Below are positions 1 to 53,555 of a stretch of DNA of 53,555 nt, one piece after another (within the stretch, counting starts at the first letter, position 1; each line of letters opens with the position of its first letter). A program made the position numbers and the translations under genes. The DNA lies in the IMG/VR virus record IMGVR_UViG_3300045051_000356, positions 1 through 53,555 of that record; one strand, 5' to 3'. Under the pieces are notes generated by a model. The model worked only from the letters and a program-made list of their open reading frames with translations, did no database searches and was not told the origin of the DNA. Source of the stretch: a virus.

Positions 1-127
1 GCCCGGCCCGTACGTGAGGACGACGTGGTCCATCCGAAATCCATCGCGATCGAACCGCACGACGAACCGGCTGGCCGTCGCCACTTCGATCACCGTGGCC
101 GGTTCGAGCGGCCCCTTGTTGGCCAGA
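1..127. repeat. Left copy of 127-bp exact terminal repeat (circular overlap)
   Basis: Bases 1-127 are identical to 53429-53555. The length of exactly 127 matches a common maximum assembly k-mer, so this is best read as the overlap of a circular contig rather than a biological terminal repeat. It lies inside a coding gene that is continuous across the junction, which supports circularity. Confidence 0.95.
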
Positions 128-243
128 TACCCGCGGCGGGCCCACACGCGTTGGCCAAGGCGCACGGCGGGCGGCCCGGATGTAGCCGGCGAGGGTGCGA
201 CGGCCGCCCCCGCATCCAACAAAGAGAGCTGAGCGGCGCCCAT
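1..243 (-). CDS. Small unknown protein, N-terminal 81 codons (gene crosses the circular junction)
   Basis: The ATG at 243 follows a GGGGAG-type ribosome site and lies 3 nt after the TAG of the preceding gene. The frame stays open to base 1 and continues in the right-hand part of the window to a TGA at 53360-53362, giving 103 residues in total. A Pro/Ala-rich N-terminus leads into a basic stretch (VWARRGYLANKG) and a beta-rich core (ATVIEV, RFVVRFD) that might be a small SH3-like barrel; that is only an impression. I do not recognise the family. The uninterrupted reading frame is direct evidence that the two window ends join. Confidence 0.7.
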   Translation of the reverse strand, partial: MGAAQLSLLDAGAAVAPSPATSGPPAVRLGQRVWARRGYLANKGPLEPATVIEVATASRFVVRFDRDGFRMDHVVLTYGPG

Positions 244-246
244 GGC

Positions 247-711
247 CTACAGCTCTCCCCTCAGCCAGGCGTCGAGCGCCCTAACTGCCTCGCGGTCATC
301 GTCGACAACGCGTTCTGACACCTGTACCCATCGAATCCAATCGAGCGCCCGCGCCGCAAGCTCAGCGCCGCAAGCCGGAGCCACGAGCCCATCGCGCGCC
401 TTGGACCAACTCGGGTGCGTGAGCTTGTGCAGGACCCACTCGGGAATGTCAGGCTTCGGAGCGAAAGGCTCTTCGCCTTCGCAACAACGCTCGCATACGA
501 AGCGCGACTCCCGCGTGCCGTGCTCGATGAGCAAGTGAGCATCGCAGAAGAACAATCCGCACCCTTCGTCGCCTCCGTACGGTTCGCCTCCGCACGCGTA
601 CGTCAGCCCGCGATCGATTCGCTCGTTGCACCCTGGGTGGTCACACACGGCCGGCACGCCATAGCCGATGTCGCGTTTCCAGTTCTCGTCGTAGCCGACC
701 GACCAGCCCAT
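247..711 (-). CDS. Phage zinc-binding hypothetical protein
   Basis: This is a 154-residue protein. The start is the ATG at 709-711, which overlaps the upstream stop as TAATG. The N-terminus (GWSVGYDENWKRDIGYGVPA) is followed by a Cys/His pattern (CDHPGC near residue 24, then CGG, GCGLFFCDAHL, and FVCERC) typical of a zinc ribbon or treble clef. Proteins of this type occur as unassigned early genes in phages of Proteobacteria, as far as I recall. The C-terminus is acidic and helical (VSERVVDDDREAVRALDAWL). Role unknown; nucleic-acid or protein binding is plausible from the zinc site alone. Confidence 0.7.
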   Translation of the reverse strand: MGWSVGYDENWKRDIGYGVPAVCDHPGCNERIDRGLTYACGGEPYGGDEGCGLFFCDAHLLIEHGTRESRFVCERCCEGEEPFAPKPDIPEWVLHKLTHPSWSKARDGLVAPACGAELAARALDWIRWVQVSERVVDDDREAVRALDAWLRGEL

Positions 712-911
712 TAAGCGAGCTTTCCCCCGTGCCGGTGCTCGCGGGTCATGTTGTAGGCCGCCTTGCGCATGAATCGGGCACCACGATGCGGACACGCCGG
801 TGCATTCAGGTGCGCCGATAAACCGCCTGCAGTTGCATGGCTTCTGCGATGGCCCGCCGTCTGGAGCAGTTCTGCCCCGCAGTCTGGGCACGGATTGTCT
901 TTGTCAGCCAT
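711..911 (-). CDS. Small zinc-finger protein, paralogue of the protein at 1279-1440
   Basis: This 66-residue protein starts at the ATG at 909-911, which overlaps the upstream stop. Its first 15 residues, MADKDNPCPDCGAEL, are identical to those of the gene at 1279-1440, and the shared DNA extends upstream of the start as an 81-bp repeat. One CxxC pair is followed by a His-rich segment (GHRRSHATAGGLSAH) instead of the second CxxC seen in the paralogue. After the shared start the two proteins diverge completely, so this may be a recombinant gene. Function unknown. Confidence 0.6.
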   Translation of the reverse strand: MADKDNPCPDCGAELLQTAGHRRSHATAGGLSAHLNAPACPHRGARFMRKAAYNMTREHRHGGKLA

Positions 912-946
912 TGGAATGCCCCTTCTCGCCGTCGCGCCAGCGGGCG
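866..946. repeat. 81-bp direct repeat, copy A
   Basis: This stretch matches 1395-1475 with a single mismatch (near base 918). It spans the start of the small zinc-finger gene at 711-911 and the end of the gene upstream of it. On the minus strand it encodes the ARWRDGEKG tail of one protein and the MADKDNPCPDCGAEL start of the next. Confidence 0.9.
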
Positions 947-1185
947 CCATCCCGCTGCGGTACTTGGCCGCCCGGCTTCTCCTCGCTCGCGGGCCAGCGC
1001 CAGGTTTTGCCTTCGTCGCAGTCGCGCAGCCATCGGCGCACGCCACCGATGTCCACGCCATACTCTCGGCCATCTTCGGTGATAGCAACGTGCTCAATCG
1101 GCAGGTCAATCGCATCGCCGCCGAGTCGCACGGTAATCACGTCCCGCGACTTTGCCCGCGCACTCTCTTGCGAACGCCGCCACAT
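904..1185 (-). CDS. Small unknown protein with RDGEKG C-terminal tail
   Basis: The frame encodes up to 93 residues from an ATG at 1183-1185; a GTG at 1138-1140 (78 residues) is a credible alternative because it reduces the overlap with the next gene from 80 to about 35 bp. The core (VITVRLGGDAIDLPIEHVAI) is beta-rich. It ends in GARWRDGEKGHSNG, a tail shared in variant form with the proteins at 1433-2125 and 5516-6199. The stop overlaps the next ATG by 8 bp. Function unknown. Confidence 0.5.
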   Translation of the reverse strand: MWRRSQESARAKSRDVITVRLGGDAIDLPIEHVAITEDGREYGVDIGGVRRWLRDCDEGKTWRWPASEEKPGGQVPQRDGARWRDGEKGHSNG

Positions 1186-1282
1186 CGGCAACCGCCCGCG
1201 CGTAGCCGCGAGCCTCGGCGTCGGCTTCCGCGCGGTCGAACGCCATGGTCAGCTTCTCCTCGTCCGCTTCGATGGCGCTCAT
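1106..1282 (-). CDS. Small acidic/helical protein (58 aa), unknown
   Basis: The ATG at 1280-1282 overlaps the upstream stop as ATGA, the coupling used throughout this genome. The protein begins MSAIEADEEKLTMAFDRAEA and is an amphipathic, alanine-rich helix turning basic at the C-terminus (DYRATRRRCD). It overlaps the downstream gene in another frame. No family recognised; support is from coupling and composition only. Confidence 0.5.
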   Translation of the reverse strand: MSAIEADEEKLTMAFDRAEADAEARGYARAVADVAAFARECAGKVAGRDYRATRRRCD

Positions 1283-1440
1283 GTCCGCGTCCCATTCTCG
1301 CCGTCACATTCGCTACGGTCCTCGACCCATCGACCGTTGCACCGCCCCCAGGCGACCTTGCAGTTCGGGCAGCGAATCAGCGTCGCTGCGATTTGCAGTT
1401 CTGCCCCGCAGTCTGGGCACGGATTGTCTTTGTCAGCCAT
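1279..1440 (-). CDS. Small zinc-ribbon protein (53 aa)
   Basis: Two CxxC knuckles, CPDCGAEL near residue 8 and CPNCKVAWGRC near residue 28, make a minimal zinc ribbon with an acidic tail. The start at 1438-1440 lies 8 bp inside the end of the upstream gene. It is the intact-looking paralogue of 711-911. Such rubredoxin-knuckle proteins can bind nucleic acid or proteins; no specific role can be assigned. Confidence 0.6.
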   Translation of the reverse strand: MADKDNPCPDCGAELQIAATLIRCPNCKVAWGRCNGRWVEDRSECDGENGTRT

Positions 1441-1475
1441 TGGAAGGCCCCTTCTCGCCGTCGCGCCAGCGGGCG
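1395..1475. repeat. 81-bp direct repeat, copy B
   Basis: This is the partner of 866-946, 529 bp away and near identical. It covers the junction between the gene at 1433-2125 and that at 1279-1440. The pair suggests a duplicated gene-end/gene-start module and could recombine to delete the interval. Confidence 0.9.
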
Positions 1476-2125
1476 GCCAGGGCTTCCATCGCGCACGCAT
1501 CGCCGTAAGCAGACGAACACGCGCAGCTTTTTTCATCGGCACACCTGCAATTGTTGGCAAGGTCGCGAAGCTTTTCCGCTGTCGTTTCCAGCGCGTCCAG
1601 CAGCTCGCCCACGTCGCGCGCGGGCTGCTTCCCCATCGCCGCGATTGCGACCTTTGCCAGCGACCGCCAATGCTCATCTCTCTCAGGCGCTTCGCATTTG
1701 CAGACACAGTATTCTGCGGCGAGCGCTTGTGCGACCGCACGGACATCTACCTCGCGCTTGTCCTGCTTCTCGTCCTCGGGCTGGGACAGCTCGCGCTCGC
1801 GGGAGCGAAGTCGCTTCAGCTCGGCAACCTCTTTTGCGAATTCTTCCCATGATAGGACGACCTCCGTCGAATTGTTGTCGCAGATGACCACGTTTCCGCC
1901 GTCTGCATCCGAGTGCTGGATTGCAAAGGCATACGCCTGCACCACCCGCGCCGTCCTGTCGATGTCGGCGCGGACGCGGGTCAGTTCGTCGGGCTGACCG
2001 AGCAGTTCGCGGGCCACCGCTCCCATTGCGCCGATCTTCTCTTCGTGGCTTCCCTTGGTGCCCTCGTAGGCGTCCTTCAGCCGTCTTCCGAACTCGAAGT
2101 TGGTCAAATCTTTGAGCGTTGCCAT
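1433..2125 (-). CDS. Unknown early protein with PARDVGELL module and RDGEKG tail
   Basis: This is a 230-residue protein. The ATG at 2123-2125 is preceded by AAAGG. An N-terminal helical part (ATLKDLTNFEFGRRLKDAYE) is followed by a charged middle region (SRERELSQPEDEKQDKREVD), a Cys-rich segment (EYCVCKCEAPE, NCRCADEKSCAC) and the module QPARDVGELLDALE. The tail is AARWRDGEKGPSNG. The PARDVGELL module and tail recur in the protein at 5516-6199, so these genes look like shuffled paralogues. No enzymatic motif is seen. Confidence 0.6.
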   Translation of the reverse strand: MATLKDLTNFEFGRRLKDAYEGTKGSHEEKIGAMGAVARELLGQPDELTRVRADIDRTARVVQAYAFAIQHSDADGGNVVICDNNSTEVVLSWEEFAKEVAELKRLRSRERELSQPEDEKQDKREVDVRAVAQALAAEYCVCKCEAPERDEHWRSLAKVAIAAMGKQPARDVGELLDALETTAEKLRDLANNCRCADEKSCACSSAYGDACAMEALAARWRDGEKGPSNG

Positions 2126-2136
2126 GGTCAAACCTT

Positions 2137-2400
2137 TCAGTATTCGGTCGAGCACAGGAACCCGCGCCCGTTGAACGCGGCCCACTCGACGCAGGTCTTG
2201 GCGACCTTCACGCCGTTGTAGTGCCAGTCGATTTTCAGCACCTTGTCGTCTGGCTCTTGCACGTAGCCGTCAAGATCGGCCTCCTCGTCGGCGCATCCGA
2301 TGCTCTTTGCATGCTCGCGCGCGACTGCGATTGCATCCTCGGGCGAGGCGGCGACAACCCAGTCGACGATCTTGTTCGCATAGACGTGAAGCTCGGGCAT
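2137..2400 (-). CDS. Small unknown protein (87 aa)
   Basis: The ATG at 2398-2400 has a strong GGAGG site 7-8 nt upstream, which decides the start. The sequence begins MPELHVYANKIVDWVVAASP and continues with an alpha/beta pattern resembling small phage proteins in which a PEDA(I)A helix follows a first strand. No catalytic signature. It belongs to a run of small genes (1.4-3.3 kb), each with its own ribosome site. Confidence 0.65.
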   Translation of the reverse strand: MPELHVYANKIVDWVVAASPEDAIAVAREHAKSIGCADEEADLDGYVQEPDDKVLKIDWHYNGVKVAKTCVEWAAFNGRGFLCSTEY

Positions 2401-2402
2401 GG

Positions 2403-2825
2403 TCAAACCTCCGGGCAGTCGGCCAGCGAGAAGACCAGGCCGATGCAGAAGACCTCGCCGTCTTCCATGATCTTGAACGTCGCGTGGGGGAGCGCGGTCT
2501 TCATCGTCCACGGCGGCTCGTCTCCGCTCTCCGACCAGACAGCTTTAACCTTCGCCCCTTTCTCGTGCTTCTGGGCAAAGTACGGACAGTCCTCGTCGTC
2601 GCACCTGTTCGCGATCAGTCCGCCGCGAGAAACAGATGCCGTGAACCCTCCGTACGCCGAAGCCTCGTCACCGATGGCCCCGCGAAACTCCATCAGGTCG
2701 TCGCTTGCGCCAAACACCGCGACTAGGCCGGCCGCTTTCATCTCGGCCCACAGCTCGGGTGAGCCCTCGTGCAGGTACTCGTTGCCGTCCAGGCGGGCGG
2801 CGGCTTCTGCGATTGTGATTGGCAT
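2403..2825 (-). CDS. Unknown early protein (140 aa)
   Basis: The ATG at 2823-2825 follows a GGCGG-like site. The protein begins MPITIAEAAARLDGNEYLHE and includes a segment about avoiding or sensing state (FGASDDLMEFRGAIGDEA) reminiscent of phage proteins of unknown fold, followed by NRCDDEDCPYF, which has two cysteines only. I cannot place it in a family. It ends just 2 bp before the next start. Confidence 0.6.
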   Translation of the reverse strand: MPITIAEAAARLDGNEYLHEGSPELWAEMKAAGLVAVFGASDDLMEFRGAIGDEASAYGGFTASVSRGGLIANRCDDEDCPYFAQKHEKGAKVKAVWSESGDEPPWTMKTALPHATFKIMEDGEVFCIGLVFSLADCPEV

Positions 2826-2840
2826 GGTCAGACCGCCCTT

Positions 2841-3260
2841 CTACCTGTGCGAGAACTCGACGTTGACCCGGTAGTTTCCTTCGATGGCCTTGGCCATCCC
2901 TTCGGCCATAGACGAGATCAACGTCTGCACCAGCGGCGACTTGCTCTTGCGCATCTCCGCGTCGATCGCCGCCTTGATCTTGTCGGTGTTCGTCGCGATG
3001 TGCGCCTGAATGGCGGCCTTGATGGCTGTCTTCGTGGCGTCTTCTACTGCCCACGTGAGCCACGACACCTTGTTGTATCCATCGTAGCTCTGGTGCTTCC
3101 CTTCGTTGTCCACCTTCTGATTCATGATCTGCTCAACAACGCGCATGATCAGGTGGTCCGTCTTCCCGAGTGCCTCGATTACAGCCGCGTTCACCTTCGC
3201 TTCGATCGCGGGCTTAATCAGGTCCATCGGGAGTTGCATCGTCGCTGTCTCTGTTGCCAT
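2841..3260 (-). CDS. Unknown helical protein (139 aa)
   Basis: The ATG at 3258-3260 has an AAAGGA site 10 nt upstream. The protein is rich in alanine and lysine helices (LIKPAIEAKVNAAVIEALGK; TKTAIKAAIQAHIATNTDKI) and ends in a short beta stretch. It may be a coiled-coil or DNA-associated protein, but no motif shows it. It lies immediately downstream of the tRNA-like element at 3298-3341. Confidence 0.6.
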   Translation of the reverse strand: MATETATMQLPMDLIKPAIEAKVNAAVIEALGKTDHLIMRVVEQIMNQKVDNEGKHQSYDGYNKVSWLTWAVEDATKTAIKAAIQAHIATNTDKIKAAIDAEMRKSKSPLVQTLISSMAEGMAKAIEGNYRVNVEFSHR

Positions 3261-3297
3261 TTTCAGAAGTCCTTTCGTTGGGGATTACTTCGACTCG

Positions 3298-3341
3298 CGG
3301 GCAGCCAGGGAATCGAACCCTGCCGAGCTTCCTCGCTGCCC
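3298..3341 (-). ncRNA. 44-nt tRNA-like minihelix (acceptor stem plus T-arm, no D or anticodon arm)
   Basis: Read on the minus strand, a 7-bp acceptor-like stem (GGGCAGC/GCTGCCC, no mismatch) encloses a 12-nt linker (GAGGAAGCTCGG) and a perfect T-arm (CAGGG, loop TTCGATT, CCCTG), with a discriminator G at 3298. The order and lengths are those of the top half of a tRNA, but the D and anticodon arms are replaced by the linker, which can itself form a 3-bp hairpin (GAG-GAAG-CTC). CCA is not encoded. It lies between the RNA ligase gene and the gene at 2841. It could be a deletion remnant of a tRNA, or a processed tRNA mimic or decoy. Confidence 0.6.
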
Positions 3342-3343
3342 AG

Positions 3344-3363
3344 ACGCCGCCAGTAAGCGGCGT
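3344..3363 (-). other. Perfect 7-bp hairpin just upstream of the tRNA-like element
   Basis: On the minus strand ACGCCGC and GCGGCGT pair around the 6-nt loop TTACTG. It begins 6 nt after the tandem TAG-TAA stops of the RNA ligase gene and ends 2 nt before the minihelix. There is no T-run, so a simple intrinsic terminator is unlikely; RNA protection or processing is possible. Confidence 0.6.
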
Positions 3364-3369
3364 GGATTA

Positions 3370-4338
3370 CTACGCCGCCTTGCGCAACATGTACCCTTCA
3401 CCAATCATCTTGAAAATCACGCGCCCGATATGGTGATGCCACCGCTCTTGCACGGGCCGCACAACGTAGCCTTCGCGAACATGGTCGGCGCCCATCGTCG
3501 TCTTGCCCTCGCAATACGCTGTCATCGCATCGAAGCCCAGCCACGGTCCGCGATACAACTCGGGCACGGTCTCCAAGTCCAGGCCACGCGCAACGGCCTT
3601 GAACGCGTCATAATCGAGATATCGCCCGGTCCGCGTGTCGAGCGCATCGAACAGGATTAGCTTCGCTCCGGTTGGGTGGCCGTACTTGAGATCCTGAACC
3701 TGGCCATAGACCTCACCGTAAACGGCAATGCCGGGAACCTTCGCGAGCCGTTCCTCTAGGCCGATTTCGATCGCGACTTTCCACCACATGTTGCGCTCGT
3801 CGAACTTCTTGATCTGGTGATGCGAGCCAACCCACAGGCGACCGTCCTGGTAGACGAATCGCGCGTTCGCGCCGTGGATCTTCTCGGTCAAGACGACCTC
3901 TTCGCCGTCTTGGAGAACGTCGCGACGACGGCGCAGACCTTCGATGTCCGTAAACACAGGTAGGAATCCGGGATCAGCTTCGTTCTCCGTGTTTGTCACG
4001 AGCGACGGCATGGCCGGTTCCCACTTCTCGATACCAAGCTCAGCCTGGACGTTCTGCCCCTCGACCCATGACGGGTCGGCATTGGTGAGCATGCCCATCG
4101 AGAAAATCCCGCGTAGCTTCTTGGCCTTGATTCGACGGTGGCCTTCCAGAAATGCCCATTCGGGCCGGTCGGGCACAATAGAGTCAATCGGGACGTGGAC
4201 GGCTAATCCGCCTTCTTCGTATTCGCCAGTGCGGAAAATGACCGGGTACCCGTTGACCTCGGCAATCGAAAGCGTATCGGCATTGGGGTGCTTCTGGACG
4301 TTGCGGACGCGTGTGACCTCGACGTGGAATTCGCTCAT
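3370..4338 (-). CDS. ATP-dependent RNA ligase, Rnl5/DraRnl-like
   Basis: This 322-residue protein seals RNA ends or nicks through a ligase-AMP intermediate. The nucleotidyltransferase motifs are all visible: motif I EKIHGAN with the adenylated lysine at about K153, motif III VYGEVYG near 207, motif IV EGYVVRP near 289, and motif V RVIFKMIGEGYM near 306. The N-terminal ~100 residues carry HPNADTLSIAEV, which fits the N-terminal domain of the DRB0094 type and also resembles tRNA-binding domains. The ATG at 4336-4338 has an ideal AAGGAGGT site, so the start is firm. It sits 17 nt downstream of a tRNA-Lys gene and upstream of a tRNA-like element, which points to tRNA repair; that role is inference. 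Confidence 0.9.
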   Translation of the reverse strand: MSEFHVEVTRVRNVQKHPNADTLSIAEVNGYPVIFRTGEYEEGGLAVHVPIDSIVPDRPEWAFLEGHRRIKAKKLRGIFSMGMLTNADPSWVEGQNVQAELGIEKWEPAMPSLVTNTENEADPGFLPVFTDIEGLRRRRDVLQDGEEVVLTEKIHGANARFVYQDGRLWVGSHHQIKKFDERNMWWKVAIEIGLEERLAKVPGIAVYGEVYGQVQDLKYGHPTGAKLILFDALDTRTGRYLDYDAFKAVARGLDLETVPELYRGPWLGFDAMTAYCEGKTTMGADHVREGYVVRPVQERWHHHIGRVIFKMIGEGYMLRKAA

Positions 4339-4355
4339 TTTCTCTAACCTCCTTG

Positions 4356-4428
4356 TGGGTGAACCGAGAATCGAACTCGGAACCGGCGAGTTAAAGGCCC
4401 GCTGCTCTGCCAATTGAGCTATTCACCC
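4356..4428 (-). tRNA. tRNA-Lys (UUU), with C instead of U at position 33
   Basis: A full cloverleaf can be drawn: acceptor GGGTGAA/TTCACCC, D-stem GCTC/GAGC, anticodon stem GCGGG/CTCGC (one G-T pair), loop CCTTTAA, T-arm CCGAG-TTCGATT-CTCGG, discriminator A. The anticodon is TTT (34-36). Position 33, nearly always U, is C here. CCA is not encoded. The gene is 73 nt and lies just before the RNA ligase gene in the same direction. Confidence 0.9.
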
Positions 4429-4506
4429 AGACGCGCACCCGAGGAACCAACTCTCATGCGCGCTGCCTGATCGTCGTCTCAGGCGGGCCGTTGCGGGGAA
4501 GTCCCG

Positions 4507-4824
4507 CTACGACTTCAGTTCAAACCACTGGCTGAGCAAGTATGCGCAGCCAGAAATCTTGTGTTCATGCTTCGGAGCAAACGAGCACAAGCAGGCGGCG
4601 ATGTGGCGGGCAGCTTTCGCCTCGTCGACTCCTTCCCGCGCAACAAGGCACCTCGAATCGGCCCCATTGAAGAACCACTGCGACATGAAGTCGCAATACG
4701 GCTTTGCCTCGTTGATTTTGCGCCTAAACGGCTCTGGGATGTCTTCCCATTTCGGCAGAAGCTCCATCGCTTTTCCGCCAAATGCCAAGTCTAGCTGGTC
4801 AACTTCAACTGGTGAGTGAGTCAC
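4507..4824 (-). CDS. Unknown protein (105 aa) between the two tRNA genes
   Basis: I chose a GTG at 4822-4824, which has GAAAGGA 8-9 nt upstream; extending further would run the gene into tRNA-Ile. It begins VTHSPVEVDQLDLAFGGKAM and contains LPKWEDIPEPFRR, a Cys-containing helical region (KPYCDFMSQWFF, IAACLCSF) and KHEHKISGCAYLL. Three to four cysteines and two histidines could bind metal, but spacing is irregular. No family recognised. Position between tRNA genes hints at a link with the RNA cassette, nothing more. Confidence 0.6.
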   Translation of the reverse strand: MTHSPVEVDQLDLAFGGKAMELLPKWEDIPEPFRRKINEAKPYCDFMSQWFFNGADSRCLVAREGVDEAKAARHIAACLCSFAPKHEHKISGCAYLLSQWFELKS

Positions 4825-4929
4825 GTGGTTGTCCTTTCGTGTGGATTGCGAAAAGTCGCCAACGCCGCCTTGGTTTCTGTTCCAGACCTGGATGGATTCG
4901 GGAGAGAAATGGTTCGGCGGCATTGGCAG

Positions 4930-5001
4930 TCGGGGCGGCGGGAGTCGAACCCGCAACATGCGGCTTATAAAGCCGGTGCTCTACCATTGCGCTACGCCCC
5001 G
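4930..5001 (-). tRNA. tRNA-Ile (UAU)
   Basis: The cloverleaf reads acceptor CGGGGCG/CGCCCCG, D-stem GCGC/GAGC with one mismatch, anticodon stem CCGGC/GCCGC with a C-C mismatch at 27-43, loop TTTATAA, T-arm GCGGG-TTCGACT-CCCGC, discriminator A. The anticodon TAT would read AUA directly. Most bacteria instead use a lysidine-modified CAU tRNA for this codon, so the gene is unusual. Length is 72 nt and CCA is not encoded. Confidence 0.85.
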
Positions 5002-5004
5002 AGA

Positions 5005-5049
5005 ACGTCGGCAGCGGTGACAACCGACGTCTGCCCCGAACCCTCGGGG
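5005..5049 (-). other. Two hairpins directly upstream of tRNA-Ile
   Basis: Bases 5034-5049 form a 6-bp stem (CCCCGA/TCGGGG, 4-nt loop) and 5005-5030 form a 7-bp stem (ACGTCGG/CCGACGT, 12-nt loop). They fill the space between the end of the gene at 5084 and the tRNA 5' end at 5001. There is no T-run on either strand. They may guide processing of the tRNA from the long transcript. Confidence 0.5.
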
Positions 5050-5083
5050 CCACGGATTGCCGCGAATTGCGGCGGGAGGCTAG

Positions 5084-5512
5084 CTAGGCGAACGGGAAGT
5101 CATCGTCGGGTGCTGCGGGCGGCGGTGTGGGCTCGCTTGCCGGCGGGGTAGCTTGCGTGCGCTCGGCTTTCTTTCCTTCCACTTCCTTGATGTTCTTCAC
5201 GCTGCTTTTCATGCGAGCGGCGAACTGGCGCAGCTCGTTCATGTCCATGGGATCGGCCAGCTTGATTCCCGAGTATCCGGCGTTAACCCACGCGACCTTG
5301 GCCTGCATCTTCCCTTGCCACTCGCTGTGCTCGATTGTGATGCGGACTTCGTTGTCGAGCTGTTGCGCGGGCAAGCTCGCCAGGTCGTCGCCCTTGAAAC
5401 CGCAATAGCGCAGCGACTCGACAGTGCGTTCCCAGGTCTTCGCGGTGAAGAACCCGAACCACACGATTCGGCGGCCCTGCGCTCGATCTGCGTCGACGTC
5501 TTGACCCGTCAA
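5084..5512 (-). CDS. Single-stranded-DNA-binding-like protein with acidic SSB-type tail, possibly N-terminally shortened
   Basis: The 142-residue product contains a beta-rich core (IVWFGFFTAKTWERTVESLR, then LDNEVRITIEHSEWQGKMQA) followed by a Pro-rich linker and the C-terminus DDDFPFA, the acidic-Phe tail by which SSB proteins recruit partners. The core resembles phage single-strand-binding proteins near recombination genes, but those usually carry about 50 more N-terminal residues. Here a TGA lies two codons before the apparent TTG start (5510-5512); a GTG inside the first strand (at the VWFGFF motif) is another option. The start is therefore uncertain and the gene may be truncated by the upstream paralogous module. 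Confidence 0.65.
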   Translation of the reverse strand: MTGQDVDADRAQGRRIVWFGFFTAKTWERTVESLRYCGFKGDDLASLPAQQLDNEVRITIEHSEWQGKMQAKVAWVNAGYSGIKLADPMDMNELRQFAARMKSSVKNIKEVEGKKAERTQATPPASEPTPPPAAPDDDFPFA

Positions 5513-5515
5513 GGC

Positions 5516-6199
5516 TCACGGTCGCGTCCCCTTCTCGCCGTCGCGGTAGCGGGCGACGAGTTCGATCGCCTCGGTTCGGATTCGGCTAGCCGTTGCCTTT
5601 TCAGACGCCCCCAGTGACTCCCGCAACTCGGTCATCCACCCGCACAGGTTGTCCAGCATGCTCAGCAGCTCGCCCACGTCGCGCGCGGGTTGCTCGGACT
5701 GCGCAAGCGCAAAGTCGCTGGCCAGCTTCTCGGCGATGTGGTGAGCCGGCTTCACGCAGTCGTTGGTTTTGCAGTATCGGCACTCCCTCGGCGGAACGTT
5801 GATCCCGCGCGGTGTATTGCATGGGCAACCGTCGTCGCAGAGCATGTGCTCAAGCAGCAGCGTCTTTCCGCACCCGTTGCACTTCTTCGCGGTCTGCGTC
5901 TCACCCTCGGGATGGGACAACTCGCGCGCCCCCTCTTCATCAACACGGCATTCGCTCGCCAGAGCGAGCATCACCCGCGAGGCACCCTCGAACGCTGATC
6001 GCCTTCCCTCCAGGTTGCCGGTGATGCGTTCGCGATCTGCCCGCTTCACCGCCTCGTCGCGCTCTGCCTTCGCGCGGTCCAATTCTGAAATTAGACCAGC
6101 TTCGCAGCTCTCGCACTGAGCGCGAAGCTGTGCCTCAAGTTCCGCGATGCGGGCTCGCAGATTCCCGACCCCTTCGTTGTTTTCGCTCACCGTTGGCAT
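5516..6199 (-). CDS. Unknown coiled-coil/zinc protein with PARDVGELL module and RDGEKG tail
   Basis: This 227-residue protein starts at the ATG at 6197-6199 after AAGGCGG. Residues ~15-65 form a coiled coil (NLRARIAELEAQLRAQCESC; ELDRAKAERDEAVKRADRER). A central Cys cluster follows (KCNGCGKTLLLEHMLCDDGC; ECRYCKTNDC), consistent with two zinc sites. The C-terminal third has EQPARDVGELLSMLDNL and ends VARYRDGEKGTRP, paralogous to the protein at 1433-2125. No enzymatic motif is seen. Confidence 0.6.
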   Translation of the reverse strand: MPTVSENNEGVGNLRARIAELEAQLRAQCESCEAGLISELDRAKAERDEAVKRADRERITGNLEGRRSAFEGASRVMLALASECRVDEEGARELSHPEGETQTAKKCNGCGKTLLLEHMLCDDGCPCNTPRGINVPPRECRYCKTNDCVKPAHHIAEKLASDFALAQSEQPARDVGELLSMLDNLCGWMTELRESLGASEKATASRIRTEAIELVARYRDGEKGTRP

Positions 6200-6200
6200 G

Positions 6201-6569
6201 TCATGCCGCCTTTCTTCCAAGTAGCCGCTGAGTCCTCTCGATCATCTCGTCTTGCCACTGGCGCCGACGGGCGTTGTCCCAGCCCTCGCAGAACCCGCGT
6301 CGCAAGTGCCACTGGTCGTGGTGCTGCCTGCACAGCGGGATCGCTGTGATGTCCGGCGCCTTCTTTCCCTTTGCGTGCTCTCCAGCGTGGTGCGGGTCTC
6401 GCTTGCGGCTGTAGCAGGGCTGGATCAAGCACGGCAGCTTTCGAACCTGGGCCAGGTATTCCAGATCCCGATCCACGTCGTCACCGCGCCGCGGCCGCAG
6501 TCGTCGTGGGTTGATCCGCGTCTTCCGACGCATGGGTGTGCGTCTTCGCAATGGAGAGCGGCGTAGCAT
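6201..6569 (-). CDS. HNH endonuclease-like protein, DUF968/Ref-like
   Basis: This is a 122-residue protein with a very basic N-terminus (LRRSPLRRRTPMRRKTRINP). The core LIQPCYSRKRDPHHAGEHAK followed by ITAIPLCRQHHDQWH has the two cysteines, HH pair and terminal His spacing of the HNH fold seen in phage DUF968 and the P1 Ref recombination nuclease. The ATG at 6567-6569 overlaps the upstream stop (ATGA) and has GGAAGG upstream. It probably cleaves DNA in recombination or replication; the closest activity (RecA-dependent or not) cannot be told from the sequence. Confidence 0.75.
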   Translation of the reverse strand: MLRRSPLRRRTPMRRKTRINPRRLRPRRGDDVDRDLEYLAQVRKLPCLIQPCYSRKRDPHHAGEHAKGKKAPDITAIPLCRQHHDQWHLRRGFCEGWDNARRRQWQDEMIERTQRLLGRKAA

Positions 6570-6802
6570 CAGGCCTTCCCCCGCGGAGAAAACCTAACGG
6601 GATTGGATGAGCGCTTCGGCCACCACCATTCCTTTCCTTGCTGACGCGCCGAAATCCACAAGTGTGCACCTCGATCAACAGGAACCCGAAACCCTGGTTG
6701 ACCTCCGAAGGTTTCGACCGCGGCGACCACCAGGTGTCGAACTCCCAGGCATCCGAAGGGAACTGCCACCATGTCTCCAACCTGGGGCGATCGGGACGGC
6801 AT
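6569..6802 (-). CDS. Small unknown protein (77 aa)
   Basis: The ATG at 6800-6802 has GAGGAG 9 nt upstream and overlaps the preceding stop. A short beta-rich sequence (VGDMVAVPFGCLGVRHLVVA) ends in a basic, Trp-rich segment (KEWWWPKRSSNPVRF). It may be a small SH3-like barrel by pattern. No family recognised. Confidence 0.6.
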   Translation of the reverse strand: MPSRSPQVGDMVAVPFGCLGVRHLVVAAVETFGGQPGFRVPVDRGAHLWISARQQGKEWWWPKRSSNPVRFSPRGKA

Positions 6803-7329
6803 CAAGATCTCTCCTCTGCTTCGTATCTCGCCGCCATCCCGGCGACTTCGCGAAGCCTTGCGATCGCCCCGTTTCTCTCAGCGCGGGCAACGGCCAGATC
6901 CCCCTGGATCTTGGCCAGCGCACCCCTCTGCTCCTCGCACACGCGCGCCAGGTGTCCCGGGTCGTACGCTTCTGCCGCGAGTTCCAGTTCCGTGAGCGGA
7001 TCGGGCGGCTCAGCCTCCGTGCTGTAGACCAGCACGCCAAGCCCAGTGTGGAGGGCGTGCATCCACTCGCTGCGCATTCCTGGGCTCGGCTCGCGTGTTC
7101 CTACGGATACCAACTTTCCGCAGAGCCCGATCTCCCGCTTGCAAGCTTCGATGGCCGCGGGCTCGTCATCCGCGAATGTCCCCGACTCTGCCCAGTCGAT
7201 CCATGGCGCGCAGATGATCCACTCGGGGTGCTTCCGCTCCAGGTACGCGACCCACCGTTTCGCCCTGGCCAGATTCGCGGGGTTCTGCCCGTAGGGGTGG
7301 CTCACCCAAACAACCTCACGGAGGGTCAC
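6802..7329 (-). CDS. Deoxyribosyltransferase-like protein (DUF4406-type)
   Basis: The GTG at 7327-7329 overlaps the upstream stop as GTGA. The first ~90 residues (VVWVSHPYGQNPANLARAKR, then IICAPWIDWAE and GKLVSVGTREPSPGM) follow the Rossmann-like nucleoside 2-deoxyribosyltransferase pattern: a first strand ending SHPYG, a helix with a conserved Asn/Arg, an APW strand and an Asp/Glu-containing loop. The C-terminal ~60 residues are a charged coiled coil. The catalytic Glu is not certain. It could act in nucleotide metabolism or nucleotide sensing. Confidence 0.65.
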   Translation of the reverse strand: MTLREVVWVSHPYGQNPANLARAKRWVAYLERKHPEWIICAPWIDWAESGTFADDEPAAIEACKREIGLCGKLVSVGTREPSPGMRSEWMHALHTGLGVLVYSTEAEPPDPLTELELAAEAYDPGHLARVCEEQRGALAKIQGDLAVARAERNGAIARLREVAGMAARYEAEERS

Positions 7330-7817
7330 GCGCGCACCTCGCGTGGCGAGCGATCGAGCGGCATGACAACTGCCACCAGATCGTCGCCGTCGTACCCAGC
7401 AATCCCAGCCCAAGGGCCTCCCGATTCGCTGTGTTTCACAACAAGGCCGTCCAGAAGCTGTCCCAAGCGATCCTGGACGCAAACGACGACATCGCCGGCC
7501 ACGTAGACCCGCTGGCCGATGTCCTCGTCGATGATGTCGAGAGAAATGTCGTCGGGGGTGTTTCCTGACCGATACGGAATTCGACGGCTCACGTCCTCAA
7601 TCAAAATGACTTCGTCAGCGTTCCTGACCAACAACTCGCGGATGCGATAGGGATCTCGAACGGCTGTTGTGAACCCCATTTCTCCACAACTCGGGTCGAC
7701 GAGAACCATTGCGTGGGGACCTATCAGCCAGCGCGGGCTTTGGCCCAACCACTCCCATCCGTCTTCGCCTGTGCAGCAGTCGATCAAGAACTCGCGTGTG
7801 AGGATTCGTCCAGCCAT
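7326..7817 (-). CDS. Unknown early protein (163 aa)
   Basis: The ATG at 7815-7817 is 11 nt after AAAGGA. It begins MAGRILTREFLIDCCTGEDG and shows an alternation of beta strands with acidic loops (LLVRNADEVILIEDVSRRIP; DDISLDIIDEDIGQRVYVAG; DVVVCVQDRLGQLLDGLVVK). No motif identifies a function. It is coupled by GTGA to the deoxyribosyltransferase-like gene downstream. Confidence 0.6.
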   Translation of the reverse strand: MAGRILTREFLIDCCTGEDGWEWLGQSPRWLIGPHAMVLVDPSCGEMGFTTAVRDPYRIRELLVRNADEVILIEDVSRRIPYRSGNTPDDISLDIIDEDIGQRVYVAGDVVVCVQDRLGQLLDGLVVKHSESGGPWAGIAGYDGDDLVAVVMPLDRSPREVRA

Positions 7818-7890
7818 CTGTCGAGGTCCTTTCGTCCGTCGTGACCAGGGCGCCGCCAACGATGTGCAGTCGTCGGCTGCGCCGTTGCGC

Positions 7891-8820
7891 TTACTCGGGC
7901 GTGCCCACCAGCAGCGGGAGGCCCGTTTCCTTCTTCACCAGGTCGCAAGACTCTTTGATCGCGGCGTCCAGCGTCTCCTCGTATCGGTGAAGCTCCATGA
8001 TCCAAACCAGCGCGCCCTCGCGCTTGCGGTAGCGCAGGCAAACCACCATCTGGTAGCGGTCCTCTCCGCGGAAAACCGGGATCGCGATCAAGAACGCGCT
8101 CGGGATCTTGAGTTCTTCTCCGTTTTCTCCGACATGGGTCTCGCTGAAGCGGATCTGCTTCTCTCCAGACTTCAGATTCACGATGTTCGCAACCTTCGCC
8201 TCGACGGTGATGGACAACCCGCGCGACAGCTCCATCAACTTCGAAGGTGTGGCGAACGTGAGCCCGCTCATGTTGGCGAACATCGCGGCCGACGGAAGCG
8301 CCTGCGCCGGGTCGATCGTCTCGACGATGTGAGACTCAATGAACTCCGCGAACGCGGCCTGGGTCATCTCCTTTTTGTTGAGACCCGTCCATTCTCTCCA
8401 CTCCGTGGACAAGGGAAACGCGTACTTCGATCGGTGCTCACCGTGTCGCGCTTCGCTGTCGTGGCCTGCGCGGTGATAGTCGAGCACGGCCGTGATTGAC
8501 GGTTGCGCGCGATCGGTGTTGGCAAACACAACCGAATCGGCATCCTTGAATCGATTCGTGTGCTCGATCAGCGAGGCCAGATCTCCCATCGTCGCCGTGC
8601 CCTTGCGTCGCTCGATTGGGGATCGGTACTCGTCGAGATACTTCTTCACACTTTCCAGCTTCACCGAAGAGCGTCCCTCTTCGTCCACAGTCGGCATTAG
8701 CGCGATCTGGCGCGGCTTCCCGTTTGCGTCTTCGACGGTGACGAACTTCGGCTCGAACGCCGCACGTCGGGCAAGCTCTGCCAATTCCATCGGGCTGACT
8801 GTCGTCTTCTCTTCGCTCAT
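7891..8820 (-). CDS. DUF2303 family protein (YfdQ-like)
   Basis: This 309-residue protein matches the DUF2303 pattern: an early QIALMPT strand, a long middle region with ITAVLDYHRAGHDSEARHGEHRS (quoted in part: AVLDYHRAG), the AFPLSTEWREW segment, EFIESHIVETIDP, and a C-terminal beta domain. The family is found in prophages beside recombination or replication genes; its biochemical role is not established. It is coupled (TAATG) to the small gene upstream, and the pair probably acts together. Confidence 0.8.
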   Translation of the reverse strand: MSEEKTTVSPMELAELARRAAFEPKFVTVEDANGKPRQIALMPTVDEEGRSSVKLESVKKYLDEYRSPIERRKGTATMGDLASLIEHTNRFKDADSVVFANTDRAQPSITAVLDYHRAGHDSEARHGEHRSKYAFPLSTEWREWTGLNKKEMTQAAFAEFIESHIVETIDPAQALPSAAMFANMSGLTFATPSKLMELSRGLSITVEAKVANIVNLKSGEKQIRFSETHVGENGEELKIPSAFLIAIPVFRGEDRYQMVVCLRYRKREGALVWIMELHRYEETLDAAIKESCDLVKKETGLPLLVGTPE

Positions 8821-9197
8821 TACGGCACGCTCCTCATGTTGGTTACGGTTCCTCCGAGGCCATCGCGCATCGGCAAATCAGGCTGGCGGGGGTTGTGGTC
8901 GATGATCTCGGCCGTCTTCGGGTTGAGCCATCGACGCGTGATCTCGTTCGGGATCTTGGGTGCCTTGTGGCTCGTGTCCGCCTTGATGGAGACCTCGCCC
9001 GCGGCGGTAACGGAGATCAGCAGCTTGACGGTGATCGTCCCGCTGGCGCTGCCCGTGTTTCCCTTGGAGAGAGCGCACTCCTGCGTCTGCTTCAGCAGGG
9101 TAGTCAGTTCCTCGTCGAGTCGGGCGACAACAGATCCGTATCCCAGACTGGCCAGTAGATCGTGAAAGTGTTTCGGTTCCTGTTTCTCGGTTCCCAT
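8820..9197 (-). CDS. Unknown protein (125 aa), partner of DUF2303
   Basis: The ATG at 9195-9197 has GAAAGGA upstream. An N-terminal helix (KHFHDLLASLGYGSVVARLD) is followed by a beta segment (ASGTITVKLLISVTAAGEVS) and a C-terminal motif with TRRWLNPKT. Such small proteins frequently lie before DUF2303 genes in prophages, as I recall. It may bind DNA or be a co-factor of its neighbour. Confidence 0.6.
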   Translation of the reverse strand: MGTEKQEPKHFHDLLASLGYGSVVARLDEELTTLLKQTQECALSKGNTGSASGTITVKLLISVTAAGEVSIKADTSHKAPKIPNEITRRWLNPKTAEIIDHNPRQPDLPMRDGLGGTVTNMRSVP

Positions 9198-9216
9198 GTC
9201 TGTCCTTTCGTCTTGC

Positions 9217-9564
9217 TCACACGCTCATTGCTGCGAACTTGCGTTTCAGCGCCTGCAGAGTTCGGCGCATCTCTTCCGCTTGCTCCGGGGTGATCGGCGT
9301 GAATGGCTTCTCCAGCTTCTTCTCCTCACGAACGGGCAGCGCCTTCGCGTGCGCCCTGATGGCCGCTGGACTCGGGCAAAAGCGCTCCTCTTGAATCGCC
9401 TTCTCGAAAGCCCCACGCATGCGGTCAGGCCCAAGCGGGCGCAACACGCGCCAGTAGGCGTCGAATCCATGCTTGTCGAACGTCCGGCCGTATGCGGCGG
9501 ATAGCTCGGCAAAGCACTCGCGGAACACGGTGAGGGTCGGAGACTCTTTCGGTCTGTCTTCCAT
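9217..9564 (-). CDS. Helicase-loader-like replication protein (G39P/P-like)
   Basis: This 115-residue helical protein starts at the ATG at 9562-9564 after AGGAG. The pattern of an N-terminal helix pair (VFRECFAELSAAYG, FDAYWRVLRPLGPDRMRGAF) followed by FCPSPAAIRAHAKAL and a basic tail matches phage helicase loaders of the SPP1 G39P type. Its position right after the replication initiator gene supports a role in loading the host replicative helicase. The assignment is by pattern only. Confidence 0.6.
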   Translation of the reverse strand: MEDRPKESPTLTVFRECFAELSAAYGRTFDKHGFDAYWRVLRPLGPDRMRGAFEKAIQEERFCPSPAAIRAHAKALPVREEKKLEKPFTPITPEQAEEMRRTLQALKRKFAAMSV

Positions 9565-9573
9565 TCGTGGCTC

Positions 9574-10482
9574 CTAAAAGTCGGGGGTGTAGTCGGCTGG
9601 GATGCCTCCGCGGACGCGCGGCAGTGGGCTCGCCCTGGCCGCACCGAGGCCGTTGTAGGACCGGCAAAACTTGAGGACCGTCCACGGGGACATCCCGTCG
9701 TCCGCGACGAACAGCGCGAGCCGGCGCTCAATCTCCTCGGTCTGGTCTTTTCCGCTGCTCTGCAGGCTGCGCAGCAGCTCTCCCGCGTCGCGGTCGCAAA
9801 ATGAGCCCGGGTGATACGGGCCCCGCTCCGGCCGCGCGCGCTCCATCGCGACCTTCAGGCAGTGAATCAGGTTGTGGGCCGTGGTCGGGCGAACCTTGGC
9901 CGGCTGATCGCTGGTGGCCGTCGCCGTCTCCGTGGGCTCCTGCTCCGGTGTACTGGCACCAGGGATCGCGCGAGATGGGGGATCTTGTTCCTGATCCTGT
10001 TCCTGATCCTGGCTTCGGAGGGGCTTCGCAGGGCCTTCTGAGGGCCTTCGGTTCGCGAGTTCTTCCGGAAGGTGAAACGGCTCCCTGTAGATCTCGACAA
10101 AGTCCCAGAAAAACCGGGACTTCCTGTATTCCTGAAGGGCCGAGATCACGCCCTTGATCTGGTTGTCCCCTGGCTTCAACTCCTCGGCGATCTGCTCGAA
10201 CGCCATGTGAGGGACGAAGACGATCTCTTCATCGGCGTCGTAGTGGGCGAAACCCACTTCGGAGAGGGTTCGAAGGGCCTCCGAAGCCCCTTCGATGGTC
10301 AGGCCGGCCACCTCGTGAGCGATCAGGGCAAGCGGCAGGTAGTAGAGCCCGATCATGTTCGAGGAGCCGCAGCTCATCAGGTAGGCGCCCAGCAGCTGTG
10401 CCTGGGGCCCCGCCTTGCGCAGCTTCTTCCCCGTCTCTCCGGTCCAGTACCGGGATCGAATCTTTGCGTAGTCGCGAGCCAC
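9574..10482 (-). CDS. Phage replication initiator (winged-helix replisome organiser)
   Basis: This 302-residue protein starts at a GTG (10480-10482) after GGCGG and just past the upstream TAG. The N-terminal 120 residues (MARDYAKIRSRYWTGETGKK; LLGAYLMSCGSSNMIGLYYL; EGASEALRTLSEVGFAHYD) form the winged-helix domain typical of phage replication organisers. A low-complexity linker with the DQEQDQEQD repeat follows, then a C-terminal domain likely to contact the helicase loader encoded next. DNA repeats in the linker-coding region (9986-10050) may be origin iterons. Confidence 0.75.
   Translation of the reverse strand: MARDYAKIRSRYWTGETGKKLRKAGPQAQLLGAYLMSCGSSNMIGLYYLPLALIAHEVAGLTIEGASEALRTLSEVGFAHYDADEEIVFVPHMAFEQIAEELKPGDNQIKGVISALQEYRKSRFFWDFVEIYREPFHLPEELANRRPSEGPAKPLRSQDQEQDQEQDPPSRAIPGASTPEQEPTETATATSDQPAKVRPTTAHNLIHCLKVAMERARPERGPYHPGSFCDRDAGELLRSLQSSGKDQTEEIERRLALFVADDGMSPWTVLKFCRSYNGLGAARASPLPRVRGGIPADYTPDF
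9986..10050. repeat. Short tandem repeats inside the replication initiator gene (candidate origin iterons)
   Basis: Two exact tandem 12-bp units (TGTTCCTGATCC) occupy 9986-10009, followed by four degenerate ~10-11 bp units of the type GGGCTTCG/GGGCCTTC to about 10050. They encode the linker of the replication protein. The layout recalls lambda ori inside gene O. Confidence 0.45.
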
Positions 10483-11181
10483 CTATGCCGCCTTCCTGCC
10501 GTCGCTGTCGACCCGCACCAGGTGGCAGCCACGGCGCGCTACCGTGGACATGGCCTTGTCGATCGTCTCGCTCGGTACGCGCCAGTGCCTTCTCCCGCTC
10601 GCCCTCTTTGGCTTGGCCAGGCCGAATGCCTCAAGGTGGTTTCGGACCACGTCCCACGTCGTTCCCATGCGCCTCGCCGCGCTCGCGATCGTCTCTGTCT
10701 GCATCCACGTGGCGACAGCGGCGTCGACGTCGTCAGGGTCTACGAAAAATGATCCCGGGCGCTTTTTGCTCGGCCGCCTGATCCCCGCGTGTATTCCGAC
10801 GCCAGCGAACTTCAGGATCTCTCTCAGCTGCCCGCACGCGAATCCGGTGCGCTCCGCCGCGTGGGACAGCCTCTCGTATCCCTGTGGGCACCCGAGGCCA
10901 AGCCCGAGCTTCTGCGCGCGCCAGTAGCACGTGATCTGGGTGCGCTTCATCGCGCGAGCTACCGCCTTGAGCGGCGCGCCCCAAAGCATTCGCAGCTTCT
11001 CGTCGTCGGCCGTCGTCCATCGGCGCCGCACGTCGAGCCCCAGGCGGCGCATGCGGTGAAACGTGGCGCACGTTGTCCGGCCGATCTTCGCAGCGATCGC
11101 CTTCGCCGAAACTCGGCCGGCCTCAGCGCGGATCACGTCGTCCTCTTCGGCTGTCCATGGTCGCGATTTCGCGCCGGTCAC
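10483..11181 (-). CDS. DNA-binding protein with repeated HTH/SANT-like domains
   Basis: This 232-residue, strongly basic protein starts at GTG 11179-11181, overlapping the upstream stop (GTGA), with GAGGAG upstream. Residues ~7-50 (SRPWTAEEDDVIRAEAGRVS, KAIAAKIGRTTCATFHRMR) and ~54-95 (RRWTTADDEKLRMLWGAP, VARAMKRTQITCYWRAQKLG) are two Myb/SANT-like helix-turn-helix repeats, each starting with a conserved Trp. A later HTH (ETIASAARRMGTTWDVVRNH) follows. It is probably an early regulator or replication accessory protein. Confidence 0.7.
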   Translation of the reverse strand: MTGAKSRPWTAEEDDVIRAEAGRVSAKAIAAKIGRTTCATFHRMRRLGLDVRRRWTTADDEKLRMLWGAPLKAVARAMKRTQITCYWRAQKLGLGLGCPQGYERLSHAAERTGFACGQLREILKFAGVGIHAGIRRPSKKRPGSFFVDPDDVDAAVATWMQTETIASAARRMGTTWDVVRNHLEAFGLAKPKRASGRRHWRVPSETIDKAMSTVARRGCHLVRVDSDGRKAA

Positions 11182-11510
11182 GTGCGCACTTCTCCTCGCG
11201 CCCGCTCAAGCAGGCGCGCCGCTGTTTCCCTAAGCCCTGCGCTTCCCTCGACCCTCTTGATCGCGTGTCTCACCGTCGAGTGGCCGATCACCGACCCGAT
11301 CTCCGCAAGGCTCAGGGACGTCTGCTGGCGCAGAATCCAGCAGACTACGTGCCTGGCATCGGATCGCTGCTGCACACCGCGCCCTCGGTTTGTGATCCAG
11401 CGAGGCGATCTGTCGTAGTGGTCCGCAACGACAGATAGGGCCGCTGTGATTCTCTCGGACCACTTGACGTAGGCACGAGCCAGTGCAGCCGCCCAGTCGT
11501 TTCTGGTCAC
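11178..11510 (-). CDS. DnaA domain IV-like DNA-binding protein
   Basis: The 110-residue product resembles the C-terminal DNA-binding domain of DnaA: SDARHVVCWILRQQTSLSLA followed by EIGSVIGHSTVRHAIKRVE is the helix-turn-helix plus signature helix that reads DnaA boxes. There is no AAA+ domain. The GTG start at 11508-11510 overlaps the upstream stop. It could bind the phage or host origin, or act as an antagonist or regulator. Context beside the replication genes supports an origin-related job. Confidence 0.75.
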   Translation of the reverse strand: MTRNDWAAALARAYVKWSERITAALSVVADHYDRSPRWITNRGRGVQQRSDARHVVCWILRQQTSLSLAEIGSVIGHSTVRHAIKRVEGSAGLRETAARLLERARGEVRT

Positions 11511-11686
11511 TTGCTCGCCCCCATCTCGGCGGCGCGTGCCGGGTGCACCGACGTGATCTGCAGCGTGCGACCCGTTGGCCAGTTCTTCTCTTCGTCGTCC
11601 ACGTGTTTGGCGAGAGCGGCCGGCCCGAAGACCACCGAAACGGACGAGCGATCCGCCGTGCTGAACGTGACCCGAAACGCGCTCAC
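11507..11686 (-). CDS. Small unknown protein (59 aa)
   Basis: The GTG at 11684-11686 overlaps the upstream stop as GTGA. The sequence VSAFRVTFSTADRSSVSVVF followed by GPAALAKHVDDEEKNWPTG is beta-rich then acidic. No family recognised; support is from coupling and reading frame. Confidence 0.55.
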   Translation of the reverse strand: MSAFRVTFSTADRSSVSVVFGPAALAKHVDDEEKNWPTGRTLQITSVHPARAAEMGASK

Positions 11687-11895
11687 GACGCCCGCTCCAG
11701 CGTCTCGGTAACGGTCCGCTTGAACACGGCCCAGCGCCCGACGTCGTCGGCGGGCCTCTCTGCGTTCAAACGCTCGACCTTCTCTCTCACGACGTCGAGG
11801 TCTGAATTCCAACAGTTGAGCCTGTCGATAACGTCACCGTCGCCGCTGACATACACGGGTGCGAATGAGATCGCGGGTGGGCGCGAAATGATCAC
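11683..11895 (-). CDS. Small unknown protein (70 aa)
   Basis: A GTG at 11893-11895 has AGGAG 6 nt upstream, which sets the start. The product begins VIISRPPAISFAPVYVSGDG and ends in a charged helix (LDVVREKVERLNAERPADDV). It is coupled by 4-bp overlap to the next gene. No family recognised. Confidence 0.55.
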   Translation of the reverse strand: MIISRPPAISFAPVYVSGDGDVIDRLNCWNSDLDVVREKVERLNAERPADDVGRWAVFKRTVTETLERAS

Positions 11896-11904
11896 GGTGT
11901 GCTC

Positions 11905-12141
11905 CTAGTTCTTGAGGTTGTTGGGCCGCCGATCGATCGATGTCGTCTGCATCTCTCCGGGAGGGCACGGGTACCACCAGGTGGTGATGGATGCGCGGCG
12001 CGGGCGACGAATGCGAGACGCAACCCAGGACACCAGTCCGGCCAGCAGCGTCCCGATAGCGCGCAGTGCCTCGTAGGCGAGCGCGAAGGCAATGGCCAAC
12101 ACGAGCAGCGCAAGGCCCGTGATGACGATCGGGTGGATCAT
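11905..12141 (-). CDS. Small inner-membrane protein (78 aa)
   Basis: The ATG at 12139-12141 overlaps the Dam-methylase stop and follows GGAGGG. A hydrophobic stretch (PIVITGLALLVLAIAFALAY and then IGTLLAGLVSWVA) predicts one or two membrane helices near the N-terminus, followed by a basic cytoplasmic tail (SRIRRPRRAS). A superinfection-exclusion or signalling role is possible but unsupported. Confidence 0.6.
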   Translation of the reverse strand: MIHPIVITGLALLVLAIAFALAYEALRAIGTLLAGLVSWVASRIRRPRRASITTWWYPCPPGEMQTTSIDRRPNNLKN

Positions 12142-13004
12142 CGCTGTCCCTCCGGGTGATGGGTGCCGCCGCACAGGTTGTGGATCAGCAGCTCCGTGCA
12201 GGCGCCGCGGCTAGCAGTGCTCGCAGCGACCGAGCGCTTCCCGATCACCTCGTCGATCTGAAAACCGGCGTACAGCTCGCGCACAGCGGTGGCATTGGAC
12301 TGGGACACGAGAACGTGGGCCCCGTTGTCGGCCGCCTGCCGGATCATCGCCGCAAGATCTCGCTGGTCGTCCATTGTGAATCCGCTGCGCGTGTAGGCCG
12401 TAAAATTGGCCGTCGCGCTGGTGGGCACGTACGGCGGATCGGCGTAGATGAAAGTGCGCGAGCTTGTTCCGCTAGGGAGAAATGACTTGCGGAAGTCGAG
12501 ATTCCCAACGGTCACGCGGCATCGGTTTATCGCTTCCGAACACGCGCAGATCGCCTCTGCGTTGACGATGCTCTTCCGCTTCCTGCTCGCGTCCATCGGG
12601 GCGTTGAACTCACCGTTGCCATTCACGCGCCACAACCCGTTGAAGCTCGTGTGATTGAGGTAGATCACCCAGGCCGCGCACTTCGCCAGGTCCCACGGGT
12701 CGGGCGGATTCGATCGGACGACCCTGTAGTAGCGGGCGCTGTGCTTCTTCGCGTGCTCGCCCAACTGGCAGATCACGGCGCCCAGGTGGTGGGCAATTCC
12801 ACTGTACGCCCCAATCAGGTGTGGGTTCGCATCTGTTAGGACCGCGTGCTTTCCGACCAGCCGATCGGCCAAGGCGAAGAACAGCGACCCGGCGCCCACG
12901 AACGGCTCGATGTACACATCGAAGTCGGCGGGCACCCTGGCCAACAGCTCGGGCAGCAGCCGGGTCTTTCCGCCGCTCCAGCGGAGGAATGGACGCGCGC
13001 TCAC
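12138..13004 (-). CDS. DNA adenine methyltransferase, D12 class (Dam-like)
   Basis: This enzyme transfers a methyl group from S-adenosylmethionine to adenine N6. The SAM-binding motif (PFLRWSGGKTRLLPEL), the IEPFVGAGSLFF motif and the catalytic YADPPY motif (near residue 190) are all present, with the D12-type target region between. Two starts are possible: ATG 13010 lies directly against GGAGGA, whereas GTG 13004 is 6 nt from it and gives the GTGA overlap used across this operon, so I prefer GTG. No restriction enzyme is adjacent; it likely protects phage DNA or alters regulation. Confidence 0.9.
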   Translation of the reverse strand: MSARPFLRWSGGKTRLLPELLARVPADFDVYIEPFVGAGSLFFALADRLVGKHAVLTDANPHLIGAYSGIAHHLGAVICQLGEHAKKHSARYYRVVRSNPPDPWDLAKCAAWVIYLNHTSFNGLWRVNGNGEFNAPMDASRKRKSIVNAEAICACSEAINRCRVTVGNLDFRKSFLPSGTSSRTFIYADPPYVPTSATANFTAYTRSGFTMDDQRDLAAMIRQAADNGAHVLVSQSNATAVRELYAGFQIDEVIGKRSVAASTASRGACTELLIHNLCGGTHHPEGQR

Positions 13005-13342
13005 CGGCATTCCTCCGCCGTCCAGTCGAACTCCGTTTCCAGGGCATCGTCGTCGAAGTCGTTGCTGTACAGCTCTCCGCCGTCACCGCACCGGCACGGC
13101 ATCGCATCGCAGACGCCGCCGGCCATGCTCCCGGCGCACGGGTTGCCCCAGCACGTCGGGCAGCAAGAGCAGCCCTTCGCGCACTCGTCCAGGTACCGAT
13201 TGTAAGAAGCTGACCCGATCCGCTCGAACAGGGCGCGGGACTTTTCGCGCCTGACGCTGGCGCGAAGAATGGTTTCCTTGCGATACCGGCACAGCTTTGT
13301 GCCGACGACGCGAAGCACCTTGCGGGCGACTCGCAGTCTCAT
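13001..13342 (-). CDS. Cysteine-rich protein (113 aa)
   Basis: The ATG at 13340-13342 overlaps the upstream stop and has GGGAGG upstream. A basic N-terminus (MRLRVARKVLRVVGTKLCRY) leads to a Cys-rich centre (CAKGCSCCPTCWGNPC, then GVCDAMPCRCGDG) with about ten cysteines, enough for two zinc ions. The C-terminus is acidic. It lies between two methyltransferase genes, but no link can be shown. Confidence 0.6.
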   Translation of the reverse strand: MRLRVARKVLRVVGTKLCRYRKETILRASVRREKSRALFERIGSASYNRYLDECAKGCSCCPTCWGNPCAGSMAGGVCDAMPCRCGDGGELYSNDFDDDALETEFDWTAEECR

Positions 13343-14841
13343 GCGGCCTCCCGAAGTCCGAAGGACGCTGGCCGCTGCATGACCACGGCCTTGATCAGTT
13401 CCTTGACCGTGTTCACCGGGCAGGCGTTTCCGATCATCTTCACGGCCGCACGCTGGGTGAGCGGCTTGCCGTCGGCCGATTCCAGTCGGTACCACTCAGG
13501 AAACCCCATTGCCCTGGCAAGCTCGCGCGGGCTGAGCATGCGCATGCCGATGTCTGTGATCACGTAGTTGCTGCCGTCGATTTCGACAGCGACCAGGCCG
13601 TGGTGGTCAACGGTTGCAACGGTTCGCATCGGATCTCGAACGTCCTGGCCGGGCCCGCCGTTGCCGTAATAGCTGGTGATGAATGCGGCGACCTGGCGCG
13701 CGCCCGACGTGTCAGCTTCGGAGACCGCCGCCTCAACCACGCTATGGTGGTCGACAGCCGTCACCGTTGGCATCGGATCGCGCAGCTCGCGTCCGACCAC
13801 GCCGCCAAAGTGGCGGGCCAAGAAAGCGCAGGCGAGAGAGTGCTTCACGCCACCGGCTACAACGGTGCCCAACGGCTGGTGCAGGTCGAGCACACGCGGC
13901 GCCTGCCCCTTACGCTCGCCGTAGCTCGTTTGAATCAGAGCTGGCGCGACAACTCCAAGGCCACTCGACGTTGTGATCGTTCGAGCTGGCTCGCCTGGGT
14001 CGTAGACGTAGCGGCCCCGCCCTGTGCTGCCTGCATATGCCGTGTTCACGAGAAACGGCTTCCCCTGCAGCACGTACCGAACGACTCCGGCGGCGATCCG
14101 GCGAAGCGTGGCGTCTGCCAGCGGGCGCTTGCGTCCGAAGATCGACGGGCACGGGATCGACCAGTCGATGCACTCGGCCGCCGGCCGCCACGACGGCAGC
14201 GCGGGATCGAACAGCCCGACGGGCTTGCGCGAATCTCGATGCGTCGGCGCCGGCCAAACGATCGGGCGCCCGTCGCGGACGGCTTGCAGGAAGAAGCGGC
14301 GCCGGGTGGTGGGATCGCCGTAGTCTGCGGCGCACAGGATCCGCCACTCGACCCGATACCCAAGGCCTTCCAGATCGCGCACGAAGGCGCGGAAGTCCTC
14401 GCCCTTGCGCTCGCGAATCGGCTGGCCGGCGGCGTCGAGCGGGCCCCAGTCGGCGAACTCGGGAACGTTCTCGAGCAGAAGCACATCCACCTGGGCAACG
14501 CGAAGCCAGCGGTCCACGACCTCCCAGGCGTGCGAGCGCTGCTGGTCCTCGCGAGGCTTGCCGCCGCGGGCGCGGCTGTGGTGCACGCACGAAGGCGAGG
14601 CCCACAGCAGGTCGATTCGGCGTAGGCCGTAGGTCTGCGCGCTGACCTGGGTGACGTCCTCCTGGTGCACGGATACCCAGGGCAGATTCAGGCCGTGCGT
14701 GGCCACAGCCAGATCCCAATGGTTGATCGCGTGGGCCGTGATCTCGTGCGTGCGCGCGCCAAGCTCTTCGAGGGCCAGGTGCTTTCCAACGCTCTCACCG
14801 CCACCGCCGCAAAATAGGCTGACCGTGGTGGGAGCGCTCAC
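13339..14841 (-). CDS. DNA (cytosine-5) methyltransferase
   Basis: The 500-residue protein has C5-methyltransferase motifs in order: motif I VSLFCGGGGESVGKHLAL, motif IV ASPSCVHHSRARGGKP with the catalytic Cys (SC in place of the usual PC), motif VI LLLENVPEF, motif VIII TTRRRFFLQAV, and motifs IX-X in the C-terminal third (SPRELARAMGFPEWY; IGNACPVNTVKELI). It methylates cytosine C5 in a sequence not deducible here. GTG start at 14839-14841 overlaps the upstream stop. The middle target-recognition region is long, consistent with phage enzymes that may have several specificities. Confidence 0.9.
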   Translation of the reverse strand: MSAPTTVSLFCGGGGESVGKHLALEELGARTHEITAHAINHWDLAVATHGLNLPWVSVHQEDVTQVSAQTYGLRRIDLLWASPSCVHHSRARGGKPREDQQRSHAWEVVDRWLRVAQVDVLLLENVPEFADWGPLDAAGQPIRERKGEDFRAFVRDLEGLGYRVEWRILCAADYGDPTTRRRFFLQAVRDGRPIVWPAPTHRDSRKPVGLFDPALPSWRPAAECIDWSIPCPSIFGRKRPLADATLRRIAAGVVRYVLQGKPFLVNTAYAGSTGRGRYVYDPGEPARTITTSSGLGVVAPALIQTSYGERKGQAPRVLDLHQPLGTVVAGGVKHSLACAFLARHFGGVVGRELRDPMPTVTAVDHHSVVEAAVSEADTSGARQVAAFITSYYGNGGPGQDVRDPMRTVATVDHHGLVAVEIDGSNYVITDIGMRMLSPRELARAMGFPEWYRLESADGKPLTQRAAVKMIGNACPVNTVKELIKAVVMQRPASFGLREAA

Positions 14842-15035
14842 GGCTGGGCCTCACCGCTTGCCGTTGCGATCGCGAGGTCGTACGCCTCAAGCCGAATGTC
14901 CATAGGAACATCGCGCGGGCGAGGAAGTCCTCCGCGAGTGACCTCGTACAATGCCCTGGAAAGAATCGTAGACGCCGTCTCGTAGGTGTCCCAGTCGGTG
15001 TCAGGCAGAGCGCGGAAGTAGGCGGGCGTGCTCAT
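14838..15035 (-). CDS. Small unknown protein (65 aa)
   Basis: The ATG at 15033-15035 follows GGAGG and overlaps the upstream stop. It begins MSTPAYFRALPDTDWDTYET and contains RALYEVTRGGLPRPRDVPMD. No family recognised; coupling on both sides supports that it is translated. Confidence 0.55.
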   Translation of the reverse strand: MSTPAYFRALPDTDWDTYETASTILSRALYEVTRGGLPRPRDVPMDIRLEAYDLAIATASGEAQP

Positions 15036-15391
15036 GATTGAGCCTCCGCAGAGGGTTTCCGCGATTCCCACTCGGCCTCATCGAATGGGAACCAGTACCG
15101 CCAGCGGCGCTTTCCCGTGTACCCGCATTCGTGGCAACCGATGCCCCGATCTGGACCCGACGTGCACTCGGGAACCTCGGTGCATCCTGAGCAGGCGTCG
15201 GTCCACTGCGCGTGGTAGCCCTCGACGCCTTCGAGCACGTAGACGCGGCGGCGAACGCCTTCGTAGTCCTTGCGGTAGCGAAATCTTCCCAGATGCCCGC
15301 CCGACGCTGGAGGACGCCGGGCGGGCGGTACAACTCGCTCCCGCCTACTTGGTTGCGGGCGCATGCGGGGGCATGCGGCTGCCGAAATCAT
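15032..15391 (-). CDS. Zinc-finger protein (119 aa)
   Basis: The ATG at 15389-15391 has GGAGG upstream and overlaps the preceding stop. The N-terminal 40 residues are basic and Pro-rich; the second half carries a Cys cluster (DACSGCTEVPECTSGPDRGI followed by CHECGYTGKRRWRYWFP), a DnaJ-like or ribbon zinc site. It lies in a string of small early genes with no clear role. Confidence 0.55.
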   Translation of the reverse strand: MISAAACPRMRPQPSRRERVVPPARRPPASGGHLGRFRYRKDYEGVRRRVYVLEGVEGYHAQWTDACSGCTEVPECTSGPDRGIGCHECGYTGKRRWRYWFPFDEAEWESRKPSAEAQS

Positions 15392-15636
15392 CGGGAGGCC
15401 TCCGCGGTGGCGGCCTTGGTCGCGCATTTCTCAAGCGCGAGTTTTGTCTTGTACCTATCAAGCTGCCGTCGACCCTCCGCAATGTTGGCCAGCGGGTCAG
15501 CATCGGGCGCGGGCAAGACCGGGTTGACCTCATCGCCATCCGGGCGTGGGGTGAACAGGCTGCGCACGGCAGACGACGGGATGATGATGGGCGCGGAATC
15601 GTCCGAACCGGCCAGCGGGTGATTGTCGGTTTTCAC
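15388..15636 (-). CDS. Small unknown protein (82 aa)
   Basis: A GTG at 15634-15636 overlaps the upstream stop as GTGA. The N-terminal 50 residues are Pro/Asp-rich and probably disordered (DNHPLAGSDDSAPIIIPSS); the C-terminus is a basic/acidic helix (EGRRQLDRYKTKLALEKCAT). No family recognised. Confidence 0.5.
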   Translation of the reverse strand: MKTDNHPLAGSDDSAPIIIPSSAVRSLFTPRPDGDEVNPVLPAPDADPLANIAEGRRQLDRYKTKLALEKCATKAATAEASR

Positions 15637-15899
15637 GACCGCTCTCCATCCGCAGATAGCCCGACGTGACCGCGGCAACCCGTCTTCCAGTCCCAGGCGT
15701 CACAGGGCTTGCCGATGGGCAGCTGCTCGCGGCCGGCCGCCAGCTGATCCAGGAAGGCGTCCCGAATCTCAGTCGCCGTGTTCAGGGCTCGGCCGCCGAA
15801 CCTGATCCCGCGAAATGTCTGGACGAGTTTGCGGTTGTTCCAGTGGAGAACCCCGCGAACGTCGATCGAAACGCACATCGAAGTCGCGCCAGCCCTCAC
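15633..15899 (-). CDS. Small unknown protein (88 aa)
   Basis: The GTG at 15897-15899 overlaps the upstream stop. A beta-rich start (CVSIDVRGVLHWNNRKLVQT) leads to FGGRALNTATEIRDAFLDQL and a short Cys pair (PCDAWDWKTGCRGH). No family recognised. Confidence 0.5.
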   Translation of the reverse strand: MRAGATSMCVSIDVRGVLHWNNRKLVQTFRGIRFGGRALNTATEIRDAFLDQLAAGREQLPIGKPCDAWDWKTGCRGHVGLSADGERS

Positions 15900-16549
15900 G
15901 ACCGCGACCCTTCTTCAGCGAGGACAACGCCGTGGTGGTTCAGGGCCTTCGCGAGTTCGGCCGCTCGGCGCATGTTCCCGGCGCCGTTGCCCACCTCGAG
16001 CGCGACGGCACCGCGGAACATCAGGGCGCCCTTGCCGGGCTCGCGTGTCTTGGCCTCGGTGGTCCAGTTCTCGACGTCGTCACCCTGGGCATTGACCACA
16101 AATTCGAGCGCATCACACGCGGCGTCCGCTCCGGGCCCGCATGCTGTGGCACCACAGCCGAGACACAGGCCGTCTTCGTCCACATCGACGCGCGGGCCAC
16201 ACTCGGGGCACCACGTGCGTGCGTTCGAATCTCGCCTGGGCCAGCGGCACTCGGCGAAGTAGCGCAGCACCGAGAAGCCACCGGCCGGCGCAACCAGCAC
16301 CGTCCCTTCCTCGGGATTGACGTCGAGCACCTGCACCCGCTCGTAGACCCGCTCGTAGTCGCCTGCGCCCTCGGGCAGGCCGCCGTAGCCGAATCGCCGG
16401 CCCGGCTTTTCGAGTATCCACTCAGGGTCAACCGGGAGGGCCAGGGCCTCCAGGTGGTCGCCTGGGACCGGGATGGGCCAGAGGTGGCCCGGGGTGGGGG
16501 CGGGACTGTTTGCTTCCGAAGTCGCATCCTGATTGCACACGTTGCCCAT
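15896..16549 (-). CDS. Unknown early protein with zinc ribbon (217 aa)
   Basis: The ATG at 16547-16549 overlaps the HNH-gene stop and has GGAGG upstream. A Pro-rich N-terminus is followed by WPIPVPGDHLEALALPVDPE and a beta-rich segment (RVQVLDVNPEEGTVLVAPAG; FSVLRYFAECRWP). A two-knuckle zinc ribbon (WCPECGPRVDVDEDGLCLGC) sits near residue 125. The C-terminal part contains an ALEVGNGAGNMRRAAEL helix. Function unknown; it is the second gene of the early region. Confidence 0.6.
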   Translation of the reverse strand: MGNVCNQDATSEANSPAPTPGHLWPIPVPGDHLEALALPVDPEWILEKPGRRFGYGGLPEGAGDYERVYERVQVLDVNPEEGTVLVAPAGGFSVLRYFAECRWPRRDSNARTWCPECGPRVDVDEDGLCLGCGATACGPGADAACDALEFVVNAQGDDVENWTTEAKTREPGKGALMFRGAVALEVGNGAGNMRRAAELAKALNHHGVVLAEEGSRS

Positions 16550-17226
16550 CACGCAGCCTCCTTTGCTTTGAGTTCGCCGCCGTTTCGGCGCGCGCAGGTG
16601 CGAGAGTTGTGCCCGCGCTTTCCGCATGTGCCGCACGTCTTCCCGGGCACGTGCTGGATTCCGGTGACCTTCGACCACCACTCACCGGAGCACGCTTTGT
16701 AGATGCACTCCTTGGTCACCCCAAGGCTCGCGGCGATCTCCTTGACCGGATCGCCCGCCTGTCTGCGGCGGATGGCATCGAGCACCTGGGAATTGGTCAG
16801 CTTCGCCGTTGGCGAGTTCTCACCAAACGGAACGTGGCCAGCCCGCAAGGCGTCGTCTGAGTTGTCCTGAAACGTGCCTGGCGCCAGGTGCGCGGGATTG
16901 CAGCACGGCGGGTTGTTGCAGAGGAGATGCCGGATTACAAGATCGTCAGCAACAGGACCGTTGGTGATCTCCCATGCGAACCGATGCGCGGGATATGGGC
17001 GCAGACGGTTACCAATGCGAACGCTGTGCCTCCCATAACCGTCACCATCGCAATGCCCGCGGTATGGCCAGCACCCGTTCTCGTCCGATCGGTCAACGAG
17101 CGCCCAAAACTCTGCAACGCGCTGTTCGAATGTCTTAGGTGCAGGTCCACCGGGACCGCGGCGAGCAGCGAAAAACTTTTCTCGCGCCGTCTCGCTCTTG
17201 CTCTTGCGCACGTCCGAATTGGACAT
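16549..17226 (-). CDS. HNH homing-type endonuclease with C-terminal HTH and zinc knuckle
   Basis: The 225-residue protein contains the HNH_3 pattern: GCWPYRGHCDGDGYGR, PAHRFAWEITNGPVADDLVI and RHLLCNNPPCCNPAHLAPG with the paired His/Asn catalytic residues near 90-120. Next is a small HTH (VKEIAASLGVTKECIYKACS) and a CCHC-like knuckle (CGTCGKRGHNSRTC) in the basic tail. ATG at 17224-17226. It is the first gene after the operator region and so may be among the first expressed; homing endonucleases often sit as insertions, but here it is embedded in the coupled series. Confidence 0.85.
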   Translation of the reverse strand: MSNSDVRKSKSETAREKFFAARRGPGGPAPKTFEQRVAEFWALVDRSDENGCWPYRGHCDGDGYGRHSVRIGNRLRPYPAHRFAWEITNGPVADDLVIRHLLCNNPPCCNPAHLAPGTFQDNSDDALRAGHVPFGENSPTAKLTNSQVLDAIRRRQAGDPVKEIAASLGVTKECIYKACSGEWWSKVTGIQHVPGKTCGTCGKRGHNSRTCARRNGGELKAKEAA

Positions 17227-17245
17227 GCGCAAACCTTAGACCTAG

Positions 17246-17261
17246 TGCAAACCGGTTGGCA
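17246..17261. promoter_or_regulatory. Operator-like palindrome O1 (TGC-N10-GCA)
   Basis: The site TGCAAACCGGTTGGCA is a near-perfect 16-bp palindrome centred on AACCGGTT. It lies 20 bp ahead of the first early gene on the minus strand. It shares its pattern with O2 (33 bp away, about three helical turns) and O3. The repressor encoded next door is the natural candidate ligand. Confidence 0.65.
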
Positions 17262-17278
17262 ACTAAAATCGCACTCGG

Positions 17279-17294
17279 TGCAGAACGGTTTGCA
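17279..17294. promoter_or_regulatory. Operator-like palindrome O2 (TGC-N10-GCA)
   Basis: TGCAGAACGGTTTGCA is the second copy of the operator-like site, between the repressor stop (17299) and O1. Spacing of 33 bp to O1 would put bound dimers on the same face of the helix. Confidence 0.6.
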
Positions 17295-17298
17295 CTGG

Positions 17299-17736
17299 CT
17301 ACTTGCCGATCTTGATCTTTGGCCAGTTGTCCTTCACGGCTGGAAAGCGCGGGGCGCCATTGTCCGTGTTCCCCAAAGCCTCTCCGATGCGCTTAGCGAC
17401 GGTTTCACGGATGGCTTTCTTTCCCTTGTGGGCGTCGCGAAGAAACGTCGCCGTCAGGCCAATGTGTTCCCCGAACTTGTTGACCGATGGGAACCCGGCG
17501 GCCCGGACTGCAATGGAAAGAGGGTCGTTTGCTTTGGCTTCAGAAAGGCTTGCACGGTGGGCATCATCCATGCCTGACACATTTTCATGTTGCGCACCGG
17601 TTGGCAACCGAATAGCGTCGTTAGACGATGAGCCCCCGAACTCCGCAATCATCGCCTCGACCTTTTGAAGATGGGCGCGCAAATCGGCCGCCTTGCGCTG
17701 AAGCACTGCGAGGAGTTCAGGATCGTAGAAGCCCAT
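17299..17736 (-). CDS. Phage repressor-like DNA-binding protein
   Basis: The 145-residue product has an N-terminal coiled coil (LLAVLQRKAADLRAHLQKVE) and a C-terminal helix-turn-helix region: SVNKFGEHIGLTATFLRDAH followed by KGKKAIRETVAKRIGEAL, matching small XRE-like phage regulators where the second helix of the HTH ends in an Arg/Lys-rich turn. The ATG at 17734-17736 has no strong ribosome site; an internal ATG near 17570 gives a ~90-residue form with the HTH intact and with operator-like O3 just upstream. Position between the integrase block and the early genes supports the repressor call. Confidence 0.65.
   Translation of the reverse strand: MGFYDPELLAVLQRKAADLRAHLQKVEAMIAEFGGSSSNDAIRLPTGAQHENVSGMDDAHRASLSEAKANDPLSIAVRAAGFPSVNKFGEHIGLTATFLRDAHKGKKAIRETVAKRIGEALGNTDNGAPRFPAVKDNWPKIKIGK
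17591..17606. promoter_or_regulatory. Operator-like palindrome O3 inside the repressor gene
   Basis: TGCGCACCGGTTGGCA matches O1 at 14 of 16 positions but lies within the repressor coding region. It sits about 20 bp upstream of an internal in-frame ATG (near 17570), so it could control a shorter repressor form or act as an auxiliary looping site. Confidence 0.55.
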
Positions 17737-17830
17737 CGGGGGAGTCTAGTTCCCACCAGGTTTCCAATCAAGTTAGCGTAACCATTGCGCAACTGCTGCG
17801 TCCGGTGCGCCTGAGAGGGGTGGCATCAAC

Positions 17831-18130
17831 ATGATCGAGGAAGCCATTCGCGCCGCAGTCGTCGCCGCCATAGCCCCTCTGACCGAAGAGATTCGCCAGC
17901 TGCGCAGCGAGGTTGAGGCGCTAAGAACCGCAGTGCCACCGAGTCTGGTGAATATCGAGCAAGCCGCCGCCAAGCTAGGCGTGTCGACTCAGACGGTCTG
18001 GCGCTGGTGCAAACGCGGAGAGATCAAGTCGACACGCGTCGGTCATCGGTGGATGATCGACCTGGCCAATCTGCGGGCGCGCGACGCTGATGATGTTGCG
18101 GCGGCGGCGCGCGTCGCGCGAAGCATCTAG
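17831..18130 (+). CDS. MerR/excisionase-type HTH protein
   Basis: This 99-residue protein begins with a helical region (MIEEAIRAAVVAAIAPLTEE) and then a HTH_17 (excisionase family) domain: LVNIEQAAAKLGVSTQTVWR, WCKRGEIKSTRVGHRWMIDL. These winged-helix proteins bind att arms or promoters; here it is the first gene of the integration block, 82 bp before the integrase, so an excisionase or directionality role is likely. The plus-strand orientation opposes the early genes. A GAGAGGGG stretch lies upstream of the ATG. Confidence 0.75.
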   Translation: MIEEAIRAAVVAAIAPLTEEIRQLRSEVEALRTAVPPSLVNIEQAAAKLGVSTQTVWRWCKRGEIKSTRVGHRWMIDLANLRARDADDVAAAARVARSI

Positions 18131-18212
18131 TTGCTACCGAGGCACCGCGGCCCGACGGCAGTCATCCGATCCAGACTCGTCCTTGGCCTCCGCACGGAGG
18201 TATGGTGAATCC

Positions 18213-19460
18213 ATGGCTCGCAAGAAACGCAAGCGCCCATCTGGCCAAGGATGCGTGTGGCAACGCGGCCCGGGGAATTTCTGGATCCGCTGGCGCGAGA
18301 AAGGCCGCCTTCGTTCACGCGGCGGTTACGCGACGTTCGACGAGGCCGAGAAGATCCTCGCCGTAATCACCGCCAACGTGCGCGCCGAGCGCGACGGCAT
18401 GCCAACCGATCCCAGGTTGGCCCCCACGCTATCCGAGTTGGGCAAGGACTGGCTTAAGCGCCGGGACCAGACACACCGGAGCTCGGCAGATGATCGCAGC
18501 AGATGGAAACGCCACGTGGAGCCATTCTTCGGCAAATGCAAACCGGGAGAGGTGGACGCCGCCCTCATCCGGAAATTCACCGAGGAGAAACTGTCCGGAA
18601 AACTGTCGCCGACGACGGTTGGGCACTGCGTGCGACTTTTGTCGACGATGTTTGCGGACATCGTAGAGCGCGGCTACGCCTCGGCGAACCCGGTCTCTTC
18701 CCTGCCCCGCACCACACGACGACTGTACCGCAGCGCCCACGATCCAAAGGACACGCCGTTTCTGGAGAGAGCCGAGGACATTCGGCGCGTGTACTTGGCC
18801 TTGGCTGAGCCATTCAATGTGATGTTCGCCGTGGGTGCCCTGGCGGGCTTGCGGACGGGTGAAGTGCTGGGCCTATCGTGGACCGACGTCGACCTGGAAG
18901 GGCGCCGCATCCACGTTCGGCAGCAGGTGCAGGACGGGGAGTTGTGCGGGCTGAAGGATGAGGATCCCAGGATTGTCCCCCTTCAGGCTGCACTGTCACC
19001 CATCCTGGCAGCGTGGCGACTCAAGACCGGGGGAACGGGACAGCTATTCAGGCCGACGTGCGCCAAACGGGGAGGTCGCCCAGATCTTGGTGCCAAGCCT
19101 GTATTCATTCGGCCACACACGCTGCATCGGCACTTAGAGAAGGCCCTGGACAAGTGCAAGCTTCCGGACATCACCTGGTACCAGGCCACGCGGCACACAT
19201 TCGCGAGCCAGTGGGTAATGGGCGGGAACAGTATCGAGGTTCTGTCCAAGATCATGGGACACGCCAGCGTGACAACGACGGAACAATACGCGCACCTGCG
19301 GCCTGACCTATTTCGAGAGTCAGCGTACGAGGCGGTTAAGGTAGATCTTTCCCCCGCGAAGGGGGACGTGGTATCCATCGATTCCGCTTCCGGTACAGAT
19401 GATCACACCGTGATCACCGACGCCGAAAGCGACTCAGAGAAAAGAACCGTAAGAAGTTAA
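18213..19460 (+). CDS. int: Tyrosine recombinase (phage integrase)
   Basis: The 415-residue integrase has a basic arm-binding N-terminus (MARKKRKRPSGQGCVWQRG), a SAM-like core-binding domain (THRSSADDRSRWKRHVEPFF), and a catalytic domain with the conserved residues: Arg in ALAGLRTGEVLGLSW, the Tyr/Arg-His box YQATRHTFASQWVMG, the His in IMGHASVTTTEQYAH and the nucleophilic Tyr in the same segment. The ATG at 18213-18215 is preferred over an upstream start at 18090 because the N-terminal motif begins there and GGAGG lies 14 nt upstream. It is followed within 15 bp by the tRNA-derived att site. Confidence 0.95.
   Translation: MARKKRKRPSGQGCVWQRGPGNFWIRWREKGRLRSRGGYATFDEAEKILAVITANVRAERDGMPTDPRLAPTLSELGKDWLKRRDQTHRSSADDRSRWKRHVEPFFGKCKPGEVDAALIRKFTEEKLSGKLSPTTVGHCVRLLSTMFADIVERGYASANPVSSLPRTTRRLYRSAHDPKDTPFLERAEDIRRVYLALAEPFNVMFAVGALAGLRTGEVLGLSWTDVDLEGRRIHVRQQVQDGELCGLKDEDPRIVPLQAALSPILAAWRLKTGGTGQLFRPTCAKRGGRPDLGAKPVFIRPHTLHRHLEKALDKCKLPDITWYQATRHTFASQWVMGGNSIEVLSKIMGHASVTTTEQYAHLRPDLFRESAYEAVKVDLSPAKGDVVSIDSASGTDDHTVITDAESDSEKRTVRS
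19400..19416. promoter_or_regulatory. 17-bp palindrome TGATCAC-N3-GTGATCA, left copy
   Basis: A perfect inverted repeat within the 3' end of the integrase gene. An identical-arm copy lies at 19631-19647, so the two flank the putative att core. It may be an arm site for integrase or excisionase, or a regulator site. Confidence 0.5.
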
Positions 19461-19474
19461 AATCACACAGTTTC

Positions 19475-19515
19475 GCGCGAGTAGCTCAGTTGGTAGAGCA
19501 TCGGCTTCCCAAGCC
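19475..19515 (+). other. Putative attP: 5' half of a tRNA-Gly(CCC)
   Basis: This 41-nt stretch reads as a tRNA from position 1 to the anticodon stem: acceptor GCGCGAG, TA, D-arm GCTC-AGTTGGTA-GAGC, A, stem TCGGC, loop TTCCCAA, then GCC; after that the tRNA homology ends and no T-arm follows. The anticodon is CCC. It starts 15 bp after the integrase stop. Integrases commonly use tRNA genes and the attP carries the homologous part; the crossover would lie in the D- or anticodon-arm region. The host target would be a tRNA-Gly(CCC) gene. Confidence 0.8.
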
Positions 19516-19630
19516 TCGCGTACTTGCAGACTGATGTTTAGCGGGAACCAGCAGTAATAGTCATTTAGCTGAGTTATCCGAAGGATCGCAAATTAGTCCG
19601 CACCAGTTTGCTGCACAAAAGTGGTCCCAG

Positions 19631-19647
19631 TGATCACGCTGTGATCA
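19631..19647. promoter_or_regulatory. 17-bp palindrome TGATCAC-N3-GTGATCA, right copy
   Basis: It has the same arms as the site at 19400-19416 with a different 3-nt centre (GCT versus ACC). The two copies are 231 bp apart, about 22 helical turns, on either side of the tRNA-like att core. Confidence 0.5.
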
Positions 19648-19651
19648 CACC

Positions 19652-19843
19652 TCACCGAGCGGAAGCAAATGCTGCTGGTCTGGTGCCACCTTGAACACTT
19701 GGCGAAAGCACGCGAACGCGGACGGTGACGCCGACTCGCTTGGATCTCTCCTCAACCTCGCGCGCGTACTTGACGGGCCACGTTCCAGGGATACGCAGGT
19801 CAGGGGCACCGTCGCACTTGATCCAGATTGCCGCCTTCCGCAT
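19652..19843 (-). CDS. Small unknown protein (63 aa)
   Basis: The protein from the ATG at 19841-19843 begins MRKAAIWIKCDGAPDLRIPG and contains TWPVKYAREVEERSKRVGVT, a compact alpha/beta pattern. A TTG further upstream would add about 10 residues. It overlaps the end of the gene at 19800 by 44 bp in another frame. No family recognised; it lies convergent with the integrase. Confidence 0.45.
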   Translation of the reverse strand: MRKAAIWIKCDGAPDLRIPGTWPVKYAREVEERSKRVGVTVRVRVLSPSVQGGTRPAAFASAR

Positions 19844-20210
19844 GTCGATCACCGTACACCCGTCCTGTGACAAAATCGGGACAACCTGATCGCGGACAAA
19901 CCTCGGTCATCCACGTGTAGCATCGAGCACATCGCACAGCTCCCGTCGTCTGCGGTGAGCGAGGCCACTCCGGTTGCGCCTGGGCACCTTCCTCGCGAGG
20001 GCGGCGGCTCCGATCGTCAGCGCCGCACCTGTTCATCCGTAATAGCCCGACGCGGGGATTGCGCAAGGGCTCGCGCAACTTTTCTTGCAGTTGGTCATTT
20101 TCGACCAACTGCTGGCCGTTTTCGACCACCCCGTGATTGTGGTCACCAGCCAACACGCCGGGGAACGCGCGCCGCAACTCCTCAAGAAACAAGTCCGAGG
20201 ATTGTCCCAT
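19800..20210 (-). CDS. Unknown protein with C-terminal zinc knuckle (136 aa)
   Basis: ATG at 20208-20210, no strong ribosome site. The N-terminal half is helical (SSDLFLEELRRAFPGVLAGD; GQQLVENDQLQEKLREPLRN), the second half Arg-rich with a short Cys pattern (RCARCYTWMTEVCPRSGCP). It is transcribed divergently from the lipoprotein gene, sharing a 40-bp intergenic region. Coding status is plausible but not certain. Confidence 0.45.
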   Translation of the reverse strand: MGQSSDLFLEELRRAFPGVLAGDHNHGVVENGQQLVENDQLQEKLREPLRNPRVGLLRMNRCGADDRSRRPREEGAQAQPEWPRSPQTTGAVRCARCYTWMTEVCPRSGCPDFVTGRVYGDRHAEGGNLDQVRRCP

Positions 20211-20250
20211 GTCCGTGGCATCTCTCGGCGCCCGGCGTTACTCTGCGACC

Positions 20251-20961
20251 ATGATCCACAGAGCGCTGATCGCATTTCTTTTGCTTACAACTGGTTTGGC
20301 CTGCGGATCGGTGGGTCCGGACCGCGGGCACAGGACAGGTCCGGCTCCAGCGCCACCTTGGGTAACCAACAAGAGTGAGCCGGCAGAAGCAGAGAGAACA
20401 GCCCGCCGCGCTCCCGTGCCTGTTGTGATCTGGGCTCCTCCAGGAAAGACCGCCACAATCGATGACTCTGTGAGCGCTGGAAGCGTCATCGTGGGGTCGG
20501 GCGCGAGAGTCGAGGCGAGGTCTCTGGAAAAGGTGTCCGAACGAATAGTTGTGGCGAACAACGCCACCCTGATTGCGCCCAACCTAAGCGAGTGTGGAGA
20601 ACTCGTCGTTGGTGCAGGTGCAGAGGTAGTGGCGCCAGGTTTGGCGCACGCCGAAAGTGTCGTGGTGGGATTCCAGGTCAACGTGGACAAGGATGGCCGA
20701 TGCGTGGGCGGTTGGTATGGTGGCCGCTCGGATGCAGGCGTTTCGTCAGGGGACAAGAGCGCGAGGGTGGAAGCGCAATCTCTTGAGCGAGTGTCCGGCT
20801 CGGTCTTGATGGGAGACGGAGCGAAGATGGTGGCGCCGGCGTTGCGATCGTGTGGCTCGCGGGTTGGCGACGGAGCCAAGCTCGATGCGCCCTGTGCAAC
20901 GACGTCTCGACCAGGGACCACGTGGTCGTCGACCAGAACGGAATTTAGCTACTGCTTCTGA
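20251..20961 (+). CDS. Putative secreted lipoprotein with repeat solenoid (lysogeny cargo)
   Basis: The 236-residue product has a typical lipoprotein signal: basic start MIHR, hydrophobic ALIAFLLLTTG and lipobox LAC with the lipidated Cys near residue 19, followed by a Pro/Ala-rich linker. From about residue 70 it consists of ~20-residue repeats of the form A-x-V-x-A-x-x-L-x-x-V-x-x-x-V-V-x-x-x-A (for example ARVEARSLEKVSERIVVANN and AEVVAPGLAHAESVVVG), which fits a beta-helix or leucine-rich-like solenoid. Plus-strand orientation, opposite to lytic genes and next to attP, marks it as a probable lysogenic-conversion gene acting at the outer membrane. Confidence 0.65.
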   Translation: MIHRALIAFLLLTTGLACGSVGPDRGHRTGPAPAPPWVTNKSEPAEAERTARRAPVPVVIWAPPGKTATIDDSVSAGSVIVGSGARVEARSLEKVSERIVVANNATLIAPNLSECGELVVGAGAEVVAPGLAHAESVVVGFQVNVDKDGRCVGGWYGGRSDAGVSSGDKSARVEAQSLERVSGSVLMGDGAKMVAPALRSCGSRVGDGAKLDAPCATTSRPGTTWSSTRTEFSYCF

Positions 20962-21019
20962 GGTGGATTGAGTCCTACGTTGACGACTGGATCCTGGGTC
21001 GCGTAGCCCAATCCCAGGC

Positions 21020-21250
21020 CTAAAAAGTCGGGGGCGTCCTGTGACCCCGGCTCGTTCGACGGACCACCTTCTCTCCCCTAGCAGGGCTCTTTGATTGCGC
21101 CCGAACTCGCTTGCTGGCCGCCACCAGGTCGGCGTCCACCCTGCGCATCTCGGCCAGCACGATCTCAGGCGCGCCGCCCACCATCACCCGCGTGGACAGC
21201 GCCAGCGATAGCAGCGCCGTGTCCGTGACCCCGTTTCGTGTCGTCCGCAT
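21020..21250 (-). CDS. Small basic protein (76 aa), unknown
   Basis: The ATG at 21248-21250 has a purine-rich AGGGGAG just upstream. It begins MRTTRNGVTDTALLSLALST, has a helical middle (VLAEMRRVDADLVAASKRVR) and a very basic tail. It is the last minus-strand gene of the accessory block. No family recognised. Confidence 0.5.
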   Translation of the reverse strand: MRTTRNGVTDTALLSLALSTRVMVGGAPEIVLAEMRRVDADLVAASKRVRAQSKSPARGEKVVRRTSRGHRTPPTF

Positions 21251-21274
21251 CTCCCCTGCCCTCCCATCGTGTGC

Positions 21275-21655
21275 TCAGCGGCGGCGCTTCGCGCTGGCGG
21301 TCCCCTTCTTCGCGCGCTGTCGCTTTGGTTTCCGATCGTGCGCATCGACCACGCTTTCGAGGGCCGCTTTCATTTTCGCGCCCAGATCGGGATCCAGAAT
21401 TGCCCGTCGCGCGGTGGCCAGCTCGGCGGCGGGTGCCCTGCGCTTGCGCTTCGGCCCAGCCATCTCCGCGAATTCGATCAGCTTCCGCCCGATGGTTCGC
21501 GCCTCGCCCGGCGTGAGCACGCCTTTCGCCTCTCCTGTGCCCCATGGCGTTGGTAGCGACATCACAAGCGCGACGGTGTGCGGTTCCATGCCATCGTCGA
21601 GTGGGCCGGAGACGGTCACGCGGGCGCGGCGCTTGGTGGTGATGGTGATGCTCAT
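21275..21655 (-). CDS. Basic protein (126 aa), unknown
   Basis: The ATG at 21653-21655 follows GGAGG. A beta-rich N-terminus (MSITITTKRRARVTVSGPLD; HTVALVMSLPTPWG) leads to GVLTPGEARTIGRKLIEFAE and then to a Lys/Arg-rich tail (KPKRQRAKKGTASAKRRR) that suggests nucleic-acid binding. Function unknown. Confidence 0.55.
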   Translation of the reverse strand: MSITITTKRRARVTVSGPLDDGMEPHTVALVMSLPTPWGTGEAKGVLTPGEARTIGRKLIEFAEMAGPKRKRRAPAAELATARRAILDPDLGAKMKAALESVVDAHDRKPKRQRAKKGTASAKRRR

Positions 21656-21728
21656 GCTTGCCTCCTGCAGCCTCAGCGGATTCCGCAGAGTACGGCGATT
21701 CCGATGGTGGAGCTATTCGTGAGAGATG

Positions 21729-21757
21729 GGGCCGGTCCAGCTTTTTTTGACCGGCCC
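21729..21757. terminator. Strong hairpin, likely terminator
   Basis: GGGCCGGTC and GACCGGCCC form a perfect 9-bp stem around an 11-nt loop containing T7. On the minus strand it lies 10 bp after the stop of the gene at 21768, though the following bases are not T-rich; on the plus strand it is followed by GGGTTTT. It may terminate in either direction. Confidence 0.55.
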
Positions 21758-21767
21758 GGGTTTTGCC

Positions 21768-22340
21768 CTAGTCCATCGCGCAGTAGTAGTGACCGTGCAC
21801 GCCGATGGCCTCCAGTGCGTGGTCAACCTGCGAGAACGACATCGCCGCCACAGCGGCGGCATTCTCCCTCAGGAAGTCGTAGATCTTGCGGGCCCGCTTG
21901 CCGGCGTAGATGATCCTCGGCTCGTTCGCGCTGTCTACCAGGTCGCACAGGCAAGCCCGCACGCCGTCACAGGTGATGCTCATCAAACCGTTGCTCTGGC
22001 CCACCCCCGCCAGTGGCACATCAATCCCGCGCAGCGTTTCGGCGTAGGCCTGGCCGCCCACCTTGGCTGCAACCTCGAACACGGCCGCGCGTATTGCCTC
22101 GACCGAGGCGCAGGAAAGCGTCAGGGCGACGATCGGGTCAGACGCGGCGGTAAGGGCATCGTCGTCGTAGCTGGTGACCGCGAACTCCTCGCAGCGCTTG
22201 CCGCGCTTGCCGGCGAACTCGATACGGGTCACGCGGATGCTGCTCATGTAGCGATGGGTGCGCCACACGGCAGACTCCATCGAACGGCCGATGTTCAGGG
22301 TGGGGAGTTCGTTGTTGTCGTTGGCTGTCGTCGTGTCCAT
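21768..22340 (-). CDS. Unknown protein (190 aa) with predicted leaderless mRNA
   Basis: The start ATG (22338-22340) lies 7 nt after the -10 element of a consensus-like promoter, so the transcript would begin at or next to the start codon and no ribosome site is present. The protein begins MDTTTANDNNELPTLNIGRS and contains SSIRVTRIEFAGKRGKRCEE, ASVEAIRAAVFEVAAKVGGQ and KIYDFLRENAAAVAAMSFSQ; alpha/beta, no catalytic motif. It has its own promoter and a terminator, so it is an independent unit, probably expressed in the lysogen. Confidence 0.65.
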   Translation of the reverse strand: MDTTTANDNNELPTLNIGRSMESAVWRTHRYMSSIRVTRIEFAGKRGKRCEEFAVTSYDDDALTAASDPIVALTLSCASVEAIRAAVFEVAAKVGGQAYAETLRGIDVPLAGVGQSNGLMSITCDGVRACLCDLVDSANEPRIIYAGKRARKIYDFLRENAAAVAAMSFSQVDHALEAIGVHGHYYCAMD

Positions 22341-22347
22341 GTGAACC

Positions 22348-22375
22348 ATCATACTCATTCGGGTTTGTATGTCAA
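22348..22375 (-). promoter_or_regulatory. Sigma-70-type promoter P1 (TTGACA-N16-TATGAT), leaderless
   Basis: On the minus strand -35 TTGACA (22375-22370), a 16-bp spacer and -10 TATGAT (22353-22348) precede the ATG at 22340 by 7 bp. The spacer holds a degenerate GTGTTAG-like half-site (GGGTTTG on the plus strand) at the same place as in P2. Confidence 0.8.
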
Positions 22376-22695
22376 CACCCAATCGAACAGGCGGTCTTCT
22401 CGCTGGAATCCTTGCGCCCTCGCAGGCGGGCGCGCATGCCCTCGGGCCCCAGGCCGCGCTTCGCGGCCCACCTGGCGGCTGCAATCAGGTTCGACACCTC
22501 GCGATCGTCATACAGCTCCACGTCGCCCATCACGAGCCAGCCAGCGGTCAAGGCCTGCGCGACTTGCTCAGGGGTGCGCGCGCACGGAGAACCCTTGATG
22601 TAGTGGCCGAGAGACCACGTCAGCGCACCGTCGGGCCACAGACGCACGGTCGAGCCTTGAGCTGTTTTGCGAACCGCGATCCATGAGGTCTCCAT
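22372..22695 (-). CDS. Unknown protein (107 aa)
   Basis: The ATG at 22693-22695 has AAAGGA 9 nt upstream. It begins METSWIAVRKTAQGSTVRLW and carries GHYIKGSPCARTPEQVAQAL, LVMGDVELYDDREVSNLIAA and a basic end (RARLRGRKDSSEK). Its stop codon lies within the -35 region of P1. It follows the gene at 22741 by 45 bp and may share promoter P2. Confidence 0.6.
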   Translation of the reverse strand: METSWIAVRKTAQGSTVRLWPDGALTWSLGHYIKGSPCARTPEQVAQALTAGWLVMGDVELYDDREVSNLIAAARWAAKRGLGPEGMRARLRGRKDSSEKTACSIGC

Positions 22696-22740
22696 CGAGT
22701 GATCCTTTCGGGGCCCGGAGGGGCCCCGCCTGCTTGCTGG

Positions 22741-23211
22741 TTATCCCCGCAGACGCACGCCATCCAGAGCCAGCGCCAGCATCCTGTCGCGCAGATCGGT
22801 GGACACCGGGACTCGCAGGCCAAGGGCCGCCCCGTAGCTCTCCAGAATCTCCCGCTCGCGCTTGATGACCTCGTGCTCGGCGGTGAGGGCCGGGCAGTGC
22901 TCGGGGTTGCCCTTCCACCCGGCGGCGACGTTGGCGGCGTTGCACTCGCCGTAATAGGCGGCAACGGCGACATCGTCTTCGCAACGGTACAGACGCTCGG
23001 GACTGGCGATCGGCGCCCCGGTATCATCGCGGAAGTCGTAGCGCGCGAAGATCGGGGCCAGGCGCGCGTTGACCTCGGCGCGCACGGCCGTGGCAACAGT
23101 GCGAGCCGAAAGAAGAGCGTCGGCGAGCTTGCGACCATCGCGGCGCGCCCAGGCGGTGATCTGGCGGTCGTAGGAGGCGATTTCGGCTGGGGTGGCTTGC
23201 GTCGTGTTCAT
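22741..23211 (-). CDS. Unknown protein (156 aa) with predicted leaderless mRNA
   Basis: I chose the ATG at 23209-23211, because the -10 of promoter P2 ends 7 nt before it; the upstream in-frame ATG at 23220 overlaps the -10 itself. The protein begins MNTTQATPAEIASYDRQITA and is mostly helical with a few cysteines (LYRCEDDVAVAAYYGECNAA, GNPEHCPALTAEHEVIKRER). It looks like accessory proteins found on mobile elements; no function is assigned. Confidence 0.65.
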   Translation of the reverse strand: MNTTQATPAEIASYDRQITAWARRDGRKLADALLSARTVATAVRAEVNARLAPIFARYDFRDDTGAPIASPERLYRCEDDVAVAAYYGECNAANVAAGWKGNPEHCPALTAEHEVIKREREILESYGAALGLRVPVSTDLRDRMLALALDGVRLRG

Positions 23212-23218
23212 GAGGACC

Positions 23219-23246
23219 ATCCTACTCGCCCGTGTTAGTATGTCAA
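23219..23246 (-). promoter_or_regulatory. Sigma-70-type promoter P2 (TTGACA-N16-TAGGAT), leaderless
   Basis: The -35 TTGACA (23246-23241), 16-bp spacer and -10 TAGGAT (23224-23219) have the same geometry as P1, with the ATG exactly 7 bp beyond the -10. The spacer contains an exact GTGTTAG half-site (23232-23238), also found twice in the palindrome at 23649-23670. Confidence 0.8.
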
Positions 23247-23288
23247 CCTGGAGTTAAAAGAAAGAGGCGGGCTTAGAAACGGAATCCG

Positions 23289-23636
23289 CTACTTGCCCGC
23301 GGGGCGCCCGATCGTCATGTGCGCTGCTGCAGACTCGATGATCGCGATCTGTCCCTTGGCCGCGAGCGCCTCAATCGCCGCGCGCCTGCGCCTGCCCCCG
23401 CCCCCAGGTGCGATCCGCAACGCCACCTCGTCGATCCCGTTCAAGCGCGCCATCACTGCCGCCTGGTCGATGGGCAGCTCGTCGCCCTTCTCGGCCTTCC
23501 AGCGCGCTGCAATGGCCGCTTTGGCGCGCGCCTTGCGCTGCTCGGGCGTCAGAGCGGCAGCTGATGCTTTGCCGCCTTTCTTGGCGCCGAGTCTGGCCAG
23601 AGCACGGGCGGCGCGTGAGACGGCTTTGCTTGTCAT
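23289..23636 (-). CDS. Small basic protein, candidate autoregulator (115 aa)
   Basis: The ATG at 23634-23636 is preceded by a -10-like TAGAAT about 10 nt upstream and no ribosome site, so its mRNA would have only 1-3 leader bases. The N-terminal half is very basic with KKGGKASAAALTPEQRKARA then KAAIAARWKAEKGDELP, a pattern seen in small plasmid/phage DNA-associated proteins. The second half includes AAVMARLNGIDEVALRIAP. A perfect operator-like palindrome covers its promoter, and related half-sites lie in P1 and P2, so it is a candidate for the common regulator. Confidence 0.6.
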   Translation of the reverse strand: MTSKAVSRAARALARLGAKKGGKASAAALTPEQRKARAKAAIAARWKAEKGDELPIDQAAVMARLNGIDEVALRIAPGGGGRRRRAAIEALAAKGQIAIIESAAAHMTIGRPAGK

Positions 23637-23645
23637 TCGAATGAC

Positions 23646-23670
23646 ATTCTAACACGGTTATGTGTGTTAG
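23646..23670 (-). promoter_or_regulatory. Promoter P3 with perfect palindrome CTAACAC-N8-GTGTTAG
   Basis: The 22-bp perfect inverted repeat (23649-23670) overlaps the -10-like TAGAAT (23651-23646) of the downstream gene. The corresponding -35 is poor (GCTCTA), so activation or strong autoregulation is likely. The GTGTTAG half-site is shared with P2. Confidence 0.7.
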
Positions 23671-23685
23671 AGCGAAAAGAGCCCG

Positions 23686-23958
23686 TCACCCAAACATCGT
23701 CCGCTGTCGCGCCTGGCGCTTTGTCACCCTCTCCAGCTGCTCCTCGCGCGCGCTCCGCTCGGCTCTCGGGCGGTCCAGGTGGGCGTCGTGTTCGAGCACG
23801 GCGGCCCGCTGGGCAATCTCGTCGGCGCATGGGCACCCGTCTTTCGGGTGGCGCATGGGACACGGGTCAGGCACCTCGGCGCGGACCGTTGCGCAGTAGC
23901 GACCCCGCGCGGCCTTAGGCTTGCCGTACCAGGGGGCGTGTCGACTCCATCCCGTCAC
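23686..23958 (-). CDS. Small basic protein (90 aa)
   Basis: The GTG at 23956-23958 has GAGGAGG upstream and overlaps the RuvC-like gene stop (GTGA). It begins VTGWSRHAPWYGKPKAARGR and has a Cys/His set (CATVRAEVPDPCPMRHPKDG, CPC) that may bind zinc, then a charged helix. It ends just before the palindrome at 23649-23670. Confidence 0.55.
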   Translation of the reverse strand: MTGWSRHAPWYGKPKAARGRYCATVRAEVPDPCPMRHPKDGCPCADEIAQRAAVLEHDAHLDRPRAERSAREEQLERVTKRQARQRTMFG

Positions 23959-24449
23959 GCAGTCCTCCTCACTCGCGCAGCCCAGGCGCGCTTGCGTAGC
24001 AAATGGACGGCGATGCCCGCGGCGTCGGCCTCATCCTCGCGGAGGCGCACTTTGAATTGCCCCAGGGCCCACATGACCGCGGCCGGCTTGAGCTGGTCGC
24101 GCGTCCTCCCACCCAGGCGCCCGAGCACCCTGCTCTGCCACTCGGTGGCGCGGATGACCTCGGTCTGGGCCACCGGGCCGAACGCCTGCAGGAACTGGCC
24201 GCAGAGTGTGGCCAGGCGGATTGTGGTGTGGGGGTTCTTGCCGAGCCAGGGCATCTCAATGGCTACGGCATCCGGTGTCGTAAACTCGTTTCGTCGAAGG
24301 CGTTGCACCAGGTCTGCGATCGGCTCCCAGCTCGCGTCCTTGCCGCCCAGATCAAGCACGCCGTGGCTAAGTAGGTGCTCTGATCCGGGCGGTCCGTCAA
24401 CAAGTGCCCACCCGCACTTGGTCGCGCAGTCGATGCCGAGGGCGATCAC
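23955..24449 (-). CDS. RuvC-like Holliday-junction resolvase
   Basis: This RNase-H-fold nuclease has the acidic catalytic set: Asp in IALGIDCATKCGWALVD near residue 7, Glu in DAVAIEMPWLG near 65, and Asp residues in the final EDEADAAGIAVHLL motif near 143. It would resolve branched recombination or replication intermediates, or trim DNA for packaging. I chose the GTG at 24447-24449; a TTG 24 nt upstream is possible. Located after the lysis genes instead of with replication genes, which is unusual. Confidence 0.8.
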   Translation of the reverse strand: MIALGIDCATKCGWALVDGPPGSEHLLSHGVLDLGGKDASWEPIADLVQRLRRNEFTTPDAVAIEMPWLGKNPHTTIRLATLCGQFLQAFGPVAQTEVIRATEWQSRVLGRLGGRTRDQLKPAAVMWALGQFKVRLREDEADAAGIAVHLLRKRAWAARVRRTA

Positions 24450-24513
24450 GGGCGGGCCGCCCCGAATCGGCAAATTGGCCTTTTCGTCAAACTGACCCGA
24501 ACTGCTTGAGCGC

Positions 24514-25308
24514 TCATGCAGTGGACTCTCCGAATTCCATCGTCCGCTGCTCTTTCGCTGCGCGAAGGCGCCTGCACGCCGTCTCGAAAATCTCGGGCGA
24601 CTTCTCCCATCCGATGAACCGCCGGCCGCGGCCGATCGCCGCTACCCCCGTGGTCCCGCTGCCCGCGAACGGGTCACAGATCAGCGCGCCGGGCGGCGCA
24701 AGCTCGACCAAGCGATCGAGCACCTCGTCGGGCTTCTGCGTTTGGTGGACGCGCGCCTCACCTTTTGGCGCGGCCCCCGGAAAAAACCCCGGAAGGCATG
24801 GCGCGTATTCGTCGCTATCCTGCCCGAGACGCGGCAGAGGGCCAACCGAGGCCCACGGGATGAACCCCATGCAGTTCCAAAGGCCGCCCGCCGTCGGGCG
24901 CGAGGCACCACCCGGCTTCACCCACGCGCCGACGCCGCGCCAGATCCATCCGGACCACTGGATCGCATCGGTAATCGCCGGCAACTGGCGCCAGTCGGAG
25001 AAGCACGCGAGGCGCCCGCCTGGGGCGGCCAGGCGGTGGCATTCCGCCAGCCACCACCACGCCCATGTGGTAAACGCGCGCTGGTCGCGATTGTCGCCGG
25101 TGAAGTTCGCGCAGGGGTTTTCGCTGCTCGTGTACTTCTCACCCGTGCTCTTCGCGCGGTCACCGCGAAACATCCCGCCCGACGAATACGGCGGATCGGT
25201 GATCGTCGCGTGAACGCTCCCGGATTCGAGCGAGCACAGGCCGTTGACGGGATCGAGACAGTCCCCGAGGCGCAGCTCCCAGCCGGGCCCAGTTTCCACG
25301 CGGACCAC
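24514..25308 (-). CDS. DNA methyltransferase, N4-cytosine/N6-adenine type (DPPY)
   Basis: The 264-residue enzyme has the catalytic motif ITDPPYSSGG near residue 37 and the SAM-binding motif DPFAGSGTTGVAAIGRGRRF near residue 212; this order (motif IV before I) marks the beta group. The GTG at 25306-25308 overlaps the upstream TAG (TAGTG) and has GGGAGG upstream. It modifies phage or host DNA at an unknown sequence. With the Dam-like and C5 enzymes this makes three methyltransferases and no nuclease partner. Confidence 0.9.
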   Translation of the reverse strand: MVRVETGPGWELRLGDCLDPVNGLCSLESGSVHATITDPPYSSGGMFRGDRAKSTGEKYTSSENPCANFTGDNRDQRAFTTWAWWWLAECHRLAAPGGRLACFSDWRQLPAITDAIQWSGWIWRGVGAWVKPGGASRPTAGGLWNCMGFIPWASVGPLPRLGQDSDEYAPCLPGFFPGAAPKGEARVHQTQKPDEVLDRLVELAPPGALICDPFAGSGTTGVAAIGRGRRFIGWEKSPEIFETACRRLRAAKEQRTMEFGESTA

Positions 25309-25493
25309 TATCGGCCTCCCCTCAGTGCATCCTCGGGTACATCCACGCGCAGCCGGTGCCCTCCCGCGCCCTCTCGGATCGCCTCCCACCATCGGGCGCC
25401 GTTGCGAAGGTATGACCGCACCAGCTCGATTCGATCGCCTGCGGCGCAGTCTCCGTGTGCACGAAGCACGGTCACGACGTTGCCGCGGTTCAC
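25308..25493 (-). CDS. Small unknown protein (61 aa)
   Basis: The GTG at 25491-25493 overlaps the upstream stop and follows AAAGGG. It begins VNRGNVVTVLRAHGDCAAGD and continues RIELVRSYLRNGARWWEAIR, with a basic acidic mixture. No family recognised. Confidence 0.55.
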   Translation of the reverse strand: MNRGNVVTVLRAHGDCAAGDRIELVRSYLRNGARWWEAIREGAGGHRLRVDVPEDALRGGR

Positions 25494-25870
25494 TTGAAAA
25501 CCCTTCCCTCGACGTCGTCGGAGATCACGCCATTGCGCAGCCACCCGTGGTAGTCGCCCACAATGTTGATCGACGGTTCGACCGTGATGTTCGGCGGGTC
25601 ACCCGTGACCTTCCACCCGTCCTTGCATGGCTTGCCATTTCTCCAGAAGCAGCTGTCCACACAGAACGGGTACATGCTCGGGAGCATCACAACCAATGGC
25701 GGGCGGCGCGGCTTGTTGTGCTCCTCGTAATACGCAGTCAGATGCTGTAGCTCCCACTTCCAGATTGGGTCCTCGCTGTCGGCGAACCACATGTCACCGA
25801 TCTGCAGGGCCTTTGCGGAGCGCTTGGCCGCGTATTCCTCGGCGGTCAGAAGACGGCACGGCCAACTCAT
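25490..25870 (-). CDS. DUF6527-like protein (126 aa)
   Basis: The ATG at 25868-25870 overlaps the upstream stop. The body has HNKPRRPPLVVMLPSMYPFC, VDSCFWRNGKPCKDGWKVTG and the conserved-looking C-terminus IVGDYHGWLRNGVI, the latter typical of the DUF6527 family in phages and mobile elements. Four cysteines may bind zinc. Function unknown. Confidence 0.65.
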   Translation of the reverse strand: MSWPCRLLTAEEYAAKRSAKALQIGDMWFADSEDPIWKWELQHLTAYYEEHNKPRRPPLVVMLPSMYPFCVDSCFWRNGKPCKDGWKVTGDPPNITVEPSINIVGDYHGWLRNGVISDDVEGRVFK

Positions 25871-26319
25871 GGAACTGGCCACCCTTTCCCCGTCGCCCGC
25901 GGAATCACCGACAGGTCCACGTAGAAGAAGCTCCCCACGGATGGCCGCAAGACATAGGCGAGGCGCCCGTGCGGCTTCTCCAAAGGCGCCCCCTCTTCCA
26001 CCATCTGACACTCGCGTGCGAGCGCCTTGATCAATTCATCGGTGGCGATCGCTTCGTCAATCCACGGGACTGCCACCACGTCCAGGTCGCGTTCCATCGA
26101 CCCGTGCATGGTCAGGGCGTATCCGCACTCGCGCGCGACCCTCGCCATGGCCGAGAAATAGCAAGCATAGAACGCCGGGATGAATCTGAAGCGCGGCTTC
26201 TGGTGATCCTTCATTCGACAGCTTGGATGCTGGATCGTAACGTCGCAGACGATGCCCTCGGGCGGCTTCGGATCCGGAGCATCTACAAACGGACTGTTGA
26301 ACCGGGTATCCGCAGTCAT
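25867..26319 (-). CDS. Unknown protein (150 aa)
   Basis: The ATG at 26317-26319 overlaps the upstream stop. Begins MTADTRFNSPFVDAPDPKPP; contains PAFYACYFSAMARVARECGY, ERDLDVVAVPWIDEAIATDE and ECQMVEEGAPLEKPHGRLAY. The DVVAVPW strand followed by an acidic helix recalls small phage proteins of unknown fold. Coupled to the HEXXH gene upstream. Confidence 0.6.
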   Translation of the reverse strand: MTADTRFNSPFVDAPDPKPPEGIVCDVTIQHPSCRMKDHQKPRFRFIPAFYACYFSAMARVARECGYALTMHGSMERDLDVVAVPWIDEAIATDELIKALARECQMVEEGAPLEKPHGRLAYVLRPSVGSFFYVDLSVIPRATGKGWPVP

Positions 26320-26666
26320 CCGGCCTGCGTCTCCTCGATGAACCTGCGCTGGGCCACCCGCGCCTCCAGCTCGTACTTGTTGAATGCGTAGCCCGCGCGC
26401 CTGTTCTCGGCCGCATACCGGACGAGAAACACCAGCGCGTCCAGGGGCCACGGCGCGCGGATGCGCTCGACGTTCTTCGCGTGCACCGATTCGTGCACCA
26501 GCAGGTTGTCGGTCAGCTCGCCGCTCACCAGAAACACCGTGTGGCCCACGGTGAAGGCGTCGTGCTGGTCGGCCGTCGCCGGGCCCCACCACCAGCGCAC
26601 CACGCGGGCCGCCCAGTTGGGCAGGCGCCACACGCGCAGGGTGGTCCCGTTGATCGTCGTCTTCAT
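26316..26666 (-). CDS. Small zinc metallopeptidase-like protein (HEXXH)
   Basis: The 116-residue protein starts at the ATG at 26664-26666, which overlaps the upstream stop. LLVHESVHAKN contains the metal-binding, catalytic HEXXH signature near residue 60, followed about 30 residues later by NKYELEARVAQRRF, in which the Glu could be the third zinc ligand. The arrangement resembles minimal gluzincin-like proteins. A stretch of aromatics (AARVVRWWWGPATA) near residue 20 suggests membrane association. Placed directly after the lysis-type genes, it might help release. Confidence 0.6.
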   Translation of the reverse strand: MKTTINGTTLRVWRLPNWAARVVRWWWGPATADQHDAFTVGHTVFLVSGELTDNLLVHESVHAKNVERIRAPWPLDALVFLVRYAAENRRAGYAFNKYELEARVAQRRFIEETQAG

Positions 26667-27175
26667 CAGAACTCTTTCCGCAGGCTCAGGCCCGCCGCTT
26701 TGGCTTCCGCGGTCGCCATCCCCCACGCCCCCGCCCACCAGTCGCCCAGCCGAACTTGAGCGCCCAGCCCGCCCACAGGGCGGCGCTCATCCAGTGTCAC
26801 GCCCGCCAGAGCCTCCACCGCCCACCGCGGGCGCGGCGCGACTGGCGCATGCTCTGTCTCGCTGGCTTTTTCGACAGTCACCGTCGCCACCTCAGAGCGC
26901 TTCTCCTCGGCCCTTTCCTCTGCGTGCGTGGCCTGCACTTGCTCGCGCTCGACTACCGTCTCACCCTGGCGGTACACGATGCGCTCGCGCAACTGGGTTG
27001 ACGTGTCGACGATGCGCTCGACGTGGCCCACGTAGGCCGCCACCCGGCTGCTGACCTCGCGGTCCACGGTGACGATTCGGTCTCGCGTTTGTGCCGGAGC
27101 CGTCCACCGCCCGGCCGCAAACGCCGCGACCAGGGCTACTAGTGCACCGGCTCCGATTAGCGCCCAGCGTTTCAC
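26666..27175 (-). CDS. Membrane-anchored coiled-coil protein (i-spanin-like)
   Basis: GTG at 27173-27175 overlaps the holin-like gene stop. An N-terminal signal-anchor (VKRWALIGAGALVALVAAFA) is followed by a long charged coiled coil (REVSSRVAAYVGHVERIVDT; EREQVQATHAEERAEEKRSE) and a C-terminal beta segment. Topology and position in the lysis block suit an Rz-type inner-membrane spanin subunit, although the C-terminal ~50 residues are longer than usual. No overlapping o-spanin was found in another frame. Confidence 0.55.
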   Translation of the reverse strand: MKRWALIGAGALVALVAAFAAGRWTAPAQTRDRIVTVDREVSSRVAAYVGHVERIVDTSTQLRERIVYRQGETVVEREQVQATHAEERAEEKRSEVATVTVEKASETEHAPVAPRPRWAVEALAGVTLDERRPVGGLGAQVRLGDWWAGAWGMATAEAKAAGLSLRKEF

Positions 27176-27426
27176 GGCGCCGGCTTCTCTTCCTTCGGAG
27201 CCGCCGCCTGGATCGCCTTTCCCTGCTTGATCAGTCGACCGATGAGAATCATTGCGGATAGGTAGCCCACCCAATGTTTGGGCAGGTGGCTGGAAACCTC
27301 ATCGAAGTTGGCCGCGATCACATCAAGCCCGATCAGGGCAGCGGCCATCCAGACAGAGATCCACTTCCACGCCTGATGCCAGTCGTCGATCAGGTGTTGG
27401 CGGACAGTCGTCCAAACGATCTTCAT
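27172..27426 (-). CDS. Small holin-like membrane protein (84 aa)
   Basis: The ATG at 27424-27426 begins MKIVWTTVRQHLIDDWHQAW, then two hydrophobic helices (ISVWMAAALIGLDVIAA and WVGYLSAMILIGRLI) and a Lys/Glu-rich tail. The DDW(H)xAW entry, two membrane segments and GRL exit match small phage holin-like proteins (DUF7940 type, as I recall). Either a holin or a pinholin. Confidence 0.7.
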   Translation of the reverse strand: MKIVWTTVRQHLIDDWHQAWKWISVWMAAALIGLDVIAANFDEVSSHLPKHWVGYLSAMILIGRLIKQGKAIQAAAPKEEKPAP

Positions 27427-27434
27427 GGGTCACC

Positions 27435-28898
27435 TCAGGGCAGCATCTGTGACATCGTTCGCACCGGGATTCCCGCCTGCGCGATGTGCTCGATCACGGC
27501 AGCGAAGTCATCCTTGTGCAGGTTGTTCAGGTTTGTCGCGCTCGTCGTCACCGAGTGGAGCGCGAGGATCCCCCAGTTTTTCTGGGTCTTCACGAGATCA
27601 ATCCACGCGTTGATCTGCGCAACCGTGTGGCTGTACGGAGAGAACGCCGCGAGTTGTCCAGGCATCGGGGGAGGCCAGTTCTCCGCACGCAGTCCAGCCT
27701 GGTCGAGCCAAACGGTGCGCGCGCTGCGGACACCCGTGCCCATCACGGCGGCCAATACCTCGCCCGTCCATGCGCCAGATGGATACGCAAACCAACGTCG
27801 GTCCCACCCGAGAGCGTCGAACGCTGCAATCTGAGCTTGTATGTCGGCCAAGGCTGCAGTTGCACCAAGCGCCGCATAGTTGGTGTTGTGAGCTGCGATC
27901 GTGTGAGAGTGCAGGGCCGTGTCCCAGCCGAGCGCGCGCAGAGAATTGACACCCGCGATGGTGAGCCGCCCGGCCGCGCCGAGCGATTCGTCGATTAGGT
28001 GCAGCGTGCCCTTGTACCCGCGCGCCTCCAGCTCGGGAAGGGCCAAGGCCAGGTCATACCCGTCATCGAATGTCAGCGTGATTACGCCATTCGGGTATTG
28101 CCCAACAACGTCGCGCCCAATTCCCAGGTAACCAAGCTTCACATGCGGCGCCGCGACCGGATCGCCGCTGGTCCAGGTGTCGTAAATTCTAAAACGGAAC
28201 TGGTAGATCGATGCTCTGCTCGGCGGGGACTCCCCACCGGGATAGTGGGCCGTCGCCATCGACGTGAAATAGAGCGGGACAAGAACCCACTGACCGTCAG
28301 GAGACACCCATCGCGTAGTCGAGTTGGCCGCGTTTGGGTCTGGCCACGTCCACTGGAAATAGTGACTGTACGTGCCGAGGGTAGAATCTGAGGACGCATA
28401 GAGAGAGAAGCCGCCCCCGTTCTTGAGAGCGGCATAGCTCGCGACCTGAATCGCAACTACCGGGAACGAGTTGGTGAAGTCGATCGCTGTCGACCGTGTC
28501 GGCGACGAGATCGAGACGGTGGCCCCGGCTCCGTCTCCGTTGAGCACAGCGCAGTCGACACCCGCGCCGTAGTGGTCGGTGGCGTCCTGTTTGACAACCG
28601 ATCCGGCCCCCGTGGCACTTCCCGTCCAGGCAGCAAATCCGACATCAATGGGGACTGAGTAGAACGTCTTGGGAGACGGGGAAACCCCCGCGATCGCAGC
28701 GGTGATCGCCGCCTGCCTCTCTGGAGAGCTTTTCACCCCATCGACGATCGGAGTCGTCAGAACCGGAGCTGTTGCTCGGGCAAGCGCGCCTCCGGTTCCC
28801 GTCGTGCCATAGCCCACGAGAGCGAGAATTGACGCCGCGCTTAGAACTAGGGCCGCGAGCTTTCCAGACGATGAAGGGGGCATTCCTGTGGTCGCCAT
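27435..28898 (-). CDS. Polysaccharide deacetylase (NodB fold) with N-terminal beta domain
   Basis: The 487-residue protein has a hydrophobic N-terminal segment (KLAALVLSAASILALVGYG), a beta-sandwich-like region with carbohydrate-binding character (residues ~75-270), and a C-terminal NodB domain: catalytic motif ITLTFDDGYD, metal-binding HSHTIAAHN and FAYPSG. Such enzymes remove acetyl groups from polysaccharides or peptidoglycan. GGAGG precedes the ATG at 28896-28898. Between lysin and holin-like genes it is probably either a virion depolymerase acting on host surface glycans or a lysis helper; the signal-like start favours export or membrane attachment. Confidence 0.8.
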   Translation of the reverse strand: MATTGMPPSSSGKLAALVLSAASILALVGYGTTGTGGALARATAPVLTTPIVDGVKSSPERQAAITAAIAGVSPSPKTFYSVPIDVGFAAWTGSATGAGSVVKQDATDHYGAGVDCAVLNGDGAGATVSISSPTRSTAIDFTNSFPVVAIQVASYAALKNGGGFSLYASSDSTLGTYSHYFQWTWPDPNAANSTTRWVSPDGQWVLVPLYFTSMATAHYPGGESPPSRASIYQFRFRIYDTWTSGDPVAAPHVKLGYLGIGRDVVGQYPNGVITLTFDDGYDLALALPELEARGYKGTLHLIDESLGAAGRLTIAGVNSLRALGWDTALHSHTIAAHNTNYAALGATAALADIQAQIAAFDALGWDRRWFAYPSGAWTGEVLAAVMGTGVRSARTVWLDQAGLRAENWPPPMPGQLAAFSPYSHTVAQINAWIDLVKTQKNWGILALHSVTTSATNLNNLHKDDFAAVIEHIAQAGIPVRTMSQMLP

Positions 28899-28901
28899 GA
28901 A

Positions 28902-29300
28902 TCAACCTCCGCTGCAGCGAATGATCAGGTGGGCGCCGGCCCCGCCGCTCGTTCTGTCGTACGCCCAACGGAACTTCGCGCCGGGCGTCGGCACCAGCGC
29001 CGGCTTCGTCCCTGCGGTGCCATTGGGATTCGGCTCGGCCCCCACGGCGTAGTATCCAGACAGGTCGACGAGGTCGCCCGCATCCGTCACCACGGCGTCC
29101 TCTTTGTTGGTCTGCTCGAACGTGAGCGCGCCCACCGGGGTTCCTGTCGCGGGCCACTCGGCCGTCATCGACATCAACTCTCCGATCTGCGCGGCGGTGT
29201 ACCAGGCCGTCACGCTCTTGCCGGGCGCGCTCATGTCGGCGACTGGCGCGCCAGTCGATGCATTGAACCAATCCGTTGCCTTGATACTCCACCGGCTCAT
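28902..29300 (-). CDS. Putative virion-associated protein (132 aa)
   Basis: The ATG at 29298-29300 overlaps the amidase stop. It begins MSRWSIKATDWFNASTGAPV and is beta-rich (VGALTFEQTNKEDAVVTDAG; DLVDLSGYYAVGAEPNPNG), ending with AGAHLIIRCSGG. This looks like a small trimeric head-fibre or tail accessory domain. It lies 3 bp before the deacetylase gene, so the two may form one surface structure. Confidence 0.55.
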   Translation of the reverse strand: MSRWSIKATDWFNASTGAPVADMSAPGKSVTAWYTAAQIGELMSMTAEWPATGTPVGALTFEQTNKEDAVVTDAGDLVDLSGYYAVGAEPNPNGTAGTKPALVPTPGAKFRWAYDRTSGGAGAHLIIRCSGG

Positions 29301-29851
29301 GCTCTGCTCTCCTTCAACTTGTCCAACTCAGCGGAAACGGCCGCCAGGTATTGGGCCCATGGAAAGTTCGGGCCTGGGTCCACGTGACTCGACTTGTGCC
29401 AAGCCTCAGTAGTGTCGAAGTGCCCGCAGATTCCCCGCTTTCCCGCGAGCAAATCAGCGGACGACAGCTTCACAGCCGGAATCCCGTGCCGATGGCAGAT
29501 GTCAGCAACCAAGATCGCTGACCGCTCCAAGATCGCGCGGCTCGCGTCGTCGTCCCACTCGGCCGCCGTCTGCCGCGCGTAGCCGGTGTGCTCGATACCG
29601 ATTCCGTATCGGTTCGCACACGGTGCATGCCAGGCCACGTCGGTATCGCGCACGCATTGGACAACCTGGTGCGGGTCCACGCAGTAGTGAGCGCTCTTTG
29701 GCTTCACCATCTCGCGCTGAAACGCCAGCGCGCATCGCATGGCATTCCCGTCAACCTCAGGAATCTCCATCGTGTGAATCACGACCCAGTCAATGCGCTC
29801 CCGATGGGCGCGTCTGAAGTATCGTGCTTGCAGAAAGGGCGGGGCCTGCAT
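29297..29851 (-). CDS. Endolysin: N-acetylmuramoyl-L-alanine amidase (Amidase_2)
   Basis: This 184-residue zinc amidase cleaves the bond between muramic acid and L-Ala of peptidoglycan. The first zinc His is in DWVVIHTMEIPE (near residue 26); the central YGIGIEHTGYA carries the catalytic Glu area, and the last part GICGHFDTTEAWHKSSHVDP provides the second His and the Lys/His pair before the Asp-Pro. There is no signal peptide, so release depends on a holin. ATG at 29849-29851. Confidence 0.85.
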   Translation of the reverse strand: MQAPPFLQARYFRRAHRERIDWVVIHTMEIPEVDGNAMRCALAFQREMVKPKSAHYCVDPHQVVQCVRDTDVAWHAPCANRYGIGIEHTGYARQTAAEWDDDASRAILERSAILVADICHRHGIPAVKLSSADLLAGKRGICGHFDTTEAWHKSSHVDPGPNFPWAQYLAAVSAELDKLKESRA

Positions 29852-29899
29852 GGCTACTGAGCCAGCTTCACCCCGCCCTCGATCGGTTCGCGGAAACCG

Positions 29900-30412
29900 C
29901 TACGCCAACACGGCGAACAGCACCGTGATCGTCACGGCGCCGGCGGTGAGTGCGTCCAGTGCGTGACCAGCGTCTGGCGTGAACGTGGCCTTCAGCTGTT
30001 GGCCGCCCAGGTTTCCGTTGGGGTTCACGCCAGACGTTCCTTCCTTCGAGACGACGCCGGCCCCTGTGAAAACGTCCTGGGCTGCGACGATGCAATCGGC
30101 ATCGGTTCCGCCAATGCTCAGGGTGACAGCCGACACAGATCCTCCGGAAAACTCGGTCAATCCGGTCAGCTCGCGCCCAATGATCCGAGCGTTGGCCGGA
30201 AGAACCGCGCCGATATTGATCGCCTGCGCTTCTCCGTTCACGGCATCGGTGAGATCGGCGTGGCCGATGGTGACGGTGCGCTTCTGGATCTTGCCCGCGT
30301 CGAGAGCGTTCAACGAATCGTCGTGCTGGTCCAGCTTATCGCAGAGCTTCCCTTTTGCGTCCCCGCGGTCGAGTCGCCACATGTCGTCGCGGTTCAGGTG
30401 TTCGTGTGCCAT
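29900..30412 (-). CDS. Putative virion structural protein (170 aa)
   Basis: ATG at 30410-30412 with GAAGGGAA upstream. The N-terminus (MAHEHLNRDDMWRLDRGDAK) is charged and helical; from residue ~45 the sequence is beta-rich with Gly/Ala/Thr (TEFSGGSVSAVTLSIGGTDA; DALTAGAVTITVLFAVLA), typical of tail-associated beta-sandwich proteins. It lies between a holin-like gene and the endolysin. Confidence 0.55.
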   Translation of the reverse strand: MAHEHLNRDDMWRLDRGDAKGKLCDKLDQHDDSLNALDAGKIQKRTVTIGHADLTDAVNGEAQAINIGAVLPANARIIGRELTGLTEFSGGSVSAVTLSIGGTDADCIVAAQDVFTGAGVVSKEGTSGVNPNGNLGGQQLKATFTPDAGHALDALTAGAVTITVLFAVLA

Positions 30413-30438
30413 TTCGCAATTCCCTTCGTTGGTGCGCG

Positions 30439-30852
30439 CTACTTGTCTCGACCGCCGCGCGTCTTCAGGCGTTCGCGGATTGTCCGAAAGATCGGCGCCC
30501 CGGCGATGCGCTCCCCGTTCTCCAGGATGCTCTTGGCTTCAACGGCCACGACCACTGCTCCGATCATCTTTGCCGCGGGGACCTGGCCGCCGAAGAGATG
30601 CGCCTCGAGGATCAGCCCCGTGATCACGCAGCACTGATACACCATCACCTTCACAACAGAGTCGAACAGGCGATGCGACGTGATCCTTTTCTTCTCACGC
30701 AGGCTCGCGCCGATCCCGGTCACCCCATCCAAGGCCACCAGCGCGCCGACCGCTATCATGAGCGGCCGAATCGGTGACAGGAAAGCGCCGAGTGCCACGA
30801 CCGCGGCGAAGCAGTTGCGGGACACCCAGTCGGAGACAGATCGAAGTGGCAT
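30439..30852 (-). CDS. Phage holin, holin_4 (toxin-secretion/lysis) family-like
   Basis: The 137-residue protein has hydrophobic segments (FAAVVALGAFLSPIRPLMIA; LMIAVGALVALDGVTGIGAS) followed by REKKRITSHRLFDSVVKVMV and another helix pair (VYQCCVITGLILEAHLFGGQ; IGAVVVAVEAKSILENGE). The D-x-x-TG-I-x-x-x-x-x-x-KR-I pattern is that of holin_4-type proteins. ATG at 30850-30852 is placed by the motif, not by a strong ribosome site. Confidence 0.75.
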   Translation of the reverse strand: MPLRSVSDWVSRNCFAAVVALGAFLSPIRPLMIAVGALVALDGVTGIGASLREKKRITSHRLFDSVVKVMVYQCCVITGLILEAHLFGGQVPAAKMIGAVVVAVEAKSILENGERIAGAPIFRTIRERLKTRGGRDK

Positions 30853-30856
30853 GCGA

Positions 30857-31945
30857 CTATGTCCCGTTCGCGCCGTTGGCGCCCGTTGTTCCAGCCGACC
30901 CAACCTCGACAAAAATCCCCGTGTCGGTGAAATGGACAATGCGACCCGCGGTTCCGCCAGCGCCGCCCGAACCGCCGTACCCTGGCGTGCCGGACCCGTA
31001 CTTGTTGCCGCCGTTGCCGCCGCTGCCGCCGTTGCCGCCGTTTGCGCTCAATGTCCCGCCTGCGCGCTTGAGCTCACCGTAGGTCAGGAGAGTCAGGCCA
31101 CCGCCGCCGCCACCTCCGCCGCCCGCGCCACCGCCGCCTGAGTTGTAGGTGGAGTTCCCGGCGCCTCCATTGCAGCCGTTGCCACCGTTTCCGCCGTCGT
31201 TACTGATCACGCCTCCGCCGCTCAAGTCGATCACGCGTGCAGCGATCGGCATAATGTCGGCGCCGGCTCCACCTCCGCCGCCATAAAAGTAGAGAGACAC
31301 GTCGCCCGTTGACCTCTGGCCACCGCCGCGCCCGCCAGATCCTCCAGCTCCCCCGTACAGGTGTCGCAACGCCAGGGTCCCGATATTGACCGTGAAGCCG
31401 TCCCTGGCGATCGGGTGCGACGGAGACAGGTAGTCCGTCAGAGAGTAGGCGACGGCCGCGGGGGCGTCGCCACCGGTACCGCCGAGTGAGCCTCCAGTTC
31501 CGCCGCTCCCCCCTGCCCCTCCTGCTCCGCCGTTGCCTCCCCAGTTGGAATACGGAGACGAGTTTCCGGCGGGCTGCGCTCCGCTGGTTGCGGCCACGCT
31601 CGCGGTTCCGCCGTTGCCACCAGAGCCCCCGCCGACGAATGGACCTCCCGTGATGCTTCCGCCAAAACCATTCGAGGTCGTTCCCGCCGCCCCGTTGAGC
31701 GAGTTTCGCCCCCTGACCACGCACTTGTTGTTGGTTACCTTCAGAACCTCGGAGACCGCGAGGAGGAAACCATTCGTCGTCAGGTACTGCTTGCCAGCTC
31801 CGGTCGCGTTCAGTGTGACGTTCGCGTAGTACATCGGCCGGGTCATGACCGTGTCTTGGTCAGACCCGCTCGCGTTGGTCAGAGTGAGATCACCGTCAAC
31901 TGGCCCTGGGAACGGGTGCCTGATGTGGCCGTTTCCGTAGAACAC
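30857..31945 (-). CDS. Glycine-rich tail fibre/adhesin
   Basis: The 362-residue protein starts at the GTG at 31943-31945 after GGAGG. The first ~110 residues are beta-rich (VFYGNGHIRHPFPGPVDGDL). From about residue 115 it is dominated by Gly-rich blocks (GGNGGAGGAGGSGG, GGNGGSGGNGG) separated by short hydrophobic strands. Long poly-Gly stretches of this kind form polyglycine-II bundles in phage tail-tip adhesins, so this is a receptor-binding candidate. It lies downstream of the fibre gene. Repeats in the gene make it prone to length changes. Confidence 0.7.
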   Translation of the reverse strand: MFYGNGHIRHPFPGPVDGDLTLTNASGSDQDTVMTRPMYYANVTLNATGAGKQYLTTNGFLLAVSEVLKVTNNKCVVRGRNSLNGAAGTTSNGFGGSITGGPFVGGGSGGNGGTASVAATSGAQPAGNSSPYSNWGGNGGAGGAGGSGGTGGSLGGTGGDAPAAVAYSLTDYLSPSHPIARDGFTVNIGTLALRHLYGGAGGSGGRGGGQRSTGDVSLYFYGGGGGAGADIMPIAARVIDLSGGGVISNDGGNGGNGCNGGAGNSTYNSGGGGAGGGGGGGGGLTLLTYGELKRAGGTLSANGGNGGSGGNGGNKYGSGTPGYGGSGGAGGTAGRIVHFTDTGIFVEVGSAGTTGANGANGT

Positions 31946-31947
31946 CG

Positions 31948-32181
31948 CTATGCCTCCTCGGGCTCGTTGCGAGCTGCGAAGCACGCCCCACAGATCAGGC
32001 CGCAATCCGCAGGATCATGGCCCGGCCTGGCGGAATTGTGGCGCACGTTTCCGAGTGCACATCCGCAGTCAGAGCAACGGACGTCATACTCGAATCGCTC
32101 TTTCCCGCGCTCGACAACCGTTCGGTGAACGCCGAGGGCGAAGCTCCCCTTTGCCCCTCCAATTACGTGCCCTCGTCTCAC
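31948..32181 (-). CDS. Small zinc-ribbon protein in the tail-fibre block (77 aa)
   Basis: GTG at 32179-32181 has AGGAGA upstream and overlaps the fibre-gene stop. The start VRRGHVIGGAKGSFALGVHR is followed by a zinc ribbon (RCSDCGCALGNVRHNSARPG; CGLICGACF). A cysteine-ribbon protein between fibre and adhesin genes may be a chaperone or fibre-linked factor; I do not recognise it. Confidence 0.6.
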   Translation of the reverse strand: MRRGHVIGGAKGSFALGVHRTVVERGKERFEYDVRCSDCGCALGNVRHNSARPGHDPADCGLICGACFAARNEPEEA

Positions 32182-32918
32182 GATGGATCTCCTGTGCAGA
32201 CCGCGACGTCGTTGCCGTCGGGAAGCTTCACGCACACGGAGAGTCGCGTGTTTGGCGTGCTCAATCCGTTGGTGCGCACGTATAGATACGCGATGCCAGC
32301 GGGCGGAGTCGGAACCGCTCCCAGTGCAATCGGGATCGCGATTCCACCGAACCCCATGAGCTTGACGGCGTCGTAGTAGTTCGCCCCGACCTTCTGCCGG
32401 ACAGTTACGGCCGCGGTGGCAGGAACGCTCGAAAGGTCTTCGTGGTTCGTCGGCCGCTTGAGGTCGTTCTTCGTCGCCAGGATCACCATGTCGTCGATCA
32501 CGGCGGTCACGCTGGACGCGGACCCGATGGCCATGACCGCGAACACCTGTTGCTCGACTGGGCGCTCAGACGCCGCCGGCATGTAGTCGGGCGTCGATGT
32601 TGTCGTGTACGCGTAAAGGCGCTCGACGTTGGTCCCGGGGTCCAGGGCAAACACGCCCGCCTCAGAGATTCCGAAGCTCGCAACCAGGCCGGTGTTCGAG
32701 AACACCACGCCCAAGCGCACGCTTCCGCCGCCCGAGTTCGTGAAGCTCTGAATGTTCTCGGTCATCCGCTCGTCAGCAAGGTCGGTCGCGGCGGATGAAC
32801 TCGGGGCCTGGCCGGCTCCAATCGCAATCCGCGTGAACTGCAGCGTCCCGCCAAGCTGCGCTTGCGCCTGCATGTCCAGGCCAGACGCGGTGATCGTGAA
32901 GTTGGGAAGGGTCTTCAC
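32178..32918 (-). CDS. Tail fibre protein, P2 gpH-type N-terminal domain
   Basis: The 246-residue protein begins MKTLPNFTITASGLDMQAQA, with the conserved pattern of the P2-like fibre N-terminal (DUF3751-like) domain: FTRIAIGAGQAPSS, VRLGVVFSNTGLVASFGISE, GVFALDPGTNVERLYAYTTT and AVMAIGSASSVTAVID. That domain binds the baseplate. The second half is unlike known fibres and short. GTG start at 32916-32918 overlaps the gpI stop (TAGTG). Confidence 0.85.
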   Translation of the reverse strand: MKTLPNFTITASGLDMQAQAQLGGTLQFTRIAIGAGQAPSSSAATDLADERMTENIQSFTNSGGGSVRLGVVFSNTGLVASFGISEAGVFALDPGTNVERLYAYTTTSTPDYMPAASERPVEQQVFAVMAIGSASSVTAVIDDMVILATKNDLKRPTNHEDLSSVPATAAVTVRQKVGANYYDAVKLMGFGGIAIPIALGAVPTPPAGIAYLYVRTNGLSTPNTRLSVCVKLPDGNDVAVCTGDPS

Positions 32919-33481
32919 TATGCGCTCCCCAGGGTGACGGTCTCCCCGATCTGCAGCTTCCCGCCGAAGCTCAGGGGAAGATCGCCCGATTGCTCGATCG
33001 TGATGGACTCAAGGACGGCGGAGGCGCGCTTCACGATTCGAATCATGCGCATCAGCAGGTCGTACTTCGTTGAATCCGGGAAGCGCCCGCCCGACGCCCG
33101 CACGCGAAAGTGGAAGGGTTCTCCGCCGTAGTCGAACCATTCCTCGACCGTTCCCTCGCCGAAGACGATCGCCACCACGCGCTCGATTGCGTGCGGCGTC
33201 CCCTTCACCGAATGCCAGTACAGAGCCTTGGCGATGAGGTCGCGCTTGGCGTCCAAACTCATGCTCTGGTCGTAGAAGTCGACCGAGAACTGCCAGGCCA
33301 GGTGATCGAGAACTTCGGCGGGCTGGTTCGCGATGTTCGCGAACAGCAGGAGGCGCGCGGTATCTTCGACGAGCAAATGGAACTCGTAGTCGAAGGCCTC
33401 CACGAACGCGGCCACAAACGGGTCGCGCATGAGGCTCGACGGCAACAGCTCGCCTAGGCTCACGTCATGGAGGCTACGCAT
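32918..33481 (-). CDS. Baseplate/tail protein gpI (P2-like)
   Basis: The 187-residue protein has the gpI pattern: LGELLPSSLMRDPFVAAFVE, the VLDHLAWQFSVDFYDQSM block and KALYWHSVKGTPHAIERVVA. It follows gpJ as in P2 (overlap 8 bp) and precedes the H-type fibre, to which it links the baseplate. ATG at 33479-33481. Confidence 0.9.
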   Translation of the reverse strand: MRSLHDVSLGELLPSSLMRDPFVAAFVEAFDYEFHLLVEDTARLLLFANIANQPAEVLDHLAWQFSVDFYDQSMSLDAKRDLIAKALYWHSVKGTPHAIERVVAIVFGEGTVEEWFDYGGEPFHFRVRASGGRFPDSTKYDLLMRMIRIVKRASAVLESITIEQSGDLPLSFGGKLQIGETVTLGSA

Positions 33482-34628
33482 CTTCGAGCCCGCCGTACGT
33501 CACCGCGACCGTCCCGTCCTGCGCAACCTGCGCCCTCGTGAGCGCCGCAAACGCGGGCGCCGTGACGGTCAGGCGCTTGGCCCCGGCGGCGATCACCATG
33601 AATCGGAGTTGGTCCGGGTTGACGTCGCGCCCGAGCGCGGCCCTCTGCCAGGCGAGATAGTTGGTGACCGCCGTGGAGACCGCTGCCTGAATCGTCTCCG
33701 TCCGGCGCGCGTCCTTAGAGTCGATCCAGTAGGTGAAGGCCACGTCGCAAGTGACGGCAGAGGGCAACGCGGGCACAACATAGTCCGTCAGCGGCCGGCG
33801 GGTCTTGTTGCTCAGGGCTGCCCCCACCAGTTCAAGAACCTCAACACCTGGGATCTCCCCGCCGGCCAGCAGCGGGCGAACATAGACCGTTCCTGGGTGC
33901 GCCTCGTCCGTCAGCACCGACACATCGGAGATAGCCGCGCTCGCGGTCTTCGCCCAGTACACATAAGCATCCTCGGGCCCGGCCACGGAAAACGAATTGG
34001 GAGCAACCCGCACGCGCTCGCGGTAGGCGTCGTCAGTTTCCTCTGGTGCGCCGCCCTGGGATCTTGTGAGGTTGGCCACCGATGCTACGAACGGGATCGG
34101 CTCCACCATCGCGTTGATCTGGCCGGGAACGAACCCGTTGCCGCCCTCGCCCGCCGTCACTGCGCGCACCACCACGTCTCCCGTCAGGTCTCCGATCGGG
34201 ATCTCAAGCGTCTGGGTGGTCTCGAACAGAACGCCCCCGGCGGATACCAGCCGTCCCGCCTGGATCGTTGTCACCGATGCGCGGGGCGCGCTCAGGGTGA
34301 AGCGCTCGGTGCTCAGCGCATGAGACGCCGGCAACTTGCCGGCATTGTCGCCCAACACGAGCTTTCCGAGCGCCAACAGGTAGTTGCCGAAAGCGTAGGG
34401 AAGCAGGTTCTGCCGGCCCGTGATGTTGATGTTCTGTCGCTCCTGCACGAACAGGTCGGCCATCCCGGAAACGAGAACCCGCCGAGGGTCACCGAGGGCC
34501 AGCGTCACCGCCTTACCCCCGTTCGCCTCGGTCATCCTGCCCTCTATGGTCGCAAGGCTCGCCGCCTCAATGGTGGCAGCATCACGCTCGACGAACACCA
34601 AATCGGGAAGACCACTGGGGTTGCTCAT
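33474..34628 (-). CDS. Baseplate assembly protein gpJ
   Basis: This 384-residue protein is typical of P2/Mu gpJ wedge components (for example FVERDAATIEAASLATIEGR, SGMADLFVQERQNINITGRQ, ITAVT-type Ig-like middle, and AAVSTAVTNYLAWQRAALGR). It forms baseplate wedges around the hub. ATG at 34626-34628 overlaps the gpW stop by 4 bp. Order W-J-I-H is conserved with P2. Confidence 0.9.
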   Translation of the reverse strand: MSNPSGLPDLVFVERDAATIEAASLATIEGRMTEANGGKAVTLALGDPRRVLVSGMADLFVQERQNINITGRQNLLPYAFGNYLLALGKLVLGDNAGKLPASHALSTERFTLSAPRASVTTIQAGRLVSAGGVLFETTQTLEIPIGDLTGDVVVRAVTAGEGGNGFVPGQINAMVEPIPFVASVANLTRSQGGAPEETDDAYRERVRVAPNSFSVAGPEDAYVYWAKTASAAISDVSVLTDEAHPGTVYVRPLLAGGEIPGVEVLELVGAALSNKTRRPLTDYVVPALPSAVTCDVAFTYWIDSKDARRTETIQAAVSTAVTNYLAWQRAALGRDVNPDQLRFMVIAAGAKRLTVTAPAFAALTRAQVAQDGTVAVTYGGLEDA

Positions 34629-34936
34629 ATCTCGATCCTCACCCTCGGGCGAAGCTGACCGTCGAGCACATCCGACGGGTCAAAGTTGATCTCGCGCACC
34701 GTCGCCCGGGGCTCGAACGCCTGAATCGAGCGCACCAGGTCTGTCATCAGAATGGCGCGCGCCTGGTTCATCGGGGCATCCCCAACGGCCCCCAGGCCCA
34801 GTCCTCGCGCGAGCGGGACGGATGCTGCAGCCACTCCGATGATGAACCGGACGTTCTGCAACACCTCTTCCGCCTCAGTGGCGGGAGCCCAGTTGATTTC
34901 CCAGGCGTCAGCGCTTGTCACTTCATGCGAGGGCAT
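34625..34936 (-). CDS. Baseplate protein gpW (gp25-like)
   Basis: A 103-residue gp25-like wedge protein: EEVLQNVRFIIGVAAASVPL, ARGLGLGAVGDAPMNQARAI and a REINFDPSDVLDG beta ending match the GPW_gp25 family. ATG 34934-34936 overlaps the upstream gene by 14 bp; GTG 34919-34921 is an alternative. Confidence 0.85.
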   Translation of the reverse strand: MPSHEVTSADAWEINWAPATEAEEVLQNVRFIIGVAAASVPLARGLGLGAVGDAPMNQARAILMTDLVRSIQAFEPRATVREINFDPSDVLDGQLRPRVRIEI

Positions 34937-35372
34937 TGCGCAGGTTCTTCTTTGCCCGCACCGTGAGCGGGCCGTCGGCTTGTTCCAGGAAGCTGATCGA
35001 GAGCTTCATTCTTGCGATGGCTCCGAGCCTAGCGAAGCGTTTCCAGTCCTCGCTGATCTTGGTGATCACGAACTCGCCCAGCGGGTAGGGACCGATGAAC
35101 AGTGGCCAGGACTGCTGCAGCTCCTTCAGTTGGTTCAGGGCAACGGCCGTGGCCGTTGGAGGGACACCGAGTTCCTGGTCGAGAACCACGTCGAGAGTCA
35201 CCTGGTCCAACTCGACCGCGATCGGTTCGAGCCGATCCTTCTGCCCGATCACCCTGTGCTGCACGAAGGATGCCCCGCGCTCCCGCGAGCCCGACTGGAA
35301 CGTGTGCACCAGGTCGGCGCTCACGTAGAACACATACGGGCCAAACGCACCGACGGGCCGACCGATGTTCAT
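34923..35372 (-). CDS. Tail protein gpU (P2-like)
   Basis: The 149-residue protein resembles P2 gpU: GAFGPYVFYVSADLVHTFQS, then ELGVPPTATAVALNQLKELQ, WPLFIGPYPLGEFVITKISE and MKLSISFLEQADG. In P2, U lies between T and X; here it sits between V and W, so the order is changed. It caps or completes the tail tube. ATG at 35370-35372. Confidence 0.75.
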   Translation of the reverse strand: MNIGRPVGAFGPYVFYVSADLVHTFQSGSRERGASFVQHRVIGQKDRLEPIAVELDQVTLDVVLDQELGVPPTATAVALNQLKELQQSWPLFIGPYPLGEFVITKISEDWKRFARLGAIARMKLSISFLEQADGPLTVRAKKNLRNALA

Positions 35373-35406
35373 CGGAGTCCCGCCCTTGCGATATGTCCCG
35401 AGGTCT

Positions 35407-35892
35407 TCATGCCAGAGGTCCAGTCACCGCGGCCGGCGCCACGTGGGCCACAATGACGGTCTGGGCGCACGCGTGGATGGCGTCGGCGAAACTCGAAGCG
35501 GCTTGGGCAACAGTCGCCGAGTTCGTGGCGTTGTCGCTGAAAGCTGCGGTCAGCGATGCGGTCAGCGCTCCAGCGCCAGGCACGCCAGTCACCGACCCCG
35601 CTGTCACGCCCGTGAACAGCAGGCCCTGGTAGAAGGTCACGATCGCGCCGGACAGACCGGAGGCCGCACCGGCCGCGCTTCCCGATTGGAACGCCGAGGC
35701 GATCGACGAGGTGAGCCCCGGCTTCCCGGCGTCGATGCTGGGTCCGAGCGGATGGACGGCCTGGAGGCTTTGCCCATCGGCAACGTGGGCGGCGATCGCG
35801 TTTGCCCACCCCTGGGCCGCTTGCGCCGCGGTGGCGGGCTGGCTCTCAAGTGACGCTTGGATCGCTGACTTCAGCGTGTCCTTGTTGAGCAC
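35407..35892 (-). CDS. Unknown baseplate-region protein (161 aa)
   Basis: A GTG at 35890-35892 begins VLNKDTLKSAIQASLESQPA. The sequence has alternating helical and Gly/Ala-rich segments (TAAQAAQGWANAIAAHVADG; AGAASGLSGAIVTFYQGLLF; DNATNSATVAQAASSFADAI) with two similar AQAA-x-x-A helix motifs, suggesting an internal duplication. Found between gpV and gpU, it has no P2 counterpart. It might be a tail-tip or hub protein; unrecognised. Confidence 0.6.
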   Translation of the reverse strand: MLNKDTLKSAIQASLESQPATAAQAAQGWANAIAAHVADGQSLQAVHPLGPSIDAGKPGLTSSIASAFQSGSAAGAASGLSGAIVTFYQGLLFTGVTAGSVTGVPGAGALTASLTAAFSDNATNSATVAQAASSFADAIHACAQTVIVAHVAPAAVTGPLA

Positions 35893-35893
35893 G

Positions 35894-36496
35894 TCAGCGA
35901 CCCTTGATGATTTCGCTCAGGGTCGCGGCCACATCGGGCTTCTTCGCTGTGAACGCCGCGGAATTTGCCGGGGGTCCCGACGGGCCAACGCCAGTGGGAT
36001 GCACGTGCGCGACGATCAGGTCGATCAATCCTTCCAGCAGCGCCTTGTGGTCCGTTCCGCGCACGAACGGCTGGTCTGCGCTATCCCCGCCGATGCGCAC
36101 CAAATCGTTGGTGATCGATGCCTCCATCCCTCCCACCAACAACCGCAGGCGCGTGTCCGCTTCGATCACCCGCTCTCCCTCAGCCTCGGCGCCATCAGGG
36201 ATCGCGTCCTGGTCAGAGTAGAAAGACCCGAGCACAAATCCCGCCTCGGGTCCGTTCGGCAGGAACACGCATACGACCTGCTCGTCCACCGCGGGCATCG
36301 AATAGTCCCGCATGGCCTCAGATGCCGCAACCATCACCGGAAGCTCTCCGCTCTGAAAACCTCCACGCGAAGAAGGGAACGTCACGCACACGCGGCACTT
36401 GTCGCGGTTCACCGTCGAAACCACGCCGACGCGCACGATCGATTTGACCACGCTTTCCAGGCGTGAAATTCGCGCGGACAGGTCGGCCAGGCTCAC
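35894..36496 (-). CDS. Baseplate assembly/spike protein gpV
   Basis: This 200-residue protein matches P2 gpV: an N-terminal helix (LSARISRLESVVKSIVRVG), an OB-fold (VGVVSTVNRDKCRVCVTFPS; EQVVCVFLPNGPEAGFVLGS) and a C-terminal segment with repeated beta strands and a HVHPTGVGPSG spike-like sequence. Such spikes pierce the outer membrane and coordinate iron through HxH. GTG at 36494-36496 overlaps gpD. Confidence 0.85.
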   Translation of the reverse strand: MSLADLSARISRLESVVKSIVRVGVVSTVNRDKCRVCVTFPSSRGGFQSGELPVMVAASEAMRDYSMPAVDEQVVCVFLPNGPEAGFVLGSFYSDQDAIPDGAEAEGERVIEADTRLRLLVGGMEASITNDLVRIGGDSADQPFVRGTDHKALLEGLIDLIVAHVHPTGVGPSGPPANSAAFTAKKPDVAATLSEIIKGR

Positions 36497-37770
36497 CTGT
36501 ACACCAGCACCCGGTGCGCGGTGACCGCCGTCCCCCCGCCGTTCTGGGCAGAATGGCGAGCCTGGTCGATGTTGTACTTCCCGGACAAATACCCGGCCCC
36601 GATCAGGTCGATGTTCAGGCCTCCGCGCATGGCGACGTCGAGCACAAGATCAAGGCCTAGCTGAACCTCTTCCTTGTTCGCGCTTCTCAGAGAGCGCTCG
36701 GCCAAGCGCTTGGCCGAGTCCAGGTCCTTAACCCGCTTCTCAATCTCCAGGATTCCACCGACGATAGGCGCGCCGTCTGGGGCGAATAGGAAGTCGAGAT
36801 CGTCAACCTCTGTGACCTCCCCTGCTTCGTCTCTGCGATCCTGATCGCGGGACTGACGGATCAGCTGGTCGAGAAAGCGATCGTGCTTCTTCTCGAACGT
36901 CTTTTTCGCGCGGGCTTCCCTTTGTGCGTTGGTCTGCCGCCTGCGTTTGCCCCGCTTTCTCGGAGGCACATAGACGGGCTCCTTCAGCTCCTTCTCTGGG
37001 TGCTCCTTCAGGGCATCGGTTATGATCTTGTGGATCGGGTTGCGGTACCAGACGCGAGCCGCCCTGTACACGTCGCGGGTCTTCGACCGGACGCTCCACG
37101 CCTTCACCATCCCGTCGCCCTTGCCCACGTCGACAACGGCCACAGACTCGGCGTCCTCGAGGATTTGCTGGTCATAGACCACCAGCTTTCCGTTAGCGAC
37201 CTTGACCACGAACCCATAGTCCGCACCCAGGCGCTTCAACAGCGCGAGGTCGGATTCCTCATGCTGATCGGTGCGGTCAATCTCGATGGTGTCGCCCTGA
37301 TAGAAGAGGTCGAGGCCTGTTCCCCTCACGATCTCCTCGGCCATCTGCCGAAACGTGAGTGCCTCCCACGCGCGCGTCTTCTTGGTTCCCCGGATTTCCT
37401 CGTCGACCGGGACAGACGTGGCGCGGATCGTGACCACGCCGGGCGGTCCGCCGATCTCGATCTCGTCAATCCACATGTTGCCGGTTTCGAGCTGGCCGTC
37501 GCCAAAGGCCGAGAAGATCGTAGCGCGCAGAAGGGCGCCCTTCTGCGGAAGCCATTCCTTGCACCACAGGCCCTCGCGGTCGCGAAGAGTGACCTGCAGA
37601 TCGTCCGCCTGCCCCTCGGCGTTGTCCGTGTAGTCGAGGCCCAGCAGGTCGCCCGACTCGTCGACCATGAAGCTGCTCGCTTTCACCTCGTCGTCGTCGC
37701 CGCGGGAGATCTGCACTCCCTCGTATTCGAGCTTGACCTTGGTGGCGCTATGTCCGGCGCTGCTACCCAT
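36493..37770 (-). CDS. Late control/baseplate hub protein gpD
   Basis: The 425-residue protein fits gpD (Phage_GPD): beta-rich N-terminus with WIDEIEIGGPPGVVTIRATS, the GTKKTRAWEALTFRQMAEEI helix region, LLKRLGADYGFVVKVANGKL, then a Lys/Arg-rich linker (PPRKRGKRRRQTNAQREARA) and a C-terminal lysozyme-free tail. In P2 D is also named for late control. Start ATG 37768-37770. The basic linker is longer than usual. Confidence 0.85.
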   Translation of the reverse strand: MGSSAGHSATKVKLEYEGVQISRGDDDEVKASSFMVDESGDLLGLDYTDNAEGQADDLQVTLRDREGLWCKEWLPQKGALLRATIFSAFGDGQLETGNMWIDEIEIGGPPGVVTIRATSVPVDEEIRGTKKTRAWEALTFRQMAEEIVRGTGLDLFYQGDTIEIDRTDQHEESDLALLKRLGADYGFVVKVANGKLVVYDQQILEDAESVAVVDVGKGDGMVKAWSVRSKTRDVYRAARVWYRNPIHKIITDALKEHPEKELKEPVYVPPRKRGKRRRQTNAQREARAKKTFEKKHDRFLDQLIRQSRDQDRRDEAGEVTEVDDLDFLFAPDGAPIVGGILEIEKRVKDLDSAKRLAERSLRSANKEEVQLGLDLVLDVAMRGGLNIDLIGAGYLSGKYNIDQARHSAQNGGGTAVTAHRVLVYR

Positions 37771-37987
37771 TGGTAAACCACGGAGGCAAGGGCGCACGGC
37801 CTTGGTCCACCTTGATGTCGGGGACCTGCAGGACAACGCCCGCCGGGAAGATCACGGTCTCGCGGTGCTGCGGATTGGCCTCCATGAGCCAGTGCAGCTG
37901 CATCTCGTCGTCGTAGACGTTCCAGGCGATCAGGTCCCAGGTGTCGCCCTGGACCGTGGTGTAGGGGTCCTTGTACCTAGTCGCCAA
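37763..37987 (-). CDS. Tail protein gpX (LysM-like)
   Basis: A 74-residue protein with a single LysM/gpX domain: YTTVQGDTWDLIAWNVYDDE, followed by MQLHWLMEANPQHRETVIFP and PAGVVLQVPDI. It joins tail tube and baseplate hub. TTG start at 37985-37987 overlaps the tape-measure stop. Confidence 0.85.
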   Translation of the reverse strand: MATRYKDPYTTVQGDTWDLIAWNVYDDEMQLHWLMEANPQHRETVIFPAGVVLQVPDIKVDQGRAPLPPWFTNG

Positions 37988-40325
37988 GGGCCACCCGGCG
38001 CTGTTGCTCCATCAGCTTCCTGAATTGATCACCAAGTCCGCCAAGTCCCTTCTGGCTTTCGGCAAGCGCCTTCTCGACTTCGGCCCGCACCGCCGAAGCT
38101 TCCCCTCCGGAGACTTCGATCTTGGGGGCGTAGTTCAGCGTGACGTCTCCGCCTGTTCGGATCGACGAGCCGCCCGACAGCTTTCCGGCGGCGTCGAGAC
38201 TTCCAACTCCGCTGCCAAGGTCATCCGGCGATGACATTCCATATGCAGCGCCAGGCACGTTCGCCGACGACGTCACATCGGCAGCGGTAAGACCCCGCTG
38301 CTTTTTCCACATGTTTCGAATCTCGTAGTGCCTCGGGGCCTGGTCGCGGAAGAGCCCGCTCACCTTGTCAGCCACTGCCCCAAGGATGGCGGCGCGCGGA
38401 TCTCCGATCGACGTGATCCCATCGATCAGAGTCCTGATCATGCCCTTCCCGGCCTCGTACAGGTTGATGTTCTTGATGTACTCGACCGTCTCAGAGACAA
38501 GTTTCTTGATGTCTCCCCAGACCTCTTTGGCGGTGCTCTTGAGCTGATCCCAGTTCTTCCCGACCTCGTATCCCGCGTAGAACAGCGCACCCAGTATTAG
38601 CGCGAGAGCCCCGACGGTTCCGCCTATGGCAATCAGGTCGACCTTGAGGGCTTTCGATGCGAGTTGCATGGCCCACATTGCCGCCTTGCCAGAGTGGAAC
38701 GCGACGATCAGTCCGTTCCCGGCAATTCCTCCGCCGACCAGCGCAAGGTTCAAAATGGCCACGCCTGCAGCCGCTTTGATCAGAGTCTGGGTCAACTCTG
38801 GGTTGTCTTTCATCCACTCGGATACTTTGTTGATGACGGGAACAACCTGGCCGATCAGGTCTTTCAACGCGGGGATCAATTGGTTCCCGATCGCGATTCC
38901 AACTTCCTCGACCGATCCCTTGATGTTGTCCCACTGACCCGCCATTGTGGCGTTCTGCTTGTCAGCGATTCTGGCGGCGGTGCCACTTTCCTCAACAGCC
39001 TTGGCGAACTTCTGCAGGTTGCCAGCCCCCGCCTCTTTGAGCAGAACCGTTGCGGCGCTTGCCGCCTCCATGCCGAAGATGGCTGTAATCATGCCCTGCC
39101 GGGTTCCGCTCCCGAACTTCTCCATCTTCTTGGATAGGTTCGTGAGGACCTGATCAAGCGGGACGAGCTGCCCCTTCAGCTTGCCCGTCGTGTATTTGGT
39201 CTTCACCCCGAGCTGCGCCAGCGCGTCTTGCGCCATCTTTGGAGGGGCCGCGAGACGAGATAGCATCGCGCGCAGGGCGGTTCCTGCCTCTCCCCCCTTG
39301 ATGCCGGCGTTCCCCAGAGTTCCGGCGGCGGCGGCCGTCAACTCCAGCGACACGCCCGTGGCCTTCGCGATGGGAGCGACGTATTTCATGGTCTCGCCCA
39401 ACGTCGAGAGCGTGGTGTTCGAGTTGGTGAACGTGTTGGTCAACACGTCACCAAGGCGTCCGGTTTCCCGGGCATCCATGTCAAACCCCTTCAAGATGTT
39501 GGCCGTGATGTCCGCAGCCTCGCCTACGTCGACCATGCCGGCCGCCGCAATTTTCAGCATGCCGGGCATCGCACCCATGATCTGCGCGCTATTGAACCCA
39601 GACTGCGCGAGGTACTGCATGCCCTCGGCTGCCTGGGTTGCACTAAATCGCTCGTCCTTTCCAAGCTGGCGCGCCTGCGCGGACAACTTGGCATACTCGG
39701 CGTCATTCGCCTTTGCGAGAGCGCCCGCGCGCACCATCGAATCCTCGAACTTCGCCGCAACCACTACGGGAACAGCGAATGCAGCCACGCCGGCCGCGGC
39801 GCCCATCAGCTTTCCTTTGGATTCTTCGAAGCGAGCCTGCGCAGCTTCCTTGGCCTTGCGGCTCGCGGCGGCGGCTCCCTGGATCTCTTGCAGTCGCCGC
39901 TGCTGGGCCTGCGCCTGAGCGAGCTTTGACCCGACGGAACCCAGCGCATTCCGCTGCACGCCGGCCGCGGCCATGTCGCGTCCAGTCCCCTGCAGGTCCT
40001 TCAGCTGCCCCCGAAGCTTCCCCTTGAGCTTGTCGATCTCCGCGGGGAGCGCGGCGAACTTCTTGGCCATGTCCGCCGACATTGGCCCGACCGTCGCGCC
40101 GAGGTGCTTGAACTCTCCCTCGGCTTGGCGAAGCTTCAGCTTGGTGGCGTCGATTTCGCGGTGAAGTTCGCGGAACCGAGTAACGGTACCCTGCGCCTTC
40201 TCCAGTTGGGCGATCTGCTTGCCGACGCGATCAAGCTGGCCAGTCGCAGAAAGCATCGACTTTGGAAACGACGCCGCGATCTGGCCGCCGATTTTGAAGG
40301 CTATCTCGTAGAGGCGCCCAGCCAT
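37977..40325 (-). CDS. Tape measure protein
   Basis: The 782-residue protein has the expected composition: N-terminal coiled coil (ATGQLDRVGKQIAQLEKAQG), a TMP_TP901 region (KDERFSATQAAEGMQYLAQS; VGEAADITANILKGFDMDAR; AAGTLGNAGIKGGEAGTALR), hydrophobic helices near residues ~500-620 (AAGVAILNLALVGGGIAGNG; TVGALALILGALFYAGYEVG) and a Gly/Ser-rich C-terminus. At about 1.5 A per residue a tail near 110-120 nm is implied. It follows the E+E' assembly gene by 3 bp, as in P2. Confidence 0.9.
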   Translation of the reverse strand: MAGRLYEIAFKIGGQIAASFPKSMLSATGQLDRVGKQIAQLEKAQGTVTRFRELHREIDATKLKLRQAEGEFKHLGATVGPMSADMAKKFAALPAEIDKLKGKLRGQLKDLQGTGRDMAAAGVQRNALGSVGSKLAQAQAQQRRLQEIQGAAAASRKAKEAAQARFEESKGKLMGAAAGVAAFAVPVVVAAKFEDSMVRAGALAKANDAEYAKLSAQARQLGKDERFSATQAAEGMQYLAQSGFNSAQIMGAMPGMLKIAAAGMVDVGEAADITANILKGFDMDARETGRLGDVLTNTFTNSNTTLSTLGETMKYVAPIAKATGVSLELTAAAAGTLGNAGIKGGEAGTALRAMLSRLAAPPKMAQDALAQLGVKTKYTTGKLKGQLVPLDQVLTNLSKKMEKFGSGTRQGMITAIFGMEAASAATVLLKEAGAGNLQKFAKAVEESGTAARIADKQNATMAGQWDNIKGSVEEVGIAIGNQLIPALKDLIGQVVPVINKVSEWMKDNPELTQTLIKAAAGVAILNLALVGGGIAGNGLIVAFHSGKAAMWAMQLASKALKVDLIAIGGTVGALALILGALFYAGYEVGKNWDQLKSTAKEVWGDIKKLVSETVEYIKNINLYEAGKGMIRTLIDGITSIGDPRAAILGAVADKVSGLFRDQAPRHYEIRNMWKKQRGLTAADVTSSANVPGAAYGMSSPDDLGSGVGSLDAAGKLSGGSSIRTGGDVTLNYAPKIEVSGGEASAVRAEVEKALAESQKGLGGLGDQFRKLMEQQRRVALGD

Positions 40326-40328
40326 CGT

Positions 40329-40834
40329 CTATTCCTTCTTGTCCCGGGCCTGCACTGCGAAAATTGCGGCTCGCCAGCGCTTGACGTTCCGAAACGGCAT
40401 GGCCATCCAGTAGGACACGGGGGTGTACGTATCGGCGCGCGACATCTCGTACGCCTTTTCCATCACGTAGCTGAGCGGGCTGGCCCGACGCTGTCCGACG
40501 CCGGGCCCACCGCTTCCCGTCAGCTGATCAAAAAATTCTGGACCTCCAACGTCACCTTGGCGACGTCGGGGGCCTTCATTCGCTTGATGAACTCGACGGG
40601 CACACCGGCCGCGCGGGCCGCTACGTACATCAGGTATCGCTTGCTCGTGTCGGCGAAGACGGGGATCACGCCAGCGGTCTGCATCTCTGCTTCGGCGGTG
40701 GCCAGATCGTCCCCAGTCAGGCCGTCGAGATCGAGCACAAGCTCGGTCTTCTCGATGTCCTCGAACTTCATAGGAGCCGACAGCTTGATCACCTTGCGGG
40801 CCGACACATCGGGTGTCTTCTTTTCGTTGCTCAT
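40329..40834 (-). CDS. Tail assembly protein gpE+E' (made by -1 frameshift)
   Basis: A second reading frame continues from the slippery site (40529-40535) to a stop at 40329, adding 66 residues (FDQLTGSGGPGVGQRRASPL and onward to VQARDKKE) after the first 102 residues of gpE. The fusion of about 168 residues corresponds to P2 E+E', the tail assembly chaperone that coats the tape measure. Evidence is the slippery heptamer, the absence of a start codon of its own with ribosome site, and the exact position before the tape-measure gene. Confidence 0.85.
40520..40834 (-). CDS. Tail assembly protein gpE
   Basis: The 104-residue protein begins MSNEKKTPDVSARKVIKLSA and contains VLDLDGLTGDDLATAEAEMQ, a typical gpE signature. 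It ends ...VQNFLIS 3 codons after the slippery site. ATG 40832-40834 lies 2 bp after the tube-gene stop. It is a short assembly chaperone used with E+E' in a set ratio. Confidence 0.85.
   Translation of the reverse strand: MSNEKKTPDVSARKVIKLSAPMKFEDIEKTELVLDLDGLTGDDLATAEAEMQTAGVIPVFADTSKRYLMYVAARAAGVPVEFIKRMKAPDVAKVTLEVQNFLIS
40529..40535 (-). promoter_or_regulatory. -1 ribosomal frameshift slippery site T TTT TTG
   Basis: Read on the minus strand in the gpE frame as AAT TTT TTG, the heptamer T TTT TTG is the classical X XXY YYZ site used in P2 gpE. The zero-frame stop follows 2 codons later. It gives the E+E' fusion. Confidence 0.85.
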
Positions 40835-40836
40835 GG

Positions 40837-41355
40837 CTACAGCCCAATGTCCTTCCTGACGCTCGCCAGAGCGTCCTTACCGTTGAACTTCGCGATGAAG
40901 TTGAGCGGATCGATCTCGACGATTTCCTTCCCGTCGACGTACATCTTGATGTAGCTCACCGCGAACTCGGTTGACGTATCGGTCGGCTTGCCCACCTGGA
41001 AGGAACCCAGGTTGCCCGACTTGAGCGAGGCCTTGACCGTCACACGAACAGGAACGGTCTTGTACGTGCCAGAGTCGTTGACCTGCATCGATCCGCGGAA
41101 ATCAATGAGGTGCGGCCCGGGTGCGGCCAGCGTTCCAACCTCACCCGTGATCGTGCGCCACTTGATCGAGCACGACATGGGCCCGTAATGTCCCGGCACC
41201 GGGCTGTCTACCGAGCCAGCAATTCCGGCGCCCTCCACCGGCTCGCTCATGGGCTCCAGCTTCGGAAGCTCAACGTCGGCCACGCCGACCTGGAGGATTC
41301 CTTCGCGGCAAACAGTGAAGTTGATCAGCTTCTCAGGAATGGGATTCGTCGCCAT
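40837..41355 (-). CDS. Tail tube protein FII
   Basis: The 172-residue protein begins MATNPIPEKLINFTVCREGI and has the tube-family pattern (ELPKLEPMSEPVEGAGIAGS; SIKWRTITGEVGTLAAPGPH; PVRVTVKASLKSGNLGSFQV; EIDPLNFIAKFNGKDALASV). It forms the inner tube, adjacent to the sheath gene as in P2 (FI-FII). ATG 41353-41355. Confidence 0.9.
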   Translation of the reverse strand: MATNPIPEKLINFTVCREGILQVGVADVELPKLEPMSEPVEGAGIAGSVDSPVPGHYGPMSCSIKWRTITGEVGTLAAPGPHLIDFRGSMQVNDSGTYKTVPVRVTVKASLKSGNLGSFQVGKPTDTSTEFAVSYIKMYVDGKEIVEIDPLNFIAKFNGKDALASVRKDIGL

Positions 41356-41365
41356 GGATCACCTC

Positions 41366-42829
41366 TCAGCCGAACAGGGTTGCGGAGTAGGTCACGTCGT
41401 ACTCGACTTGGAACGTGATCCCCTGCATCGGCGTCGGCGGCGCCCACAGGAACGTGTAGACCGCCTGCCCGTTCGTCATGCTCTCGATCGTGTTCTTCTC
41501 CTTTCGGAACTCGACGCGGCCACCGAGAAGCGCCCCGCTTGCGGTCAGGCTGTTGAGGCGGATGTTCTCGCTGTCGACCACCGCCTCGATCTGACGGAGG
41601 TTCATCGGGTTGTCCACCCGCTGCTTGTGGCTCAGGATGATCACAGCGGTGTTCCACACCCGCATGCGCGCCAGAGGAATGAACGTGTCGGCCGGGTCGG
41701 TGCTACCTGGGTAGGCTGCCGTGCGGTTTCCCCAGGCCCTCCATCCCGAGCTGTTGATCGCGGTGACGATGCCCGCGTCGTTCAGCGTGTTCGCGGCCAC
41801 CTCGTCCAAGACCACTTCGGTCCCGTCGGCCAGTGCGATCCCGTCGATCGGCAGGGTCTTGTTGCTCGGGCTCTCGTACGGGATCCCGCCGTTGTTCGCG
41901 TCGGTGGTCATGCACCGGGCGGCCATCAGCGTGGACATGTTGTAGAGCACGCCGCCCAAGCGGCCCATCGGCCAACACGCCTCCATGTTCTTGTCGGTGT
42001 AGCTGTTGGTCGACTTCCACGCGGCGGCGCCGGTGTACACGGCAACAGTGCCCGTCGGAATGTCCGTCAGGACCATGGCCTTGAAGTTTCCGTTGATGGC
42101 CGACGCCTTCGCCGTCATCACGGCGGCCACCGTCGGATCGGACGAGAAGCCCGGGGCCAGGATTTGGCCAGGGACCTTTTGGAATCGCGGGAACACCTCG
42201 CCGACCAGTTCGAGACCGGTCTTCTTCTGCGTCGCCGCGTCCACGCCGCCGATGATGTCGGCCGCGTCCACCGTCGAAGGCGTCAGGTAGTCGTAGTCCA
42301 CGGTGATCGCCGCGCCGGCCAAAATGCTTCCCGTCGAAACGCGCGCCACCACGCCCTGGCCAGAACTGTTGACCGTGAACGTGTAGTCGGTTCCGAGCGT
42401 CTTCGTCACGCTGGCCACCTTCACGACAACAGAAGCAGGCCACGGGTGCGCGTGCGTGAGCGTAGCGGTCCCGTCGGTGCCGAGCGTCTTCGCCTCGGCA
42501 GCGACCGCCGTCTTATGCTTGGCCGGATCGAGCGCGTTGATCAGCACGATGGGGCCGACGTTGCCGATCTTGAAATGGGCGCTCATCGCCTCGCACAGAG
42601 TGAACGCGAACTTTTTCGCCCCCGCGCTGCCCTCGGCATCGAAGAAGCCGAACTTCGACGTGGCCTCTGCCAGGTTCGCCACGATCACCGGCTCGTTGAG
42701 CTTGGGCAACAGGTCGGCGCTCATGTGGATCGGGGCCGATCCGACATAGGCCGGAAGCCCGGCCAGGCTCTCCACGGGCGGGGTCACCCCCGTTGGAACC
42801 GTATCGACTCGAACACCATGCAGGGACAT
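41366..42829 (-). CDS. Tail sheath protein FI
   Basis: The 487-residue sheath has the usual conserved stretches: LHGVRVDTVPTGVTPPVESL, SLAGLPAYVGSAP, LVGEVFPRFQKVPGQILAPG, VYTGAAAWKSTNSYTDKNME and a C-terminal QVEYDVTYSATLFG. It contracts to drive the tube. The ATG at 42827-42829 overlaps the upstream stop as ATGA. 487 residues is slightly longer than P2 FI (about 396), due to extra Ig-like insertion (TLTHAHPWPASVVVKVASVT). Confidence 0.9.
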   Translation of the reverse strand: MSLHGVRVDTVPTGVTPPVESLAGLPAYVGSAPIHMSADLLPKLNEPVIVANLAEATSKFGFFDAEGSAGAKKFAFTLCEAMSAHFKIGNVGPIVLINALDPAKHKTAVAAEAKTLGTDGTATLTHAHPWPASVVVKVASVTKTLGTDYTFTVNSSGQGVVARVSTGSILAGAAITVDYDYLTPSTVDAADIIGGVDAATQKKTGLELVGEVFPRFQKVPGQILAPGFSSDPTVAAVMTAKASAINGNFKAMVLTDIPTGTVAVYTGAAAWKSTNSYTDKNMEACWPMGRLGGVLYNMSTLMAARCMTTDANNGGIPYESPSNKTLPIDGIALADGTEVVLDEVAANTLNDAGIVTAINSSGWRAWGNRTAAYPGSTDPADTFIPLARMRVWNTAVIILSHKQRVDNPMNLRQIEAVVDSENIRLNSLTASGALLGGRVEFRKEKNTIESMTNGQAVYTFLWAPPTPMQGITFQVEYDVTYSATLFG

Positions 42830-43095
42830 CAGGCACCTCGCTTGCTGAACGCCGACAGGGCGTCACGGTAGGCGGACCACTCGGGGCTCCCCTCCGCTCT
42901 CAGCGCCGCTTGCGCTTGGCGAAGGTCGGCCACAGGAACGAACAGGCGACACAGCACGGGATCTCCCGCGTGGGCCGAGGGGATGCCGCCCTTGAAGACC
43001 TGATACTGCGCCAGGCCGCGCACGGAAAGGTTCGGGCCGATGTAGCAGACGGTCCCCGTCTGCGTCGGCGCTTCGTTGGTTTCCTGCTCGCTCAT
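42829..43095 (-). CDS. Small unknown tail-region protein (88 aa)
   Basis: The ATG at 43093-43095 overlaps the upstream stop. It begins MSEQETNEAPTQTGTVCYIG and contains GPNLSVRGLAQYQVFKGGIP followed by FVPVADLRQAQAALRAEGSP. It precedes the sheath as small adaptor genes often do. No family recognised. Confidence 0.6.
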   Translation of the reverse strand: MSEQETNEAPTQTGTVCYIGPNLSVRGLAQYQVFKGGIPSAHAGDPVLCRLFVPVADLRQAQAALRAEGSPEWSAYRDALSAFSKRGA

Positions 43096-43610
43096 TCGAA
43101 AGTCTCCTCGACTGGTTGCGGGATGTTGAACTGCGCGGTCATGACGCCCCACCACTGCGGGTCACAGCGCTGCGCGCGCGCAGCGCTCTCTCCGACCTCG
43201 ACCTCAAGTGGTAGTTCCATCCGCGCCCGATTCGCGATTACCGGCTTGCGCTTCAGGTTTGTGCGGATGTGCTCGACGATGGCCCACACGTCCGCGTGCC
43301 CCTCGGCATTTAGGCGGCGAGCGCCGATCACCAGATCAACGGTGACAACAGAGTCGTCGTCACCGTCGACGAGTAGCCGCGGGACCACAACCACCATTGG
43401 GAATTCAGGGCCAACCTCCGAAGCATCCGCGGCCCTCTCTCGATTGGGCGCAGCTCCCAGGTAGAAGGTCACGCGCTCAAACTCGCTACCCTCCGCAGGA
43501 TCCGGGTCGGCACTGTTGAGGCGGAATTCAGAAAAGTCTTCTTCGAGGCGGCGCACGAGTGCGTTGCCCAGGGCCGTGACGTTGAATGGTCCGCCTCCCA
43601 CTGGGTCCAT
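43092..43610 (-). CDS. Tail completion/terminator-like protein (172 aa)
   Basis: The ATG at 43608-43610 overlaps the upstream stop. Contains MDPVGGGPFNVTALGNALVR, FERVTFYLGAAPNRERAADA, PEFPMVVVVPRLLVDGDDDS and WAIVEHIRTNLKRKP, the pattern of gp37-like (DUF1834-like) neck or tail-terminator proteins: a beta-alpha sandwich with an acidic loop. The gene sits between minor tail Z and the sheath. Confidence 0.6.
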   Translation of the reverse strand: MDPVGGGPFNVTALGNALVRRLEEDFSEFRLNSADPDPAEGSEFERVTFYLGAAPNRERAADASEVGPEFPMVVVVPRLLVDGDDDSVVTVDLVIGARRLNAEGHADVWAIVEHIRTNLKRKPVIANRARMELPLEVEVGESAARAQRCDPQWWGVMTAQFNIPQPVEETFE

Positions 43611-44170
43611 CACCGGCCCCGCCCCCTCAGCATCCGGCCGATCTCATGGTCGAATCGCCTGCCCAGAATCTCCGTCGCGCGCGCCTCAATCTCCTCGCGC
43701 ACGCCCTCGTCTCCGAGCATCTGCGGGGCCGCCGGGCCATACAGCAACCGCACGGGATAGCGGGCGGTCTCTTCGCGCTGCAGGGCCGCCAGCCGTCCGC
43801 CCTGTCCAGCGTTCACGAAGCCTCGCTCGATGCCGCCACCGCTGCCCCTGCGAACACTGACCGAAAACGCCTGGCGCTTCGTCGTAGCCCGCCGCGGTCG
43901 CAGCTGAAACGCCGTGAGCGGCATGCGCCCACCCTTCGACGAGAAACCAGCGATGAGGTTTGATCGCGTCGCCCTGGTCATGCGCACGGTCCGCACGATG
44001 TCGGATCGCTTCACCGTGTACGTGGCCGCGAGCTTTCGCAGGCCGAATGTCCGAGCGGCCAGGCTCGCGCGGTTCAGAGCCGGGACGGCCGCGCGAACCA
44101 CTCCGTCGGGGAATGCCCGAAGAGAGCGGGCGGCGTGCTCAAGCTGATCACCTGTGAAATGGACTGCCAT
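43610..44170 (-). CDS. Minor tail protein Z-like (head-tail connector region)
   Basis: A 186-residue basic protein: begins MAVHFTGDQLEHAARSLRAF, followed by PALNRASLAARTFGLRKLAA, TYTVKRSDIVRTVRMTRATR and QAFSVSVRRGSGGGIERGFV. This is the Phage_GPZ/minor-tail-Z pattern in lambda-type heads. ATG 44168-44170 overlaps the upstream gene by 23 bp. Confidence 0.75.
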   Translation of the reverse strand: MAVHFTGDQLEHAARSLRAFPDGVVRAAVPALNRASLAARTFGLRKLAATYTVKRSDIVRTVRMTRATRSNLIAGFSSKGGRMPLTAFQLRPRRATTKRQAFSVSVRRGSGGGIERGFVNAGQGGRLAALQREETARYPVRLLYGPAAPQMLGDEGVREEIEARATEILGRRFDHEIGRMLRGRGR

Positions 44171-44516
44171 GATTCGAATGGGCGCGCAGTTCGATCGTCA
44201 GCAATTCACCGGACGAGGCGACGGACGCCACCAAGTAAAACTGCTCCTCGGTCGGGTTCGCGGTTTCCGTTATGCGGATCGCCTCGTCCACGGCCGGCTT
44301 CCACCCCAGTTCGGACTTCCAGCATGACAGCCGCGCAATCACCGGGAACGTCCCCGGCGGCGACTTCGCGCCCGCATCCGCGTCTTGGCCGGTGTCGAGA
44401 ATTCCCTTCAGGGAAACGGTTCGCGCGCCGGACTTGATGATCAGGTCGTCCCTGAAGTAGTCGACCCCAACCCGCTGTGCCTTGTCGCGGGTCTCGGCCC
44501 ATCCGGCGCGCGCCAT
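44148..44516 (-). CDS. Head-tail joining protein (122 aa)
   Basis: ATG at 44514-44516. Contains ARAGWAETRDKAQRVGVDYF, IIKSGARTVSLKGILDTGQD, and a beta-rich end (FYLVASVASSGELLTIELRA). Gene order (capsid, small accessory, then this) and beta-sandwich pattern fit head-tail joining proteins (FII-type in lambda). Family not certain. Confidence 0.55.
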   Translation of the reverse strand: MARAGWAETRDKAQRVGVDYFRDDLIIKSGARTVSLKGILDTGQDADAGAKSPPGTFPVIARLSCWKSELGWKPAVDEAIRITETANPTEEQFYLVASVASSGELLTIELRAHSNHGSPFHR

Positions 44517-44522
44517 GGTGAC

Positions 44523-44786
44523 CTACAGGTGCTTGCTGCCCTTGGGCTTGGCCTTGGGTTCGACCTTCGCCTCGGGCTTGGGCTCTTGCTTGGCCTCGAC
44601 GATCGGCGCCTCCTCTGCAGTAGGCGCTTCTTCGATGGCAGTCTCTTCGACGGCCGTGGCCACCTTCGCCTCGATCAACTCTCGGGCCACGGCGTCGTCG
44701 ACTTCATGCGGGCCGTCGGAGGGCAGCAGGTTACGGAACCCCTGCCCTTCCTTCACCACCGTGAGGTGCTTGACGGCGATCAGCAT
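44523..44786 (-). CDS. Small acidic/lysine-rich protein after the capsid gene (87 aa)
   Basis: ATG at 44784-44786 overlaps the capsid stop. It begins MLIAVKHLTVVKEGQGFRNL, then ELIEAKVATAVEETAIEEAP and a Lys/Pro/Glu tail (EAKQEPKPEAKVEPKAKPKG) that is probably disordered. The gene position resembles the lambda FI-like accessory that assists DNA packaging. Assignment to FI is inference. Confidence 0.55.
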   Translation of the reverse strand: MLIAVKHLTVVKEGQGFRNLLPSDGPHEVDDAVARELIEAKVATAVEETAIEEAPTAEEAPIVEAKQEPKPEAKVEPKAKPKGSKHL

Positions 44787-45853
44787 CACAGAACCTTGGC
44801 GCTGAAGCTGGCGTTGATCCGGTAGGGGACCATCAGCGGCGCCGACTGCACCATCACGAAGCGCACGGACGGATCGGGGATCGTCCACGACTTCGGGAAG
44901 TACTCCACGGCCTGGAAACCGGCGTCCTCGTCCTTGATGGCGCCGAAGTGGCGCACGCCGATGAACCGATTGTCATCGTCCATCGAGTCGGCCACGCCGA
45001 TCACGCGCCCGGTGTCGAGCAGCGCAACGTTCTGCGAGGTTCCGCGGTCGTAGAACTTCTGGTTATACACCCAGTACTCGAAAGTACCGTCGGTGCCCTT
45101 GTATTGAGCGCCAGCGGCCGTCGGAGCCACGCCCAGGGTGAAGTCACCAGAGACCACGCGCTTCAGATCGAGGCGCTTCTCAAAGTCGGCGTTGGCCTTC
45201 AGGGCACGCCATGCGCTCGGCTCCATGAGGATCTTCTTGACCGTTGCCCCGGACACTTCGCCCACCAACTCGGCCCACGCCTCCAAGTCGTCCAGAGGCT
45301 TGACACCCGACTCGCCCCACTTGGTGCCGCCTGCCTTCGTGATCTGTAGGCTGGCATCGCGCCCATAGTTGATCACGTTCGTCTCGCTCGTTCCGTCTGG
45401 GCGCTCGCTCACAACGGTTGCAGTACCGGCGCGCAAAGCCTCTGCCGCCTGGAACTCGAAGCGGCGGCTGAGCATGTTCGACAGCTTGACCAGGGCCTTC
45501 TTCAGGTTCTTTTCCTGGCGCTGCGCGGGATTCAGCTCCTGACCAGTTCCGATGCTCTCGCCGGCAGACCGACGAAACGCCCCGACAGCAGGCAAGGGAA
45601 GCTTGTACTTCACGTACGGCGGAACGAAGGACTTCGTTGAATACCCCGCCGTTTCGACAACTTTTCCCTCGACCATCGGGTGGACATACGGGGCAAGATG
45701 AAGCTTCTCGTCGCCATCGACGTCGAAGTAGATCGTCTCGCTGTCCGACGTTTCCACCTCGGTGAAGAACGTGTTCAGCAAGAAAAGTTGAGGGCGCCGC
45801 ATCGTCTCGACGACTTTCTTAAGAGCGCCCGTGCCGTAGATATCGATAGCCAT
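44786..45853 (-). CDS. Major capsid protein (Phage_cap_E family)
   Basis: The 355-residue protein matches the lambda gpE-type major capsid family: MAIDIYGTGALKKVVETMRR, LFLLNTFFTEVETSDSETIY, VDGDEKLHLAPYVHPMVEGK, KRVVSGDFTLGVAPTAAGAQ, and FVMVQSAPLMVPYRINASFS. It forms the icosahedral shell, assembled on the scaffold encoded with the protease. Preceded by the decoration protein, as in lambda (D-E). ATG 45851-45853. Confidence 0.9.
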   Translation of the reverse strand: MAIDIYGTGALKKVVETMRRPQLFLLNTFFTEVETSDSETIYFDVDGDEKLHLAPYVHPMVEGKVVETAGYSTKSFVPPYVKYKLPLPAVGAFRRSAGESIGTGQELNPAQRQEKNLKKALVKLSNMLSRRFEFQAAEALRAGTATVVSERPDGTSETNVINYGRDASLQITKAGGTKWGESGVKPLDDLEAWAELVGEVSGATVKKILMEPSAWRALKANADFEKRLDLKRVVSGDFTLGVAPTAAGAQYKGTDGTFEYWVYNQKFYDRGTSQNVALLDTGRVIGVADSMDDDNRFIGVRHFGAIKDEDAGFQAVEYFPKSWTIPDPSVRFVMVQSAPLMVPYRINASFSAKVL

Positions 45854-45877
45854 GATGATCCGTTGTCCTTTCTGCTC

Positions 45878-46252
45878 TTAGGCCGCGACGGCGTCGTGCA
45901 GGTAGATCGACTGTGAAAGCGCGCGCGACCGAATGGCCGCAACGGTTCCCCCGGTCGCGAAGGTCAGCTTGTTGGCGTTGAAGTCGCCAGCGATGTACAC
46001 GGGAACAGATGCGGCGGCCCCCGTGGTGTCGATGGCATCGACGGCAATCGCGAGGATGGAAGTGGCGGCAAATGTTCCGCCGTCGTACGCCTCGTATTGG
46101 GTCTCACCGCTCTTGAGGTAGAGCACGGTGCCGCGCGCGTACACCTTGTCGGCCTTAACGGTGACTCCCCCGGTGCGCACGGGATGATCCCCGGCGATCA
46201 GCAGGTCAGGGGAAAACGTCCCCTCAGCTGTAAATCCAGCAGGTTTGAACAT
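45878..46252 (-). CDS. Head decoration protein (HDPD, lambda gpD-like)
   Basis: The 124-residue protein begins MFKPAGFTAEGTFSPDLLIA and has LLIAGDHPVRTGGVTVKADK, YLKSGETQYEAYDGGTFAAT and FNANKLTFATGGTVAAIRSR, the HDPD pattern. Trimers stabilise the capsid against internal DNA pressure. ATG at 46250-46252. Confidence 0.85.
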   Translation of the reverse strand: MFKPAGFTAEGTFSPDLLIAGDHPVRTGGVTVKADKVYARGTVLYLKSGETQYEAYDGGTFAATSILAIAVDAIDTTGAAASVPVYIAGDFNANKLTFATGGTVAAIRSRALSQSIYLHDAVAA

Positions 46253-46274
46253 GTTGCGTTCTCCGGGTGGGTGG

Positions 46275-46679
46275 TTAGTAGTTCTTCATCCGCTCGACGT
46301 AGGCCGCCATTTCGGCATCCTCGTCATCAGCCGTCGCCACGTCGGCCTTTACAGCCGGATTGAGCTTGGCCATGTGCTTGTCGAACTCCGTCGACATGAC
46401 CTGAACCACGGGCGTGGCGGTGGTCGCGGCGGCCTTCGGAGTCGCGCTCAGCAGCTCTGCGGCGGCCTCCACGGTCATGCCCATGCGGGCCAGCTTGCGA
46501 GCCAGCGGCTCGCGGCCGGTCGCTTCGGGGTGCTCGATGATGCCCAACACGCGAGCGCACTCGGCGCCCACCTTCGCAGCGGATTCGCTCTCGCACTTCG
46601 CGCGCTCATCGGCGCGCGCCTCGGCTTCGATTTTCTCAATCAAGCCGGGATGGTCTGCCCTCAGTTTTTCTGCGCTCAT
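46275..46679 (-). CDS. Internal scaffolding protein (lambda Nu3-like), nested in the protease gene
   Basis: The in-frame ATG at 46677-46679 has GAGGAG 8 nt upstream (46688-46693) in the middle of the protease gene. The 134-residue product (MSAEKLRADHPGLIEKIEAE; RADERAKCESESAAKVGAEC; KLARMGMTVEAAAELLSATP) is a charged helical scaffold, the arrangement of lambda C/Nu3. It would be made separately and removed on maturation. Translation itself is not proved. Confidence 0.75.
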   Translation of the reverse strand: MSAEKLRADHPGLIEKIEAEARADERAKCESESAAKVGAECARVLGIIEHPEATGREPLARKLARMGMTVEAAAELLSATPKAAATTATPVVQVMSTEFDKHMAKLNPAVKADVATADDEDAEMAAYVERMKNY

Positions 46680-47492
46680 TCTGCTTTCTCCTCTGTGCGT
46701 ATCGTTCAAGCTCTCGATCAGCCCCTCGAACGTCCCGAGGGAATCAGCCATTCCGGCCTCAACTGCAGCAGCTCCTAGGAGTACGTCGCCTTGCCCAAAG
46801 TTCGCGGAAACGTGCTCGACGGATTTCCCGCGATACTTCGCAACGTCCTCGATGAAGATCGCGGCCAGGTTGTCCACCATGGCCTGGATGCGCGCCTTGC
46901 CCTCGGCCGTCGTCGGATCGATTCGCTTGTATGGGCTCTGGCTGCTGACGATCTCGTCGCCACTTCCCTTGGCCACGCCCACCACAACGCCGACTGATCC
47001 GACGTGCGCCGTCTTCGCGGCCACCACCTCGGACGCCGCAGACGCCAGCCAGTAGGCCGCGCTCGCGCCCATGCCGCCCACGTAGGCGACCACCTGCTTC
47101 TTCTGGCGGGCTTCGTAGACGTGCAATGCCAGCTCGGCCAGGCCGTTCACCTGTCCACCAGGGCTGTCGATGTTCAGCAGGATCGACTTCACGGCGGGGT
47201 TGTCCAGGGCAGCGCGGAGATCCTGCGCGATCATGTCGTAGCTGGTCGCCCCGCTCACATCGGTGAAGACGTTCGCCCGGCGGAACAGCGGCCCCGTCAC
47301 CGGGATCACCGCCACCGAACCCCGCATCTCTGCGCGGTGTGCGTTGTCGAGCGGGCGGCCAAGTCGGGCCTCGACGGCAGCGGGTGACTCGTTCTCGCGA
47401 CGAGCAATCGACAGGATCACCTGCAGCGTCTCGGGCACCATCGCCCACTCAGCCGCGCAGATCGCGGCTAGGACTCGCGTCTCTTCTTTCAC
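46275..47492 (-). CDS. Prohead protease S49-like with C-terminal scaffold (lambda C-like)
   Basis: The 405-residue protein has an S49 (SppA-type) protease domain: ILLNIDSPGGQVNGLAELAL, GGMGASAAYWLASAASEVVA with the nucleophilic Ser, and GSVGVVVGVAKGSGDEIVSS. The C-terminal ~130 residues form a separate helical scaffolding region. The GTG at 47490-47492 overlaps the portal stop. It cleaves scaffold and portal during head maturation. Confidence 0.9.
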   Translation of the reverse strand: MKEETRVLAAICAAEWAMVPETLQVILSIARRENESPAAVEARLGRPLDNAHRAEMRGSVAVIPVTGPLFRRANVFTDVSGATSYDMIAQDLRAALDNPAVKSILLNIDSPGGQVNGLAELALHVYEARQKKQVVAYVGGMGASAAYWLASAASEVVAAKTAHVGSVGVVVGVAKGSGDEIVSSQSPYKRIDPTTAEGKARIQAMVDNLAAIFIEDVAKYRGKSVEHVSANFGQGDVLLGAAAVEAGMADSLGTFEGLIESLNDTHRGESRMSAEKLRADHPGLIEKIEAEARADERAKCESESAAKVGAECARVLGIIEHPEATGREPLARKLARMGMTVEAAAELLSATPKAAATTATPVVQVMSTEFDKHMAKLNPAVKADVATADDEDAEMAAYVERMKNY

Positions 47493-49081
47493 GGTTTCAC
47501 CTCTTCCGCCTTGTCGGGCGGCCCGTTGTCGCTTTGATCCTTGGGCGGGTTGTCTCCCGCATTGCCCGCCTGGCCCACGGCCGCGAGCGGAATGTTCAGC
47601 CGGCGCATCACTTCGAGCTCGTGCGCCCTCTGCTCGAGGACTTCCTCCCAGTCGAGGCCCTGCTCGGCCGCTTCGCGCTCAAGAGTCGAGACACCGATGC
47701 GCATGCGCGACTCGGCGGCGGAAACCTCGCGCACGGGATCGACGTATCCCTTGGCCGCTCCGATCCACCAGGCTTCACAGTAGGCCGCTCGGTTTTCGTA
47801 GAAGTCAGGCGCCTCGACCAGTCCGCGATCGATGGCCTCTTCGAGCCACAGCTCATATACAGGCTGCAGCCAGTTGTTGGTCATCCACTGGCGCCGGCCA
47901 GCGAAAAACCGCCAAGCCTCCATCAGCGCAGCTCGCACGGCCGCGTAGCTGGTCTTGGAGAAGTCCTTCATCACCAGTTCATAGGGCAGATTCATCCCCA
48001 CGCCGATCTCGCGCGCAATCGTCTCGACGAAGTCGCGATACACGGTCGGGGGACGGTTCGGCGCGAACGACTGGATCTCGTCGCCGGGATACAGCGGGAT
48101 GACTGCGCCGCCTTCGAGTTGAGTATCGTAGGCGGCTCGGCTCTTCTGGTATTCGCTGAAAGCCGCCTCACTGGAGCGCGTCTGCCCACCGAAGATGTCA
48201 AGCAGTTGCTGGCCATTCATCGGGCTCTTGATGAATGCGGCAATCATCGAGTTGACCACCGCCGTCTTCATCTCGTTGCGCTGGTAGTCGCTCAACATTC
48301 GGAAGCGCGGGAGAACCGGAGACAGGATCGGCTTTCCTCGCGTCTGCCCCGTGCGCTCCTCGTCGTGGACGTGCAGCACACGGAGGCGGCCGAACTCGGT
48401 GCGGGCCGGGATGCGCGTGACCTCACCAACTCCGATCGACGCTGTTCCGATGTCGAACGGGTGCTGCTTCGAAATGTGGTAGGCGACCGGCGCACCGTAG
48501 TCGTCCACCTCGATCCCCATGCGGACCTTGGGATCGCACGTCAATTGGTATGGGGTCCCCAGACGATCCGGATCGATGAGTGAAAGGCACGTCCTCCACT
48601 TTGCCCACGGCCGTTCGAGCCACAACGGCAGCGCCAGCGCTTCGCCGCTCACCATTCCGGTGCGGAACACCATCGCGGTGAGGCTCGCGAAATTGTGCTT
48701 TCGAGCGGCGTCGCAGTCCTTCGACTGCGCCCAGGTCCTAAAATGCGCAGCCACGTTGCGGGCCCACTCGCGGCCTTTCTCGCGATCCCACCCAAGCACG
48801 CGCACGTTGGGCTTCGGGGCCAACATGAAGCCCGTCCCGATCACGTTGTCGACCTGTGTCTGGATGGCGCCCGAGGCGATCCCGTTGTTGCGGATCATGT
48901 CGCGCGAGCGCGCCACGATCGTGTCCAACTCGCCCCACAGGTCAGCGTCAGCCGAACCCAATCCAGGGTTCCAGTTCTTCAACTCGCGCGCGGTTCGACT
49001 CGCCGAGTAGTGCGCGGAGTCCGCCCCGTGGAACGCGATCGGCTGGCCATGCTGGTCCAGAATCGAGATCGCGCTGCTCAT
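47489..49081 (-). CDS. Portal protein (lambda gpB-type)
   Basis: The 530-residue protein matches lambda-type portals: HYSASRTARELKNWNPGLGS, DLWGELDTIVARSRDMIRNN, AIQTQVDNVIGTGFMLAPKP, VEFGRLRVLHVHDEERTGQT-type region (in part), SDYQRNEMKTAVVNSMIAAF, and the C-terminal GYVDPVREVSAAESRMRIGV. It forms the dodecameric ring at one vertex. ATG at 49079-49081 overlaps the gpW-like stop. Confidence 0.9.
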   Translation of the reverse strand: MSSAISILDQHGQPIAFHGADSAHYSASRTARELKNWNPGLGSADADLWGELDTIVARSRDMIRNNGIASGAIQTQVDNVIGTGFMLAPKPNVRVLGWDREKGREWARNVAAHFRTWAQSKDCDAARKHNFASLTAMVFRTGMVSGEALALPLWLERPWAKWRTCLSLIDPDRLGTPYQLTCDPKVRMGIEVDDYGAPVAYHISKQHPFDIGTASIGVGEVTRIPARTEFGRLRVLHVHDEERTGQTRGKPILSPVLPRFRMLSDYQRNEMKTAVVNSMIAAFIKSPMNGQQLLDIFGGQTRSSEAAFSEYQKSRAAYDTQLEGGAVIPLYPGDEIQSFAPNRPPTVYRDFVETIAREIGVGMNLPYELVMKDFSKTSYAAVRAALMEAWRFFAGRRQWMTNNWLQPVYELWLEEAIDRGLVEAPDFYENRAAYCEAWWIGAAKGYVDPVREVSAAESRMRIGVSTLEREAAEQGLDWEEVLEQRAHELEVMRRLNIPLAAVGQAGNAGDNPPKDQSDNGPPDKAEEVKP

Positions 49082-49323
49082 CGCGGGATCCCCCCGGGAT
49101 AGATGGGCCCGCGGCGCCCGGTGCCCGTCAACGTCGCCAGCTCGCTTTCAAGGTCGGCGATGTAGCGCTTCAGCTCGGGAACCCTCGCGGGGGTCCACTT
49201 TGTCCGCCGGTTTTCTCCGAACGCGACCTCTTCCGGCTTGTCTCCGGTTACCAGCGAGTGCAGGGCCGCCTTTGCTTCGGCAAGCCTAGTCCGCAGAGCT
49301 GCAATCTCTTCAGTGTCGGCCAT
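49078..49323 (-). CDS. Head-tail connector gpW-like (81 aa)
   Basis: This short helical protein begins MADTEEIAALRTRLAEAKAA and contains VTGDKPEEVAFGENRRTKWT and PELKRYIADLESELATLTG, the fold and spacing of lambda gpW. It lies between terminase and portal as in lambda. ATG at 49321-49323. Confidence 0.85.
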   Translation of the reverse strand: MADTEEIAALRTRLAEAKAALHSLVTGDKPEEVAFGENRRTKWTPARVPELKRYIADLESELATLTGTGRRGPIYPGGIPR

Positions 49324-49360
49324 GGTCCTCGACGGCGTGATGGTCCACGCAGCGCCGAGG

Positions 49361-51295
49361 TCACAACCAAGGGTTGTCCGATCGTCGCTGCTTTCGTGGA
49401 TTCACCACCAATGGCCCAGCCTGGGGCGGGGTCGCGGTTTTCGGCGCGCCGATTCCAGCCTCCCGCCTGAACTGCTCCCAGTCCTCCGCGGACCACTTGT
49501 GAATCAGCAGCACATACGATGCGGCTCTCGCGTAAACCCGACAGTCGAGCGCTTCATTGCGGCCGTTCTTCCTGGTGACCTCCCAGACGTGGTTGCGCCG
49601 GCCGCGGTGATAGACCGGCACCAGCTCTTCGGCGGTCAACTGCTTGAAGTACTCCTCGGGATATTCGGGGAAATGGCACCATCCCCAGGGAATTTCCGCG
49701 CCTGATTCGTCGGTCGGCTTCTCCTGTTTGAGCCAGCTGTACAACTCTTCCTTGATCTTTGCCACGCCAACGGGCCACAGATTGAGGCTGACCCTCGCCT
49801 TCTTCCCCGCCTTCGTGGTGCCAACCTGAGTCGTCGTCCCGACGACTTGGGCGTAACCCTCTTTCATGCCCTTGACGGCCATCACCCGCGACGGCGGCCA
49901 CTGAGAGCACCACTGGTAGACCGTGCTCGTCTGGTCACCGGTGTCTATGGCCATCAGCCGGATCGACAGCTTTCCCCCAAGTTCGTGCTCCCACTCTTCG
50001 CTCAGCATGTCGCCCAAGCGTTGCCACGGGCTATCGGCGCCGTCGAGCTGGCTGGTGTCTCCACCGAACACGCGATACCCGATGGACCACGATTCCATGC
50101 GCGGGCCGTAGGCAACCACCTCCACCTCGATGCGGTTCCGCTGCACGTCGACGCCAGCGAAGAGAATCGATCCGCCCGCGGGAACGACGTCGGCTTTGAA
50201 TTGCTCGCGGCGATCGTAGAGCTTCTTCCACTCGGGCTTGTCGCCTTCGCCCTTGTAGGTGTCTCCGATCGTGGTGTTGATGAAGGTCTTCTTCTCCTCG
50301 GTGTTGCCCTTGCACGCGTCCCACTCGGCGGCCAGATGTTCCCACGTCGCGTTGGCCGCGTAGCTGTACGCGGTCCACAGGTGAAAGCTCGCGTGGCCCT
50401 TCACGGACGGGTTCTGCGCGACCCATCCGAACTCAGAGCGCCCCTCGCGCTGGCGCTTGGCGGCCTCCTCGACCATCCACCGCTTTTGGTGGTGGCCGAT
50501 TTGGAACCCGCAGTGCTCGCACTCGTAATGAACCGTCGACGGATCGCCCTCGGTCCAGTGCAGGTTTTCCCATTTCAGAAACTGCGGCTTGTCGCAGTTC
50601 GGGCACGGCACGAAGTAGCGGCGCTGGTCCCCTTGCTCGAACAGGCGCTTGATTCGGCTCGTGCTTTCGAGTGTGGGCGTGCTGCCCGCAACGATCTTGC
50701 GGTTGCCGAATGTCTCCGTGCGCTTTGTGGCCAGGCGAATCTGATCGCCTTCCTCGCCCGCGGTCAGCGCCCAACCGTCTACCTCATCCATGAATAGCGC
50801 GCGAATCGACGTGCGGCGGAACCCGCGCGGGCTATCCGCGCCCACCATGTGAAGCATTCCGCCTGGGAACTTCTTCTTCAGAATCGTGTTTCCGCCGTCG
50901 CGCTTTGCCGCTGGCGAGATCAGCCCCGCCAAGATCGGCATGTCGCGCACCATGGGCTCGATCTCTTCTTTGCTGTAGCCCTCAGCATCTCCGATCGTCG
51001 GCTGCACGATCATCACCGGGCATGGGTCCTGCGCCACGTACCAGGCCACGCCGAAGTTCATCATCTTCGAGAAACCAACGCGGGCGCTCTTCATGATCGT
51101 GACCCGCTCGATTCGCGGGTCTCCGATCGCATCGAGGATTTCGCGCTGGTAGGGATACGGCCGGTAGCGGCCCACGTCCGCGCTCGACTCGGGCGAGAGG
51201 CGGGCGTGCTCCTCTGACCACTGGGACAGCGAGAGGCGCGGCGGCGGAAGCCACAGCTTGCGCAGATCGGTCCCGAACGAAAGAGCGGCTGTCAT
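49361..51295 (-). CDS. Terminase large subunit (GpA family)
   Basis: The 644-residue packaging ATPase/nuclease has an ATPase domain with the Walker A-like segment [20 protein letters not shown] near residue 68 and Walker [15 protein letters not shown] near 168; the Cys pair [20 protein letters not shown] and [15 protein letters not shown] suggests an extra zinc finger. The C-terminal nuclease contains [20 protein letters not shown]. It packages DNA using the small subunit. ATG 51293-51295 overlaps the small-subunit stop. GpA family members cut at cos or pac sites; no cos site was identified. Confidence 0.95.
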
Positions 51296-51915
51296 GCTTC
51301 ATCCCCTGGAGACTGCTGCTCGTCCTGCTGAATCGCCTCGACCGCCAATCCCTCAAGCGCCTCCCGGCACAGGTCCTCGATCGTCATCACGTCGTCTACG
51401 GTCAGATGCGGGATGCGCCCGCGGGCCCGGCGACCGATGGCCATGATGGACGTCTTGGCTTCCTGGATCTGTCGCCCGAAGATCTCCATCGCGCGCGCCA
51501 CTTCGATCACGAGCCCCGATTCCTTTTCGAATTCGAGCCGCGCGAGCTTGGCCTTGTAGCCTTCGAACTGAAGACGAGCCGCCGCGAGGCTGTCTAGCGG
51601 GTCGACATCGTGAGCGTCGGGATCCGACTCTGGGTCAGACGCTGGCTCGGTTTGCGGATCGCCATTGGAAGCGCCCTTGGCAGCTCGTCGAGCTCGCGCA
51701 CTCAGGTGACCGTTGAGCCTGCACGCCTCCGCATTCGTGTGTCCCGGTCGACTGTCCCACGCGAGCGTTGCCCGCTTCACGTCCTTGATCTCGCCGATCC
51801 GCTTCTTTCCCTGTTTCTTCCACACGACAAACGAGGCCAGCGGGCCGTGCTTGGCCGCATGGGACACCGCCTGACGAGTAACGCCCTTGCGGCGAGCGAA
51901 TTCGGCCAGCGTCAC
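51292..51915 (-). CDS. Terminase small subunit-like (winged helix)
   Basis: The 207-residue protein begins with a winged-helix (LAEFARRKGVTRQAVSHAAK), includes RATLAWDSRPGHTNAEACRL, an acidic linker (PASDPESDPDAHDVDPLDS) and a coiled coil for oligomerisation (RLQFEGYKAKLARLEFEKES), ending in IEDLCREALEGLAVEAIQQD. It binds the packaging site DNA. GTG at 51913-51915. The gene order small-large is as in lambda. Confidence 0.8.
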   Translation of the reverse strand: MTLAEFARRKGVTRQAVSHAAKHGPLASFVVWKKQGKKRIGEIKDVKRATLAWDSRPGHTNAEACRLNGHLSARARRAAKGASNGDPQTEPASDPESDPDAHDVDPLDSLAAARLQFEGYKAKLARLEFEKESGLVIEVARAMEIFGRQIQEAKTSIMAIGRRARGRIPHLTVDDVMTIEDLCREALEGLAVEAIQQDEQQSPGDEA

Positions 51916-51918
51916 GCC

Positions 51919-52170
51919 CTACAACCCCTCGAAGCCCACGCATCTCCGCCCGAGAGTCGCCACCCGTCGCGCCGCCTTTTCAGTGCGCGTGAGAGCCAGG
52001 AAAAAGGCGCCAGGCGCCCCAGGGATGACAAACGGGATGTCAAACCTCGGATTTTCCATTGAGGACACAAATGGCGGGGCTCCAAGGACCCGCGAGGCCC
52101 CTTTTGACGCGGGGCTGGTACCCCCGTTGACGCGCTGTTCTTGGGTCGATTTGACGCTATGCTCTTGCAT
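51919..52170 (-). CDS. Small unknown protein upstream of terminase (83 aa)
   Basis: From an ATG at 52168-52170 with no clear ribosome site it begins MQEHSVKSTQEQRVNGGTSP and includes SKGASRVLGAPPFVSSMENP, PFVIPGAPGAFFLALTRTEK. It ends 3 bp before the terminase small subunit. Coding status is uncertain; it could instead be leader sequence. Confidence 0.35.
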   Translation of the reverse strand: MQEHSVKSTQEQRVNGGTSPASKGASRVLGAPPFVSSMENPRFDIPFVIPGAPGAFFLALTRTEKAARRVATLGRRCVGFEGL

Positions 52171-52226
52171 CAATTAACGCGCCGTCTTGATGCCTTCAGA
52201 GCCGCTCTCCGTGGCCATCGGGCAAG

Positions 52227-52859
52227 TCAAATTCCGTCCTCCTCTTGGCGCTTGCGACGTCGCTCGTTGCGCTGCAGGTGCCCAACAGCCTCAACGAAAA
52301 CCTGATAGGCGCGATCGTAGGAGAGGTTCAACAGCGAGGCCAGCTCGCCCAGTGACAGCCGCTCGTCCTTCCCTGGGTCGTATCCGGCGACTTGCACAGC
52401 GATTGATCCCACGCGGTCTGCAACGTCGAGGGCGCAGGTCTCGGGCATGCTATCGATGTCTGTCTCTCTCACGTCGTCGGCGTCGACCTGCTCGCCTGGA
52501 TGTCGTGGGAAGTTGAACTTTATACTTCCGTTGGTCTCGTCCACATCAAGTGCCAGGTGATATCGGCACAGCAGCCATGGACATGGGCGCATGCCGCCCT
52601 GGCATTCTCCTCGCGTCTTTGGGCGCGCTGGTAGGTCTGAGGCATCGAACCCTGCAAGCCATCTGCTGTACGCGTGCCCGATCAGTGTCCCTCGATCGCT
52701 GGCGCCCAGGTGTCGCAGGTTCTGAGTCTTTGCGACGCCACTCGTGCTGGGCGGCGTCTTGTTCTCGACTCCAAACCCGGGAAAACACGCTGTGCGCGTG
52801 TCAGCCCTTCCGGTCGGCCCGGTTCCCTTCTTCGACGGCAAGATAGCCAGGCTCTTCAC
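52227..52859 (-). CDS. Sigma-region-4-like transcription regulator, candidate late-gene activator
   Basis: The 210-residue protein contains a conserved block of a bacterial family I recall from Deltaproteobacteria: RGECQGGMRPCPWLLCRYHL with two Cys/His, GSIKFNFPRHPGEQV and MPETCALDVADRVG. It is followed by an HTH resembling sigma-70 region 4 (LSLGELASLLNLSYDRAYQV, FVEAVGHLQRNERRRKR). The GTG at 52857-52859 overlaps the upstream stop (GTGA). It lies just before the terminase and head genes, where a late activator is expected; it may redirect host RNA polymerase. The activity itself is inference. Confidence 0.7.
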   Translation of the reverse strand: MKSLAILPSKKGTGPTGRADTRTACFPGFGVENKTPPSTSGVAKTQNLRHLGASDRGTLIGHAYSRWLAGFDASDLPARPKTRGECQGGMRPCPWLLCRYHLALDVDETNGSIKFNFPRHPGEQVDADDVRETDIDSMPETCALDVADRVGSIAVQVAGYDPGKDERLSLGELASLLNLSYDRAYQVFVEAVGHLQRNERRRKRQEEDGI

Positions 52860-53086
52860 GCCTTCACCTCGCGGGCCATCTGGGCGCGGTGGCTCGGGAT
52901 GTCGGCTGGGTCGTAATTCACCTCATCGCCAGCGGCGTCGAAGTAAACCGGCATATCAAAGTCGCCCCTGTTGCAGTCTGGGCAATCGACTTCCAATAGA
53001 ACCGCCTCGGGATAGTCCCACTCGGCTCGCGGAGACGTTGCCTTGCGCTTGCACCTTGGACACCGAACCTCGATCGTCTCGCTCAC
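52856..53086 (-). CDS. Small zinc-ribbon protein (76 aa)
   Basis: GTG at 53084-53086 overlaps the upstream stop. A zinc ribbon (VRCPRCKRKATSPRAEWDYP; LLEVDCPDCNRGDFDMP) is followed by an acidic beta segment (VYFDAAGDEVNYDPADIPSH). The gene just before the sigma-like regulator; it may partner it. No specific family. Confidence 0.6.
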   Translation of the reverse strand: MSETIEVRCPRCKRKATSPRAEWDYPEAVLLEVDCPDCNRGDFDMPVYFDAAGDEVNYDPADIPSHRAQMAREVKA

Positions 53087-53268
53087 TTGCCACCTCGGCG
53101 CTTCTGCCTGCGCACCTTCACGTTTCCTTGTCGACTGGCGTGGTAGTCGCAGATGTTGCCGATGCGACCGCCGGGCATCGCGCCGAACGTGTGCGCGTAG
53201 CCCTTGCATCCGTGAACCTGGCACGGCGGATAGCCCCAGCCGTTGCGCGGACCGATGGTGGCGCTCAC
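53083..53268 (-). CDS. Small Cys/His protein (61 aa)
   Basis: GTG at 53266-53268, overlapping the tiny membrane-like gene. Contains YPPCQVHGCKGYAHTFGAMP and GRIGNICDYHASRQGNVKVR, a Cys/His zinc-like site, and ends RRGGK. Its last codons carry the CGAGGTGGCAA ribosome-site repeat for the next gene. Confidence 0.6.
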   Translation of the reverse strand: MSATIGPRNGWGYPPCQVHGCKGYAHTFGAMPGGRIGNICDYHASRQGNVKVRRQKRRGGK

Positions 53269-53363
53269 TTGCCACCTCGCCTATCGCGGGAGTACCGGAT
53301 GAAGTCCAGAACCTCACAGAACAGCATCCCGATTAGGATCCCTTGCCAGAAGTCGGAACTCAT
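53265..53363 (-). CDS. Tiny membrane-like protein (32 aa)
   Basis: The ATG at 53361-53363 overlaps the upstream stop as ATGA. MSSDFWQGILIGMLFCEVLD followed by FIRYSRDRRGGK gives one short hydrophobic segment and a basic end. It is below normal gene-finding length, but coupling on both sides and the repeated ribosome-site element support translation. Confidence 0.5.
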   Translation of the reverse strand: MSSDFWQGILIGMLFCEVLDFIRYSRDRRGGK

Positions 53364-53555
53364 TTGCCACCTCGCTTGGTTTCCACAGAAGTGCACTCCT
53401 CGGCCGTGGGCTCCCTGTCCAGCCAGCGGCCCGGCCCGTACGTGAGGACGACGTGGTCCATCCGAAATCCATCGCGATCGAACCGCACGACGAACCGGCT
53501 GGCCGTCGCCACTTCGATCACCGTGGCCGGTTCGAGCGGCCCCTTGTTGGCCAGA
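53360..53555 (-). CDS. C-terminal part of the small junction gene (starts at 243 of the circular map)
   Basis: This is the 3' end of the gene described at 1-243. Within this copy the frame runs from base 53555 to the TGA at 53360-53362 and ends CTSVETKRGGK. The bases 53429-53555 duplicate 1-127, so only 53360-53428 are new. The stop overlaps the ATG of the 32-residue gene. Confidence 0.7.
   Translation of the reverse strand, partial: LANKGPLEPATVIEVATASRFVVRFDRDGFRMDHVVLTYGPGRWLDREPTAEECTSVETKRGGK
53429..53555. repeat. Right copy of 127-bp exact terminal repeat (circular overlap)
   Basis: This is the second copy of the overlap described at 1-127. Removing one copy gives a circular genome of about 53,428 bp and rejoins the small gene that starts at 243 and ends at 53360. 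Confidence 0.95.

Follow-up and report, generated by a model that had tools for sequence, protein, structure and literature searches.

The locus and its minihelix

The window, which is the whole stretch of 53,555 nucleotides analysed here (IMG/VR record IMGVR_UViG_3300045051_000356), is a contig of a temperate myovirus carrying terminase, tail sheath, baseplate and integrase genes. One part of its minus strand holds, in order of transcription, a tRNA-Ile (TAT, 4929..5001), a gene of 107 aa, a tRNA-Lys (TTT, 4355..4428), an RNA ligase gene (3370..4338, with domain matches to PF09414 and the PHA02142 OB fold), a hairpin, a tRNA-like minihelix and an orphan gene of 139 aa (2841..3260), for which no known family was matched and no viral relative was found. 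The two tRNAs are the only ones called by ARAGORN in the window. The minihelix begins 28 nt past the stop codon of the RNA ligase gene, and its acceptor end lies 38 nt ahead of the ATG of the 139-aa gene, with a leader (3261..3296) that contains a likely ribosome-binding site, AAAGGA, at 3275-3270. Since the tRNA-Lys ends 16 nt before the RNA ligase start and the minihelix likewise sits between genes, the tRNAs and the minihelix fill similar intergenic slots.

Read along the minus strand from 3341 to 3297, the element is GGGCAGC GAGGAAGCTCGG CAGGG TTCGATT CCCTG GCTGCCC G C. The minihelix proper, delimited by sequence, by fold and by a full-length covariance model match (model R2, see below), is 43 nt long (3299..3341). 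Its acceptor stem of 7 bp (3341-3335 with 3305-3299) is joined by the 12-nt linker GAGGAAGCTCGG (3334-3323) to a T arm of 5 bp (3322-3318 with 3310-3306), which closes on the T loop TTCGATT (3317-3311). A sequence-only reading had proposed a 44-nt acceptor/T-arm minihelix with both stems intact, in which a 12-nt linker takes the place of the D and anticodon arms. Both statements are borne out, with Watson-Crick pairing at 7/7 acceptor and 5/5 T-arm positions; that reading did not give the strand, which is the minus strand, the same as that of the surrounding genes. The discriminator G73 and C74 (3297..3298) are followed by G75 and not by CA, so that no CCA is encoded. Neither ARAGORN nor the Rfam tRNA model (RF00005) calls the element a tRNA.

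The minimum-energy fold, at -24.7 kcal/mol (z -3.0), is matched by none of 200 shuffled sequences. It retains both stems and adds a 3-bp GAG/CTC mini-arm within the linker, and no better fold that would disrupt the minihelix was found. The structure is the sole one of its kind in the 53.5 kb, as compared with a mean of 0.0 in 20 shuffles.

Two nucleotides upstream lies the hairpin ACGCCGCT TACT GGCGGCGT (3344..3363, minus strand), which is real, as had been claimed, and has 8 bp, the last of them of the G-U/U-G type in the predicted fold. It is not followed by a U run, and terminator prediction gave no call on the minus strand. The suggestion that it stacks beside the minihelix finds no support as a feature of the class described below, where the usual hairpin lies downstream. 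Direct repeats of 11 nt with one mismatch, GGATTACTTCG and GGATTACTACG (3282-3292 and 3364-3374, 82 nt apart), enclose hairpin and minihelix as if the two were an inserted or duplicated cassette. In addition, the sequence ACGCCGCC, at 3344-3351 within the hairpin, recurs at 3372-3379 at the end of the RNA ligase gene, which makes an alternative hairpin involving that gene end possible.

A class of intergenic minihelices in phages

Viral contigs were scanned with a degenerate pattern, followed by filters on pairing and against tRNAs. Many of the initial matches came from the anticodon arms of normal tRNAs and were removed by the ARAGORN and pairing filters. What remained included many short minihelices, often located 5' of ribosome-binding sites and start codons. 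Seven lie between genes in Mycobacterium phage Konstantine, eleven are found in Send513 and seven in Streptomyces phage Lannister; shuffled sequence from the same three phages yields zero. All 25 of these copies are on the coding strand, and 22 occupy a clean intergenic position, with median distances of 9 nt from the preceding stop and 44 nt to the following start. Two of the other three run into annotated genes with possibly misplaced starts, and the third sits 172 nt ahead of the next annotated start. The minihelices are unannotated in the records of all three phages, and Rfam contains no corresponding family.

We define the class as an acceptor stem of 5-7 bp on a T arm of 5-6 bp with a TTCRANY loop and a linker of ~9-17 nt, placed on the same strand as, and between, two genes, 27-58 nt before a start codon, with R73-C74 in place of an encoded CCA and, as a rule, a stable hairpin ahead of the start. 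Some members form near-tandem arrays (L017 880-1541 and L038 9894-11360), often spaced by ~110-120 nt, which leaves little space for genes between them. Send513, a mycobacteriophage with a minihelix array, also carries a GOLLD RNA (RF02032, 180 bits; L126 29385-29845).

In cellular genomes, a tight version of the pattern returned at least 118 stretches, nearly all of them tRNA genes, and what survived filtering consisted mostly of tRNA genes that ARAGORN had not called, some of them archaeal. The same pattern returned 22 stretches from viral contigs, about half of which are real. Among 101 Streptomycetaceae genomes, an exact motif search gave four matches, none of them paired, and a scan of 61 Streptomycetaceae genomes with model R1 (see below), in which ~1% of candidates were scored, gave no matches. 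The minihelices are thus essentially restricted to phages. One clear cellular element was found, in the Glycomyces tenuis genome (L391 5818-5857), where it directly follows an FtsK/TraB-like gene in the vicinity of genes resembling those for plasmid transfer; integrative elements may carry members of the class as well.

Covariation and additional base pairs

In 22 ungapped copies every cell of the alignment is paired, and double changes occur at 9 of the 10 pairs. Their covariation score is 0.695; shuffles give 0.12 and slid alignments no more than 0.14. These copies had been picked by pairing, and candidates were therefore re-selected on linker and T-loop sequence alone, which returned 320 matches in 2.28 Mb, 233 of them fully paired and the others mostly background. 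Copies selected in this way, too, show compensatory change at nearly all pairs. From copies chosen in this manner and then confirmed to pair, a set of 154 was assembled. R73-C74 is ~99% conserved in the class, and CCA is rare (4/154). A ribosome-binding site and start codon follow 130 of the 154 copies, as opposed to 46 in shuffles, and the class hairpin between minihelix and start averages -10.2 kcal/mol against -6.8 when shuffled.

Mutual information among paired copies revealed three further pairs that lie outside any selection criterion. Linker positions 2 and 8 make a D arm of a single pair around YGGCA, T-loop position 7 pairs with linker position 9, and the nucleotide that follows the T stem pairs with linker position 12, lengthening that stem to 6 bp. 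All three are still among the strongest in 18 sequences less than 80% identical. The linker/T-loop contact resembles the elbow of tRNA, and the GG of the linker would plausibly stand for G18-G19. Alignments that mixed 5-bp and 6-bp acceptors, which are out of register, were excluded from the models.

Compensatory change is also seen among orthologs. Cluster A mycobacteriophages, whose genomes measure 49-54 kb, in many cases carry a single element just ahead of the first gene of the leftward right-end operon. Starting from the element of Gail (L107), 82 records were gathered by similarity of the surrounding region, 13 of which were read. Their acceptors vary and are complementary throughout: GGGCTGG/TCAGCCC, GGGATGG/CCATCCC, GGGCAGG/TCTGCCC, GGTCCGT/ACGGACC, GTGCTGG/CCAGCAC, GGACTGG/CCAGTCC, GGATGG/CCATCC and GGGCAG/CTGCCC. 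Every element read terminates in R73-C74. Because a central arm is predicted in Lilbunny, BabyBack and Alma, and Gail, Phaded and Pharaoh leave no space for one, the acceptor and T arm are the retained parts and the middle the variable one. Just 5' of the minihelix, these mycobacteriophages (L378-L390) conserve another hairpin that resembles a T arm (CTGAGG TTTGATT CCTCAG or a variant), perhaps as a second tRNA-like unit in tandem.

Judged by its covariation, the class is close to certain to be a real, selected RNA structure. The earlier argument that intact stems imply function is supported by the recurrence of the architecture as arrays in many phages and by this extensive compensatory change.

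Relation of the window copy to the class

Model R2, built from six sequences with the window copy excluded, matches the window copy from end to end, with a score of 36.6 bits (E 9.9e-7). In a tRNA-rich control (L022, 38 tRNAs), R2 matches outside putative minihelices reach ~24.6 bits. The window copy also has the stems (7 + 5 bp) and linker (12 nt) of the class, its position 28 nt past a stop and 38 nt before an ATG (class median 44) and its terminal R73-C74 without CCA (G73 C74 G75). It does not have the D and anticodon arms of a tRNA (RF00005). There is no stable hairpin between the minihelix and the start codon, and the strong hairpin lies upstream instead; a weak GAAGT/ACTTC pairing is possible 3' of the minihelix and is missing from the predicted fold. 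Model R1, which describes the main subclass (5-bp acceptor, GGCARRC linker, and the linker 2-8 and linker 9/T-loop pairs), gives no full-length match, aligning with the T arm only at 17.9 bits.

Relatives of the window copy were sought by several routes. A search for exact relatives of its acceptor gave none, and no orthologs were reached through the downstream 139-aa gene. The RNA ligase led to four loci, next to which there are neither tRNAs nor a convincing minihelix, and a search via the terminase yielded short contigs. The expectation that related phages would show covariance of the stems thus holds for the class and not for the window copy, for which no direct ortholog was found. A perfect minihelix of 7 + 5 bp at L031 4046-4092, in a 150-kb contig, is followed by an encoded ACCA and is an exception to the CCA-less rule. 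On the present sequence evidence, the most fitting description of the window copy is a divergent class member present in a single copy; this assignment is less certain than the class itself.

A proposed role in transcript processing

Classically, RNase P needs no more of a substrate than an acceptor stem plus a T arm, a region that RNase Z reads as well. The ~99% conservation of R73-C74 matches what RNase P recognition would lead one to expect, and the CCA that blocks RNase Z is rare. We propose, with a probability of about 0.5, that the window element is a form of intercistronic punctuation, a processing signal for RNase P (and perhaps RNase Z) comparable to mascRNA and to the tRNA punctuation of mitochondria. 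A structured RNA would be transcribed from the minus strand between the RNA ligase gene and the 139-aa gene, its minihelix mimicking the top half of a tRNA by means of a 12-bp coaxial acceptor/T-arm stack and a short linker, whose GG plausibly takes the role of G18-G19 at the elbow. Host RNase P would recognise the stack and cleave at G1, and a second cut, just past the discriminator, may be made by RNase Z or some other 3' activity. The polycistronic message would thereby be split and the downstream gene would gain a defined 5' end, the window copy presumably acting as the array copies do. Cleavage-based punctuation is preferred because of the intergenic placement, R73-C74, the tRNA-bearing slots in the operon and the resemblance to mascRNA. 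Among the functions listed in the sequence-only reading, an RNase P/Z substrate or a transcript-processing signal is consistent with the placement and with R73-C74, whereas a nuclease decoy fits poorly with copies that keep fixed distances between genes.

Several observations count against this proposal. The stack of the main subclass has 11 bp and not 12, and the extra linker/T-loop pairs, unneeded for RNase P, may hint at a different partner. The window copy, for its part, is single, lacks a downstream hairpin, is not matched in full by R1 and has no ortholog that we could find. The 11-bp stack and the tertiary pairs leave room for a protein-bound leader that is never cut, in which the minihelix, with its hairpin, would protect the 5' end of the message or recruit a tRNA-binding host factor or phage regulator that controls the stability or translation of the downstream gene. 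The steady position ~40 nt before start codons, the stable downstream hairpin (-10.2 versus -6.8 kcal/mol) and pairs in excess of what RNase P needs all speak for it. However, the copies also lie ~9 nt past the previous stop, which marks a boundary between two genes and not a leader alone, and R73-C74 is nearly invariant despite being outside the helix; we regard an uncut leader as rather unlikely, if worth serious consideration.

Less probable still, and improbable in our estimation, is an origin of the window copy by decay of a tRNA, an internal deletion having removed the D and anticodon arms, with no more than a superficial resemblance to the class. The two real tRNAs of the same operon would suit such an origin, as would a single copy that R1 does not match and that has no identified ortholog, but twelve perfect pairs, the same stop and start spacing as the class and a full-length R2 match well above true tRNAs argue otherwise, and the class shows that such structures are kept by selection elsewhere. 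Acceptor/T-arm minihelices are minimal substrates of several tRNA enzymes, and an RNA ligase gene adjoins the window minihelix, so that one could imagine a free small RNA that keeps tRNA nucleotidyltransferase, nucleases or the phage ligase occupied as their decoy or substrate. This is very unlikely, since a decoy needs no constant intergenic distances and the arrays of Konstantine, Send513 and Lannister have no adjoining annotated RNA ligase in the stretches read. Finally, a DNA-level site for recombination, attachment or repressor binding that folds by chance can be given hardly any weight: the 11-nt repeats flank the window copy and its hairpin, and repeated copies could promote gene shuffling, but the paired positions covary in a way that double-stranded DNA sites do not need, the copies are strictly oriented with transcription and strictly spaced from ribosome-binding sites, and the integrase gene is 15 kb away.

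Known systems and significance

The nearest Rfam match of the window element is mascRNA/MEN-beta (RF01684; E 0.0012, 26.9 bits, below the gathering threshold of 42.5). Like the window element, mascRNA is tRNA-like, with an acceptor, a reduced D arm and a T arm; RNase P and RNase Z release it from a long transcript. In contrast, mascRNA is longer and belongs to the 3' ends of eukaryotic lncRNAs, and there is no sign of common descent. Mitochondrial tRNA punctuation likewise places tRNA shapes between genes, as the tRNAs and minihelix of the window are placed in similar slots, but the phage unit is a minihelix unable to decode, and the arrays add a downstream hairpin. The C4 RNA of phages P1 and P7 and the CI RNA of P4 are non-tRNA phage RNAs processed by host RNase P; these are single antisense or immunity RNAs, unlike a repeated intergenic module. 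With tRNA itself (RF00005) the window element shares the acceptor stem, the T arm with its TTCRANY loop and the discriminator, and differs in having neither D stem nor anticodon arm.

No published description of the class was found in the full-text literature, a body of text that excludes most subscription papers, and an earlier mention as 'intergenic repeats' may exist. The repeats of cluster M phages (Bongo, Rey), considered as such an earlier description, were set aside, as the stretches read hold no such minihelix. Signals of tRNA-like form for processing are already known; the anticodon-less, phage-borne, gene-by-gene version with tertiary pairs of its own appears to be new.

The class is a covariation-supported RNA family missing from Rfam. 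It occurs in well-studied phages, namely Konstantine, Send513, Lannister and the cluster A mycobacteriophages, and explains unannotated intergenic gaps in their records. Studies of recognition by RNase P and RNase Z could also draw on its members as a natural series of minimal tRNA elbows. The broader reading, to which we give slightly less than even odds, is that anticodon-less tRNA mimics, an RNA family with a linker/T-loop contact of its own, punctuate the operons of many phages, chiefly actinophages but also unrelated viruses like the temperate myovirus of the window, and that the essential tRNA-maturation enzymes of the host would cut messages gene by gene at these mimics. The minihelices would then be a compact and testable example of how viruses put the tRNA-maturation machinery to use in processing mRNA.
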